Part shown: positions 1 through 64,000 of the stretch, one piece after another
How positions within the stretch are numbered: the first letter of the stretch is position 1
How the letters are laid out: each line of letters begins with the position of its first letter
Source: Rugalucina vietnamica
Lineage: Eukaryota > Mollusca > Bivalvia > Lucinida > Lucinidae
Assembly: GCA_964017185.1 (NCBI GenBank)
Contig: OZ024872.1
Span: 46,896,188-46,960,187 of the forward strand
Length of the DNA stretch: 64,000 nt
Reading direction: 5' to 3'
Program-made: the position numbers and the translations under genes
Notes under the pieces: generated by a model
The model's database searches: none
Seen by the model: only the letters and a program-made list of their open reading frames with translations
Told to the model about the DNA's origin: nothing

Positions 1-137
1 CCATGAGAAATACCTGTCCTTGCTATTATAGTCAAAAATGACAGCTAATCTTACTGGGAAAGATAAAACAATGCGCAACCAAAGTTTCTTTCAAATAATA
101 AATGTCTGTGGAGCACTTGATTGTTACTTCTCGTAAA

Positions 138-199
138 GCTGTTTTGTCGGCTTGTTTATAATCAGACCTGCTCGCATACCTTGATTTTCTTTTGATTTA
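138..199 (+). repeat. Left copy of ~62-bp target-site duplication
   Basis: This segment, starting GCTGTTTTGTCGGC, recurs at 587-648 with a few mismatches and brackets the retroelement insertion at 204-575. Unit A has it once (about 11,325-11,387), so it reads as a duplicated target. Confidence 0.65.
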
Positions 200-203
200 A
201 AAA

Positions 204-575
204 GTACAAGTAGGCAAAGATCAGGAAAAGGTGCAATCAGAAAAAGATTCCCACTCCAAAACTGATGTGGGAAAAAACTAAATTACAAATCAGGTACTTA
301 TGCCACGAAAACACATCGTAAGTCGAATGAGCAGCTATTTTCCCAATAGGTGGCCACTCAGTTACCTAAACTTAACTAAAAATATGAAAACATACATTTG
401 GCGCCAACAGCACAAAAATTCTAAACACCTAGACATAAAACAAAAAGAACCACCACAGAAGTATCGCCTTGGAACGATCAGTAACACAAAATTACTGGCG
501 GGCTTAAACCGGTTTTACATTGCCATAACCTCACCCTCAGCTTCTGCAGTGGTTCATAACATTTAGTTAGTTCTT
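204..575 (-). mobile_element. Penelope-like element, 3' UTR-only copy
   Basis: Only the 3' noncoding part of the window's main retroelement family, in minus orientation. The element's 3' terminus is at the left (GTACAAGTAGGCAAAG after an A-run) and its 5' truncation is at about 575. It contains family landmarks such as CCCAATAGGTGGCCACTCAG and GCTTCTGCAGTGGTTCATAA. The + strand has an 88-codon open frame here that recurs in other copies; it is antisense to the element and probably not a gene. Confidence 0.8.
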
Positions 576-1059
576 TTTTAGCTAATGCTGTTTTGTCGGC
601 CTGTTTATAATCAGACCTGCTCGTTTGTTTTGATTTTCTTTTGATTTAACTTTTACGATTTTAGGTTGAGAGATTGACCTTAATGCTACCAGATTGTGAA
701 GATACAAAAACAAGATTCTTCACATGATGCAGAGAAATGTTTGAAACCAAAGCATAAAACTCGTGAGCAAACATCAAATGCATCAACTTAATTGTGACAG
801 CTCAGACTTACATGCATTTACTGTTTTAAAGTGTTATCTGGCCTATGGTAATTGTTCTTGTGTCGAGGCCTCTCTATATGAAGAGACTTCAGATGTTGTA
901 AACCGTCTTTTGATGGCTTTTAAATTTGTTTTGCTCAAATAAAACTGCCTTTATACCTTTTAAAGTAATTGCTTTATATCAGTGAAAGCTATTTCTGTGC
1001 ACTGATTTAATGCCTTTGCAATTTCTGCTTATCCATGTTACAACAAATAGAATGAAACG

Positions 1060-1255
1060 TTGGCGTAACTGTAGAGCTTCCGACTCCGATTTAAGATGAC
1101 CTGAGTTCGATCCCCACTGGCGGCACCGTATTGTGTCCTTGAGCAAGGCACATTAACTTACAAAGTACTGGTTAATACAGGGTATTTCCGTCACAATATG
1201 ACGAAAAATTGTTGACTGTGGCGTTAAAACCTCAAAACAAAATTTAAATAAACAA
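1060..1255 (+). mobile_element. tRNA-derived SINE remnant
   Basis: Degenerate tRNA-like head with a box-B-like GAGTTCGATCCCC followed by GGCGGCACCG and a tail segment TGTGTCCTTGAGCAAGGCAC, then TTGACTGTGGCGTTAAAACC. The same unit is at 11,794-11,912 in the matching position of unit A, so it was inserted before the duplication. It is not a tRNA gene: no acceptor pairing is visible. Confidence 0.5.
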
Positions 1256-2484
1256 CAAATGGATCTATGCTCATGTATAATAAGAGTTGCGGGTAAAACC
1301 TCATCTTGGTACATGTATTTGGGCGTAAAGGTAAACCAAAAATGATCATCTATGAGGTTTTCTTTATTGCCCATTGTCGTGTATCCAACATTTCATATTA
1401 TAAGACATGTCGTCATTTCCAGTTTATGACTGAGCACTGCAAAAACAATGCTATTTACATAAAAATGATATTAAGTCTATATTATCTTGTCGATAAAAAG
1501 ATTTTCATGACATTTAAAAGCATAATAAGTCGCAAGTTACCAGATGTGACATTTTACATTATAAGGTGTCATTTTATTGTTCTGCATTTCTTTTTTTCTT
1601 TTTAAATATTAATGCAGGTTTCGTTTAAGGATTGGAATTCAGATTTTTAGCTTTCACTGGATGATGAAAATCATTAGGCTGTTCTAATGTTTGTAACATT
1701 TTAATGTTGGTAATAATTACGTAACTGCTAATGTTTTTCATCTTCCAGTCAAAACTATAAATCTGAATTTCAATACTTATAATTTACAGTTTATATTATC
1801 AATAAAGTATCAGTATTTTATTTCCCATTACATGTAGTTTTGCTCATTTCTAGGTTATTTGACATTAACTCCGACTGAACTGAGTTTCGGAACAGTCAAA
1901 ATCGCCAAAATATCGCGCTTAACGACATGGCAACATGAGTCACTGGCTGACATTGACAGACAGACGTCACGCCAACATGAGTCACTGGCTGACATTGACA
2001 TCGCTCCGTCCATAGGCGTAGCTAACACTAGCCTAACAGTCACGTGAATTCTCTATGTTTTAATCAGGAAAGAAGATCACCAAGAATTACGCTTTCATCT
2101 AAGGCGATTACAATGAAAATGTAAATACTTGATTGTGAAACTTTTTTGCTGTGCATGTAAGTTATATTATTTGGCAAATAGGTTACTGTATAGGCGGCAA
2201 CTTTAATATTCATATCTGGGCCTGGTCGGCTGGTCCATCTGTTCAAGTTGGGAGATTATAGAAAATACGAACTCGAGCGTAGACCTCTGTCACATACTTT
2301 CCGACCAATACCTGTATGGTGTCCAGTCCAGTGAAGAAAGGCTTATTCTTATTTCATTCTTATTTTTCTAACGTAAAATCTTATTGTTGAATGTTTTAAC
2401 TGTATACCTTTAGCTTTGCCTATCTTAAAAGTAGTAAAGGTCTAATAAAGTATTCACGAGGTGCCGCCCATACGGTTACATATT

Positions 2485-2716
2485 AGCCGCCCCGTGGGAA
2501 AACCAACAATGTGGTTTCCGAACAGGTCCGACACAAACCGACCTGTACAGTAACAGAAGGAGGCTAGAAGCTTGAAATTTTGGAGTTAAGTAGAGGAGGA
2601 ATTGTACTATCCGAGTAGCGAAAACAAAGGCGCTGATCAGCTTCGCGGTTACCGCGAAGCTGATCTGCGTCTTTGTTTTCGCCTTTGCAGATTGTTGGTT
2701 TTCCCATGAGGCGGTT
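2485..2716 (+). mobile_element. Palindromic MITE, family I
   Basis: About 230 bp bounded by inverted ends: AGCCGCCCCGTGGGAAAACC on the left and GGTTTTCCCATGAGGCGGTT on the right. The right half is a large hairpin, GCGAAAACAAAGGCGCTGAT... mirrored around 2,650. The same structure is at 31,370, 37,460, 51,462, 53,454, 58,910, 60,680 and partly at 14,654, 49,557 and 63,964. No coding capacity, so it would depend on a transposase elsewhere. A frame through this family can look like a protein (for example 37,132-37,683), but it follows the repeat. Confidence 0.8.
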
Positions 2717-3564
2717 CATATTTGCCGAATAATACATGTTCCATTTTCGTTCTTAATCAGCGCGCTTTGTGCTTAATTATTATAACATTTTCGCACATAA
2801 TAATTTGCAGATAATAACAAAATTTGTGCATTTGATACAGCATTCAATTCGAGCTTTCCTAAAGCGCCGATCAAGTGTGCGCCTATTTGTGACCTTTTGT
2901 TTTGTTACCTTAACTTTAAGTAATAGTTAGAGAATGGGGGAGAGGTCAATACGAAAATTAGAGACCCGGCACGTGAACTTAAACCCGACCGAGCGCAGCA
3001 AAGATTATTATCATTGAGTGCCCGGCCGTTTATAGGGGAAACAGCTGGTCACAAATAACTGTGTGAAGTTTCTTCATACTTCTTTTTTTCAGTCACCTCA
3101 TACTAACCCTTCCCTTCTAATAACAATGAAACCAGGAAGCAAGAGCCATTTTCATACAGAAATATGCGACGGTACTTCAATATGCCGTTTAAGGCAAAAG
3201 TGAATAAATGAAACCAGCCATTTCTTGGTCTCATTGCAAAGGATTTCGGATACGCTGAAGGAACCAGTTGTATTTACCTTTAAGTTACGTAAACTTACTT
3301 TTTTACTGTTATGAAAATAACAGGGTACAAGGATCTGATAACGGCGGGGAACTTAAATTCAAGACGTCTTGTAACAATAACAACACATGTAATTATTCAA
3401 TAGAATGCAATAAATAAACGATTATGTATGCCTTCTAGCGTATAGTTTATATCATTTAGAAGATTGGTGATTGCATAGTAGGCCGAGCTAAAATATGCAT
3501 GCATATGCATGGCAGTAATGTGTGTGCTTATTAGAACGATTTTAGACAACTCGTAAAAGAAAAA

Positions 3565-3868
3565 GATAAAAATAGGCAATGATCAGGAAATGGTGCAATC
3601 AGAAAGAAATTCTCACTCCAAAAGCCAAGTAGGGAAAAACCTAAACTGACAATTAGAAAGCATATCATACATGTAAACCGAGTGAGCACTATTTAACAAT
3701 GGGCGGCCACTCCGTTACCCTTAACTTAACTGAAGGTATAAAAAAATATATAAAATTTAAACAGAATAAAAAATCGACTCCAAAACATTAATAAATAAGA
3801 ACCACAACAATAGTATCGCCTTGGAACGACCAGTAAAATTACTTGGGATCTTAAACCAAATTTACAGC
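3565..3868 (-). mobile_element. Penelope-like element, old diverged 3' copy
   Basis: Same 3' UTR landmarks as the young copies (AGGCAATGATCAGGAAATGG, then TAGTATCGCCTTGGAACGAC) but strongly diverged with internal deletions. The coding part is absent. An old insertion in unit D. Confidence 0.65.
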
Positions 3869-3884
3869 GAGGGTATTCTGAGAG

Positions 3885-4468
3885 ATCAGAAATTAATTAT
3901 CAGTTTAGATTCATTTTCTAACCAACGTTTTATATATTTGGCTCTGTATGGATAATAAAAGTCTATCGCAAAATTACAGTATTTCGCTTTGTCTCCATTT
4001 TATCAGGTTTATAGGGTTTAAGTAGCAGAAACCACGGTATGGGTCATCCCTTTTTTCATTCGTGTGCTCATTGCTCTTAAACGGTCTCAGTTTTATTTTT
4101 ATTTGCTATTACTGCTGCTGGTTTTACGCTGTGTGGCGGCCCTAAAATGTATCCCGATACATCATCCATAGTGCAGATTATATTTTTCTTTTGGTCCTTT
4201 GAGATCAGCAAGGGTACTCTGAAATTCACTATCAGATTAGATTCATTTTCTAACCAACGTTTTAAATATTTGGCTCTATGTGGATAATACTAGCCTTTGT
4301 GTCGACTATCTGTTTAAAGTTGCAAAATTACAGTATTTCGCTTCGAGTCCATTATGTCAGGTCTAAAGGGTCACTGATGAGGCTTAAGCAGCCGAAACCG
4401 CGGTACAGCATATCCATTTTCTCAAGAATATGCTCACTGTTCTTAAAGGATCTCAGTTTTTTTTTATT
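3885..4468 (+). repeat. Local tandem duplication (~310 bp unit)
   Basis: The segment from about 3,885 to 4,115 (TTAGATTCATTTTCTAACCA ... CTCAGTTTTATTTTTATTTG) recurs at 4,200-4,468. Related pieces are at 33,295-33,390 (same strand) and 12,290-12,405 (reverse), so the unit is also dispersed. Nothing coding is seen. Confidence 0.65.
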
Positions 4469-4968
4469 TACAGGGCTTTACCTCACCCTTATCTTCCGCA
4501 ATGATTCACAACGTTTAGTTAGTTGTTCGGTCCTCGTGGTGAATCTCTAAAAAGGTACATATAGGCAACGATCAGGAAAATGCGCAATCAGAAAGAGACC
4601 CCCACTCCCAAAACCGAGCTGGAAAAAACTAAACTAACAATCAGGTATTTATACCATGAAAACATATTGTTAGCCGAATGAGCAGCTTTTTTCCCAATAG
4701 GTGGACACTCAGTTACCTAAACTTCATTAAACATATGAAAACATACATAAGGTGCAAACAGCACAACAAAAAATAACACCAACTCATAAAACAATAAGAA
4801 CCACCACAGAAGTATCTCCTCGGAACGATCTGTAATACAAAATTACTTGCGGGCTTAAATCGATTACAGGTACCTAACCTCACCCTCAGCTTCTGCAGTG
4901 GTTCACAACATTTAGTTGGGTGTTCGGTCCTCGTGGTGAATCTCTAACTAGTCAATGGATCACCAAGG
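4469..4968 (-). mobile_element. Two adjoining Penelope-like 3' fragments, head to tail
   Basis: 4,469-4,549 matches an interior part of the element's 3' UTR, ending GGTCCTCGTGGTGAATCTCT. After a few A residues, a second copy starts at its 3' terminus at 4,554 (GGTACATATAGGCAACGATC) and runs to about 4,968. Both read on the minus strand, so this is a head-to-tail pair of 5'-truncated copies. Neither retains RT sequence. Confidence 0.7.
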
Positions 4969-5777
4969 ACATGCCAAAAAGTGGATATGCACTGATTGAA
5001 GCAATCGCGCAAGTTTGAATGAATATAACGTATTACAAGTCGTTAGTAGAGCAACCTTCAGAGCAATACAAACTGCAAATAATGAAATAATGTAAGGATT
5101 AGCTGAAATTGACATTTGATGTGTCGGAATTCTATTTCTCTCTGTTTATGTCCCATATTTTCTGACAGAGACGTCGTTGGGAATTGTATTTTCCTCTGTT
5201 GACAAGTTAATGGGATTGTTATTATCCTAATTACTGGCATTCGGTAGCTTAACAGTGCAATATGCAATACTATTTGTCATTTTGAGACATTTTCAACACA
5301 ATGGTAAAAAGAGGGCAGACAGAACAGTCCGTAAAATCTTTAACACTAGCTACATAAACTTTGGATTGGATTGTAAACATGTTTTATGGTAGTTTATGTC
5401 TAGCGTCCAGTTTTTCTTAGATTGCCCAGTTCACTTCACAGTACAATATTGCATTCAATCGCACTTTAAATATTCAACTTAAATTCATACATTTCTCAAC
5501 GGAAATCCACATAACAATATTTAAATTGTAACTAGAATCTACTTAAGACGGACACTTGTGTCCAATTTTACAGTATTTGAAAGGCTGGACTATGGTTCTG
5601 ATTGCATGAGCTTCCGACCATTGGTCGGATCAAATCTCTATTCCAGAGAAGGCAAAGACTACTGTTTTATACAAGCCGACGAATTTTAAAATATATAAGT
5701 GTGCCGTCCATACAAAGTCTTGTCATATCACAAATCATTTTAGCTGTTACCATATTTCTAGGCATGGGGTAAATAGA

Positions 5778-5943
5778 GATTACAATATGACAATTTTCAT
5801 ATCCTACCTCGTATCAACCCGAGATTCCCGTATCAGCCCGAGACTCTCGTATTAGCCCGAGGGTTGATGAGAGAGTCGAGGGCTGATAGAAGATTCTAGG
5901 GTTGATACGTGGGTACGATATGAAAATTGTCATATCGTAATCT
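5778..5943. mobile_element. Hairpin repeat with degenerate internal repeats
   Basis: An inverted repeat: GATTACAATATGACAATTTT at the left is mirrored by AAAATTGTCATATCGTAATC at the right. The loop is made of degenerate short repeats of the form CGTATCAGCCCGAGACTCTC. Looks like a small MITE; no second full copy is recognised in the window. Confidence 0.6.
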
Positions 5944-6001
5944 TTTTATCATATATTTTAATTCATGACCAAGTTTTTTTCTCCGTTTTTTTTCTTTCTT
6001 T

Positions 6002-6073
6002 GTTTTATTTGTTTTATTTATTTATTTATTTATTTATTTATTTTATTTTATCTTATTTTATTTTATTTTATTT
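6002..6073. repeat. TTTA/TTTTA microsatellite
   Basis: Uninterrupted TTTA then TTTTA repeats. Simple sequence. Confidence 0.95.
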
Positions 6074-6277
6074 GACATACCGCCAAAGCGTACAGTAGAG
6101 CACCTATTATTTCCGCATTAATTAGCACCAATCGAAAATTCGTCTCGACATGACAAATATTGTTGCCTGGGACATAAAACCACAATCCAAACAAACAGAT
6201 CTAACATGTCGGCGGTACACTTGTACCTAATGAACTCAATACAATAGGAACCGAGTGCTCCGAATGGAAAGAATAGA

Positions 6278-6279
<2 letters not shown>

Positions 6280-6320
<41 letters not shown>
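6280..6320. repeat. Poly(A) tract, ~41 nt
   Basis: A homopolymer run of about 41 A. No retroelement end was identified just upstream. Confidence 0.95.
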
Positions 6321-6321
<1 letters not shown>

Positions 6322-6723
6322 ATCATTAGACACTAGGAAACACACTTTAGTATCGGGACCAGGCATGCACTCGTGTTCATTTAAAATCCATATATGTTCG
6401 CCTTTCAGTACTGAGAAGAACATGATTATTCCTTAAATAATTGTGGTAGTGAAATCTTTGGAGCCTGATTTAGCCAATTTTAGTTCTTAATTGTCGGATG
6501 CAAGTATAGCAAATTATTTTCGACCTTCATGAACCTAATGATTGCCTTCTTACAATTTGAAATAGTAAACTGGTCTTATCCTTCATTGATAAGGCAGTAC
6601 CACCCATGAAAACGATATATTATTGATAAACGGAAATCATTTGGAATTCGATTATCGGGAATTCTTTTCATATGCTGTGGTAAAAGTCAGAACACACACA
6701 TATGCGCTTCACATCCATGTTTA

Positions 6724-6890
6724 GGGGACCTGGAAAGCGTATTGAGTAACGCACTTGCTTGTCACCTCTGCGATCCGGGTTCGAATCTGGGTCAAGATAC
6801 ATTTATGTGGTAGGGAAGTGGTCGCCCGTCCAGACTGGGTGTTTTTCTCCGAATTCTCCGGTTTCCTCCACCACGTTTGACTACATAACG
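6724..6890 (+). mobile_element. tRNA-derived SINE, partial
   Basis: Contains a box-B-like GGGTTCGAATCTGGGTC (about 6,778) in a tRNA-like head, then GTTTTTCTCCGAATTCTCCGG, a central domain closely resembling GTTTTTCTCGGGGTTCTCCC of the SINE at 7,603. The shared tRNA head plus central domain supports a SINE rather than a tRNA gene. Ends are uncertain. Confidence 0.6.
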
Positions 6891-7602
6891 CTTCATGAAC
6901 GCGTATACATATAAGAACCTAAAAGATCTCTGAATGTAACATTTTCCGTTTATTGCTCCATCCATGTTGTTTTGATATCTCCCAGCCTGTCAGCTGAACA
7001 CAATGACTTAAAAGAGAACTTACCACGCTATCGTTGCATAATACAGATCCCAGTTGGCCAAAACTTTTAACATTTATGTCATTTTAGCACGACGATTCAC
7101 TGCATGAAGCAAATTTAAACATATCTTTAAACAGTAACATTAAATTAGTCATCTGAATTCTATAGCTTTAAATTGGATATATGCAGGGAATCGAAAATAA
7201 TTTTATAAGGATACTTTTCAACATTGAACTACAAGCTGAAAGTAATACCGTATGTACGGAGGTGAGCATCTGATTAACTAGATGATCTTCACACCTCTAC
7301 AACCATTACAATCCTAACTACTAACTAACCATATCATTTTCTGCATTTAGAAAAATGATTACGTATGATTAGAAGTGCATTGGCTTCTTTCTTATTAATG
7401 TCATTATTCAATGTTTGGCAGAGCTTGTCATATGTAAAAGGCATGCTTTTAGAAGGCTTTTAAAACCTGTTCAAATTCGCGATTTCGCACATTTAATTGG
7501 CTGGAAGATTTAAAGCGTGGGTATCGTTAATATTCGTATCAAATGTCCTATGTGACACGTAAACAAGCGGCTTTAAATGTAAAAGTTAACAAATTATCTT
7601 GA

Positions 7603-7847
7603 GCGGCCCCCGTGGCCGAGCGGTTAAGAGCGCTGTTTCTTAATCACTCGATCATTTCATCGCTGTGTCTGGTGTGGGTTCGAGCCCCGCTCTGGACACA
7701 TATGAAACAAGCCAAGTTCTGCTCGCGGGTGTGCCAGGTGGTTTTTCTCGGGGTTCTCCCGTTTTCGCCCACCTACTGATTGGCCCGTCTCATATGAGCT
7801 GAAATAATCTTGAAAGAGACGTAAAACTGAATTTAAAAAAACAAAAC
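7603..7847 (+). mobile_element. tRNA-derived SINE with target-site duplication
   Basis: The head resembles a Leu/Ser-type tRNA: a box-A-like TGGCCGAGCGG, then a box-B-like GGGTTCGAGCCCCGC. A central domain GGTTTTTCTCGGGGTTCTCC and an A-rich 3' tail follow. Bounded by a 7-bp direct repeat ATCTTGA (7,596-7,602 and 7,848-7,854). Units A (about 18,985) and B (about 56,938) have the uninterrupted site TACCTTGAACAAAG, so this copy inserted only in D. It would be transcribed by RNA polymerase III from the internal promoter if active. Confidence 0.8.
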
Positions 7848-8281
7848 ATCTTGAACTGGTACTAAGTTCCACCATAAAACCTTAAATCAAAATAAAGTAA
7901 TTTCTTATACACACAGCAGATATTGGTTATATTCCGAAGGAACTATGCAAAAGCAGTCACTTTATCAAGTTAAGATTAGATGCTGAAAACACAAGATTTA
8001 TCAGTTTGCGTGTTGAAAGGCTGCGTTACTACTTGATTCAGAATAAAACAAAATAATTTCACTGAGACAATTAAATTTTCATGTGTCAGCTTAATATTAT
8101 AGACCATCGAATTGTAAATCGCTGGCATAGATTTCTTTAGCTTCATATGTGGATTTACAAAATGTTTTAATTAGTGCAGTTCTAATTAATTTACGTTTTG
8201 ATGCTGAATTTTTAGCTGTTTGCCTCTTATGTACGTGTCCATATATTTAGTGTAACTCCGCGTAACTGAGACGCAACTTAA

Positions 8282-9016
8282 GGGGATGCCAATTGTCAAA
8301 AACTAATACTTGTATAATTTTTACCTGTATAAAGAAAAATGGCAATTTTTCTAAGGAGACTGGGCATTCTTGACACATTCTTGTATGAGTCCTTCAAACA
8401 TCGAATACATATTCTTTTATGCCCCAAACCTCAGCTCTAGAGGGCTCAGCAGCACGCTTATCAGCATTGTTCAAGTCACTTCCTGGTATGATTCCATTGT
8501 CATCCGTCTGGCATGCCGGATAAATTTTACTAAAAGCTTTCACCGTAAACATGATCTCCAATGTCTTGACTACAATCTGTGAAAGTATTTTGAACAAAAA
8601 GTCAATATTTTGGGAGAAATCATACTATTTACTGTATCTGCTGTATAAGGTTTTCAGCATATATGATAAATACCATGTTTTCCCCGAGCAGAAATCATCT
8701 CCGAGTGGACAAACTTTCACAGATTGTAGTCTGGCTTTTGGAGATCATGTTTATGGTGGTAGCTTTTAGTAAAACTTATCCAGCATGCCAGACAGATGAC
8801 AACGGAATCAAACCAGGAAGTAACTTGACCAATGCTGATAAGCGTGCTGCTGAGCCCTCTAGAGCTGAGTTTTTGGGCATAAAATAATCTTTATTCGATG
8901 TTTGAATGACTCATACAAGAATGTTTCAAGAATATCCAGTCGCCTTGGAAAAATTGTCATTTTTCTTTATACAGGTAAAATTATACAAGTATTAGATTTT
9001 AACAATTGGCATCCCC
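8282..9016. mobile_element. MITE with ~310-bp terminal inverted repeats, TTAA flanked
   Basis: Starts GGGGATGCCAATTGTCAAAA and ends with the mirror, with about 310 bp on each side complementary (for example CAGCTCTAGAGGGCTCAGCA at about 8,431 and its complement at about 8,850) around a unique centre of about 90 bp. Flanked by TTAA on both sides (8,278-8,281 and 9,017-9,020). It interrupts an old Penelope-like 3' UTR (8,214-8,277 and 9,021-9,155). ORFs inside are short and mirror each other, so it is nonautonomous. Confidence 0.8.
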
Positions 9017-9020
9017 TTAA

Positions 9021-9155
9021 TGGAAAATAGATGCTCATTCGACTTATGATATGATTGTCAATTTTGTTTTTCCCAAGGCTACCTAAAATTTTGGAGTGGG
9101 AATCTTTCTCTGATTACGTCATTTCCTGATCATTGCTTATATTTACCTCTTTATG
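9021..9155 (+). mobile_element. Old Penelope-like 3' UTR fragment, plus orientation
   Basis: GCTCATTCGACTTATGATAT, TTTTGGAGTGGGAATC and CATTTCCTGATCATTGC match the family 3' end in plus orientation. Its upstream half is at about 8,214-8,277, on the other side of the inverted-repeat MITE. Confidence 0.6.
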
Positions 9156-9354
9156 TAGGTAGAAAATACAACGCGAAATAAAACAACCATCCACCCTCTT
9201 TATCTAGAGACAAGAATTATAAAGGACTGTGATTTATTATTTATGGCTATTGCAGCAAACTAAAAAATTTCAATTTTAAAAACTTGCGGAGTCTCCGATC
9301 GCGTATCTAGGCGAAATCTGTGTCGTCCAAACAAAAAAGGTACATATACCGAAA

Positions 9355-9445
9355 CAAGGGTCTTTAGCCCAACATTAAATTTGGAAATCAACTCCTAGTG
9401 TCTGTGATAAAATTTAGAAAATTATTTTCAAAAACTTTAAATTTG
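9355..9445 (-). pseudogene. Penelope-like RT fragment, diverged
   Basis: TTTAGCCCAACATTAAATTTGG followed by a match to GATAAAATTTAGAAAA corresponds on the minus strand to the conserved KFYRRHYELISKYNVGLK region of the RT C-terminal domain seen in the better copies. Only about 30 codons are recognisable, and the frame continues into unrelated sequence. Confidence 0.55.
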
Positions 9446-11199
9446 ATCACTTCATCTCAGATTTCTACTACATTTTTTGTATATTTTTGACACAAGCAAT
9501 GATGCATGGTGTAGTTATCCTATATCTTCATGAAATAGTTTCACCATAGACATCCCCATCAAAAGACATGTACATTCTAGAATAAACAATGTATATCTTG
9601 TTCAAATCTTCTGCATCGTGATGAAGATAAAAACCGCTCACCAGTTCCTGGTGGTAAAACAAAATCTGGTCCATTGTATCATTTGAAATGATTTTTTTTA
9701 TAAATCACCGTTGTTTTATGCAACAATTACTTTTAAATACACATTGCCTAAGTGTCAGTTCAGACTATCCAGGGATAATTTTGAGTAAATGAGAAACAAA
9801 AGTGTTTGTGTAAATGAGAGATAATTTGCTGTTTGTCAAGTTTAAAATTGACTGTTTACCCTTCATCAATTGAACAGATCACAATGATGGTATTGTCTCA
9901 TTTCTCATCTCTGTCTATTAAAGCTTTGATAAATTGCTGGGCTGCTAGATTCCTTTCTAGTCAGCTGTTAAATGACTGAGCGAACCACTTACACATACAA
10001 GGTTACAGTCTTCCTAGAAAAGTGGTCATGTCAGACCAGCCATGGTTTGCCATGCCATCTGTTATTTGAGTAGAATATAGAATGCATGACACAGGGTTTC
10101 ATTCATTTAGGTTTGTGAAGCAGCATCAATATAAATTTGTTTTAGGCAGAGCTATTGTAACTTTTTATCTGTAATCATGAAATCAATCAAAATAATCATT
10201 ATTACTGGCCTAATAAAACATGAATATGATTGAATTATGATTAAAATTACTTTGAAATTTTGTGATTATTGATTATCCATGATTATTCAAAATTTTGTAA
10301 TCGATTACTGATGATTAAATTACTGATTATGATTACCCGATCTCTTGTGCATACAACACAAAACTTAAACACCAAAACATAAAAAGGTAGAACCACCACA
10401 GAGGTATCGCCTTGGAACAAAATAAAACTATTCAAGTTAGAAAATATATCGATAGCTTTTACCAGTGAATTTTATTTCAAGTACCATCTTGAAAATCTGT
10501 AACATTATTCCTAGAAAATATGAATATCTTTTGATTCCGATTTCGACCTTTTTCTGTTTTGGGAATGATGACCGTTGGTAAATCAATGTATACTTACAGT
10601 AAAAAAGTTTAGTTAGTAACTTTGACAACCCCGATTACAATCATGTCCTGCTGCTTGTCTTAGATGTCCCCCTTTATAAAATTTGCAAAGTCAGTCCCTT
10701 TCTTATTCTGACAAGAAACCCCACCAGTTATCAATGTGGAGAGAGCTATTGGCCTTTTTCGTAAATCATTTTTGTATTTACCCGATAAATGATAAAATTG
10801 GCGCTTCGATTTACACCGCTTTCTGATAAAGGTTGTTGCCAGTGACAAAAATCCGAAAAAAAAAAAATCTTTTCAAAACTGAGCCACAGTCTCGAGAAAT
10901 AACAAGTCAAATATTCATTATTTTCAGACAACCTTCCTTTCATTTAAAACAATAACGAAAATTGGTGTATGCACTATGGCAAAACCACATGCGATATTTC
11001 TATCTTTTTCGTTGTAAATGTTAGGTTTTTTTTTTCACAGTTTCATGATTGGTAATTTCAATCTCAAACTATTAAGGGGTTTTGAAGCTATAGCGACTTA
11101 AACAGCCCCAATGTGTTTTTACATGTATTTTTACTGACTAAACTTTTGCCGGTGAGCATATATATGTTTCTGACCAAGACAAATGCCTGTTCTTTCATT
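9446..11199. other. Unassigned noncoding stretch
   Basis: No gene recognised. About 10,170-10,325 is a degenerate GATTA-rich patch (GATTATTGATTATCCATGAT and similar). 10,355-10,425 is a small piece of the Penelope-like 3' UTR (AACCACCACAGAGGTATCGC). Open frames at 10,437-10,943 have no recognisable domain and overlap each other. Confidence 0.6.
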
Positions 11200-11793
11200 T
11201 CTGTCAGAAATCACATATGTATGATAATCAAACTGGAAAAGATTAAATAATCTGCAACCAAAGTCGCATTCAAATTCGATCTAACTTATACTTCTGCAAA
11301 GAACTTGATTATAATTTGTCGTAAAGCTGTCTTATCGTCTTGATTATAATCAGACATGCATCACATGCCTTGATTTTCTTTTGATTTACCGTTGACGGTT
11401 TTATGTTGGAAGATTGGCCTTATTGCTATCAGTTTGGGAAGATACAAAAGATGCTGCACACGTCGAAAATAAATGTTTGAAACCAAAGCATAAAACTCGT
11501 CAGCAAGCATTTAATGCACCAACTAAATCTTGACAGCGCAGACTTACACGCATTTATTGTTTAAAAAGTGTTTTCTGGCTTATGGTAATTGTTCTTGTGC
11601 CGAGACCTCTCTATATGCCTAGACTTCAGATGTTGTAAACCGTCATTTGATTGCTTTTAAATTTGTTTTGCTCAAATAAAAATGCCTTTATATCTTTTAA
11701 AGTAATTGCTTTATATCATTGAAAGCTATTTCTGTGCACTGATTAATGCCTGGAAATTTCTGCTTATCCATGTTACAACAAATGGAATGAAAC

Positions 11794-11912
11794 GTTGGCT
11801 TCGTGGTAGAGATTCAGACGAGAGGTCCTGGGTTCGATCCCCACTGGCGGCACCGTGTTGTGTCCTTGAGCAAGGCACATTACCTCAAAATAAAACTAAA
11901 CAAAACAACAAA
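11794..11912 (+). mobile_element. tRNA-derived SINE remnant
   Basis: TGGCTTCGTGGTAGAG then GGGTTCGATCCCCACTGG form a tRNA-like head, followed by TGTGTCCTTGAGCAAGGCAC. It is the unit A counterpart of the SINE at 1,060. Confidence 0.5.
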
Positions 11913-12126
11913 TGGATCCATGTAAATCGGTAGCCCCAAGATTCCGCAGTAGCTCAAACCATTTTACTGGTTGTAATGATAATATTGAAACTGGTAAATC
12001 AATTCCGATAACTCCGATTGAGAATATAGACATCCAACTGAAAAATACTTCGGCAAGACTAACAAATGTACACAGTATTCTAGTTAAAAGTATATCCATG
12101 ATCAAAATATTGGATAAAACTGAAGT

Positions 12127-12235
12127 GAAAGTAGGCGATGATCAGGGAAAGAAATTCCCACTCCAAAGACCGAGGGAGGAGGGAAAAACTAAATTAAAAA
12201 TCATGTACTGATACTAAGAAAACACATCGCAAATA
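12127..12235 (-). mobile_element. Penelope-like 3'-end fragment
   Basis: AAGTAGGCGATGATCAGGGA and ATTCCCACTCCAAAGACCGA match the terminal 100 bp of the element's 3' end in minus orientation, diverged. No coding part. Confidence 0.6.
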
Positions 12236-12691
12236 TTGCTTTCAGAATAAGCATTGTTAATAAAAGGCCATCTTGGTTATGTGGGCGTAAAGGTTACTTA
12301 AGCCTCTTCAGTGCCCCTAAAGATTTGGCAACATGGAGCCAAAGAAAATTACTGTAATTTTGCATCTTTCAACAGGGTAGTCGATACAATGACTAGTATA
12401 ATCAAAATTGGGCAAAATATACCAAACTTTGGTAAGCCCTGTCTGCATTTGCAGTTTATGTCTGCAAAAATAATTTATTCACATTAAAAAGAAAATATTG
12501 TCGGGCTATATTACATCGTTGATAAAACGATTTTCATGACATTTATAAGCATAATAAGTCGCAAGTTACCAGATGTGACAAGTTATCAGATGTGACATTT
12601 TACATTATTAGGTGTCTTTATAATTTAGATATTTTCCCTTTAAACTGCAGGTTTTGTATACGGATTGGAATTCAGATTAGTAGCTTTCATT

Positions 12692-12969
12692 TCCATTACG
12701 AAAACTTGCCCATGCAATATACAAAGATTTTTTTAGTTGCAAAAAAAATAAAATTTCACCAGAAAAAAAAATTGATATTTTTAATATTTTTGCTCAAAAC
12801 ATAGACTGTGGGTACACGTTAGAACCGCCTCGGCGAGGCGGTTCTAACGAGTACCCACAATCTATGTTTTGGATAAAAAATAAGAAAAATAGGTATACCC
12901 CTGCATACCCCAGTTTCACTATATAAAAGTGGGGTTTAAGAGGGTATACATTGCACGGACAAGTTTTTC
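12692..12969. mobile_element. Hairpin MITE, family II
   Basis: About 280 bp with inverted ends: GAAAACTTGCCCATGCAAT on the left and, at the right, the complement of GAAAAACTTGTCCGTGCAAT. The core is a strong hairpin (12,795-12,878): GTGGGTACACGTTAGAACCG mirrored across CCTCGGCGAGG. Unit D has the uninterrupted site at about 1,655-1,665 (AGCTTTCACTGGATGATG), so this insertion is private to A. Relatives are at 23,037, 26,131, 47,330, 58,866 and 59,951. Confidence 0.8.
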
Positions 12970-13552
12970 TTAGATGATAAAAAACATTAGGCTGTTTTAA
13001 TGTTACCGAGAAGCCAGGTTTTAGCTTCCATAAGATGGTGAAAAACAGACTGTTTTAGTGTTTGTGAAGCCCGATTAAAACTGCTAATGTTTGTCATCAT
13101 CCAGTGAAAGCTAAAAATCTGAATTTCAATACTTATATTTATATTGTATTTATATTACCAATAAAGTATCAGTCTTTTATTTTACATTACATTTGCATAT
13201 TTCCAGGTTATTTGACATCATTAAATCCGACAACCAAAACGCCCAAAGTTCGACCTTAACGTCATGGCGATACGCGACCGACGTCATGCCAAATGTGCAA
13301 CAACACCGTCACTGGCTGGCATTGATGTCACTCCGGCCATAGGCGAGGCTTACGGTCACGTGACTTCTCAATGGTTTCATCGGGAAATGAATAAAACGAT
13401 TGCCATGAAAATGTGTAAATATATGATTGCGAAACTTCCTTTGCAATTCATGCAAATTATACATGTTCCATTTTTGCTATTATCAGCGTGCTGTGTGCTT
13501 CATTGTTAAGAGATTTTTTAACATAAAGATTATTCGCAAGTAATAAATAGTT

Positions 13553-14020
13553 GAGTCCTGGTTTTTGATTCATCAGGATGTTTATCATGATTTATTTGTT
13601 TGTGATGATTCATTTACTAGTTAGAGATTCACCACGAGGACCGAAGAACTAACTAAATGTTATGAACCACTGCAGAAGCTGAGGGTGAGGTTACGGCCGT
13701 GTAAAATCGATTTAAACCCGCCAGTAACTTTGTGTTACTGATCGTTCCAAGTCGATACTTCTGTGGTGGTTCATTTTGTTTTATGTCTTGGTGTTTAAAA
13801 TATTTTTGTGCTGTTGGCGCCTTATGTATGTTCGCATATTTTTAGTTAAATTAATGTAACTGAGTGGTCACCTATTGGGAAAATAGCTGCTCATTCGGCT
13901 TGCGAAATGTTTTCATGGTATATGTGCCTGATTGTTAGTTTGGTTTTTTCCCACCTCGGTTTTTGGAGTGGGAGTCTTTTTCTGATTGCGCCTTTTCCTG
14001 ATCTTTGCCTACTTGTACTT
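13553..14020 (+). mobile_element. Penelope-like 3' UTR copy, plus orientation
   Basis: Starts GAGTCCTGGTTTTTGATTC and ends at the family 3' terminus CTTTGCCTACTTGTAC followed by a T-run. It covers the 3' UTR only and is 5'-truncated. Well preserved and present only in A; the flanking sequence matches unit D around 2,830. Confidence 0.8.
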
Positions 14021-14117
14021 TTTTTTATATTTTAATCATTTCGAGCTTTGGTAAAGCGCCGCTAAAATGTGCGATTATCTGTTACCTTCTTTGTTGTTAT
14101 GTTAGCTATTTTATCCG

Positions 14118-14320
14118 AGAGCTTGTTAAAAGGTACAAGTAGGCAATGATCAGGAAATGGCGCAATCAGAAAGAAATTTCGACTTCATAAACCGAGGGGT
14201 TGATCCCCGGTGGTCCAAGCAACAGACAAGAAGCTCCGGCCCCAACCAACTTAACTGAATAGCTTTGTGTCGGTGCCATCATAGTGTCTGACGCCCGACC
14301 CACCGGCGTTAAACCAATTT
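14118..14320 (-). mobile_element. Rearranged Penelope-like copy
   Basis: The 3' terminus (GGTACAAGTAGGCAATGATC) at 14,131 runs about 65 bp, then jumps to TTGATCCCCGGTGGTCCAAG and the end of the RT reading frame region (GACGCCCGACCCACCGGCGT). An internal deletion explains the jump. Unit B has the second half at 48,000-48,138. Confidence 0.65.
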
Positions 14321-14653
14321 TAAAATTTTAGGCGTTCTGTAAAACTAACAAAACACATGTATGCAATAGATAAAAAAAATATGTATGTCATCTAGTGTAT
14401 AGCTTTTATCATATAGAAGATAAGGGATTGCGAAGTCTGCCGAGCTAAAATATGCATTCTTCTTGCATATACACCGTATTATGCATAGTAATAGTATGTG
14501 AGCTAATTATACAGTATAGAATGATTTTAAGATAATCCGCAGAAGAACTGGATATGCACTGATTAAAAGGCTTTGACTGGCCCCGCGGTTTCAGAGGAGA
14601 AGATGGACGTCAGAGTAAGCTCAAGTGTGAGCCTTCGACTCAGGTGAGCTAAA

Positions 14654-14743
14654 ATGAGCCTGTGCGTGAGAAAACCAACAATTTGGGATCCGAACAGGTC
14701 TGAAACAAACCAAGCTGTACAGTCACAGAAGCAGGATAGAAGC
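14654..14743 (+). mobile_element. Palindromic MITE family I, half copy
   Basis: Matches the left half of the element at 51,462-51,700 (GAGAAAACCAACAATTTGGG ... GGATAGAAGCTTGA) and stops where unit B continues, so a deletion in A removed the right half and about 100 bp of flank. Confidence 0.75.
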
Positions 14744-15957
14744 TTGATAGCGTTCGGTTCTCCTTGAATTGTCCAATGTTAAAACCTTATTAATATAAAG
14801 CACGTTTTAAAAATCAAACTTTTTTTTTTCGCTATTGAAGTCACGTGATACATTGTCACTAGTATCCACATATGACGGACAATTGTGTCCAATTTTACCT
14901 TTTGCATTTTTATTTGGAACACATATGATGATGTGATGGCCAAATGTTGTTGTTCTTTTGTTCTGTTTCGGCCTTTTAATTGTGCCTTTATATATTTAGC
15001 CGCGTAAGAGGAAATAGCTTATTATTCTGCTCATGTTACCGTATATTCTCTTTGTATCCTTGCTTATTTATAATTTATTTGTTTCCTTGCTGGGAAAGAG
15101 CTAGCCATCTTTCATTTCAAACGCGTTATCAAAAGAGAACGCAATATTCAACAGCAATATCTTTAAAAGTTAAGTCTTAAGATATAATCAAAACAATTAT
15201 TCTGGCGCATTAATTTTTCAAATCGGTCAAGGATTAATTGAGATCTTGGCAATTTAACGAAATGACTTCGTCCGCCATTTTAAATATATAATTAGAAAGC
15301 TATAAAATCAAAAAGAATGAATCAATTTTATATTTTAAAACTAATATGGTGAAATATGGACAAAGTTGATAGTAAACTAATAGTAGAAAACATTAAAACA
15401 AAATTTAACAGAAACGTGTTTTAAATATTGATTACGCATATGTAATTTCGGCTTTCTGACCATTAATATCAAATATGGCTGCCTCCTTACACAGAAATCG
15501 AAGAATATTCAAACCAATATAATTTTCTCAAGTTCTATCCGATTTTAATAAAACTTGTACCATATTGTCAAGTGAGGTGAATTCTATCATTTAAGATGCA
15601 TTGTGTTTAAAGGGGCACCTGGACAATAAAAGGCTGAATTAGGGGTCTTATCTCAGTTTTTGTTTAGACACCAACCTGTCAACATCTCTCGGAGCTCTCC
15701 AATATACAACAGTAGCAATAATCAATTCTGATTGGATATTGCTTCAGAGAACCTGTGAATTTATTGACAGCTCTTATCAGGAGATTAAGTATTACAGGTA
15801 CTCTGATAGGCTTAAGGTTACATGGGCCAGTAGTCAAGCCCCGCCTACTTTAAATCTCAACAGGTAATCCCAGGTAAAAAATCTCTTGCCGGGTGGCATC
15901 AAATGTGCCCCTTTAAACATTTCCTTTCCCTTTAAAATGGTGTTTCGTTGTTATTTT

Positions 15958-16252
15958 TCCACCTTGTGAACGTTCAACGGCGATACTTCTGTTGCCGTTC
16001 CAACTGCTTTATTATTTGGTGTTTATTTTTGTGCTGTTTCCACCTTATGTACGTTTTCATATTTGAAGTAAAGTTTGGGTAACCGAGTGGCCGCTGGGAA
16101 ATAGCTGCTCATTCCGCTTACGATATTTCCTTTTTACCCGTATGTGTACCTGACTGTAAATTGTCGTACTTTTTTCCCATTTCGTTTTTATTTTTTTTTT
16201 TTTTGGAGTGGGAATTTCTTTCTGGTTGTGCCGTTTCCTGATCATTGCAAAC
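15958..16252 (+). mobile_element. Old Penelope-like 3' UTR copy shared by A and B
   Basis: GGCGATACTTCTGTTG ... GGAGTGGGAATTTCTTTCTG ... GCCGTTTCCTGATCATTGC is a diverged 3' UTR in plus orientation. The same copy is at 54,270-54,548 at the same site in B, so it inserted before the A/B duplication. Confidence 0.75.
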
Positions 16253-16913
16253 TTCATTACAGTTGGTTCAAGTCCTGGACATTCTATCCTTACTAATTTA
16301 AAGCGCCTCTAAATTCTGTCAAGTAAACATAAAACATACACGGTCATATCATCTGTAAATGTAACATTTCTGGTGTATTGCCCTGTTCGTGTTGTTTTGA
16401 TACCACCACATCCCGTCTTTCAATACTATGATTTTGACGAGAATTCGCCACGCTATTTGCATGATACAGATCCCAGTTGGAAACAAAAACTTTTTGCGTT
16501 GATGTCTTTTCAGCACGATGGTGCACTGCATGAAGCAAATTTAAATACACTTTGAAAAGCAACACTTTCGTCAACATGAAATTTACACGTTCATATTGGA
16601 TATTTGCACGACAGGGGATATCATTTATAGGAACATTATATCTAGAAATTCACTAATAGATTATATTTTTCGAAAATGAGTATATGGATATATACTGGAT
16701 ATATACTGGTCAAAATGGTTAAGGATCAAACTTTTAAGGATGCATTTTTGGGCAAATCGATAATTAATCAATATTCCATTTATATGGTGGATTAGCAGTT
16801 TTATTGCACTTTCTTATGCCACCAATATTGATATTGTGATTCATCTGACTTAAGCACTGCTGTTCTTTAAACCACACTACCCTAAAAACCAAATGATAAA
16901 AATTCCATAAAAA

Positions 16914-18216
16914 GGTACAAGTAGGCAAATATCAGGAAAAGGCGCAATCAGAAAAACCGAGGTGGGAAAAAACCAAACTAACAATCAGGTACTTATACCA
17001 TGAAACATATCGTAAGCCGAATGAGCAGCTATTTTCCCAATAGGTGGCCACTCAGTTACCTTAACTTAACTAAAACTATGAAAACACACATAAGGCGCCA
17101 ACAGCACAAAATTTTTTTAAACACCAAGACATAAAACAAAAAGAACCACCACAGAAGTATCGCCTTGGAACGATCAGTAACACAAAGTTACTGGCGGGCT
17201 TAAACCGGTTTTAAAGGCGCCTAACCTCACCCTCAGCTTCTGCAGTGGTTCATAACATTTAGTTAGTTCTTCGGTCCTCGTGGTGAATCTCTAACTAGTC
17301 AATGAATCATCAAGAACAAACATATAAATCAAGATAAACATCCTGATGAATCAAAACCCAGGACTCACAGATTGAGTAAGCTGCCCGACGATGGAGATCC
17401 CTGGGCGCCGAATAACCTACTAACTCCGGAGCAAATGAAAAACACCAGTTGGACCCCGTTGGGCCAAGCAACAGACAAGAAGCTCCGGACCCAACCAACT
17501 AAAATGAATAGCTTTAAGTCGGGGCCATCATAGAGTCTGAAGCCCGACCCACCGGCGTGCAATTAAAGAAGGCAGCATAGTTATCAACCATGATTGGGTT
17601 AAAAACTAAGCATGCAGACTGTCGCATAACATTCAAGTTATAACCTATACGTCTGTAACGTGTTATGATTTTTCTAAATTGAAAAGAAAAATCATTAATT
17701 CCTATAAGTTTCTTAAATTTGTAAACCAAGTCACCATAAAATTCAGGTTCCGAAAGGCCCTCACTTAAAAGCGTCTTTAACCCAACATTATATTTGAAAA
17801 TCAATTCATAGTGTCTACGATAAAATTTAGAAAAGGTTTTTCGAAGTTTATGATACCGATAGCCCTGTTGGAGAAGTTTTGCCGTTAAACATTTATATTG
17901 AGCGTTGAAGTCTGTAACATGATTGCAGACTCTAGCAAACCTAATAAGTTGCGAAATGTATACACCATAAGAAGCACACGTCACCATCCAAAAAAGGAAA
18001 ATTTACTATATCAAAATCAAAGTCATCGCGCTTATCATAAATTTTAGAAGAAACAAATCCATTTGCAACAGAAAGATGTAGATCTAAAAAGGGGGCTTCG
18101 GTATCTGAGATGTTGTTTTTGTTCAACTGTAGTTCAGGTGGATAAATTTGATTGACCATACCTTCAAAATAAGGGTTGCCAATGTTCAAAAGTTCATCGA
18201 GGTACCTAGATGTGGA
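16914..18216 (-). mobile_element. Penelope-like element, 1.3 kb 5'-truncated copy
   Basis: Minus orientation; the 3' terminus is at 16,914 (GGTACAAGTAGGCAAATATC) and the truncation is at about 18,216. It holds about 600 bp of 3' UTR and about 235 codons of RT C-terminal sequence. Unit B has the empty site at about 55,200-55,225 (CCATAAAAACTGATTCCATA); the copy sits between the two CCATAAAA motifs, so no long target duplication is needed. The A-run before GGTAC is already present at the target. Confidence 0.85.
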
Positions 18217-18222
18217 TTCCAT
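17520..18222 (-). pseudogene. RT C-terminal fragment, frameshifted (Penelope-like)
   Basis: Two overlapping minus frames (17,514-17,987 and 17,941-18,222) together give the end of an RT. The upstream frame has STSRYLDELLNIGNPYF and APFLDLHLSVANGFVSSK (FLDL is the palm/thumb boundary motif), then KIYDKRDDFDFDIVNFPFLDG. The downstream frame continues with YGVYISQLIRFARVC and KLRKTFSKFYRRHYELISKY to a C-terminus ending SDSMMAPT. A frameshift lies near 17,986. The YxDD catalytic core is lost to 5' truncation except for the adjacent RYLDEL. The family is judged Penelope-like from the FLD-K-YDK-Q-R-R motif spacing; this is inference. Confidence 0.75.
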
Positions 18223-19495
18223 AAAATATCAATTTTGCCAATTCATGAAAACTTTGAAAATTTGCATAACAGTCATCATTTTTAATCATTTCTAAGGTCA
18301 CCCAGCCAAATAAGATTAGAGATTCCATGCCATTTTAAAAGTTTTGCACGAAGTAACTTACACACCATCAATTCTCCATGGGAATTTCATAATTACCACT
18401 TTCATTCTAAGGGTAGTCTGACTTAAAGCCTGGTCTCGTTGAATGCAAAGACTGTTGTTTCGATTCTCAAGTACACAAAGCTTACAAAATGAACAACCTT
18501 GATGATAGCAATGTTTCATTTTAGCAGCAGTTCGAATTCTTCTTGAAATTGCATGTTTTAAGTTTGATCCCTAACTTTATTTGTCCAGTATAGATGAACT
18601 ATACGGCGTTCATTGGAACCATTTCTTAAAGACATCGAGCACAATCTTATCTATTGACTAACCGTATAATTTTCTGCACAAAAAGATGATACAAATGTCG
18701 ACATTCCAGACGCATATTAAAAGGCATCCTTTATTTGATCACATTTATTTTGGAGTGCATTGACTTCTTTCTGATTTATGTCATTATTCAATATACTGAC
18801 GGACCATTTTATATGTAATGTATGTTTTACAAGGCCATTAAAACCTGTTCCAATTCGCGTTTTCGTAGGTTAAATTGGTTGGAAGATTAAAAGATTTAAA
18901 GCGAGCCTGACGCTTATTTTCGTATCAAATGTCCTACGTGGCACATAAGCAAGTTGATTTCAATGCAGAAGTCAACAAAGTACCTTGAACAAAGACCTGG
19001 GTTTGGGTAAACTTTAACCAAAATCACGACAAGTAATATTTTCTACAATCAACAAATAAACGAGATTGTCGCTCTTTCACAAATGGTTGTCATACAAAAA
19101 CTTAGAGTGAAGCGACTTAATTGAATTTCAAAGATACCCAAGTATTACAATCAGTACTGTTACTGACATGAAAGTATACAATGAGCATCTGTAGTTACTC
19201 AAGACCTTTTTTATTAAAATTCATTTTTAAGGAATTACTTTTGTTTTCACAGTTTATCAAATTGGATTGCAAGGATTTATTTGTCATTTTCTCAGGAAAA
19301 CATAACTTCGTGTCTTTCTTATTTTCAAAACCGGAGATTAGATTCACGATTTGTCTTAGGCACTATCTGCAATTCAATCCGCAACAGCAGATATTGGTAA
19401 TATTCCGGGGGGAATATGCAAATGCAGTCACTTTATCAAGTTTGGATTAGATGCTGAAATACAACATTTATCAATTTGCTTGTTCAAAAAAAAAA

Positions 19496-20471
19496 GGTAC
19501 ATGTAGGCAAAAATCAGGAAAAGGCGCAACCAGCAAAAGATTCCCACTCCAAAAACCCGAGGTGGGAAAAAAACTAACAATCAGGTACCTATACCATGAA
19601 AACATTTCGTAAGCCGAATGAGCAGCTACTTTCCCAATAGGTGGCCAATCAGTTACCTTAACTTAACTAAAATATGATAACATACATAAGGCGCCAACAG
19701 CACAAAAATATTAAACACCAAGACATAAAACAAAAAGAACCACCACAGAAGTATCGACTTGGAACGATCAGTAACAAAAAGTTACTGGCGGGCTTAAATC
19801 GATTTTACACGGCCGTAACCTCAGCCTCAGCTTCTGCAGTGGTTCATAACATTTAGTTACTTCGGTCTTCGTGGTGAATCTCTAACTAGTCAATGAATCA
19901 TCAAGAACAAACAAATAAATCATGATTAACATCCTGATGAATCAAAAACCAGGACTCACAGATTGAGTAAGCTGCCCGACGATGGAGATCCCTGGGCGCC
20001 GAATAACTTACTAACTCCGGAGCAAAAGATAAACATCAGTTGGACCCCGGTGGGCCAAGCAACAGACAAGAAGCTCCGGCCCCAACCAACTAAAATGAAT
20101 AGCTTTAAGTCGGTGCCATCATAGAGTCTGACACCCGACCCATCGGCGTGCAATTAAAGAAGGCAGCATAGTTATCAACCGTGATTGGGTTAAAAACTAA
20201 GCATGCAGACTGTCGCATAACATTCAAGTTATAACCTATACGTCTGTAACGTATTATGATTTTTCTAAACTGAAAAGAAAAATCATTACTCCCTATAAGT
20301 TTCTTGAATTTGTAAACCAAGTCACCATAAAATTCTGGTTCCGAAAGGCCCTCATTTAAAAGCGTCTTTAATCCAACATTATATTTGGAAATCAATTCAT
20401 AGTGTCTACGATAAAATTTAGAAAAGGTTTTTCGAAGTTTATGATACCGATAGCCCTGTTGGAGAAGTTTG
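19496..20471 (-). mobile_element. Penelope-like element, ~1 kb copy with complex 5' junction
   Basis: The 3' terminus is at 19,496 (GGTACATGTAGGCAAAAATC) after an A-run longer than at the empty site in B (about 57,398, CTTGTTCAAAGGCTGC). It contains the 3' UTR and about 122 codons of RT C-terminus (minus, 20,105-20,474, ending SDSMMAPT). At the 5' side the target TTGCTTGTTCAAAGGCTG is repeated (about 20,483-20,500), followed by a small piece of the element's 3' tip in the opposite orientation. Confidence 0.8.
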
Positions 20472-20499
20472 GCTGCTTTATATTGCTTGTTCAAAGGCT

Positions 20500-20525
20500 G
20501 ATCGTTGCCTACTTGTACCTTTTTG
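20500..20525 (+). mobile_element. Mini 3'-tip fragment, opposite orientation
   Basis: GATCGTTGCCTACTTGTACC followed by T-run is the element's last ~25 bp in plus orientation, directly after the duplicated target of the neighbouring minus copy. Unit B lacks it. Confidence 0.7.
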
Positions 20526-21234
20526 TAACTTCACCTTTTTAAAGTATAAGCCAAGCAGGCATTTATGATATTAAAAAAATCATTCTTCAGCCTGTTCACT
20601 TGGGTAATTATCGTTTTCGACAGTTGTCTTTGGCACTTGATTCAGAAGAAAAGAATTCCGTTCATCGAGACATAAACTGGCATTTGTCATATAACAGTTT
20701 ATATTAAAGGTTGTACAGCTTACTGTTTTAATTTTTCTGAACTCCAGAAAAATCAACTATTATTGCATATATTTCCTAAACTCGATAAAAGAATGAAGTT
20801 CCCAAAAGTAATGTTCAGTGTGAATGTCGTTGTTAGCTTTGTTTAATATTTATAAGAAGGGAGTTACAATCGTAGTATTAACTTCCTCTATATTTGGCGA
20901 TCACTGTTCTATTTTTGTATTCGCGTGACTCCGTGATGGTCGGTAATGAAAAGTTTTGGCCGTGCCGTGCCTGTCATGACAATATGTGTTATGTGTCCCA
21001 ACAAATAAGAATTATATCTTTTTTTCTATGCATAGGTTAAGCTATGTTGATGTTCAAACTTTAAAAGTGTAAACGAAACAGTTACTATTATACTGGCCCG
21101 GCAAACCGGGTGTGGCAAACTCGTCATGGTCACAGCTTTCACACCTGATCGTTAATTTTTCTGATGTCTCGATATCAAATCATCACGTGACCGAGCTGTA
21201 TATAATTATTGATTCCCATTTCTGATTGAAAAAA

Positions 21235-21811
21235 GGTACAAGTAGGCAAAGATCAGGAAAAGGCGCAATCAGAAAAAGATTCCCACTCCAAAAACCGAGG
21301 TGGGAAAAAACCAAACTAACAACCAGGTACTTATACCATGAAACATATCGTAAGCCGAATGAGCAGCTATTTTCCCAATAGGTGGCCACTCAGTTACCTT
21401 AACTTAACTAAAAATATGAAAACATACATAAGGCGCCAACAGCACAAAAAAAATTTTATACACCAAAACATAAAACAAAAAGAACCACCACAGAAGTATC
21501 GACTTGGAACGATCAGTAACACAAAGTTACTGGCGGGCTTAAACCGGTTTTACATGGCCATAACCTCACCCTCAGCTTCTGCAGTGGTTCATAACATTTA
21601 GTTAGTTATTCGGTCCTCGTGGTGAATCTCTAACTAGTCAATGAATCATCAAGAACAAACAAATTAATCATGATAAACATCCTGATGAATCAAAAACCAG
21701 GACTCACAGACTGAGTAAGCTGCCCGACGATGGAGATCCCTGGGCGCCGAATAACCTACTAACTCCGGAGCAAAAGAAAAACACCAGTTGGACCCCGGTG
21801 GGCCAAGCAAC
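21235..21811 (-). mobile_element. Penelope-like copy nested in the TTAA element
   Basis: The 3' terminus GGTACAAGTAGGCAAAGATC follows an A-run at 21,235; 5'-truncated at about 21,811 within the 3' UTR just before the RT stop. A sense frame (minus 21,664-21,897) and an antisense frame (plus 21,338-21,601) are both open, as in other copies. Confidence 0.85.
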
Positions 21812-21942
21812 ATTGGGCCCGGTGAAACATTGTTAACAAGCGTAAAAAAATGGTTTCTTTGCGTAACTGACAGAAGAAAATTCAATGAACTTTGCAAAAT
21901 ATACTACAGTATTTCATTATAAAAAAAATAAAGCAATAGTAA

Positions 21943-21952
21943 CAATAATAAT

Positions 21953-21984
<32 letters not shown>
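21943..21984. repeat. TAA microsatellite
   Basis: Uninterrupted TAA/ATA triplets near the right end of the TTAA element. Confidence 0.95.
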
Positions 21985-21985
<1 letters not shown>

Positions 21986-22119
21986 TTTTGATCTTCTTTT
22001 CAAAGGAGTAAGACGTACAACCTTTAAAGGCCACATAATTGTCAGTCGCTGTCATAGATTTCTTTGTTCTTCATAGGTGGATTTTCAAAATGTTTTACTT
22101 GGTGCAGTTCTTATTATTT

Positions 22120-22260
22120 TACGGTTTGGTATTGAAATTTGGAGCCTTTTGCATCTTATGAATGTGTTCATATCTTATGAATGCGTTCATATGTTTAGTT
22201 AAAACCGTGTAACTGAGAGGCAACCTATTCGGAAATAGCTTCTCACTCTGCGTTTTGTAC
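22120..22260 (+). mobile_element. Old Penelope-like 3' UTR fragment
   Basis: GTTCATATGTTTAGTTAA, TAACTGAGAGGCAACCTATT and GGAAATAGCTTCTCACTCTG are a diverged version of the family 3' UTR. The same fragment is at 57,990-58,125 in B and 8,214-8,277 in D, so it predates the triplication. Confidence 0.55.
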
Positions 22261-22650
22261 AACATCCCGACCTTAAGACAAGTTAAGATTGTGTTTCGGT
22301 CTGATGAAGAATTTAGATCTGAAAACGAATAAAACTAATAGCATTTGCATATTTTTGTCTAAACTGCATAAGATTAACTCTCTAGGGGATTTGGAGAAAG
22401 ACATCTTTCAACGTTCATTGCTCACCTTAAAACTACAGTAATATTTACAACGTCTATGATTTAAAAAAGCATTTGTCTCCATAAGATTATTGCATGATCA
22501 TTTCTATAAAGGACTCTAAAATATCTTGGAGTATATTTTCTTTGTTTAGGGAACAATACGAAAAAGTGGCATTTGAAATCTGATATGCTTATGTCAAAGT
22601 CAAACAAAATAAACAAATGGTTAACAAGCATAAGCTATCTGTTTACGGTT

Positions 22651-22863
22651 TTAATCCATCATGCGGATTTCCCTTGTCGACAATGTTAACTCTGAATTGT
22701 CTCTGGGTCCATCGGGGTTTAAATAGTTTTTCTCTCGCTTTGGTATTTCAAAGTCGGCGTTGCTGTTTGATCCTCTGTTCTTCGTTATCACAGTGCTTAT
22801 CCATGTGTGATATTCTTTGCTGGTTCTTGAAGCAGCCAGGAACGAACTTGTCATTTTTGTCAA
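22651..22863 (-). other. Unidentified open frame conserved with unit B
   Basis: A minus frame of 70 codons beginning MTKMTSSFLAASRTSKEY. In another frame the same DNA reads PGCFKNQQRISHMDKHCDN, and unit B (about 58,530-58,735) reads PGWFKNQHRISHMNKHCDD at the equivalent place. The two copies keep this text but are interrupted downstream. I do not recognise a domain. It could be a decayed exon or transposon protein, or simply conserved repeat sequence. Confidence 0.3.
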
Positions 22864-22962
22864 ATCACAACATCATTCTAAGGCTAGGACATGAGCCTCG
22901 TTAAATCGATGACCATCTTGTTGGGAAAGACAATGGCCTGTTGCTCTCTATGCCTGTTGGTA

Positions 22963-22988
22963 TTTTTTTTTTTTTTTTTTTGGGGGGG
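22963..22988. repeat. Poly(T)-poly(G) tract
   Basis: Run of T followed by a run of G. Confidence 0.9.
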
Positions 22989-23036
22989 GAGGTATTTTGT
23001 GTTTTCCTTTCTATCCCATCTGTTTATGCTGGACCA

Positions 23037-23229
23037 TTACGAAAACTTGCCCATGCAAAATACAGAGATATCTTTCAGCTGTAAAAATTGAAAATTTCGT
23101 TGAAAAAGTTTGATATTTTAATACTTTTTTTTTCAAAACATTGATTGTAGGTACACGTTAAACCCGCCTCGCTATGTTTTGGATGAAAAAAGGTTTAAGG
23201 GGGTATACATCTCACAGGACATGTTTTCA
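23037..23229. mobile_element. Hairpin MITE family II, internally deleted
   Basis: Left end GAAAACTTGCCCATGCAAAA and right end GGACATGTTTTCATGATG. The core hairpin is half lost (CGCCTCGCTATGTTTTGG). Same locus as 58,866-59,387 in B, so it predates the A/B duplication. Confidence 0.75.
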
Positions 23230-23314
23230 TGATGTAATGTTTTAACATATATTGATACCATCCCTGGACCTTCGGTTCTCTAGACCATTCTTATTTGTAC
23301 ATTGGCTTTACCTA

Positions 23315-24961
23315 TACCTCTTTTTAACTGTGCAAGTGGAGGTTTACTGCAATCGGATTTACAAGGACACAGCTAAGAAGCACGTGGTATGGAATGGGTG
23401 ACGCTCAATGAAATCCTGAAAGTGGAGATGATAAATTCGAGTTTTCTCCTATAGCGTTTACTCTATTGACTGATAGACCATTGATCATTCATCGGTTTGT
23501 ATGCATACAATACCACGCGATTCTCAGTAGTGAGGGAGATGGTTCAGTCAGTGTTGGTTATTTTAATTATTCAAGGGCAAATGAAGAAAACTACTTTTTG
23601 TACTTAATAGTTTTCAATCACGTTTTACTTGCGTTTCTAAATAAAACCTTGCTGTTGAATTCCAGGAATAAAATACGATTATATGCTTACTCCTGACTTC
23701 TCAGACAATTTTATAATAACAATGCCTTTGATACTTGATCTACGATTAACGAATCATTACCCACAAGCATGTTTCCACAACCGCGGCAAAGTTTATTAAG
23801 ATAACATCAGTGGCATAAAGTATACGCCTTGTCACTTACTGAAAATAACCTCAATAGCTTTCGCACAAAAGCGTTCAAAGATATTGAAATATCATGGCTC
23901 TTGTTTAAAAAAATGTGAATTTCCATCGCTGGCGTGATACCGCAAATCGTGTGAAACTTTAACGTTGTCATGTAGGTACAAGTTATGTACACCTTATGTC
24001 ACGTATACACGTTAAAATCGATTGAAAAGATCCAATAGAAAAAGTTGCATTACTAAAGGAAACTCGACGGGAGCCTTGCACCTTTGGAGCCCGTGCCTTT
24101 ACCCCAAAATACCGTAAAAGGCAGACAATTTATCACAAAGTTAAAAAATTTCAAAGAATGGTTTATTGTTAATGTTAAGTTCACTTAAATCTAAATAAGT
24201 ATTGCCGTAGTAATTTTATTTGTTTGTTAGTTGTTTACATGTAACATTGATATGTAAATAGTGGACGCATAATATGTAGTAGATTTGCAGTTCTCTGTTA
24301 CTTACTGCGGTATCATTTTCGACGACATTTTCAAATAAGGTTATGTTCAAACAAGTTGGCTGAGTGTCCATATAAAACAGCTGACAACTAGGTTGTCATT
24401 TTCGATGCCGTTTTTATCTAAGGTTATGTTCAGTTCGGTCAAGGTGGATGAATCGCCTTTTTCTGAAGAAGGCTCACTTGTAGTTTGCCGAATGCTTTAA
24501 TAACGACCATACGGAGATGTTGACGTAAAGTTCATGGATGAGGTATTGCAAAGTGCTTTTATCAAGAACAACAGTCTGCTTTTGCGTCCCTATGGAAATC
24601 CATAACGCTATATGAATACAATAACAACATGTAGTTTGAGACTTAATGGAATGGTGAACTTCTAAGTATGCACTTTTAATATCACTGTTAATGTTAAAGT
24701 ATATTTAAGTTGAATTGTAAATTGTGCGTAGGACACAGATGCCTGTTTTAATTTAGAAGTAAAGACGGAATGGGCTATATGGATAAGCCAAAAAAGAAGA
24801 ATAAGAAGTGATATGTTTCCAAAATTCTTTCTTGTAAATATCTTCGATCCCTCATTGTTCCAGGCCAAATGTCTACTTTGGTTTAATTCGTCTGGACACT
24901 TTCAGATAATTGGCATACATGTATCTTGTTTATTGTTTAAAAATATTTGTACGTTTTAAAA
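23315..24961 (+). other. Noncoding backbone of unit A
   Basis: Single-copy-like sequence whose only counterpart is the reverse complement in B (60,445-62,100). No frame longer than about 76 codons, and none kept in the B copy. No gene is called. Confidence 0.6.
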
Positions 24962-26130
24962 GGTACAAGTAGGCAAAGATCAGGAAAAGGCGCAATCAGA
25001 AAGAGATTCCCACTCCAAAAACCGAGGTGGGAAAAACCAAACTAACAATCAGGCACTTATACCATGAAACATATCGTAAGCCGAATGAGCAGCTATTTTC
25101 CCAATAGGTGGCCACTCAGTTACCTTAACTTAATTAAAAATATGAAAACATACATAAGGCGCCAACACGCAAAAAAAATATTAAACACCAAGACATAAAA
25201 CAAAAAGAACCACCACAGAAGTATCGCCTTGGAACGATCAGTAACACAAAGTTACTGGCGGGCTTAAACCGGTTTTACAGGATCCTAACCTCACCCTCAG
25301 CTTCTGCAGTGGTTCATAACATTTAGTAAGTTCTTCGGTCCTCGTGGTGAGTCTCTAACTAGTCAATGAATCATCAAGAACAAACAAATAAATCATGATA
25401 AACATCCTGATGAATCAAAAAAAGGACTCACAGATTGAGTAAGCTGTCCGACGATGGAGATCCCTGGGCGCCGAATAACCTACTAACTCCGGAGCAAAAG
25501 AAAAACACCAGTTGGACCCCGGTGGGCCAAGCAACAGACAAGAAAAAGCACACGTGTCGAGACATCCCGTTAATAAGAAGTGATATGTTTCCAAAATTCT
25601 TTCCTGTAAATATCTTTGATCCCTCATGGTTCCAGGCCAAATGTCTACTTTGGTTTAATTCGTCTGGACACTTTCAGATTATTGGCATATATTGTTTATT
25701 GTTTAAAAATATTTGTACTTTTAAAGCACACGTGTCGAGACATCCCGTTAATAAGAAGTGATATGTTTCCAAAATTCTTTACTGTAAATATCTTCGATCC
25801 CTCATTGTTCCAGGCCAAATGTCTACTTTGGTTCAATTTGTCTGGACACTTTCAGATAATTGGCATATCTTGTTTATTGTTTAAAAATATTTGTACTTTT
25901 TTAAAAAGCACACGTGTAGAGACATCCCGTTAATAAGAAGTGATATGTTTCCAAAATTCTTTCCTGTAAATATCTTCGATCCCTCATTGATCCAGGCCAA
26001 ATGTCTACTTTGGTTCAATTCGTCTGGACACTTTCAGATAATTGGCATATCTTGTTTACTGTTTAAAAATATTTGTACTTTTAAAGCACACGTGTCGAGA
26101 CATCCCGTTAATAAGAAGTGATATGTTTCC
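24798..26130 (+). repeat. 178-bp tandem satellite, interrupted by a retroelement
   Basis: Units begin AGCACACGTGTCGAGACATC at 25,547, 25,725, 25,907 and 26,085 (spacing 178, 182, 178) and end TATTTGTACTTTTAA. A further unit without that start lies at 24,798-24,961, upstream of an inserted Penelope-like copy. Unit B has only one unit (60,445-60,600). Overlapping ORFs with repeats such as HTCRDIPLIRSDMFPKFF merely reflect the period and are not proposed as genes. Confidence 0.9.
24962..25543 (-). mobile_element. Penelope-like 3' UTR copy inside the satellite
   Basis: The 3' terminus GGTACAAGTAGGCAAAGATC directly follows GTTTTAAA, the end of a satellite unit. The truncated 5' end at about 25,543 is followed by AAAAAGCACACGTG, the start of the next unit. 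The uninterrupted unit junction TTTTAAAGCACACG (for example 25,720) is the empty site. Confidence 0.85.
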
Positions 26131-26460
<330 letters not shown>

Positions 26461-27300
26461 CCTGATGCGGGCTTTGTGGACTCGTTATTCTGTGTTTGAC
26501 TGTGGGAATGCCATACAAATGTTGTTATTAGGACTATGGGAAACAGGTCGCCCTTTGCTCTAGCAAATACATGTCGTTATATCCAATGCTAGTTTTGGCA
26601 TGAAGCAACGCTTAGACAATGGGTTTGTGTGTAGTGTGTTTGAAGTGAAGTAGTTCACAATTCTAAAACAAGTTATTTAATAAAAATCATTTGAAATTCC
26701 CAGACCTGCCACGAAGATTTCAATTTCTACTAGCCGAAGTTCTAACCGGCTACCTACATTAAATTGATTTTCATAGCGGTTATAAATATGAAAACCCTGT
26801 CAAAACAACTATAAAGGCAGACCCTTCATCAACTAAATGCAGTGAAAACGTTTACAAAATTCTCCTCATAGCATACAGGCTGCCGGACTGAATGCCGAAA
26901 CCTTCGTGTTTTGCAAATTTCATAATTATAATGTGAGATGTGACTTTTTGAAATTCCGATTTTTGCCCTTCAAATATTATCCTTTTTTAAAATAAGTGGT
27001 AGTGGACCAAAAAACAAAACTGAAGAAAAAAATACTTCCACCACCTCGTGAAAAAAAATGTATTTTTTGTAAATTGGTGGTACTTGTGTTTCAATAAAGG
27101 ACATCCATTGCATGTTTCTGAATTTTGCTATGCTGTTAAGTGACATCCTAATAGGGATATACTGGAGTATTAAATGAGGCAAAACTATTTTATATAGTGC
27201 TGTTGGCTTCGAAGAAAATGGTTAAAAACCTTGGTAGCAGGTTAGAACTTTTTGCTAGTATATAAGCGTGAAGATGTCGACTTTATCCTTATCTGGATGT

Positions 27301-27532
27301 TTAACCCATATTTGACGAGTGGATTCTCCCATCATTATCAATTGGATGAGTCCACTTTCATTTTAAGGGGTGTCAGGTGTGATTTTTAAAATTTTAATCA
27401 ATTTTTCGATGAAAATTCTCTAAGCAAACAGATGAAAGCCCCAGATGGGACGCCGCGTTCTGCGGCGTCACATCTGGGGCTATACTGTTTGCCTATGTCC
27501 AACAAAAGGGACACCAGGCTTATATGAGTTAA
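27301..27532. mobile_element. TTAA hairpin MITE, family III
   Basis: Ends TTAA|CCCATAT and ATATGAG|TTAA, with an internal hairpin GCCCCAGATGGGACGCCGCG mirrored around 27,455. Unit B has a single TTAA at 63,719-63,722 (GATGTTTAAAACGG), the exact empty site. Relatives are at 34,787-35,011 and 60,223-60,445. Nonautonomous. TTAA specificity suggests mobilisation by a piggyBac-type transposase (inference). Confidence 0.9.
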
Positions 27533-28235
27533 AACGGAAAGAGAGAAACAATAATAATCAAGGCATTTATTGTTGGAATCAGACATTTCATACCGCATTA
27601 CTCTAACAGAGGTATTTGTTTACATTTATGAATGACATTTGTCGTTTCTTACGGTAATAGGTTCTTGAAAAAACAAAGATAGGGATATATAAATTACCTA
27701 TTTAATGTTCAATCTGGCAAAATGAGACTCATAAAAGACGCCGTGTCTGCATCGGCTAGACGATGTCAATAAAGATAAATGGAGGCTATTCATTTTCCCT
27801 GCACCTTGATCCAATCTACTACATGTACATGTGTGTATAACCGAGTGCAACGGGTATAACGCGTATACTTAGCGATTCTAATTATGGCATTCATTACAGT
27901 TAATGGATATTTACCAATATCACAATTACAGCTGTATATTCGTATGAATGTTATGTCTATTTCAAGAGAGAAAAAACATCATTCAAGCAAATAACACAGG
28001 ATCACAACAAGATAATATTACAGACAGCTTTGAATGTGACTTAACTTGTTCTTAAATATTCATGAAATAAACATGCGGTAGGTCTATCCTTTGGGGGAAG
28101 CAATAAATGGTAGTTGAACTATGTATGTATGTTTCCTGATAAAACTAAATAAGCTGTGGCAAACGAAAACCTCCTCCTTCCTTCAAAGATGCACATGTAC
28201 AATATATCAGGCAAATACGGTATTACATATCTAAT
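27533..28235 (+). repeat. Backbone repeat block V (copy 1)
   Basis: ATCAGACATTTCATACCGCA, GGGATATATAAATTACCTAT and TGCATCGGCTAGACGATG recur in diverged form at 37,370-38,300, 44,690-45,260, 45,440-46,905 (interrupted) and 63,723-63,960. It is always followed by the same kind of flank, so it belongs to the duplicated backbone and not to a transposon I can name. Confidence 0.7.
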
Positions 28236-28240
28236 GAAAA

Positions 28241-29534
28241 AGTACAAGAAGGCAAAGATCAGGAAAAGGCGCAATCAGACAAAGATTCCCACTCCAAAAA
28301 CCGAGATGGGAAAAAACTAAAATAACAATCAGGTACTTATACCATGAAAACATATCGTAAGCTGAATTGGCAACTATTTTCCCAATAGGTGGCAACTCAG
28401 TTACCTAAACTTAACTAAAAATATGAAAACATACATGTACATAAGGCGCCAACAGCACAAAAATTATTTAAACACCAATACATAAAACGAAAGAACCACC
28501 ACAGAAGTATCGCCTTGGAACGATCAGTAATATAAAAATTCTGGCGGGCTTAAATCCATTTTACAGGTACCTAACCTCACTTCTGCAGTGGTTCATAACA
28601 TTTAGTTAGTTCTTCGGTCCTCGTGGTGAATCTCTAACTAGTCAATGAATCACCAAGAACAAACAGATAAATCATGATAAACATCCTGATGAATCAAAAA
28701 CGAGGACTCAACAGATTCAGTAAGCTGCCCGACGATGGAGATCCCTGGGCGCCGAATAACTTATTAACTCCGGAGCAAAAGAAAAACACCAGTTGGACCC
28801 CGGTGGGCCAAGCAACAGACAGGAAGCTTCGGCCCCAACCAACTAAAATGAATAGCTTTAAGTCGGGGCCACCATAGAGTCTGACGCCCGACCCACCGGC
28901 GTGCAATTAAAGAAGGCAGCATAGTTATCTACCATGATTTGGTTAAAAACTAAGCATGCAGACTGTCGCATAACATTCAAGTTATAACCTATACGTCTGT
29001 AACGTGTAATGATTTTTCTGAACTGAAAAGAAAAATCGTTCCTTCCTATAAGTTTCTTAGATTTGTAAGCCAAGTCACCATAAAATTCTGGTTCCGAACG
29101 GCCCTCACCTAAAAGCGTCTTTAACCCAACATTATATTTGGAAATCAATCCATAGTGTCTACGACAAAATTTACAAAACGTTTTTCGAAGTTTATGATAC
29201 CGATAACCCTGTTGGAGAAGTTTGGCCGTAAAACATTTATTTCGAGCGTTGAAGTCCGTAACATGACTGCAGACTCTAGCAAACCTAATAAATTGAGAAA
29301 TTGTATACACCATAAGAAGCACGACGAGAAACGTCACCATCCAAAAACGGAAATTTTACCATATCAAAATCAAAGTCATCGCATCATAAATTTTAGAAGA
29401 AACAAATCCATTTGCAACCTAAAAAGGGGGCTTCGGTTTCTGAGATATTGGCTTTGTTCAACTGTAGTTCAGGTGGATAAATTTGATTGACCATACCTTC
29501 AAAATAAGGGTTGTCAATGTTCAAAAGGTCATCG
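28241..29534 (-). mobile_element. Penelope-like element, 1.3 kb copy
   Basis: The 3' terminus AGTACAAGAAGGCAAAGATC follows GAAAA. It includes the 3' UTR, the RT C-terminus (28,858-29,290) and further upstream RT sequence to about 29,534, with a deletion in the VANGF region. The flanks match the 38.2-38.4 kb backbone without an insertion. Confidence 0.85.
28870..29534 (-). pseudogene. RT C-terminal fragment of the 28.2 kb copy
   Basis: The minus frame 28,858-29,340 contains ISQFIRFARVCSHVTDFNAR, KLRKTFCKFCRRHYGLISKY and the end ASDSMVAPT. N-terminal to it, pieces of the LDL/YDK region are recognisable up to 29,534 but shifted and partly deleted (about 29,385-29,425). It is nonfunctional. Compared with 17,520-18,222 it has several changes at otherwise conserved Tyr and Lys positions. 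Confidence 0.75.
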
Positions 29535-29794
29535 GATGACATGATCATTTTGAGTCTTTATCATAATACACAAAGTAGTTTAATATCATAAGGTCTAGCA
29601 AGTTTATAAAACAAAACAAAAACAGTAAACAAAAACTACGCTTATACCATGGGTTAATTTCGTAGATTCGTAGAGCATGGTGGTCATTTAGATCCTCCGT
29701 TATTCTGAGAGCATTTGTTTGTATATTATCTTGTATCCCACCACCAAACAAAGTGGACTGATTTTTTAACCTCTGACAATTGCTTGTTTAGTGT

Positions 29795-30016
29795 TTACGT
29801 GGTTTAACGTCCAAGTCAACAATTATGTAGCTTAACGTCCCAGTCAACAGTAATGTTGGAACGCAGATACGACTTTCTACGAGTACATTAACCAGTACTA
29901 TTATATGGGAAGTAATTGTGTTGCCAAAGGTAACAATCCGGCTTCAGTGTGGTTCGATCCCTGACCTCTCCATCCATAAGATGTAATAACAGTACACTAA
30001 GCCAACCCAAAGAGTT
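29795..30016 (-). mobile_element. tRNA-derived SINE remnant
   Basis: On the minus strand: a box-A-like TGGCTTAGTGT, then a box-B-like GGGATCGAACCAC, then tails GTTGACTGGGACGTTAAG and GTTGACTTGGACGTTAAACC. The tail is like that at 44,312-44,335. The acceptor stem is not preserved. Confidence 0.5.
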
Positions 30017-30716
30017 GACATGATCATTTTGATAGCATAAATGCTTACAAACCGGCATGCTAGAGCCCCAAGATATAAAGACAAAACATTGTACTTTAAC
30101 TTTACATGTGTCTGAAAGTGGTATAACTTCTACATGCAATGCGTTATCTTGAGTATCTCCAACATTATTCATAACAAAACATTCATGGCACACAGTTTTA
30201 GTTTGTAGAAATCCGCTATGACGTATTCAAGTCTTTGGAATGATAACCATGAGTAAATAAAGACCATGACAAATGCTAAGACTTACTAGAGTCATGAAAC
30301 AACAGTGACAACTAATCTTACTTGAAAGATGAAACAAGAAATGTCGGCTGATCAGTTGATTGCAACTTGTCTTAAAGCGGTGTGATCGACTTGGCAATAA
30401 TCAGACCAGTATTTTGTCTTTGATTCACCGTTTCAGGCTCGCCATGTCAAACCTGTTGTTTCGTTTGATTTCCAAACTTATTGCGTGTAATTATTTTGCG
30501 TAGATACAGATGCCAGTTGTTAACACACTCAGTCTGGCAAATACCAAAAGCAAAACGTGAATCCCCCTAGCGTCATCGAAGGTTTATCTGTAGTCAAGGG
30601 TCGCAGAGGTAATCTAGTTTGTGGCAACTGGTCTTCTGTCGAGACCGCTCTAGAATGCTTCACTTCAGTGCAAGTCTGATATACTGTGCAATTCTGATTT
30701 ACTGCGCCAGAGAGTT

Positions 30717-30790
30717 GACTCTTTGGCTCAGTGTCTAGAGCATTGGATTTCTGTCCATGGGTCCTGGGTTCGAATTCCATCAGGGACGAG
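30717..30790 (+). mobile_element. tRNA-like SINE head
   Basis: A box-A-like TGGCTCAGTGTCTAGAGC and a box-B-like GGGTTCGAATTCC at tRNA-like spacing. Acceptor ends do not pair, so this is a SINE head or tRNA pseudogene. Confidence 0.45.
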
Positions 30791-31369
30791 AGATTGTTTT
30801 CAAGCTATACTTCATCTCTTTGTTATGAATTTCATATTTGCAAGAGTTGACGGACAAACATCCTTGTTGGTTGTAAATCCCTTGAGATTAAATAATAGAC
30901 ACAAACGTAATAACTACGTATGTAACAATATGTTAAATAACTCTTTCAACAAGACTTTCAATCTAATTTACACTCAAATCAGCATAAATAACTGTATGGC
31001 CTTATGAATAGTCATATGTTTTGGATGAACTTTTTAACGCAGATTTTCTGTTTTGAAATCATAACCGAAATTGCGACAGAATCTTTATTAACAACCAAAT
31101 CACGAAACTGCTTGACAGAGATGTGTATAAGGAGTTGGGGTTGGAGTCAAGTGTGATGCTTACTTTGATGTTATTCAGACGAACACTTCTACCAACGAAA
31201 CCTATACTTCGATGCCGCTTGTTTGCAAGTAAAGAAGTTCATCGATCATTGATAGTCATTTCAAAAAAGCCGTGTACTGTAGCTTACGGAAATAATGAAT
31301 GAATTGGATTCATGAAACAACGCTCAGACAATTACTATTCCACGTTCCGTTATTCATAGGTCAATAAAT

Positions 31370-31603
31370 GAGCCGCGTCGTGAGAAAACAGGGTTTTACC
31401 TATGCCAAAACAAAGAAGCAGATCAGCTGTGCAGTAACTGCACAGCTGATCAGCGTCTTTCATTTCACTGCACGGATAAAACAATTCCTCCTCTTCCCTA
31501 ATCAAAAATTTCAAGCTTCTAGCCTTTTTCTGAGAGTGTACAGGCCGGTTTGTGTCAGATCTGGTCGGAAACCCCTAAGGCCGGTTTTCTCGCGTTGCGG
31601 CTC
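31370..31603 (-). mobile_element. Palindromic MITE family I
   Basis: GAGCCGCGTCGTGAGAAAAC at the left and GGTTTTCTCGCGTTGCGGCTC at the right; the central hairpin is AGCAGATCAGCTGTGCAGTA and its mirror. It is oriented opposite to the copy at 2,485. Confidence 0.8.
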
Positions 31604-31855
31604 AAATATTTGTTTTCCAGCAGAATAACATAGCGAAAAACAATGGCAATTTAAATTAATTTGTCTGACATTACTAGACCCGCAAAGAAGATCTCCATGC
31701 GAGTATATACAGTCTTCAACCTAGTACAAATCAAAACATTAATGACCTGAATTAGAGCCTCACTTTCACATATATTTCCAGCTAGCAGACAACCACATGC
31801 CATGGTGATGGTTACTAAATGTACTTTGTATTGATTTCTTTAATTAATGCTTATA
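31604..31855 (+). other. Short noncoding spacer
   Basis: Contains GTCTGACATTACTAGACCCG, resembling the start of block V (44,728, 26,701). No gene. Confidence 0.5.
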
Positions 31856-34066
31856 TAGTCCGAGATCCAAGGTCCAAATTTTTGGTTAACCCTACACGAT
31901 CTTGGCCTTAAGGTATGATGGCTTTTTTTGAAAGATATATGATAGTAGTCTATGAAACAGGTCCGTGTATAAAAATTTAGGCCGGCAAAAGTCTTCAAAA
32001 TGGCCGCCATCCAAGATGGCTGCCGAAATTAGAATTTATACAGGCTTGAGTAAAAAGCGTTTTCATTTTAGATTTTGGTACATTTAAGTGCTTTCAGTGT
32101 AAATTTTCTATAAACTCAACATTATGCTTTAGCATATTAAGTTGAATTAACCCAGTTTTGATGTTCGCATGCGTTACATACGTTACTATATTAATGTTAC
32201 TTGTGAGAAATGAAAATATTGACTATTAGTGTTTATCTTAGTGCCATTCTTCAAAGTTTTTGAAGTGTTTATGCAAAGTGTTCCTTAAAAGACTTGAGTA
32301 GCGTCTTGATAAAGCTTCTTTGGGTCGTTAATCTGCATTTGGTGGTCAGCCTCAGGTCTTTTATCACATAAATCAAGGTTCACTCTTTATCACTTAATAT
32401 TGTAAACTCACATATTTTGGGTAAACTCACATATTTTGGGTCTGATCATACATACAATCAACAGCTGTTGATTATTTGTTAATAAATTATATGGATTAGA
32501 ACCGCTAACTCCATTTATATAATTTTGATACCCTCAAGACGTTCCTAACTGTTACATATGTTACCTTTTTTATGATATTTCCTACAAAATTAATATATTG
32601 ACTATTCTTGTTTATTTTTATGTTATTCTCTAAAGTTTTTGATTTTTTGTATTAAATGCATTAAAAGACATGAAAAATATCTTTATTAAGTTAGTTTGTG
32701 TGCTTTATTTGCTCCATCCATCAGCGATGGGTCTTTAAACACATAAATCCAGGTTTAAACTTGACTCCTAAAATATTATACACTCACATATTTGGGGTCA
32801 AACACATTGATAAAACAGCTGATGGGGTTTTATAGATTGAACATATGTAATAGAATTTTAACTCAAATGTTTTAGAGTCAAGATGTACCCAGCTGTTACA
32901 TATGTTACTTTTCTAAGGAGCCTTTAACACGATTAACATTATTTCCATGTTCTGAAGATGTTGACAACTGTTACATTCATCACTTTTCTTAAATGATATA
33001 TCCTACAGAAGCAATAAATTGACAACTGTTGTAAATGGCGTTTATATGCTCTTAGGTTTTTGAATTGGTATTATATTGATTGCATTAAAATACATGGGAG
33101 ACATTTTGATAAAGACATTTTGGATGCGATATTTGCTTTGAACGTCAGCAATGGGTCTTTAAACATATAAATCCGTGGTAAACTAGATCACTTACATATT
33201 GTAAACTCAAATAATTAGGGTCGGAACACATAATCATATTTATAAGAATCTTAAACTTAATATACAAGTACAAATACAAAAACTCCATAGGGTCACTGAG
33301 GACTGAGGAGGCTTAAGTAGCCAAGCATCCCCTTTCTCAATAATATGTTAACTGCTCTTAAAGGATCTCACTTTTATTTTTAGTTGAAGAGGACTGTGTA
33401 TAGAACTTTAGACTGGGAAAGTCCTAAAAATGGGAACAATTCATTTATACATATATGACTTACTGGATCAGATTTTACGGGAAAAGGAGTTTGTCTCCCA
33501 TGAGTGTCTTTTTGTTACCTATCTGATTCAATCATTTAAATGTTGATATGCTTAACCCACAATTCTTTTTTGAGTGGTATTGTCTGAAATGTATATCCAA
33601 ACAGCAGATGATGATGAATAAAAAGATAAAATGTCTAAAAATGACATCATCCATAGTATGTACATTGAGAGCCATATTCTAAACATTGTTTTAATTATCT
33701 GACCCAATTTAGGCATGTGTCTTAAATTTAGACTTCCTTTGTGTAAATCCAGAAATTGTATAATGTACCCACACTTCTCCTTTTAATTGTTTATGCCACT
33801 TCTAAAGAATATAAAGTAAAGGGGTCAAGGTACCGAAATCGTAATTCTAGCTCGTAAAAATCCATAATAACATTGACAAATACGAGATATGTAGCCATAC
33901 AGGCATGGATCCCCCAATAACAGGAGGTGTGATCAGGTGTTTGCGAAGGGTGAGGATCACCTGCCCATTATAATGCACCCGCCATGTCCTTATGACTGCT
34001 TACAAAGCCGAGAAAATTAATATCTGGTAAGAAACGAATGTCCAGTAATTGAAAGCCTTATTAATT

Positions 34067-34285
34067 GTTGCCAATTGGCAAAAGGTCAGTCACAAGCTTA
34101 GACGCAGCCACGCTGTAGGGATCAACAAGGTCATGGTGTCTCCCATAGAACTTTTTAAGAGTTGACACAAGCTTGGTCCTGCGATATCCCCGTGACAACA
34201 ATTTGGTGGTGAGTAACTTCCCCCTATCAACAAAGTCTTCGTAGTTACAACAGGCTCTAGCATAGCGAACTAGCTGAGAGACATT
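34067..34285 (-). pseudogene. RT C-terminal fragment of a second Penelope-like family
   Basis: The minus-strand frame reads NVSQLVRYARACCNYEDF, then KLLTTKLLSRGYRRTKLV and LKKFYGRHHDLVDPYSV, ending with a stop just after PIGN. It aligns motif by motif with YISQLIRFARVC ... KLLQQGYRYHKL ... SKFYRRHYELISKYNV of the main family, but differs in most other residues, so it is a separate RT lineage. About 73 codons, no start. It lies in the centre of the foldback-like element. Confidence 0.7.
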
Positions 34286-34786
34286 TAACGTTTAACTTAA
34301 AAGTTAATAATCTGATAATGTTATAAATCTTTTGCAAAATTAATACATGTGTACAAGTTCAATCATAAAAAAAATAAATCATAAAATTACTATAAACAGT
34401 TTAAAAATGAACAAAAATAGTCAAACTCTTGATTTTATGGGGATATACCAATAAGAGTAACATATGTAACAGTTACGAACATCTACACTGTGTTAATAAA
34501 GAAAAATATTCTAACACGTAACATTATATATATACATGTAAGTATATATAAAACAACAATATGTACATGTAATGTATTTAGTTAAGACCAAAGATTATAT
34601 GTGTTTAATACAACTAGTAGCCTCAAGTAAAGGGGAATGTTTGTTTTTGAACAAAGGTTAATGAAAACAAAACCAGTTTGATCACCCAAATGTTTTATTT
34701 GTGTTGTGGGTTAACATGCCAGTCAAATAATGTTTGAGTATTGTGTTGACAGAGACATTTAACCAGATACCTTTAGCTTAACTAGC

Positions 34787-35011
34787 TTAACACATATAAG
34801 CCTGGCGTCCCTTTTATGGGACATAGGCAAACAAAATAGCCCAAGATGTGACGTTGCAGAACGCGGCATCCCATCTGGGACTATTCTGTTTGCTTAAAGA
34901 ATTTTCATCGAAAGTTGAATAGAATTTAAAAATTACACCTGATGCCCCTAAGAACTGAATACTCACCAGAATGATAAAGACGGGAAAATGCATTCGTCAA
35001 ATATGGGTTAT
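34787..35011. mobile_element. TTAA hairpin MITE family III, inside the foldback arm
   Basis: TTAA|CACATATAAGCC at the left and ATATGGG|TTAT at the right (one changed base in the right target), with the internal hairpin of the family (GATGTGACGTTGCAGAACGC). It interrupts the right arm of the foldback-like element, so it is younger than that element. Confidence 0.8.
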
Positions 35012-36307
35012 GAAAATGTAACTCCGTGCCACCATGGTTCAAAACAAGGAACACTCGTTTAGGAGTGTGTTGCTGTAATACTACACCAAGATGGTCTTCA
35101 AAACTACACAAATTTACTTTGATTAAAATTGTCACAATCTTTTATAAAGAAAATACAAGATAGGCTTTCATTAACAGAAATTGGGACCATTAAACAAACA
35201 AGATTAGGCAAATAATGATTTTATATGGGATTATGGGGTATCCTATGACAAGTAACATGTGTAACAGTTGTCAACATCTTGAGAACATAGAGAACATTCA
35301 AATTGGAGGTAAATGTGCTACGACATTTGTATTATAACTCATAAAAAAATTCAGCAGCTGTTGAAATTTTGTGTGTTAAGAACCCAAATGTATCAGTATT
35401 CAGTGATCGAGTTGAACCTTTATTTATGCCTTCAAAAAACATGCTGCTGACCAACAAAAGCAGAAAAAACACCAAAAAATGGCTATAGCAAGACACCCCT
35501 CGTGTTTTGTAAACATATTAATGCAAAAATACACAAAAACTTTAAAGAATAACACTAAAATAAACAGTAACAATGGATATTATGATTTTGTAGCATGTAA
35601 CATTAATGGTGTAACGTATGTAACATGTGAGAACATCAAAATCGTCCTAAATCAAATTAATTTAAAAATGCAAATTTCTATTTTATGTTTTATTGATAAA
35701 ACATAAGTAGCTGTTCAATTAATGTATTCAAACCCAAAATATGTGAATTTATGATATTTTAGTGATCAAGTGTGAACCCGGATTTATGCGTTCAAAGACC
35801 CATTGTTGACTTAAGTGTTAAGATTATGTATCTAAAATTGCTTTATATAGATGTTCCTTATGTCTTTCACTGCACTAAATACAAAAACACACTTAAACCT
35901 TTAAATGACACCACTCAAACAAACAATAACAGCCAATCTATCATTTAATGGCAGATAGCGTTAAAAAGTAATGTATGTAACACATGAGAACATACAAACT
36001 GTGTTAAATAAACTAAATATGCTTCAACATATGTTGAATTTATAGAAAACCAACACTGAATGCAGTTAAATGTAACAAAATCTAAAATGAAAAAGTTCAT
36101 TACACAAACCTGTACAATTCCTAATTTTGGCGGCCATCTTGGATGGCGGCCATTTTGAAGACTTTCGCCGGCCTAAATTTTTATACACGGACCTGTTTCA
36201 TAGACTACTATCATATATCTTTCAAAAAAAGCCATCAAACCTTAAGGCCAAGATCGTGTAGGGTAAACCAAAATTTTGACATCTCCTGGATTTTGGATCT
36301 CGGTCTA

Positions 36308-37369
36308 ATATTATTTGTTTTAAGAAAGTAGTATGTTGATCGTATTAAGATAGATCAAGTTAGTATAAATTACTTATGTTTTTATGAGGCACAACAGAAT
36401 TTGATAACATAATGCTACTTGACACCCCTACTTGTTTGGACCTCACTGACAATACACAAACTTGCACTGAATTCTGACATCATCAGGTGTGTTGTAATTG
36501 ATCTTTTTTTGTGCAATTGCATCTAAATAATAATTGCAATTTTATTTTTTTCAACTGCATGTGATACATCTATTGAAGATCTCTAACATAAATACCCAAA
36601 AGTACCATTAAATAAATAAATAAAGCCAAAAACACCATGACCTACATAGATATTGGGCATCAAACTGGTACCGTTATTCATTAATTATTAATGATCTGGC
36701 TGATTCATGGGTGTCTGAGGCGGAGCTATTTGACTAACTGACAGAGAATACATAGATTGAACTACATGTGAGCTAAAATGTGGGTGTTGCCTTTATTAAA
36801 TGAATACAGAAGCCCCAGTTTGTAGGTGGTGATCAAGGAAATTTCCTCTATTATGGACCGCCTTTTGTCCTGAATTTCTCTAAAATAAGAACACACAGCT
36901 GAATGGAATTTACTACAAGGTTAAATAGTATCATTGTACATGTGATCTAGCCAAGGTTAAATGAGTTAAATTTCAGAATGAAGGTGTCAAAAAAGCAGTT
37001 AATAATGGGGCTCTTGGGGGTAAAGAATTTGGGTACATGTAAATTAATTAATGATCTGATTGATTCACAGCTCGCAGCTGTAGTTAAACTCTGTATCTGC
37101 AATGTAGATAAACAGAAGTTCATTATAAGACATGTTTTGCAGTCCTGGGTGCAGTTTTAGCAAAATGAATCACCCATTTTCTTGTAAAAAATGTGTGTTT
37201 TTGCCAAATTTCATGTACTGGTCCCCGCTTTCTGCTAAGCTGGTTTGGAGATATCAAGTATTGATTTTTGGGGATCCAGTAGAATTTTTCGTCAGCTACA
37301 GCAGAATTTTTATCAGAAATTCAGGTGTTGGGTTTCAAAATGCATGTTTAGAGAGACTACTGATAAGCG
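36308..37369 (+). other. Unassigned noncoding stretch
   Basis: No recognisable gene or repeat apart from a repeated phrase (TTAATTATTAATGATCTGGC at about 36,683; TTAATTAATGATCTGATTGA at about 37,042). Short frames only. Confidence 0.5.
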
Positions 37370-38300
37370 GTAAGATGCGGACTGTGACCCTATCTGAATG
37401 CTCAAAACGAACAGGCAGAAAAATATCACAGATTTTTATTGTTAGAAGCAGACATTTGTGCCGTCTCGTGAGAAAACCAACAAAGTGGTTTCCGAACAGG
37501 TGCGACACAAATCAGGCTGTACAGTCACAGAAGCAGGCTAGACGCTTGAAATTTCGGATTCAAGAAGAAGAGGAATTGCACTATCCGTGTAGCGAAAACA
37601 AAGGCGCTGATCAGCTTCGCGGTTACCGCGAAGCTAATCTGCGTCTTTGTTTTCGCCTAGGCAGATTGTTGGTTTTCCCATGAGGCGGCCCATTTTATAC
37701 CTCATTTTTTCCTTACATTTATGGGCAAGATTTGCAAATTCGTTTGGTATTAGGTTCCTTGAAAATAAATAAAAGGATATATAAATTACCTACTTAATGA
37801 TCGATCTGGCAACTGGAGATCTATAAACAACGACTTATATGATTCGGCTAGTCTATGTTAAGGGCAATATAGATAAAACAATAAATTGAGATCATTCTTT
37901 ACCCCTGCACTTTAGTCTGTTCCACCACAAGTATAACGGAGTGCAACAGGTATTTTCTGCGCACTTAGCGTTTCTAATAACGACATTTAGAAGTACCATA
38001 CGGTTTTATGGTTAGTTCCCTCATGATATCACACTTTTAGGCACATGGGTGTAACGAGAAGGAAAACCCTAAATGCAGCTTGTGGTTTGTTCTAAGAGAA
38101 GAAGAAAACCTCCTTGTAGCAAACAATGCGGGCTCTGAACAAGATACCTGCCTGTCAGAAAGATATGAAATCGTTCTGAAATATTCATGAAATTACAAAT
38201 GCGGTGTCCCTTGGGGGGAATATAAATGGTAGTTGAACGGTTCCTATGGCATGCTTCCTGATAAACAAATACATATCACATATCTGATGAGTTTTATGAC
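37370..38300 (+). repeat. Backbone repeat block V (copy 2) with a MITE inside
   Basis: TATCTGAATGCTCAAAACGA, GGATATATAAATTACCTACT and TTCGGCTAGTCTATG match 44,780-45,010 and 27,640-27,770. A family I MITE sits at 37,460-37,691. 38,185-38,270 matches 28,060-28,140. Confidence 0.7.
37460..37691 (+). mobile_element. Palindromic MITE family I
   Basis: Left GCCGTCTCGTGAGAAAACC, right GGTTTTCCCATGAGGCGGC. The hairpin GGCGCTGATCAGCTTCGCGG and its mirror are nearly perfect. The 183-codon plus frame 37,132-37,683 runs through it and is not considered a gene. Confidence 0.85.
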
Positions 38301-38454
38301 AATACACAACTTTTATTAAGAAAATGTTTACAGAAGCAGCGGACAAAGCTAAGCTTGTATCATGAATTGATCCATTTTGTAGATTCGCAGAGAGTGTTAG
38401 CAATCTTAGCTGCAAAGAGCATTTGTACATTATCTTGTATACCACCGCGTGTTG

Positions 38455-38552
38455 CGCAAGCTCACGACCCGGTTCCAGTGTGGTTCGATCTCCCGACCTC
38501 TCGATCCATAGTTAGACGTACTAACCGGCCACTAGGCCACGCTAGAGAGTTG
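38455..38552 (-). mobile_element. tRNA-derived SINE head
   Basis: On the minus strand: TGGCCTAGTGGCCGG (box A), then GGGAGATCGAACCAC (box B) at tRNA-like spacing. It resembles 29,930-30,016 at the equivalent backbone position. Confidence 0.55.
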
Positions 38553-38737
38553 AAATGATCATTTCGATAACACAAACACGTACAAACATGCATGCTACAG
38601 CCCTTAGATATTTATACAAATGAGACATCGTGCTTAAACAACATTTGTCAGAAAGCAGTATAACTTATACATGCATCGTTCTATCTCAAGTACCTGTGAC
38701 ACTGTTCTTATAAAACAATCTGTTTTACCTGTAGGAA

Positions 38738-38818
38738 GGTAAAACTAGGCAAAATCAGAAAAAATTCCCACTCCAAAAACCGATTTGGGGAAAAATAAAA
38801 CAATCAGGTACATATAAA
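38738..38818 (-). mobile_element. Penelope-like 3'-tip fragment
   Basis: GGTAAAACTAGGCAAAATC, then CCCACTCCAAAAACCGATTT and AACAATCAGGTACATATA. Only the last ~85 bp of the element. Confidence 0.65.
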
Positions 38819-39689
38819 AGAAACCCATTTTGACCTATTCCAGTCTTAGGAATGATTACTGTTAGTAATAAAACACGCATGTTATTTTGATAATGCAAAA
38901 TGCCTATTCTTAACTTAAACAGAAATCAAAAGTGACTGTCAATCTTACAGGAAAAGATGAAATAATACACAAACAAAGTCTCCTTCAAATTATACCTAAA
39001 AGCAATCTTCTGATCGCAACTTGTCTCTTTAAGCTGTCTTATCAGTTTGCTAGTAATCAGACTTGCGTATGTTTTCTTTTCGTTTAAGGTTCCTCAAGTG
39101 AAACCTTGTTCGTGCTTTTATTTCATGTTTTGCCATACTACGTATTATAAGCTTGCAAAAATAAAATGATAAGTTGATGAACGGTTGGGAAAACAGAACT
39201 CCCAAGCAAACATCAAATGCAAAACTTGAATCGCTGAAGTGAATGGTTATCTGTAACAATGGAGGACAAAAGGTAATCCGTTTTATGGGAACTGACCTTC
39301 TGACGAGACCTTTCTCTGTAAACCTAGACTTCAGTTTAAAACCCGCATTTCGAGGGCTTAAACTTGTTCAAATAAAACTGTCTTTATATCTTTTAAAGTA
39401 ATTACTTTACATCATTGACAGCTATTTCTATGCAGTTATTATATCCTTTGTAGATGCCGAATGAATGAAATCCACGTGTTTGTTTGCTTAAGTTGGTGCA
39501 TATGTTCGTTTAACTCTCTTGATATGCAAGACGAAATAGGTCGGAAACACATTGAACAACTAGGTCGCAGCTGTTTCCGTATAATCTTATAGTCTCGTCA
39601 AGAAACAATATTGGCAATAACATTGTTTATTAATTAACTACATTAATATTGATATTTGTATGAATAAATCAGCCCGCATCATACGAAAG

Positions 39690-39775
39690 TAAAAACTCGG
39701 CCAATACAGAATAAGTCAGCCAATACGAGAAAAACTGGGCCAATACGAGAAAAGTCAGCCAATATGAAAATGACG
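39690..39775 (+). repeat. Short tandem repeat (~18-22 bp unit)
   Basis: CGGCCAATACAGAATAAGTC is followed by three variants such as AGCCAATACGAGAAAAACTG. The phrase CCAATACGA also occurs in the hairpin at 40,664-40,794. Confidence 0.65.
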
Positions 39776-40168
39776 TCATGCAACGTTCTTTTTCACAAGA
39801 AAATGGCAGCCATGTTTTCTTCCGCATCGCCGCTTATAAACTGCAGTTGTATTTGTAATATATGCTCAACTGCAGTTGCATTTATAGAATTAGAAATAAT
39901 CGTCAACAGTTAGCGCTAATAATAAGGATAAACGGAATTCAGACGACGATTTTTTGTTTAATTTGTATCTCGATCTAGTCATTCTTGTATGAAAACATAC
40001 GGTTAGTTGGCATTTAGCTGCGGCTGCCAAGTCTCAAAAGAGCTTTTTCATCTTTTGAAACTTTATTTATTTATTCAGGAAAATACATTGTTATTATCTT
40101 CATCGACCTTTTTCCAAGAATCTTCGCGCTATCACGAATTTCGTGTCATTAATCTGTGGGCTGCATTC

Positions 40169-40507
40169 CCGGGGATGGGGGGAGGGGTACTCACATATAA
40201 AATGGGTATGTACGTGCCACCCTAGGTTAAAAAGAAGGGGGCTTACAAAGCTGGTCAAACTTAAAAATCGGGTGCTTTCAGAGCTGATAGAACTGTAAAA
40301 GTTTTGCCTGTAGAGCTGATAGAACTGTAAAACTTGTGACTTTAGAGCTGATCTTGAAAAAAGGGTGCATTCAGAAAAAAGTGGTGCTTTTAGAGCTGAT
40401 CGAACTGAAAAAGTTGGTGCTTTCAGAGCTAAAAACTCAAAAATGTAGGCATACTTTAGGGCAGAAATAATATGCCTTAATATGTGAGTACCCCCATAAC
40501 CCAAAGA
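40169..40507. mobile_element. hAT-like MITE with 32-bp internal repeats
   Basis: Inverted inner ends GGGGTACTCACATAT and ATATGTGAGTACCCC. Flanked by a 9-bp direct repeat GCTGCATTC (40,160-40,168 and 40,508-40,516), which fits the 8-bp target duplication of hAT elements plus one chance base. Inside, AGAGCTGATAGAACTG-type units start at 40,280, 40,312, 40,344, 40,392 and 40,424 (mostly 32-bp spacing). Noncoding; the minus frame 40,100-40,504 follows the repeat. Confidence 0.7.
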
Positions 40508-40663
40508 GCTGCATTCGAGGTTTAATCTATAAATTCTTTATATTTGAGGCTTCAATGTTTAAAGCAGAATAGAAAGGTTGATGTAATTTTTGTGCATGTA
40601 CATTTTCATGTTGCTTTGTCAAAGAGCACAATTCAAATAGAAAAGTTAATTAATAAAATTTTC

Positions 40664-40794
40664 ATTAATCAAGTAATTTCGTATCGGCCCAGTTACAGGT
40701 CCTCGGTCAGCAGTATTGGCCCTCGGCTTCGCCTCGGGCCAATACAGCAGACCTCGGACCTGTAACTGGGCCAATACGAAATTACTTGATTAAT
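40664..40794. mobile_element. Near-perfect 131-bp hairpin
   Basis: ATTAATCAAGTAATTTCGTA at the left is mirrored by TACGAAATTACTTGATTAAT at the right, and the centre CCCTCGGCTTCGCCTCGGG is itself palindromic. Probably a small MITE; no other copy in the window. Confidence 0.75.
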
Positions 40795-41264
40795 AACATT
40801 ATACTCTTTGCATTTATGTCCACGGATTAATACCCATCGTGGTAGAAAATTGCTTGAGATTACCACAAACCATTTTCTTAATAGCAGACAAATCGTAATA
40901 AGTATGTCCAATTTCTTCCTTAACAAGATTTTCGCCACGTAATTTACAAACAAATCGACATTAATTACATTGAGTCCATATAAATAACGAGTTTCTCAGA
41001 TGAACTTTCTAAGGCAGATACTTGTCTTCTCTTTAGAAGGATCTTTGACAGTGGTAATGGGAGTCACAATGTATAGCTGCCCTGTATTTTGAAAAAAATA
41101 AAAGTGAGTAAAATGCTTCATCCATCACACGTTAGTTCACTGTCAGTCCATGTTTTAGCATATTGGACTTTGGTCCCCATTTTGATACATGTATGGCTTT
41201 ATTTTTGGGCTGAAACAGCTACTTCTTGTATTGGACATATAAGAAAACAGAAAACTATTTTTTG

Positions 41265-41380
41265 AACATTGTCCCCCCCCCCCGAGTACCAACAAATCCT
41301 TTTGCATGTAGATAGTTCATCATAAAATGCATATTATATTTGAATGGCTTGTTGGTACTCGGGGGGGGGGGAACAATGTT
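41265..41380. mobile_element. Hairpin with C-run/G-run arms
   Basis: AACATTGTC, then a run of about 12 C, then GAGTACCAACAA at the left; TTGTTGGTACTC, a run of G, then AACAATGTT at the right, with a loop of about 55 bp. MITE-like; single copy here. Confidence 0.7.
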
Positions 41381-42909
41381 GCCCAGCCAAAAATGTAACA
41401 CCAAAACTGTGTACATGTATATAAAATAGTTATAAGTACTTAATACAGTGAGAATGGTAGAAATTAGGTTCTTTTCTATCAAGTGCAATTAAGCGAGACA
41501 AACATGTACTAGTTTCGTCATCCGTTACGGGAAAATAATTGATTTTTAACCATTTTTAATTTTTGATTCATTCAAAAAATAGAGAAATAACATTTCATGG
41601 AACAAACTTTTGCACCAGTCTATACAAATACAAGTTAAAACATACACGCCCCCTAATCTTTCAAAGCACATAACTGAATTCAACATGTTGAGAGATAAGT
41701 CTTGATAAGTCTGGGCCAAATAACGGGGCATTTGTCCTTCATTGCACTTAGACTATACATTGAAAAATTGTCAGTATTAACATTGTGTAATGGATGATCT
41801 CTTAGTACATGTACATTTGGTGTCAGCATCATGTCATGAAGATTTTGACTATTTCAGGCATTTGCTTTATTAAATTTCTTAATCCATGATTTTCCATACA
41901 AGGAATTAAGGTCTGTGAATCTAGTCAAATACTTAACTGACATCATCTTTGTTTACTCTTGGCAGTATGTCTTGACTCGTTCAGACCAACAATATTTCAC
42001 TGAAGTACTTCTCATTGATGTGTATCATGAGAGAGATAGCAGGGCGTGTTATAGCTGAACAGGTGCATGTATACCATGTGTATATGCCATAGTTTTAACA
42101 TTGAAAAATATTTGATCACTGTAGGAACATTTTAACAACAGAAAAGATTTAGATTTCATATGTATTTAAATTGAATGGTGGCATGCATGCATTCATTCAT
42201 TCCAGACTTGCAAATAAATTCTGTGTCATTTTATGTTTGCCAAAAGCATACAGTAATTGAAACATCCATGAGAAAATGTGTTTTGCAGATACATGTACCA
42301 AACTTAAAGAACAGATCAGTGTCATAGTCGCATGGACATATTTTGCTTCCTCTGTGTTTTAAACCCTGATTTGTGAAGTATTTTGTCATGTTTTGGCTAC
42401 ATAACTTGGATTTACGATCTACCTGTTTGGAAACAAATGACATATTTTCTCATGAATTTGATCAATACTTGTCATTGTTAGCAATGATATACGGGTAACT
42501 CCCAAAATGATTTATGAAAATAATGTCTCTTATTAAACATCAAAATGTTGAGATAAATTTTAGGGTGTCTAAGACCCTTGACACTGACCTACATGTTTAA
42601 AAATCATAACAATGGTGGAACTGAATACAGACATGCAACAAAAAATGATTTTTATTCCAATTTATATTTTCAAATTGTTCACCCCCACCTCCGCTTTGCT
42701 AGCCATTTCTACAGTATGTGGAGGAATGCTTCATACATTATAGCATTTATCCGCTCTTAAGACATCATACTACCTTCCCCATTGCAAAGGTTTAGTAGAA
42801 ATTGCTTTAAAACGGAGTTTTGGGCTTTCGAAAACAAGGCATATTTTACAGGACATGGTCAATGGTCCTTTGCATTCGAATGAAGTTTAACGCTTATACA
42901 TACAAAACT
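41381..42909 (+). other. Unassigned noncoding stretch
   Basis: No frame over about 70 codons, no recognisable repeat from the other units, no RNA gene. Rich in ACATGTA motifs. Confidence 0.5.
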
Positions 42910-43961
42910 AACAGAAAGACATTCCCACTCCAAAAACCGCGGTGAAAAAACTAAATCAACAATCAGGAACTTTTATGCTAAGAAAACGTATTGATAGCCG
43001 AATGGGCAGCCATTTTCCCAATAGGTAGCCACTCAGCCATCCAAATTTAACTAAAAATATGAAAACGCACATAAGGTGCTATTAGCACAAAAATTCAACA
43101 CCAAGAAATAAAACAATAAGAACCACCACAGAAGTATCGCCTTGGAACGATCAGTAATATAAAATTACTGGCGGGCTTCTATCGATTAAATCTATTTTAT
43201 CGCTTAATATGGCGTCTGGCGGCCATCTTGGATTTATCCAAATTATACGAATTGCTCAAAGTTGCCAGAGTGGCAACCAAGCTAGATTTGTTCTGGAACA
43301 ACTGTTGAACACAAATCAGCAAAAAAACTTCATAGTACTAAACATTTCTAGCTTCCGAAAATTTCAAATGGACTATAAATCGCTCAAATCCATTTTACAT
43401 GGCCATAACCTCACGCTCAGCTTCTGTTAACATTTAGTTCGTTCTTCGGTCCTCGTGGTGAATCTCTAACTTGTCAATGAATCATCAAGCCTTTATGACA
43501 AACAAATAAATCATGATAAACACACTGATGAATCAAAAACGATGACTCAACAGATTCAGTAAGCTGCTCGACGATGGAGATCTCTGGGCGCCGAATAACT
43601 TACTGAAACCCGGAGCAAAAAAAAAAAAAAAACAGTTGAACCCCGGTGGGCCGAGCAACAGACAAGAAGCTCCGGCTCCAACCAACTAAAATGAATAGCT
43701 TTAAATCGGGGCCATCATAGAGTCTGACGCCCGACCTACCGGCGTGCAATTAAAGAAGTCAGCATAGTTATCAACCATGATTGGGTTAAAAACTCAACAC
43801 ATTCCTTCCTATACGATTCTTAAATTTGTAAACCAAGTCACCATAAAATTCTGGTTCCGAAAGGCCCTCACCTAAAAGCGTCTTTAACTCAACATTATAT
43901 TTGGAAATCAATCCATAGTGTTTACGATAAAATTCAGAAAATGTTTTTCGAAGTTTATGCT
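42910..43961 (-). mobile_element. Penelope-like copy with a ~190-bp internal insertion
   Basis: It lacks the last ~55 bp of the 3' end (starts ACAGAAAGACATTCCCACTC), then keeps the 3' UTR and a broken RT C-terminus (about 43,720-43,961, with a deletion at about 43,795). At about 43,198-43,390 a foreign segment (TGGCGGCCATCTTGGATTTA) interrupts the UTR, with the UTR phrase ATCNATTTTA found on both sides. Confidence 0.75.
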
Positions 43962-44689
43962 ACATGAAGCGGCTTTAGCACGATATTATGTTTAATTGAT
44001 GATTCAATTAAACTTTAAAACATTTTTAAGCAAAAGCGTGGTCGAGTGGGAATATGGGTCCCTGCCCAGTGGGACGTAGGAGAAATAGATGGCCTGCTTG
44101 TGCCTCCTGGCAAAGCTTCTAATCTACTGACCGATCATCTGATTACTGGTTGACCGCTCATGTCTGAGTCTGACCATGAAAAGTGGTTAAGTCAAACCAT
44201 CCATACATATAAGCCTTATTGGCTTAGTTGGGTGGTTATATTTATGAAGCGCATTTCTAATGTTGGGTAAAAGTCCTATAAAATGGAGGCAACGTCCCGA
44301 CAAGACCATTGTTGTTGACTGGGACGTAAAGCATCAATTCAAACAAACAATCAAGCAAGTTTTAAGCCGATATAAAAAGTTGCGTCATTTAAGTCCATCA
44401 GTATTGACAGTATTCAGACAACCCTTGTGCAGAGTTTGAATGATAAACCATGAATTGGGAACAACCATGGAAAGTGAATTAAGTTTGAATTGTGAACCGT
44501 CCACTGTGAATCTCGAATTATGTGCAAAATTTACATTAAACCGAAATGAAAAGCAGTGTCGGCGTTCAAGCATTTATATATATAATGTATATTTCTCAAA
44601 CTCACATCCATCCATTATAGAGTCTGTGCATGAAACAACGTTCAGACTATGAATTGTGTAAGTAAGAAAGTATTAAAACTTGTAAGACA
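43962..44689 (+). other. Noncoding spacer with SINE-like tail
   Basis: 44,312-44,340 has TTGACTGGGACGTAAAGC, like the tail of the SINE at 29,795. 44,440-44,560 has a few near-repeats of TGAATTGTGAACC. No gene recognised. Confidence 0.45.
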
Positions 44690-45871
44690 ATACTCCTATA
44701 GATTAATTCGTCTGGGATTGTCAGACCTCCACGAAGAGAGTGGTATTTACATATGCAGTAAGGTAACCACTGCGACCTTATCTGAATGCTCAAAACGAAA
44801 AGGCAGAACAATATTTATTTAACGAAAATGTTTATTGTCAGAATCAGACATTTTATACAACGTCTTTCTCATAGAGGCGTTTCCGAACATTTATGGAAGC
44901 CGTTTTAACATTTCCCTAGGTAATAGGTTTCTTTAAAAATGAGCTTTAGATCGATGTGGCAAAAGAAGACACATAAACAATACATTATTTGCATTGACTA
45001 GACGATGTTAAAGAGCAATATAGATAAAACTATCAATTGATATCATTATCTTTCTAAGCACCTTATTCTAGTATGTTACAGCTGTGCATAACTGAGTGCT
45101 ACAGATTACTCAGCGATTTGTTCATAATGGCCGCTTAATTACTCCTTATATGCGGGGATTATCCACCGAGACACGTATTGTGTCGTTGCCTATAAATAAC
45201 GAGTTTCTCGAATGATCTTTCTATAACAGATACTTTGAAGGCACGGATAATTTTTTCGATCTTCATGCGTACAAATTTTACATTACAAAATGAATGACCT
45301 TGATGATAGAAATGTTTCATTAACTAGCTGTTCAATATCTTCTAGAAATAGCATGGTACATGTTTAAGCCCTAACTTTATTTGTCCAGTATATATTATAT
45401 AGCTTAACAACACATAGTAGAAAGAAAGCAATACAACTTGTTAGAAATACTTCTTTACATTAATTCGGCTGGAATTGCCAGACCTCCATGAAGAGCGTGA
45501 TATTTACATATGCAGTAAGGTACTTATCTGAATGTTTAAAACAAAAGGGCAGAAAAAATATTATCAAAGATATTTGTTTTTAGAATCAGACATTTCAAAC
45601 AAAGATTTTTCACACAGAGGTGTTTCATACCTACCATTTATGGACGGCTTTTAACATTTCCCCAGGTAATATGTTCCTTAAAAAGAGATTTAGATATATG
45701 CATTACCTTCCTTATGTTGGATCTGGAAAAAAGAGACACGAAAACAATACATATCTGCATCGGCTAGACGACGTTAAGGGTGCAGTAAGGGTGCAGTATA
45801 GATAAAACTATAAATGGAGTTTCATGTTTGTTTGATTTATTTAACAAATTTATTTCCATTTAACAAATGGA
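44690..45871 (+). repeat. Backbone block V, two tandem copies
   Basis: TTCGTCTGGGATTGTCAGAC (44,708) and TTCGGCTGGAATTGCCAGAC (45,464) start two diverged copies about 755 bp apart. Both continue with CACGAAGAG or CATGAAGAG, TACATATGCAGTAAGGTA and TATCTGAATG. The second is interrupted at 45,871 by retroelement copies and resumes at about 46,755. Confidence 0.75.
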
Positions 45872-46309
45872 GATTTATTTGTTTGTTCTTGATGATTCAT
45901 TGACTAGTTAGAGATTCACCACGAGGACCGAAGAACTTACTAAATGTTATGAACCACTGCAGAAGCTGAGGGTGAGGTTAGGATCCTGTAAAACCGGTTT
46001 AAGCCCGCCAGTAACTTTGTGTTACTGATCGTTCCAAGGCGATACTTCTCTAGTGGTGGTCCTTTTTGTTTTATGTCTTAATGTTTTATTTTTTTTTTGT
46101 GCTGTTGGCGCCTTATGTATGTTTTCATATTTTTAATTAAGTTAAGGTAACTGAGTGGCCACCTATTGGGAAAATAGCTGCTCATTCGGCTTACGATATG
46201 TTTCATGGTATAAGTTCCTGATTGTTAGTTTGGTTTTTTCCCACCTCGGTTTTCGGAGTGGGAATCTCTTTTTGATTGCGCCTTTTCCTGATATTTGCCT
46301 ACTTGTACC
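45872..46309 (+). mobile_element. Penelope-like 3' UTR copy, first of a head-to-tail pair
   Basis: Starts GATTTATTTGTTTGTTCTTG and ends TTGCCTACTTGTACC plus T-run. Directly followed by a second copy of nearly the same extent in the same orientation. Confidence 0.85.
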
Positions 46310-46313
46310 TTTT

Positions 46314-46750
46314 CATGATTTATTTGTTTGTTCTTGATGATCCATTGACTAGTTAGAGATTCACCACGAGGACCGAATAACTAACTAAATGTTATGAACC
46401 ACTGCAGAAGCTGAGGGTGAGGTTATGGCCATGTAAAATCGATTTTAGCTCGCCAGGAACTTTGTGTTACTGATCGTTCAAAGGCGATACATCTGTGGTG
46501 GCTCTTTTTGTTTTATGTCTTGGTGTTTAACATTTTTGTGCTGTTGACGCCTTATGTATGTTTTCATATTTTTAGTAAACTTAAGGTAACTGAGTGGCCA
46601 CCTATAGGGAAAATAGCTGCTCATTCGGCTTACGATATGTTTTCATGGTATAAGTACCTGATTGTTAGTTTGGTTTTTCCCACCTTGGTTTTTTGAGTGG
46701 GAATCTTTTTTCTGATTGCGCCTTTTCCTGATCTTTGCCTATTTATACCT
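46314..46750 (+). mobile_element. Penelope-like 3' UTR copy, second of a head-to-tail pair
   Basis: Starts CATGATTTATTTGTTTGTTC four bases after the first copy's 3' terminus and ends TTGCCTATTTATACC. The two copies differ at scattered sites and indels, so they are not a very recent duplication. Backbone block V resumes just after. Confidence 0.85.
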
Positions 46751-46909
46751 TTTCATTATTTTCCCCTGCACCTTATTACAGTCTGTTATAAGCTATACAT
46801 ATGTAATTGCAACAAACATAACGTGTGTATTTACTGAGCAATTTATAATGGCTGCTTACTCGTTATGATCATCCATCGGGATATCTATGGTGTCCTTGCT
46901 ACGTGAAAA

Positions 46910-46936
46910 GGTACAAGTAGGCAAAGATCAGGAAAA
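46910..46936 (-). mobile_element. Tiny Penelope-like 3'-tip fragment
   Basis: GGTACAAGTAGGCAAAGATC plus GGAAAA, the last ~27 bp of the element after an A-run (GTGAAAA). An extremely 5'-truncated insertion or a deletion remnant. Confidence 0.75.
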
Positions 46937-47122
46937 CCACCTTTGTATCTATTTTAGACGCTTTTGTAAAACGAAAACGTGCACATAATTTTAGAATTAG
47001 AATAGATGGACCAAGAATCGATGCAATTAAAATCCCAGTTTGGACACCAGATGGGGCAAAAAATGCATCACAAAACGTAACAAAATATTTTTTTGACAAC
47101 ACACTTGAAGAGAAGTATAACT
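46937..47122 (+). pseudogene. Unidentified C-terminal coding fragment
   Basis: A frame without stops for about 61 codons ending in TAG: TTFVSILDAFVKRKRAHN, then FRIRIDGPRIDAIKIPVW and a tail KYFFDNTLEEKYN. Two decayed relatives are at 51,860-51,970 and 52,210-52,330 (RIEGSGIEI..., ...SDNTLEEQND), each followed by the same post-stop sequence CTCTTTCCCAACAAGGTA. Conserved protein-level text across decayed copies suggests a real former protein, host exon or transposon; the family is not recognised. Confidence 0.45.
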
Positions 47123-47329
47123 AGCTCTTTCCCAACAAGGTAGCCATCCGGCTAGTCCCAACCAAGGCCAAAGGCAGCGAGCACAACAGAGAGACATCCT
47201 CAACTAAAGAACTGCAATTTCTTGTCATTCACAATAACGTTTCTATTTATTTCCAGATGTTCTCTTGTCATCTTTTTATAACAAAGACTCCAAATGGCGG
47301 TCATGCTTAGAAAGGCATGACAGAGCATA

Positions 47330-47590
47330 ACAAAATCTTGCCCATGCAATATACAGAGATTTCTTAAAGTTAACAAAAATGAAATTTTCATTAGAAAAAA
47401 ATGATATTTTCTTATTTTTGCTCAAAACATAGATTGTGGCTACACGTTAAAACCACCTTGCCAAGGCGGTTCTAGCGATCCACGATCTATGTTTTGTAGC
47501 TAAATAAGACAAATAGATAACCCCCTGCTAATCCCAGTTTTTCTACATAAAGGGGGGTTCTAGGGGATATTCTTCTCATTGACATGTTTT
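47330..47590. mobile_element. Hairpin MITE family II
   Basis: Left end AAAATCTTGCCCATGCAATA, hairpin 47,423-47,497 (ATTGTGGCTACACGTTAAAA mirrored), right end GACATGTTTTCCTGATGG. Diverged copy. Confidence 0.7.
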
Positions 47591-47789
47591 CCTGATGGCA
47601 CACCACAATATGCAAAACTACACGTCTTCTTAAAATAATAAATAAAAACAAAACACCCTGCAGCAAGATCCAGTGAGCTAAAACAAACGAAGAAGTTCAT
47701 TTGCGATCTGTGCGTAGCGAACGCGTTCACAAAATGGTCAAAATAAAAACCCGGTTATATGCAAAGTATATACCCATGTACGGTCTTTA

Positions 47790-47992
47790 TCCACGATAGT
47801 GAAGATACTTCTTTTCCATTCTTTAAGAGCAGTATCCTCAACACCCTCTCGTTTACACCATCGATTACCGAAATCATTCAATGCAGATGCAATCTCCTCC
47901 CTATATATGTCGAAATTAATGTAGGAAGGGAATCTATATTTCGGACCTTTAGAAACAATTTTGCGAATTCTAGAATCCGAAGTTATTTTTAA
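47790..47992 (-). pseudogene. RT N-terminal fragment (Penelope-like)
   Basis: A minus frame within 47,738-48,040 reads TSDSRIRKIVSKGPKYRFP, NFDIYREEIASALNDFGNRW and CKREGVEDTALKEWKRSIF. I associate this text with the region N-terminal to the RT core in the same bivalve retroelement family (recollection, not a search). It is cut after IVDK. It is the only N-terminal piece in the window; all other RT remnants are C-terminal, as expected from 5' truncation. Confidence 0.6.
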
Positions 47993-47999
47993 ATAAACC

Positions 48000-48138
48000 C
48001 GGAGCAAACGAAAAACACCAGTTGAACCCCGGTGGGCCAAGCAACAGACAATAAGCTCCGGCCCAAACCAACTTAACTGAATTGCTTTATGTCGTTGCCA
48101 TTATAGAGTCTGACGCCCGACCCACCGGCGTTAAACCA
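48000..48138 (-). mobile_element. Penelope-like RT end/3' UTR fragment joined to an N-terminal fragment
   Basis: GACGCCCGACCCACCGGCGT is the C-terminal codon region and GGTGGGCCAAGCAACAGACA the start of the 3' UTR, in minus orientation. It abuts the N-terminal RT fragment at about 47,995, so on the element's strand the order is C-terminus/3' UTR, then N-terminus. Unit A has the 48.0-48.14 part at 14,195-14,310 but not the N-terminal part. Confidence 0.65.
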
Positions 48139-49556
48139 ATTTTTAAATTTTAGGCGTTCTGTAAAACTAACAAAACACATGTACATGTTCGTATGCATGT
48201 ATGCAATAGATAAAAAATTATGTACATGTATGTCATTTAGTGTATAGCTTTTATCATATAGAAGATAAGTGATTGCGAAGTCTGCCGTAAAACAACCGGA
48301 ACAATAGTCGTATTTCAATATAGGCACATAAGCAAGCAATCGATTTTACTAGCGCTGAGGTAAATTTACGGAGACTTTCCGATAATATCCGATATTGGAC
48401 GGCGATATTCGATTATCATTCGGCTAATCTGTCCAGGTAATGTCAGTGTTGCCTTGGGACAGTTGTTGTAGGGATTAAAGATTTCGTCGCTTTATTTTAA
48501 CAGCTTTCTCTGCAGCTTTCTCTGCGTGAAAACTTGATTTTAATTAAGCGCAGTTGACATGTTAAAAGACTAAATGCATGACGCAGGGACCGGGGGTATT
48601 CATCTGCTACCCACATGTCACTTCGGATGATTTTATATAGGATATAACAGAGAACCAACGTAAACAAAATCATTCGTCTTGCAGACGCGGACACGCCTTT
48701 GCATTTTCAAGATGATTTAAGAAGCTGCATATATTAATAGACTTCATTAGTATATGGAGAATAAACGTGTTGTTCCCCTTTTGAAAATAGCGCAGTAGTA
48801 ATCATATTGTTAAAAATAAATTTAGAAGGCCATCAGGATCCGAATGTGAAAGACACATATAGAATATTAAATAAATTCATTTTTCTTTATATAGAAATTA
48901 AATGTAATTCGCGCCAAATAAATGAATTTAGAATATTTATACATTTTCGCTGGGTAAAAAAACTTAGATATTCACAGTCTATATATCATGAAAGATCAGT
49001 CGAATTAAATTCTTCACATCTACACTCAACTGGGCGGTGTATAGGCGGTGATGACCTGCACAGCGCTGAAACACAATTTTCCATAAGACCGGTTACTCTT
49101 ATCCAAGTATGCAGTTCAACCTTGATACAGTTTTAATGATAACCAATCTGGTCTTTGTCTGACATGGTCAGAAATGCCAACCAGAAAGTAGGTTTTTACG
49201 CTTTGCTGATTATAAGGTAGTTAAAACGATCATCATGGATGACTAGGTCGGGGGATTACACCTGACATCCAGCGTATTAGGCTGTCGCCGCAAGGTATTA
49301 AAGGCACGCTTCATATAAAAACATTCTCACATGATAATTTGGCAGCGTCATAGGAGAGCTGTTTTGACAGACAAATTCTGCATATCAGGCAGGCTACTCT
49401 TAGCCAAGTCTGCATACAGAGATTATTAATTAAACTACATTTTTGTTTTGTTAAAGCACCATGCGGTGTAAACCTGACATGCCTCAATAATGCAAAAGGT
49501 TTATTTTCTAAGACAGGTCAAGAAACAACCACATGTACAAAAAAAATTACCAAATG

Positions 49557-49728
49557 AGCCTTCGCATAGGAAAACAAGCTTGGTTTCCGACCAGGTCAGG
49601 CACAAAGCGGCCTGTACAGTCACAGAAGCAGGCTAGAAGTTTGAAATTTCGTATTTAAGAAGAAGAAGGATTTATCACACCTTTATATTTTATTTACTAT
49701 CTATGAAGCGAAAACAAAGACGCGGAAA
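49557..49728 (+). mobile_element. Palindromic MITE family I, partial
   Basis: GAGCCTTCGCATAGGAAAAC at the left, then CAGAAGCAGGCTAGAAGTTT and GCGAAAACAAAGACGCGGAA. The hairpin and right end are missing. Confidence 0.7.
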
Positions 49729-49804
49729 CTTGCCATTTTCATTTCCATTGAGAATTATATCAAATTATTTCTTTGTCGTCAAGGATTTCATATATCGCAT
49801 ATAA

Positions 49805-49835
49805 GAAAGAAAGAAAGATAGAAAGAAACGAATAA

Positions 49836-49883
<48 letters not shown>

Positions 49884-49930
49884 AATGAATGAATGAATGA
49901 ATGAATGAATGAATGAATGAATGAATGAAT
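49805..49930. repeat. GAAA then GAAT microsatellite
   Basis: About 80 bp of GAAA repeats followed by about 46 bp of GAAT/AATG repeats. Confidence 0.97.
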
Positions 49931-51461
49931 GCGCATTTCACGAATCCGTAATTACACAAATGTAGGAGTCTTCTCTACTACGATACATGTATAATGATTA
50001 AATGTTTTTGTTTCGTGTCAAAATGCTTTTGAGAAAGATATTAAAAAAAAAGATTTTAAATATCTTTGAATTCTTCACCTTGGTTAAATAAAGCATGCAT
50101 AATGTGTTATGGAACAGTGTCATCCCCACGCACCGCATTCGAAAAATGAGTAATTATACTCGTTCGGTTTGTTCAATTATATCTCGAGTATGTGTGAAAT
50201 ACTTAAGTTAAATGGATTACATGTAATTTGATTTCTTTAATTGTTGTCGGGATTCAACTGTTCATGCGATGATCGCTTTAAACGTTTACGTTTGATGTTT
50301 TTGTTCTTTAATTAAAGCTAATAAAAGCTGCTATTTTGTTTGGATTGACTTTGAATGACAGGTATCGAGCACTCGTCCTGTTGCGGATTACACCATCAAA
50401 AGAAAAATACAAATACCTCATGAAATAATTATAAAAAAGATTCTCATAAAAATAAAATGATAAATTAAATGAGTAGAACTTGATTGCGAATTTAACACAC
50501 TGTCATTACTAATTGACATTATGGAATCATGAGCGAATTGACATCTGTGTTTTCAATTCGGCATCTACTGCCGAAAAAGGAGAAAAAAATATGGTAAAGT
50601 TTAATGTATTATTTCCGCAAAATATCACTCTCTAAACTTAAGCCTATTAATTTATTCATATAAAATTCTTTATTACACTATCAGTCATCAAATACATTTC
50701 ATTTTCATATTAGAGCGATAATCTTCGACAACCCCATTATTACCTGGAAATTAAGTCGGGTCTTATCGGTGCATTTTACGGATACTCACGGAAATTCCAG
50801 ATAGAAAATAATATTTATTATTTTTTTTGTCCTTGCTCAAACAGACCAATTTATCGTTGAGCTACAAAAATAAAAAAAAATACACCAGATTAAAATATAA
50901 TATTTCTACTACATTGGACCGTTTGTGACGCCTAACATTTATGTAAAATTATAGCTTAAACCTGTTGCTGAAGTCATGTACCTAGGCGTATTTAACCGCG
51001 TTTTACGGAAATTTTGCTATATATTTAATTAAATTGCGTACAACAAGACGGCCGTCCCCAAACAGACCATTTTATAATAGCGCTACGTCAAAAATTTAAA
51101 AACTATGGTAAAGATAAAGAATTATACTTTCTAACGCCGTTCGTGATATAAAAATATCACAAGAAATAAGAAAGTTACGAAGTGTTAAATATTTTTTCCC
51201 TATATGTTTTATACAAATTATTGGCCAATACCTGTACAAGTGCTAGTACGACTAAAGTACCCCATGTGTGCATTCTTCTTGCATATACACCGTATAGTAT
51301 GTGAGCTAATTAGAATGCTTATAAGATAACTCGCAGAAGAACTGGATATGCACTGATTAAAACAAGAGCGCGAAGGCTTTGATTGGCCCCGCGGTTTCAG
51401 AGGGGAAGATGGACGTCAGAGCAAGCTCGCGTGTGAGCCTTCGACTCAGGTGAGCTAAAAT

Positions 51462-51700
51462 GAGCCTGTGCGTGAGAAAACCAACAATTTGGGTTCCGAA
51501 CAGGCCCGAAACAAACCAAGCTGTACAGTCATAGAAGCAGGATAGAAGCTTGAAATTTCGGATTTAAGAAGAATATAAGTATTGTACTATCCACTTAGCG
51601 AAAACAAAGGTACTGATCAGCTTCGCGGTTACTGCGAAGCTGAGCTGCGCATTTGTTTGCGCCTAGTATGCTGATTGTTGGTTTTCCCATGCAGCGGCTC
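51462..51700 (+). mobile_element. Palindromic MITE family I, complete
   Basis: GAGCCTGTGCGTGAGAAAACC at the left and GGTTTTCCCATGCAGCGGCTC at the right, central hairpin around 51,635. The left half only is kept at the matching site in A (14,654). Confidence 0.85.
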
Positions 51701-51826
51701 AAATAGTATTTTAACAAAATGGTAAGTGAAGCAGACAGAACAGTCCGTAATGACTTTAACAATCGCTAAATATTTTTATAGAATGTCAACCTATTATATG
51801 GTAGTTGATTTTTAGCATAGCGTTCA

Positions 51827-52565
51827 GTTCTCCTTGAATTGGCCAATGTTAATTAAGAATAGAGGGATCAGGAATCGAAATTTAAAGTCCCAAAATAGAC
51901 ACCAGCTGGGAAAGAAAATACATAAAACACGACAAAACATTTTCAGACAACACACTCGAAGAGCAGAATGACTAGCTCTTTCCCAACAAGGTAATCATCC
52001 GGCTAAGTTTCAACAGGAACGAAAGGCAACGAGCACGACAGAGAGGCAGGCGCAATAAACAGTAGTACAGTATAATGAAGATAAACCACTTTTCCATGGC
52101 ACATCGATTATCGTTTTTACCGGGGACAAGTATGATGAAGATAAACCAATTTTCCTGAGACACAATTTTTCTGTTCAGTTCTCCTTGAATTGACCAATGT
52201 TAATTAAGAATAGAGGGATCAGGAATCGGTGCAATTAAATTTAAAGTCCCAACATAGACACCAGCTGGGAAAGAAAATACATAAAACACAAAACATTTTC
52301 CGACAACACACTCGAAGAGCAGAATGACTAGCTCTTTCCCAACAAGGTAGTCATCCGGCTAAGTTTCAACAAGAACAAAAGGCGACGAGCACGACAGAGA
52401 GGCAGGCGCAATAAACAGTAGTATAATAAAGATAAATCACTTTTCCTGGGACATCGATTATCGTTTTTACTTGGGACAAGTATGATGAAGATAAACCAAT
52501 TTTCCTGGGACACAATTTATCGTTTTTCTGGGGACAACGCCGAAAACTTTTTTTCCTGGGGACAT
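51827..52565 (+). repeat. Local tandem duplication (~350 bp) with nested ~50-bp repeats
   Basis: CAGTTCTCCTTGAATTG..CAATGTTAATTAAGAATAGAGGG begins at 51,827 and again at 52,175. Each unit carries a decayed copy of the fragment seen at 46,937, then short repeats of AAGATAAACCAATTTTCCTG plus TATCGTTTTTACCGGGGACA. Unit A lacks all of it. Confidence 0.75.
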
Positions 52566-52929
52566 CCTCGAAATCATAAAGAAAAAAAAAATAAATAAAA
52601 ACAAAAATAGAGTTCAACTGGGGAACACATGGAACAAAATTTTTTGATGTAATTAAGTTAAAATCCCAACCACATACACCAGAAATACAGCGATTATCAT
52701 TATCATTAATAAAACCTTTTTTCTAGTACAGCGAAATTACCATTTCTTTCAGTACAGCGAAAATGTATTAGTGATTATTTAAAACGGACTGGAATAAAAA
52801 CTAAAACAAGATCTGTACTGGCTAACACATGTATTACAAGATGTTGCTGCAAAGAAAGCCAAACCTCGACCCAAAGATACTAGGCGGGAATGAGAGCATT
52901 TCCACTGATTCATCAAAATGAATAGCTTT

Positions 52930-53690
52930 TTAATATAAAGCACGCTTTAAAAATCAAACTTAGATTCGTTTTTTTTCCGCTAGTGAAGTCACATGATACA
53001 TTGTCACTAGAATCCACATACGACGGACACTTGAGTCCAATTTTACCTTATGCATTTTAGTTGGTACACATATGATGATGTGTTGGCCAAATGTTGTTGC
53101 TCTTTTCTTCTGTTTCGGCCTTTTAATTGTGCCTTTATATATTTAGCCTCGTAAGAGGAAATAGCTTATTATTCTGTTCACCTTATGTTACCGTATATTC
53201 TCTTTGTATCTGTGCTTATTTATAATTTATTTGTTTCCTTCCTGGGATTTTTTTTTCGCTATTGAAGTCACGTGATACATTGTCACTAGAAACCCCATAT
53301 GACAGACACGGACAATTGTGTCCAATTTTACCTTATGCATTTTAGTTGGAACACATATGATGATGTTGTTCTGTTTCGGCCTTTTTATTGTGCCTTTATA
53401 TATTTAGCCGCGTAAGAGGAAATAGCTTCTTATGTTACCGTATATTTTTTTGTAAAAACCAACAATCTGCATATGCGAAAACAAAGACGCAGATCAGCTT
53501 CGCGATAACCGCGAAGCTGATCAGCGCCTTTGTTTTCGTTACTCGGATAGTACAGTTCCTCTTCTACTTAAATACGAAATTTCAAGCTTCTAGCTCTTTT
53601 CTGTGACTGTACAGGTCGGTTTGTGTCGGACCTTGTCGGAAACCACATTGTTGGTTTTCCCACGAAGCGGCTCATTTATTTGTTTCCTTG
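52930..53690 (+). repeat. Local tandem duplication (~280 bp) present once in A
   Basis: GAAGTCACATGATACATTGTC ... GCCTTTTAATTGTGCCTTTA at 52,985-53,135 recurs at 53,261-53,400. Unit A has one copy (14,838-14,990). The second copy is interrupted by a family I MITE at 53,454-53,673. Confidence 0.8.
53454..53673 (-). mobile_element. Palindromic MITE family I
   Basis: Starts AAAAACCAACAATCTGCATA (outer ~15 bp of the left end missing), hairpin around 53,505, right end GGTTTTCCCACGAAGCGGCTCA. Unit A and the adjacent tandem copy have the site without it (about 15,045 and 53,205). Confidence 0.8.
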
Positions 53691-54269
53691 CTGGGAAAGA
53701 GCTAGCCATCCTTCATTTCAAACGCGTTATTAAAGGAGAACGCAATATTCAACAGCAATATCTTTAAAAGTTAAGTCTAAAGATATAATCAAAACAATTA
53801 TTTTGGCGCATTTATTTTTTCAAATCGGTCAAGGATAAATTGAGATCTTGGCAATTTAATTTTTGGAACGAAATGACTTCGTCCGCCGTTTTAAATATGT
53901 AATTAGAAAACAATAAAATAAAAAAGAATGAATTAATTTTATATTTTAAAACTAATATGGTGAAATATGGACAAAATTGATGGTAAACTAATAGTAGAAA
54001 ACATTAAAAACAAAATTTAACAGACTAACAGAAACATGTTTTAAATATTGATTATGCATATGTAATTTGGACTTTCTGACCATGAATATCAAATACGGCT
54101 GCCTCCTTACACAGAAATCAAAGAATATTCAAACCAATATAATTTTTTCAAGTTCTGTTCGATTTTAATAAAACTTGTACCATATTGTTAAGTGAGGTGA
54201 GTTCTATCATTTAAGATGCATTGGGGCCTTTCCCTTTAAAGTTACATGGTGTTTCGTTGTTATTTTTCT

Positions 54270-54548
54270 CCACCTTGTGATCGTTCAAAGGCGATACTTC
54301 TGTTGTAGTTCCAATTGCTTTATTATTTGGTGTTTATTTTTTGTGCTGTTTCCACCTTATGTACGTTTTCATATTTGAAGTAAAGTTTGGGTAACTGAGT
54401 GGCCGCTGGGAAATAGCTGCTCATTCCGCTTACGATATTTCCTTTTTATGTGTACCTGACTGTCAATTTTCGTACTTTTTTCCCATTTCGTTTTTTTTTT
54501 AGAGTGGAAATTTCTTTCTGGTTGTGCCGTTTTCTGATCATTGCAAAC
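54270..54548 (+). mobile_element. Old Penelope-like 3' UTR copy (B counterpart of 15,958)
   Basis: Same site and extent as in A, with a few indels: GGCGATACTTCTGTTGTAG ... GCCGTTTTCTGATCATTGC. Confidence 0.75.
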
Positions 54549-55795
54549 TTTAACCTTTATGCCTAGACAGTTGGTTTAAGTCCTGGACATTCTATCCTTA
54601 CTAATTTAAAGCGCCTCTAAATTCTGGCAAGTAAACATAAAACACACACGGTCATATTATCCGTACATGTAACATTTCTGTTGTATTGCCCTGTTCGTGT
54701 TGTTTTGATACCACCAAACCCGTCTTTCAATATTATGATTTTAAAGAGAATTCGCCACGCTATTTGCATAATACAGATCCCAGTTGGAAAAAAAACCTTT
54801 ATGCGCTGATGTCTTCTCAGCACGATGGTGCACTGCATGAAGCAAATTTAAATACACTTTGAAAAGCAACATTTTCGTCAACATGAAATTTACACGTTCA
54901 TACTGGATATTTGCACGACAGGGGATATCATTTATAGGAACATTATACGTATCTAGGAATTCACTAAGAGATTATATTTTGCGAAAATGAGTATATGAAT
55001 ATATACTGTTCAAAAATGGTTAAGGATCAAACTTTTAAGGATGCATTTTTGGGCAAATCGATACTTAATCAATATTTCATTTATATGGTGGTTTAGCAGT
55101 TTTATTGCACTTTCATATGCCACCAATATTGATATTGTGATTCATCTGACTTAAGCACTGATGTTCTTTAAACCACACTACCCTAGACACCAAAGTGATA
55201 AAAAGTCCATAAAAACTGATTCCATAAAACAATTTTGCCAACTCATGAAAACTTTGCAAATTTGCATGACAGTCATCAAGTTTAATCATTTCTAAGTTCA
55301 TCCAGCCAAATACGATTGGAGATTCCATGCCATTTTGAAAGTTTTGCACGAAGTAACTATACACACCATCAATTTTCTATGGGAATTTCATACCACTTTC
55401 ATTTTAAGGGTAGTCTGACTTAAAGCCTAGTCTCGTTGAATGCAAAGACTTTTGTTTCGATTCTCAAGTGTAAAAAGCTTACAAAATGAATGACCTTGAT
55501 GATAGAATTGTTTCATTTTAGCAGCAATTCGAATTCTTCTTGAAATTGCATGTTTTAAGTTTGATCGCTAACTTTATTTGTCCAGTATAGATGAACTATA
55601 CGGCGTACATTGGAACCATTTCTTAAAGACATCGACCACAATCTTATCTATTGACTAAGATGATACAAATGTCGACATTCCAGACGCATATTAAAAGGCA
55701 TCCTTTATTTGATCACATTTATTTTGGAGTGCATTGACTTCATTCTGATTTATGTCATTATTCAATATACTGACGGGCCATTATATATGTAAAGA

Positions 55796-56780
55796 GGTAC
55801 AAGCAGGCAAAGATCAGGAAAAGGCGCAATCAGAAAAAGATTCCCACTCCAAAAACCGAGGTGGGAAAAAACCAAACTAACAATCAGGCACCCACACCAT
55901 GAAACATATCGTAAGCCGAATGAGCAGCTATTTTCCCAATAGGTGGCCACTCAGTTACCTTAACTTAACTAAAAATATGAAAACATACATAAGGCGCCAA
56001 CAGCACAAAAAATTTTAAACACCAAGACATAAAACAAAAAGAACCACTACAGAAGTATCGACTTGGAACGATCAGTAACACAAAGTTACTGGCGGGCTTA
56101 AACCGGTTTTACAGGTACCTAACCTCACCCTCAGCTTCTGCAGTGGTTCACAACATTCAGCCAGTTCTTCGGTCCTCGTGGTGAATCTCTAACTAGTCAA
56201 TGAATCATCAAGAACAAACAAATAAATCATGATAAACATCCTGATGAATCAAAAACCAGGACTCACAGATTGAGTAAGCTGCCCGACGATGGAGATCCCT
56301 GGGCGCCGAATAACCTACTAACTCCGGAGCAAAAGAAAAACACCAGTTGGACCCCGGTGGGCCAAGCAACAGACAAGAAGCTCCGGCCCCAACCAACTAA
56401 AATGAATAGCTTTAAGTCGGGGCCATCATAGAGTCTGACGCCCGACCCACCGGCGTGCAATTAAAGAAGGCAGCATAGTTATCAACCATGATTGGGTTAA
56501 AAACTAAGCATGCAGACTGTCGCATAACATTCAAGTTATAACCTATACGTCTGTAACGTGATATGATTTTTCCGAACTGAAGAGAAAAATCATTTATTCC
56601 TTTAAGTTTCTTTAATTTGTAAACCAAGTCACCATAAAATTCAGGTTCCGAAAGGCCCTCACTTAAAAGTGTCTTTAACCCAACATTATATTTGGAAATC
56701 AATTCATAGTGTCTACGATAAAATTTAGAAAAGGTTTTTCGAAGTTTATGATACCGATAGCCCTGTTGGAGAAGTTTTGT
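55796..56780 (-). mobile_element. Penelope-like element, ~1 kb copy
   Basis: The 3' terminus GGTACAAGCAGGCAAAGATC is at 55,796 and the 5' truncation at about 56,780 (GAGAAGTTTTGTA). Unit A has the empty site at about 18,812-18,835 (TATATGTAATGTATGTTTTACAAGGCC, one insertion point). It contains the 3' UTR and about 122 codons of RT. Confidence 0.85.
56412..56780 (-). pseudogene. RT C-terminal fragment, intact frame
   Basis: Minus frame: KLLQQGYRYHKLRKTFSKF, then KYNVGLKTLLSEGLSEPEF, LNVMRQSACLVFNPIMVDN and the end ASDSMMAPT. No stop or frameshift over about 122 codons, so this is among the youngest copies. The open frame continues upstream into host backbone (to 56,900), which is not part of the protein. 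Confidence 0.8.
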
Positions 56781-57467
56781 AGAGATAGGGCCATTAAAAC
56801 CTGTTCCAATTCGCGTTTTCGTACGTTGAATTGATTGGAAGATTAAAAGATTTAAAGCGAGGCTGACGCTTATTTTCGTATCAAATGTCCTACGTGGCAC
56901 ATTAGCAAGTTGATTCCAAAGCAGAAGTCAACAGAGTACCTTGAACAAAGCTCCACCATTAGACCTGGGTTTGGGTAAACTTAAACCAAAATCACGACAA
57001 GTAATATTTTCTACAATCAACAAATAAACGAGATTGTCGCTCTTTCACAAATGGTTGTCATTCAAAAACTTAGAGTGAAGCGACTTAATTGAATTTCAAA
57101 GATACCCAAGAATTACATTTTGTTATTAAAATTCATGTTTTTAAGGATTTACTTTTGTTTTCACAATTTATCAAAGTGGATGTGCAAGGATTTATTTGTC
57201 ATTTTCTCGGGAAAACATAACTCCGTGTCTTTCTTATTTTCAAAACCGGAGATTAGATTCACGGTTTGTCTGAGGCACTATCTGTAATTCAATCCGCAAC
57301 AGCAGATATTGGTAATATTCCCAGGGGAATATGCAAATACAGTCACTTTATCAAGTTGAGATTAGATGCTGAAACACAACATTTATCCATTTGCTTGTTC
57401 AAAGGCTGCTTTATTACTTTACCTTTTTAAAGTATAAGCCTAGCAGGCGTTTATGATATTAGAAAAA

Positions 57468-57763
57468 GGTACAAGTATGCAAAGATCAGGAAAAGGCGCA
57501 ATCAGAAAAAGATTCCCACCCCAAAAACCGAGGCGGGAAAAACAAAACTAACAATCAGGCAATGAGCAGCTATTTTCCCAATAGGTGGCCACTCAGTTAC
57601 CTTAACTTAACCAAAAATATGAAAACATACATAAGGCGCCAACAGCACAAAAAATTAAACGCCAAGACATAAAACAAAAAGGACCACCACAGAAGTATCG
57701 CCTTGGAACGATCAGTAACACAAAGTTACTGGCGGACTTAAACCGGTTTTACATGACCATAAC
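57468..57763 (-). mobile_element. Penelope-like 3' UTR-only copy
   Basis: The 3' terminus GGTACAAGTATGCAAAGATC follows ATTAGAAAAA; truncated at about 57,763. Unit A has the empty site at about 20,566-20,590 (GATATTAAAAAAATCATTCTTC). It lacks ~35 bp (the CACTTATACCATG region) relative to other copies. Confidence 0.85.
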
Positions 57764-57989
57764 TGTTATTCTTCGGCCTGTTCACTTGGGGATGTAGTGT
57801 TTTCGACAGATGTCTTTGGCACTTGATTCAGAAGAAAATGAATCCGTTTATCGAGACAAATAAATTGGCATATGTCATATAACAGTTTATATTAAAGGCC
57901 ACAGAATTGTCAGTCGCTGTCATAGATTTCTTTTTTCTTCGTAGGTGGATTTACAAATTGTGTTACTTAGTGCGGTTCTTATAATTTTA

Positions 57990-58125
57990 CGGTTTGGTAT
58001 TGAATTTTTGAGCTGTTTGCATCTTATGAATGTGTTCATATCTTATGAATATGTTCATATGTTTAGTTAAGTCCGTGTAAATGAGAGGCAACCTATTCGG
58101 AAATAGCTTCTCACTCTGCGTTATC
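57990..58125 (+). mobile_element. Old Penelope-like 3' UTR fragment (B counterpart of 22,120)
   Basis: AATGAGAGGCAACCTATTCG and GGAAATAGCTTCTCACTCTG. Shared with A and D, so it predates the triplication. Confidence 0.55.
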
Positions 58126-58909
58126 AAGACAAGATTGTGTTTTGGTCCGACGAAGAATTTAGATCTGATAACGAATAAAACTAATAGCATTTGCATATTT
58201 TTGTCTAAACTGCAAAAGATTAACTCTCTATGGAATTTGGAGAAAGACATATTTCAACGGTCATTGCTCACCTTAAAACTACAGTAATATTTACAATGTC
58301 TATGATTTAAAAAAAAAAAGCATTTGTCTCCATAAGATTATTGCATGATCATCTCTATAAAGGACTCTTAAATATCTTTGAATATATTTTCTTTAGTCAG
58401 GGAACAATACGAAAAATGGCATTTGAAATCTGATACGCTTATGTCAAAATCAAATAAAATAAACAAATGGTTAACAAGAATAAGATATCTGTTTACAGTT
58501 TTAATCCATCATAAGGATTTCCCTTGTCGACAAAGTTAACTCTTGTTTCTGGTAGGGTCCATCGGGATTTAAATATAGTCTTTCTTTCGCTCTGGTATTT
58601 CAAAGTCGGCGTTGCTGTTTGATCCTCGGTTCTTCGTCATCACAGTGCTTATTCATGTGTGATATTCTGTGCTGGTTCTTGAACCAGCCAGGACCGAATA
58701 TATCATTTTTGTCAAATTACATCATTCTAATGGCTAGGACAGGAGCCTTGTAAAATCGATGACCATCTTGTTGGGAAAGACCTCGGCCTGTTGCTCGCTT
58801 TGCCTGTTGGTAAATTTGTTTTTTGGTATTTTGTGTTTTCCTTTCTATCCCGCCTGTTTATGTTGGATCCCATGCAAAATACAGAGAGTATTCTTCAGCT
58901 GTAAAAAAT

Positions 58910-59143
58910 GAGCCGCCTCGTGGGAAAACCAACAATGTGGTTTCCGAACAGGTCCGACACAAACCGGCCTGTACAAGCACAGAAAAGAGCTAGAAGCTTG
59001 AAATTTCGGATTTAAGTAGAAGAGGAACTGTACTATCCGAGTAGCGAAAACAAAGGCGCTGATCAGCTTCGCAGTTACTGCGAAGCTGATCTGCGCCTTT
59101 GTTTTCGCATATGTAGATTGTTGGCTTTCCCACGAGGCGGCTC
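58910..59143 (+). mobile_element. Palindromic MITE family I, near-perfect inverted ends
   Basis: GAGCCGCCTCGTGGGAAAACC at the left and GGCTTTCCCACGAGGCGGCTC at the right. Unit A has the empty site CTGTAAAAATTGAAAATTTCG (23,079-23,099); here CTGTAAAAAA and AATGAAAATTTCG flank the element, giving only a 2-3 bp duplication. Confidence 0.9.
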
Positions 59144-59158
59144 AAATGAAAATTTCGT

Positions 59159-59161
<3 letters not shown>

Positions 59162-59205
<44 letters not shown>
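59162..59205. repeat. Poly(T) tract, ~44 nt
   Basis: A homopolymer run of T; A has a shorter, interrupted version (about 23,120-23,131). Confidence 0.95.
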
Positions 59206-59206
<1 letters not shown>

Positions 59207-59950
59207 ATAAGTTTGTTCAAAACATTGATTGTGGGTACACGTTAGAGCCGCCTCGCGGAGGCTGTTCTAACGAGTACCCACAATCTATGTTTTGGATTAA
59301 AAATAAGAAAAAATGGTATACCCCTGTAAACCCCAATGTTACTATATAAACGCGGGGTTTAAGGGGGTATACAACTCAAAGGACATGTTTTGATGATGTA
59401 ATGTTTTATTAAACATATTTATTTGAAGGGCAAAACTCGGAATTTCAAAAAGTCACATCTCACATTATAATGGAATTTGCAAAATATGAAGGTTTCGGCA
59501 TTCAGTCGGGCAGCCTGTACGCTAGGAGGAGAATTTTGTACACGTTTTCACTGCATTTAGTTGATGAAGCGTCTGTCTTAATAGATGTTTTGACATAATT
59601 TCCATATTTTAATCGCTAAGAGAATCAATTTAATGTAAGTAGCCGGTCAGAACTTCGGCTAGTATATATTGAAATCTTCGTGGCAGGTCTGGCAATTTCA
59701 AATGATTTTTTATTAAATAACTGTTGTTTTAGAATTGTGAACAACTTCTTCTCTGCAAACAGTTTGTGCAAAATAAAAGTATAAATACACACAAACCCAT
59801 TGTCTGAGCGTTGGTTCATGCCAATACTAGGATTGTATATAACGACATGTATTTGCTAGAGCAAAGGGCGACCTGCTTCCCTTAGTCCTAATAACAACAT
59901 TTGTATGGCATTCCCACAGTCAAATACAACGAGTCCACAAAACACGCATC

Positions 59951-60202
59951 AGGAAATTATGTTCATGTAATATATACCCCCTCTTACCCCACTTTTATAT
60001 AGCAAAACTGGGGTATGCAGGGGTATACCTATTTTTCTTATTTTGCTCCAAAACATAGATTGTGGGTACTCGTTAGAACGAGGCGGTTCTAACGTGTACC
60101 CACAATCCATGCTTTGAACAAAAATAAGAAAAATATCAAACTTTTTTTTCTGGTGAAATTTTCAATTTCTTTGTTTATTGCATGGGCAAGTTTTCGTAAT
60201 GG
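59951..60202. mobile_element. Hairpin MITE family II (inverted with its segment)
   Basis: AGGAAATTATGTTCATGTAA at the left, hairpin 60,050-60,120 with a shortened tip (ACTCGTTAGAACGAGGCGGT), and CATGGGCAAGTTTTCGTAATG at the right. It is the counterpart of 26,131-26,460 and keeps the end missing there. Confidence 0.75.
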
Positions 60203-60222
60203 GATGTCTCGACACTTGCGCT

Positions 60223-60445
60223 TTAACTCATATAAGACTGGCGTCCCATTTATGGGACGTAGGCAAACAGTACACCACCAGTCGTGACGCCGTTCAGGGG
60301 CTATTTTGCTTGCGTAGAGAATGTTTTAATACAATTTTAAAGAATTGAATACAATTTCATAATTTCACTCCTAGTTACCCTAAAAATGAATGTAGACTCG
60401 CCCAATGATAACGATAGGAAAGCCCATTCGTCATAAATGGGTTAA
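60223..60445. mobile_element. TTAA hairpin MITE family III
   Basis: TTAA|CTCATATAAG at the left and AAATGGG|TTAA at the right. The empty site is in A: GTACTTTTAAAGCACACG (25,716 and other satellite junctions), whose reverse complement fits B exactly with one TTAA. So one TTAA became two. Confidence 0.9.
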
Positions 60446-60679
60446 AAGTACAAATATTTTTAAACAATACACAAGATATGCCAATTATCTGAAAGTGTCT
60501 AGACGAATTAAACCAAAGTGGACATTTGGCGTGGAACAATGAGGGATCGAAGACATTTACAGGAATTTTTTTTGGAAACATATCAATTTTTATTCTTCTG
60601 TTTTGTCTTATCCGTCTTGCCCATTCCGTCCCCATTAGGCATCTCAGTCCGTGGCACAATTTAAAATTCAACTAACATA

Positions 60680-60915
60680 TGATCCGCCACATGGGAAAAC
60701 CAACAATCTGCATAGGCGAAAACAAATGCGCAGATCATCTTCGCAGTAACTGCGAAGCTGATCAGCGTCTTTGTTTTCGCTTCACGGATAGTGCAATTCC
60801 CCCTCTACTTAACTCCAAAATTTCAAGCTTCTAGCCTGCTACTGTAGATGTGCAGACCGGTTTGTGTCAGACCTGTTCGGAAACCACATAATTGTTTTTT
60901 CCACGAGGTGGCTCA
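60680..60915 (-). mobile_element. Palindromic MITE family I
   Basis: GATCCGCCACATGGGAAAACC at the left and TTTTTTCCACGAGGTGGCTC at the right. The A counterpart (about 24,690-24,715) lacks it. Confidence 0.8.
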
Positions 60916-62099
60916 ATTATATCTTTACATAAACATTGATATTAAAAGTGCACACTTAGAAGTTCACCAGTCAGTCTCAATCTACATGTTGTTATTGTAT
61001 TCATATAACGTTATAATTTCCATAGGGAGGCAAAAGCAGACTGCTGTTGTTGATAAAAGCACTATGCATGAACATCACGTGAACATCTCCGTATGGTCGC
61101 TATTAAAGCATTCGGCAAATTATAGGTGAACTCTTCTTAAGAAGGAGGCGACTCATCCATATAACCGAACTGACCATAACCTTAGATAAAAACGGCATCG
61201 TAAATGACAGTCTAGTTGTCAGCTGTTTTTATAAGGAATTCAGCCAACTTGTTTGAACATAGCAATATGTGAAAATGTCATCGAAAAAGATACCGAAGTA
61301 AGTAAAATACAGAGAACTGCAAATCTACTCAATAGTATGCGTTCACTATTTACATATCAGGGTTACATGTAAACAACAAACAAACAAATAAAATTACTAC
61401 GGCAATACTTATTTACATGTAAGTGAATTTAACATTAACAATAAACCACGTTTTTGATTTGTGATAAATTTTCTGCCTTTTACGGTAATTTTTACGGTAA
61501 TCTTTGGTGAAAGCACGGGCTCCAAATGTGCAAGGCTCTGGTCTAGTTTCATTTAGTAATGCGAGATTTTCTTGGATCTTTACTTATATACATGACATAA
61601 GCTGTACATAAGTTGTACCTACATGACAACTTAAAAGTTTCACACCATTCGCTGCATCACGCCAGCGTTAAATGGTTAAATGGTATTTCAAGATTGTTGA
61701 ACGCACTTGTGCGAAAGCTATTGAGGTTATTTTCAGTAAGTGACAAGGCGTATACATGATGCCACTGATGTTATCAACGATACATATCTTAATAAACGTT
61801 GCCTCTGTGGAAACATGCCTGTGTGTAATGATTCGTTAATCGTAGATCAAGTATCAAAGGCAGTGCTATTATGAAATTGCCTGAGAAGCCAGGAGTATTT
61901 CAACTTTTATTCCTGGAATTCAACAGCAATATTTTATTTAGAAACGCAAGTAAAACGTGATTGAAAACTATTGAGTGCAAAAACGTAGTTTTCCTTCATT
62001 TGTCATTTAATAATTAAAATAACCAACACTGATTTAACCATCTCCTTGTAAATCTGATCGCAGTAAACCTCCACTTAAATAGTTAAAAAGAGGTTTTAT

Positions 62100-62737
62100 G
62101 AGGTAAATACATGGTAACTAAAGAAATAAGTCTGTTTGTGATCGTAGAGTTTTTTAATCATTCATTTTCAATTATGCTAGGGTTCTAAGAACCACCACAC
62201 AGTGAGCGCTTTTACGTAGACTCTACCAAGACTAAAATCCAGATTGAAATCATGGTCAGAAGTTGCATCTTTTATACAGAACTGCTCCTTCCCACAAACA
62301 TTCCATTTCTTTTAATTGAAGAATGAATAGTATCTGTCAGAATCATGATCTGATCAAAACTACTAAACAAATATTAACTATGATTCCGATCATATATAGC
62401 ATCGTGTGACCACTGTCATGTACATTTTATCACGTATTGAACAGCAATACCAATTGGTATTTCATAACAATGATTTGTTTCGATGCTAATGATGGAATGC
62501 ACTTTTTAATTACATGTATGCGTAAACTATTGAAAGTTATAGAGACAATACAATATTCTACTTTGTTTCACTGATTAGATTTACAAAAGAAAACCACTAC
62601 TAAAAGTTTTAAATCATATTTCAAAGTCCTTACAAACCTCAAACACATCTTCAGTTATTTAATTTCAACACACGTTTCACACACATTCAACATCCTTTCA
62701 CCTATATGGAGCATGCACTATATCACTGTTATATTAT
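62100..62737 (+). other. B-only stretch at the inversion breakpoint
   Basis: No counterpart recognised in A or D, no gene, no clear repeat. It lies between the inverted segment and the resumed collinear sequence. Confidence 0.5.
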
Positions 62738-62807
62738 CCTTTTTAAAATAAACGGTAGAGGACAAAAAACTGAAAAAAATACTTCCACCTCCTAGAGAAA
62801 AAAAAAT

Positions 62808-62808
<1 letters not shown>

Positions 62809-62839
<31 letters not shown>

Positions 62840-62863
62840 GTGTTTTTTTTTTTTTTTTTTTTT
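62809..62863. repeat. Poly(T) tract with one GG interruption
   Basis: Two long T runs split by GG. A has only ATGTATTTTTTG at this place (27,058). Confidence 0.95.
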
Positions 62864-62985
62864 GGAAATTGGTGGTACTTGTGTTTCAAAAAGGACATCC
62901 GGTGCATGTTTCTGAATTTTTGCTAAGCTGTTAAGTGACATCCTTATAGGAATATACTGAGTATTAAATGAGGAAATAGTGGATA

Positions 62986-63140
62986 TAAATTTGCTTTTTT
63001 GAGGTGAATACCAAACATATTTCATCGAGTGAGTTGAAAACATCAGAATTTTCACGAGTGTGCAGCACGAGTGAAAATTTTTATGTTTTCAACTCACGAG
63101 AAGAAATAGATTTGGCATTCACCGAAAAAAGCAAATTTTC
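62986..63140. mobile_element. 155-bp hairpin in a B-only segment
   Basis: AAATTTGCTTTTTTGAGGTG at the left is mirrored by CACCGAAAAAAGCAAATTT at the right; the inner part ATTTTCACGAGTG/CACGAGTGAAAATT is also paired. Unit A jumps from about 27,180 to 27,187, so about 600 bp here (62,980-63,585) is extra in B. 63,408-63,510 contains degenerate repeats of GATATCAGTGAAATTT. Confidence 0.65.
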
Positions 63141-63963
63141 TTTTTATTTTATACAATACACGGGCATTTTCCAATTCACAAGGCAGGTGAAAATGCAAAA
63201 ACCAAAAAATTTTGAAAACACAAATAACTGTGGTACCACATTGTTCTTACGTTCTAACTAAGAAAATGAATACCCACACTTTATGTTTTCGCTCATAAAT
63301 AACGGAGTTAAAGGCGTTTGAATTTCTGAAGTGAGACACATTTAATGACGTCATGTAAATGGAAACGTCAGAAGTAATCCAAAATCTACAGTGACGATAT
63401 AGGCTGATATCAGTAACTAGTGACTTCTGATATCAGTGAGATTTGATATCAGTGAAATTTCATATCAATGAAAATACCAATTTTATCAAGTTTTGATATA
63501 CATTGGTTTTCACTGTAAAGTATAAAATAAAAAACTATGTACAATATGGCCCATCTTCTCGCTTTAAATGTTTTACTGCTTCCAAAGGATCTAACTATAT
63601 AGTGCTGTTGGCTTCGCAGAAAATGGTTAAAAACCTGGTTAGCAGGTTCAAATTTTTGTCTAGTATATAAGCGTGAAGAACTGAAGATGACGACTTTAAT
63701 TTAACCTTATCTCGATGTTTAAAACGGAGAGATAATCAAGGCCTTTTATTGTTCGAATCAGACATTTCATACCGCATTTCTCTATACAGAGGTGTTTGTT
63801 TACACTTATGAATGACATTTGTCGTTTCTTACGGTAATAGGTTCTTGACAAAACAAAGATAGGGATATATAAATTATCTACTTAATGTTCAGTCTGGCAA
63901 AAGGAGACTCATAAAAGACGTCGTGTCTGCATCGGCTAGACGATGGCAATAAAGATAATAAAA

Positions 63964-64000
63964 GAGCCGCGACGCGAGAAAACCGGTCTTCGGGGTTTCC
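63964..64000. mobile_element. Palindromic MITE family I, cut by window end
   Basis: GAGCCGCGACGCGAGAAAACC starts after AATAAA. Unit A at about 27,775 (AATAAAGATAAATGGAGG) continues without it. Confidence 0.7.

Follow-up and report, generated by a model that had tools for sequence, protein, structure and literature searches.

The window analyzed here, a 64,000-nucleotide stretch of the genome of the bivalve Rugalucina vietnamica, contains an inserted copy of a DNA transposon whose family is scattered through the genome and whose arms are inverted rows of diverged repeat units of about 340-410 bp. Members of the family have exact ends, of the form TAG[T/C]CCGAGATCC, mirrored arms with inward-pointing cores, no long open frames, and little divergence from copy to copy; they are flanked by 3-bp target duplications, and empty sites were found. 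From these observations we infer mobilization in trans by cut and paste, with the cores as binding sites. Taken as a whole, the proposal that this is a non-autonomous, foldback-like transposon moved by a transposase supplied in trans, its arms being rows of extra sites and its center passenger DNA, seems to us quite likely to be right.

Architecture of the element

The window copy is a single insertion with base-exact bounds (31856-36307), reading TAGTCC...GGTCTA and bracketed by an ATA target duplication (Table 1). The original prediction had been of an outer inverted repeat of about 290 bp, followed inward by diverged units in both mirrored arms, and this architecture was borne out. In inverted orientation, the outermost 290 bp at either end agree at 259 of 289 positions, with 98/100 over consensus positions 51-150, and repeat finding and BLAST within the window show the inverted match continuing inward via diverged stretches. 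In the 4,666-bp family consensus, the left arm (318-1500) matches the right arm (2721-4341) with a best E value of 4e-36 in inverted orientation versus 0.24 in direct orientation, while Markov-shuffled arm pairs gave a match below 1e-3 in 1 of 60 cases. Arms that were independent arrays and not mirrored had been named as grounds for refutation; the arms match in inverted orientation only.

Table 1. Annotated parts of the window copy and its flanking target duplications (window positions)
Feature	Positions	Strand	Remarks
Target duplication ATA, left	31853..31855		
Whole element, TAGTCCGAGATCC...GGATCTCGGTCTA	31856..36307	+	Deletions: 60 bp at 33272/33274, 145 bp at 33748/33749
Left outer inverted repeat	31856..32171	+	259/289 over outer 290 bp
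Left unit L1	32172..32549	+	Core at 32172 opens unit
Left unit L2	32550..32893	+	Core at 32550
Left unit L3	32894..33272	+	Core at 32894, plus second degenerate core
Center	33274..34370		Without long open frame; starts after 60-bp deletion
Protein fragment in center	34079..34282	-	45.6% identity to ORF 17514-17987
Right partial unit R4	34371..34471	-	Core at 34457
Right unit R3, interrupted	34472..35266	-	Core at 35252 (1 mismatch)
Dispersed repeat inside R3	34787..35013		Further window copies 27302-27532, 60223-60444
Right unit R2	35267..35625	-	Core at 35611
Right unit R1	35626..35982	-	Core at 35968 (1 mismatch)
Right outer inverted repeat	35983..36307	-	
Target duplication ATA, right	36308..36310		

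Each unit opens with a core, TGTTACATAYGTTAC. Allowing at most one mismatch, it occurs four times on the plus strand of the consensus left arm (317, 695, 1042, and 1451) and four times on the minus strand of the right arm (4327, 3970, 3605, and 2810), all eight pointing inward. None of 200 Markov shuffles contained it. The window copy, which belongs to the ~4.65-kb form, keeps three cores on the left and four on the right; its fourth left core was lost with a 60-bp deletion, and it has a second deletion of 145 bp. Two markers of the units had been proposed, and it is TGTTACATAYGTTAC that stood, whereas CACATATTTTGGGT is weaker: at up to one mismatch it has three sites on the left, including a pair 19 bp apart, and a single site on the right. 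A search of the outer repeat at few mismatches did not find the core there, which counts against our proposal. If the transposase has repeated sites along the arms, the inward-pointing cores, recurring at unit spacing, are the likeliest.

The predicted unit length of 340-380 bp fits the better-preserved units. Units L1, L2, L3, R1, and R2 share 59-69% mutual identity. Of R3 and R4, little more than the unit start is preserved, and R3 also carries a dispersed repeat about 224 bp long. The units look old, because L1 and R2 (69%) and L2 and R1 (69%) match each other as closely as neighbors in the same arm do. When the genome was searched with unit L2, the near-identical unit was single among the 40 scored of 293 candidates, with one exception, a copy at C6:5180484 with an extra near-identical unit.

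Conservation between the two ends falls off inward: they are identical over consensus positions 51-150, 88% identical over 151-300, and 58-90% identical beyond 300. Gene conversion between a copy's own two ends was considered and left no sign; across 17 copies, end identity is 0.9232 within a copy and 0.9233 between copies, and since these are equal, the ends are not equalized copy by copy. The simplest reading is that the outer part of the ends is under constraint. The gradient would be expected under such constraint and favors our proposal.

The center, in turn, looks like passenger DNA. No stop-free stretch in the consensus exceeds 85 codons. At consensus 2438-2635, on the minus strand, a fragment shows about 45% protein identity to the open reading frame at 17514-17987 and has further relatives in the window at 28858, 56412, and 20105; a Pfam search with it returned no family, and we take the fragment and its relatives to be the tails of reverse transcriptases.

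Copies, insertion sites, and age

A genome search for copies with the same ends had been suggested as a check, and it returned a sizeable family. The exact 15-base end pattern TAGNCCGAGATCCAA occurs at 277 sites, against 3 for the reversed control, and a search of the 1.09-Gb genome with a 295-bp end probe yielded 335 candidates, of which 40 were scored and proved 97-100% identical. Of the 277 ends, 100 were listed, and among these 78 form 39 convergent left-right pairs within 12 kb and 22 are unpaired. Every pair joins one T-type with one C-type end, the window copy having an A-type end instead of the C-type. For the ends listed, paired ends lie 2.4-10.3 kb apart, with lengths concentrated around 4.65 and 5.03 kb. 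The resulting copy number of about 140 is a lower bound, because the count took exact ends only. The idea of a sister family that shares these 15 bases but continues with C or T was rejected (2 sites, as in the control), one of the two sites being a paired copy at C1:34143490. Diverged relatives of the outer repeat were sought in 176 kb made up of flanks and window, with a best E value of 0.034.

Twenty loci were fetched and yielded 16 complete copies, none of them from L019, L021, L023, or L025. In this first set plus the window copy, 16 of 17 carry a 3-bp target duplication, and over all copies tested the figure is 33 of 35, with none longer; when flanks were swapped as a control, agreement dropped to 57/1190. 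The two copies without it are L036 and L013, the latter a tandem duplication of the element plus spacer. The duplicated triplets vary in sequence from copy to copy and are AT-rich, with 20% G+C versus 35% in the ten bases on either side. We also joined the flanks of 15 copies and compared them with the fetched loci. Stretches spanning the junction were found for three (L015, L018, and L020). Those for L015 sit in its own locus, within diverged repeats. In the case of L020 and L018, the empty site can be read in paralogous repeats, with no gap at the junction and the triplet present once. The L020 examples include window positions 2485-2719, 37454-37694, and 58909-59144. Two internally deleted copies, L034 and L035, are still flanked by target duplications.

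The 16 copies of about 4.65 kb are 98.67-99.22% identical to the consensus, and average 98.9%, which points to a recent burst. Their mean pairwise identity is 97.97%, roughly twice the distance to the consensus, as expected when few masters give rise to a burst, and their tree is mostly star-like with a few close pairs; L010 and L013, both included in the consensus, are nearly alike. A 5,030-bp copy (L024) was excluded from the consensus for its length. The ~5.03-kb form carries 377-412 bp extra at consensus 1865 and is probably older, since its four copies are only 96.2-99.3% alike.

How the family may move

Terminal-inverted-repeat transposons that are moved in trans are known by their fixed ends, the inverted repeats at those ends, a short target duplication, and deleted derivatives that retain their duplications. 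The ends and duplications of this family and the deleted copies L034 and L035 fit these class II features, and we therefore read it as such an element. A transposase encoded elsewhere in the genome would recognize the outer inverted repeat of about 300 bp and probably also the inward-pointing cores along both arms, excise the element at TAG...CTA, and reinsert it with a 3-bp stagger. The rows of units would serve as extra binding sites, helping the enzyme to find and pair the ends, and the center would ride along. There is a precedent in Galileo, for which the available part of the report describes extra transposase-binding sites within the tandem repeats of its long ends (PMC3688188). One copy may count against the idea of binding rows: L034 has lost its right arm except for about 33 bp and kept its target duplication. 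The loss may have followed insertion; alternatively, the right arm may be dispensable, which would argue against binding rows.

A transposase-bearing member was not found among the long copies inspected by eye and the unpaired ends probed, which counts against the proposal. The long copies were candidates for autonomous elements. No transposase was recognized by eye in the 10.3-kb (L029 with L030), 7.5-kb (L037), or 6.4-kb (L038) copies, which are the ordinary element plus inserted material; they contain one, three, and two stop-free stretches of at least 100 codons, respectively, the longest of 140. A 6.2-kb copy (L025) was covered in part. Unpaired ends were likewise rejected as autonomous members: 20 of the 22 listed were probed with 500-bp pieces, and 17 of these pieces match the family, wholly or in part. 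Two (L059 and L065) lie inside a neighboring paired copy and are uninformative. The remaining one (L062) has no family match, and its end (L077) is 86% alike over about 334 bp; behind that end lies unrelated sequence, with no second end within 8 kb. A genome search with L077 gave a next best match of 86% among the 40 scored of 332 candidates.

Class assignment and relation to known foldback elements

The mover of the family is probably an enzyme of a different kind from that of the fruit-fly foldback elements, because only three target bases are duplicated. We give about even chances to the reading that the foldback plan evolved here around a transposase that cuts with a 3-bp stagger and is of a CACTA-, Academ-, or Zator-like class or of one still unnamed. 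Mirrored rows of binding sites would then have arisen convergently in yet another class, in addition to Mutator and P, and the family would be one that was active recently and perhaps still is.

A fair possibility, though less likely than not, is that the family belongs to another class with 3-bp (or 3-4-bp) duplications, namely Academ, Zator, or PIF/Harbinger. The Academ target duplication is 3-4 bp, a length that the 3 bp of this family fits. The TWA target preference of PIF/Harbinger was not seen, as the triplets vary. A duplication of 3 bp is described for PIF/Harbinger in the literature available to us. Zator, too, duplicates 3 bp (PMC10045372, available in part). Academ and Zator are described as almost exclusively bivalve among molluscs (PMC10294476, available in part), which speaks for them in a bivalve host. 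A genome search with the Zator-like profile PF07592 gave no match, yet the control was also silent in all 14 genomes (0/14), so the result is not evidence of absence.

An outright CACTA/EnSpm element, moved by a CACTA transposase of this genome, we consider unlikely. A 3-bp duplication and repeats close to the ends are typical of CACTA elements, and CACTA genes are present, with 15 PF02992 matches above the cut-off, nine of them in open frames of 736-901 residues. The ends of the family, however, are TAGTCC/TAGCCC (TAGTCC...GGGCTA in the copies read), not 5'-CACTA...TAGTG-3', and no link to those genes was seen: on C3 and C4, the exact ends listed are all more than 900 kb away from the five CACTA matches found on these two, and 1.9 kb beside one match, identical in a second copy, resembles the outer repeat (rank 5 of 46) and the whole consensus (rank 18 of 46) at background level. 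CACTA elements duplicate 3 bp, and pvCACTA1, as described in the available part of its report (PMC4938662), has AT-rich 3-bp duplications like those seen here and ends unusually long for its class; it carries the CACTA...TAGTG ends absent from our family, and that part of the report makes no mention of mirrored rows of units.

The original prediction had likened the element to Drosophila FB. In FB, too, the inverted arms are long and consist of tandem subrepeats, which measure 10-31 bp, and the target duplication is 9 bp. The family shares this arm plan, with units of ~340-410 bp and a duplication of 3 bp. The likeness in plan stands, and kinship with FB is not supported: the duplication is 3 bp in 33 of 35 copies and never longer, against 8-10 bp in Tetris and Tm1 and 7 bp in Galileo. 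Membership in the Mutator- or P-type foldbacks in the narrow sense (FB, Tetris, Tm1, and Galileo) is accordingly very improbable, for all that long inverted arms with tandem subrepeats are common to them and the family. According to the available part of the Tetris report (PMC4079207), the majority of foldbacks, though not all, seem to be of the Mutator type.

The comparisons that follow are with the available parts of the cited reports. Tetris, a foldback of Drosophila virilis (PMC4079207), resembles the family in being non-autonomous, with a non-coding center and no autonomous partner found, and in the layout of its long inverted ends, where a flanking domain lies outermost and tandem units (~220 bp in Tetris) follow inward. 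Its unit number differs among copies, and an extra-unit allele reported there recalls our copy on C6. It differs in its 8-10 bp duplications and unrelated unit length, in the three complete copies reported against dozens here, and in forming satellite arrays of its unit, of which we saw none among the 40 L2 candidates scored. Galileo, of the Drosophila P superfamily (PMC3688188, PMC3573991), also has long, internally repetitive inverted ends; it makes 7-bp duplications and some copies carry a transposase, whereas no coding member was seen in our family. Tm1, a Mutator/foldback element of root-knot nematodes (PMC3169594), likewise has inverted ends that are composite and contain a repeated motif, includes non-autonomous members, and lacks a clear target consensus, but commonly makes 9-bp duplications and has a motif of about 14 bp and transposase-bearing members.

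That the arms are independent satellite arrays, or the element a central-array one of the Helentron/HINE/Pearl kind, can practically be dismissed: short tandem arrays within HINE elements are numerous in bivalve genomes, and HINE/Pearl is likewise mobile and carries tandem repeats, but these form a single central array between two modules, with subterminal, not terminal, inverted repeats (PMC7492417, available in part), whereas here exact ends and target duplications are common to the copies, two mirrored rows match in inverted orientation only, and the L2 unit is, but for the C6 copy, single among the 40 candidates scored.

We conclude that the family works like a non-autonomous foldback element and that it is a variant on the foldback plan and not an FB member. 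The suggestion that it might be undescribed holds so far, as a partial literature search, conducted without Repbase and Dfam, found no mollusc family of this kind; in the same partial search, literature on elements with 3-bp duplications contained no mention of foldbacks. Should the arms prove to be rows of sites for a transposase that cuts with a 3-bp stagger, this family would support independent evolution of long repeated ends across transposon classes. Because there are at least about 140 copies and divergence is low, insertions may still be polymorphic between individuals, and if so, excision, the formation of inversions, and changes in unit number would be directly observable.

Duplicated and diverged family copies

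Two copies of the element stand in tandem at locus L013 (1975-10000), separated by a 1,078-bp spacer and preceded by the same left flank. The pair is a tandem duplication, which perhaps arose via unequal exchange. A smaller duplication is found in another family copy, L078 (G000:C6:5179600-5181700), in which consensus ~767-1065 is present in duplicate, corresponding to one extra arm unit. At a further locus, L077 (7573-7902), there is a single family-like end with 86% identity over ~334 bp, backed by sequence without relation to the family; this end could be the remnant of a sister family of greater age.

Motifs and centre-like stretches

The outer repeat of the element contains AAGATGGC/GCCGCC motifs (window 31998-32026, mirrored at 36128-36156), which are similar to the YY1 site. 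Two short stretches elsewhere in the window (4045-4105 and 4359-4469) have 74-79% identity to consensus 1489-1587, within the centre of the element, and the region around them looks tandemly repeated.

Dispersed repeats and transposon genes

A ~240-bp dispersed repeat occupies at least six sites in the window, and this repeat also supplies the empty site of the family copy L020. One copy of a second, ~224-bp repeat is contained in the element's right arm. Four related ORFs, presumably reverse transcriptase tails, are each adjoined by a ~650-bp repeat (window 16907, 19493, 28238 and 55795).

Related ORFs and dispersed repeats in the window
Feature	Window positions	Strand	Relation
Related ORF 1	17514-17987	-	one of the four related ORFs
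Related ORF 2	20105-20494	-	one of the four related ORFs
Related ORF 3	28858-29340	-	one of the four related ORFs
Related ORF 4	56412-56900	-	one of the four related ORFs
~240-bp repeat	2485-2719, 37454-37694, 51448-51701, 53451-53674, 58909-59144, 60679-60920		
~224-bp repeat	34787-35013, 27302-27532, 60223-60444		

Elsewhere in the genome, two loci on G000:C4 (L079 and L080, near 15.16 and 15.30 Mb) carry several long open frames with CACTA-type transposase genes. As the 1.9 kb adjoining two of the genes is 100% identical, these genes may be recent copies.
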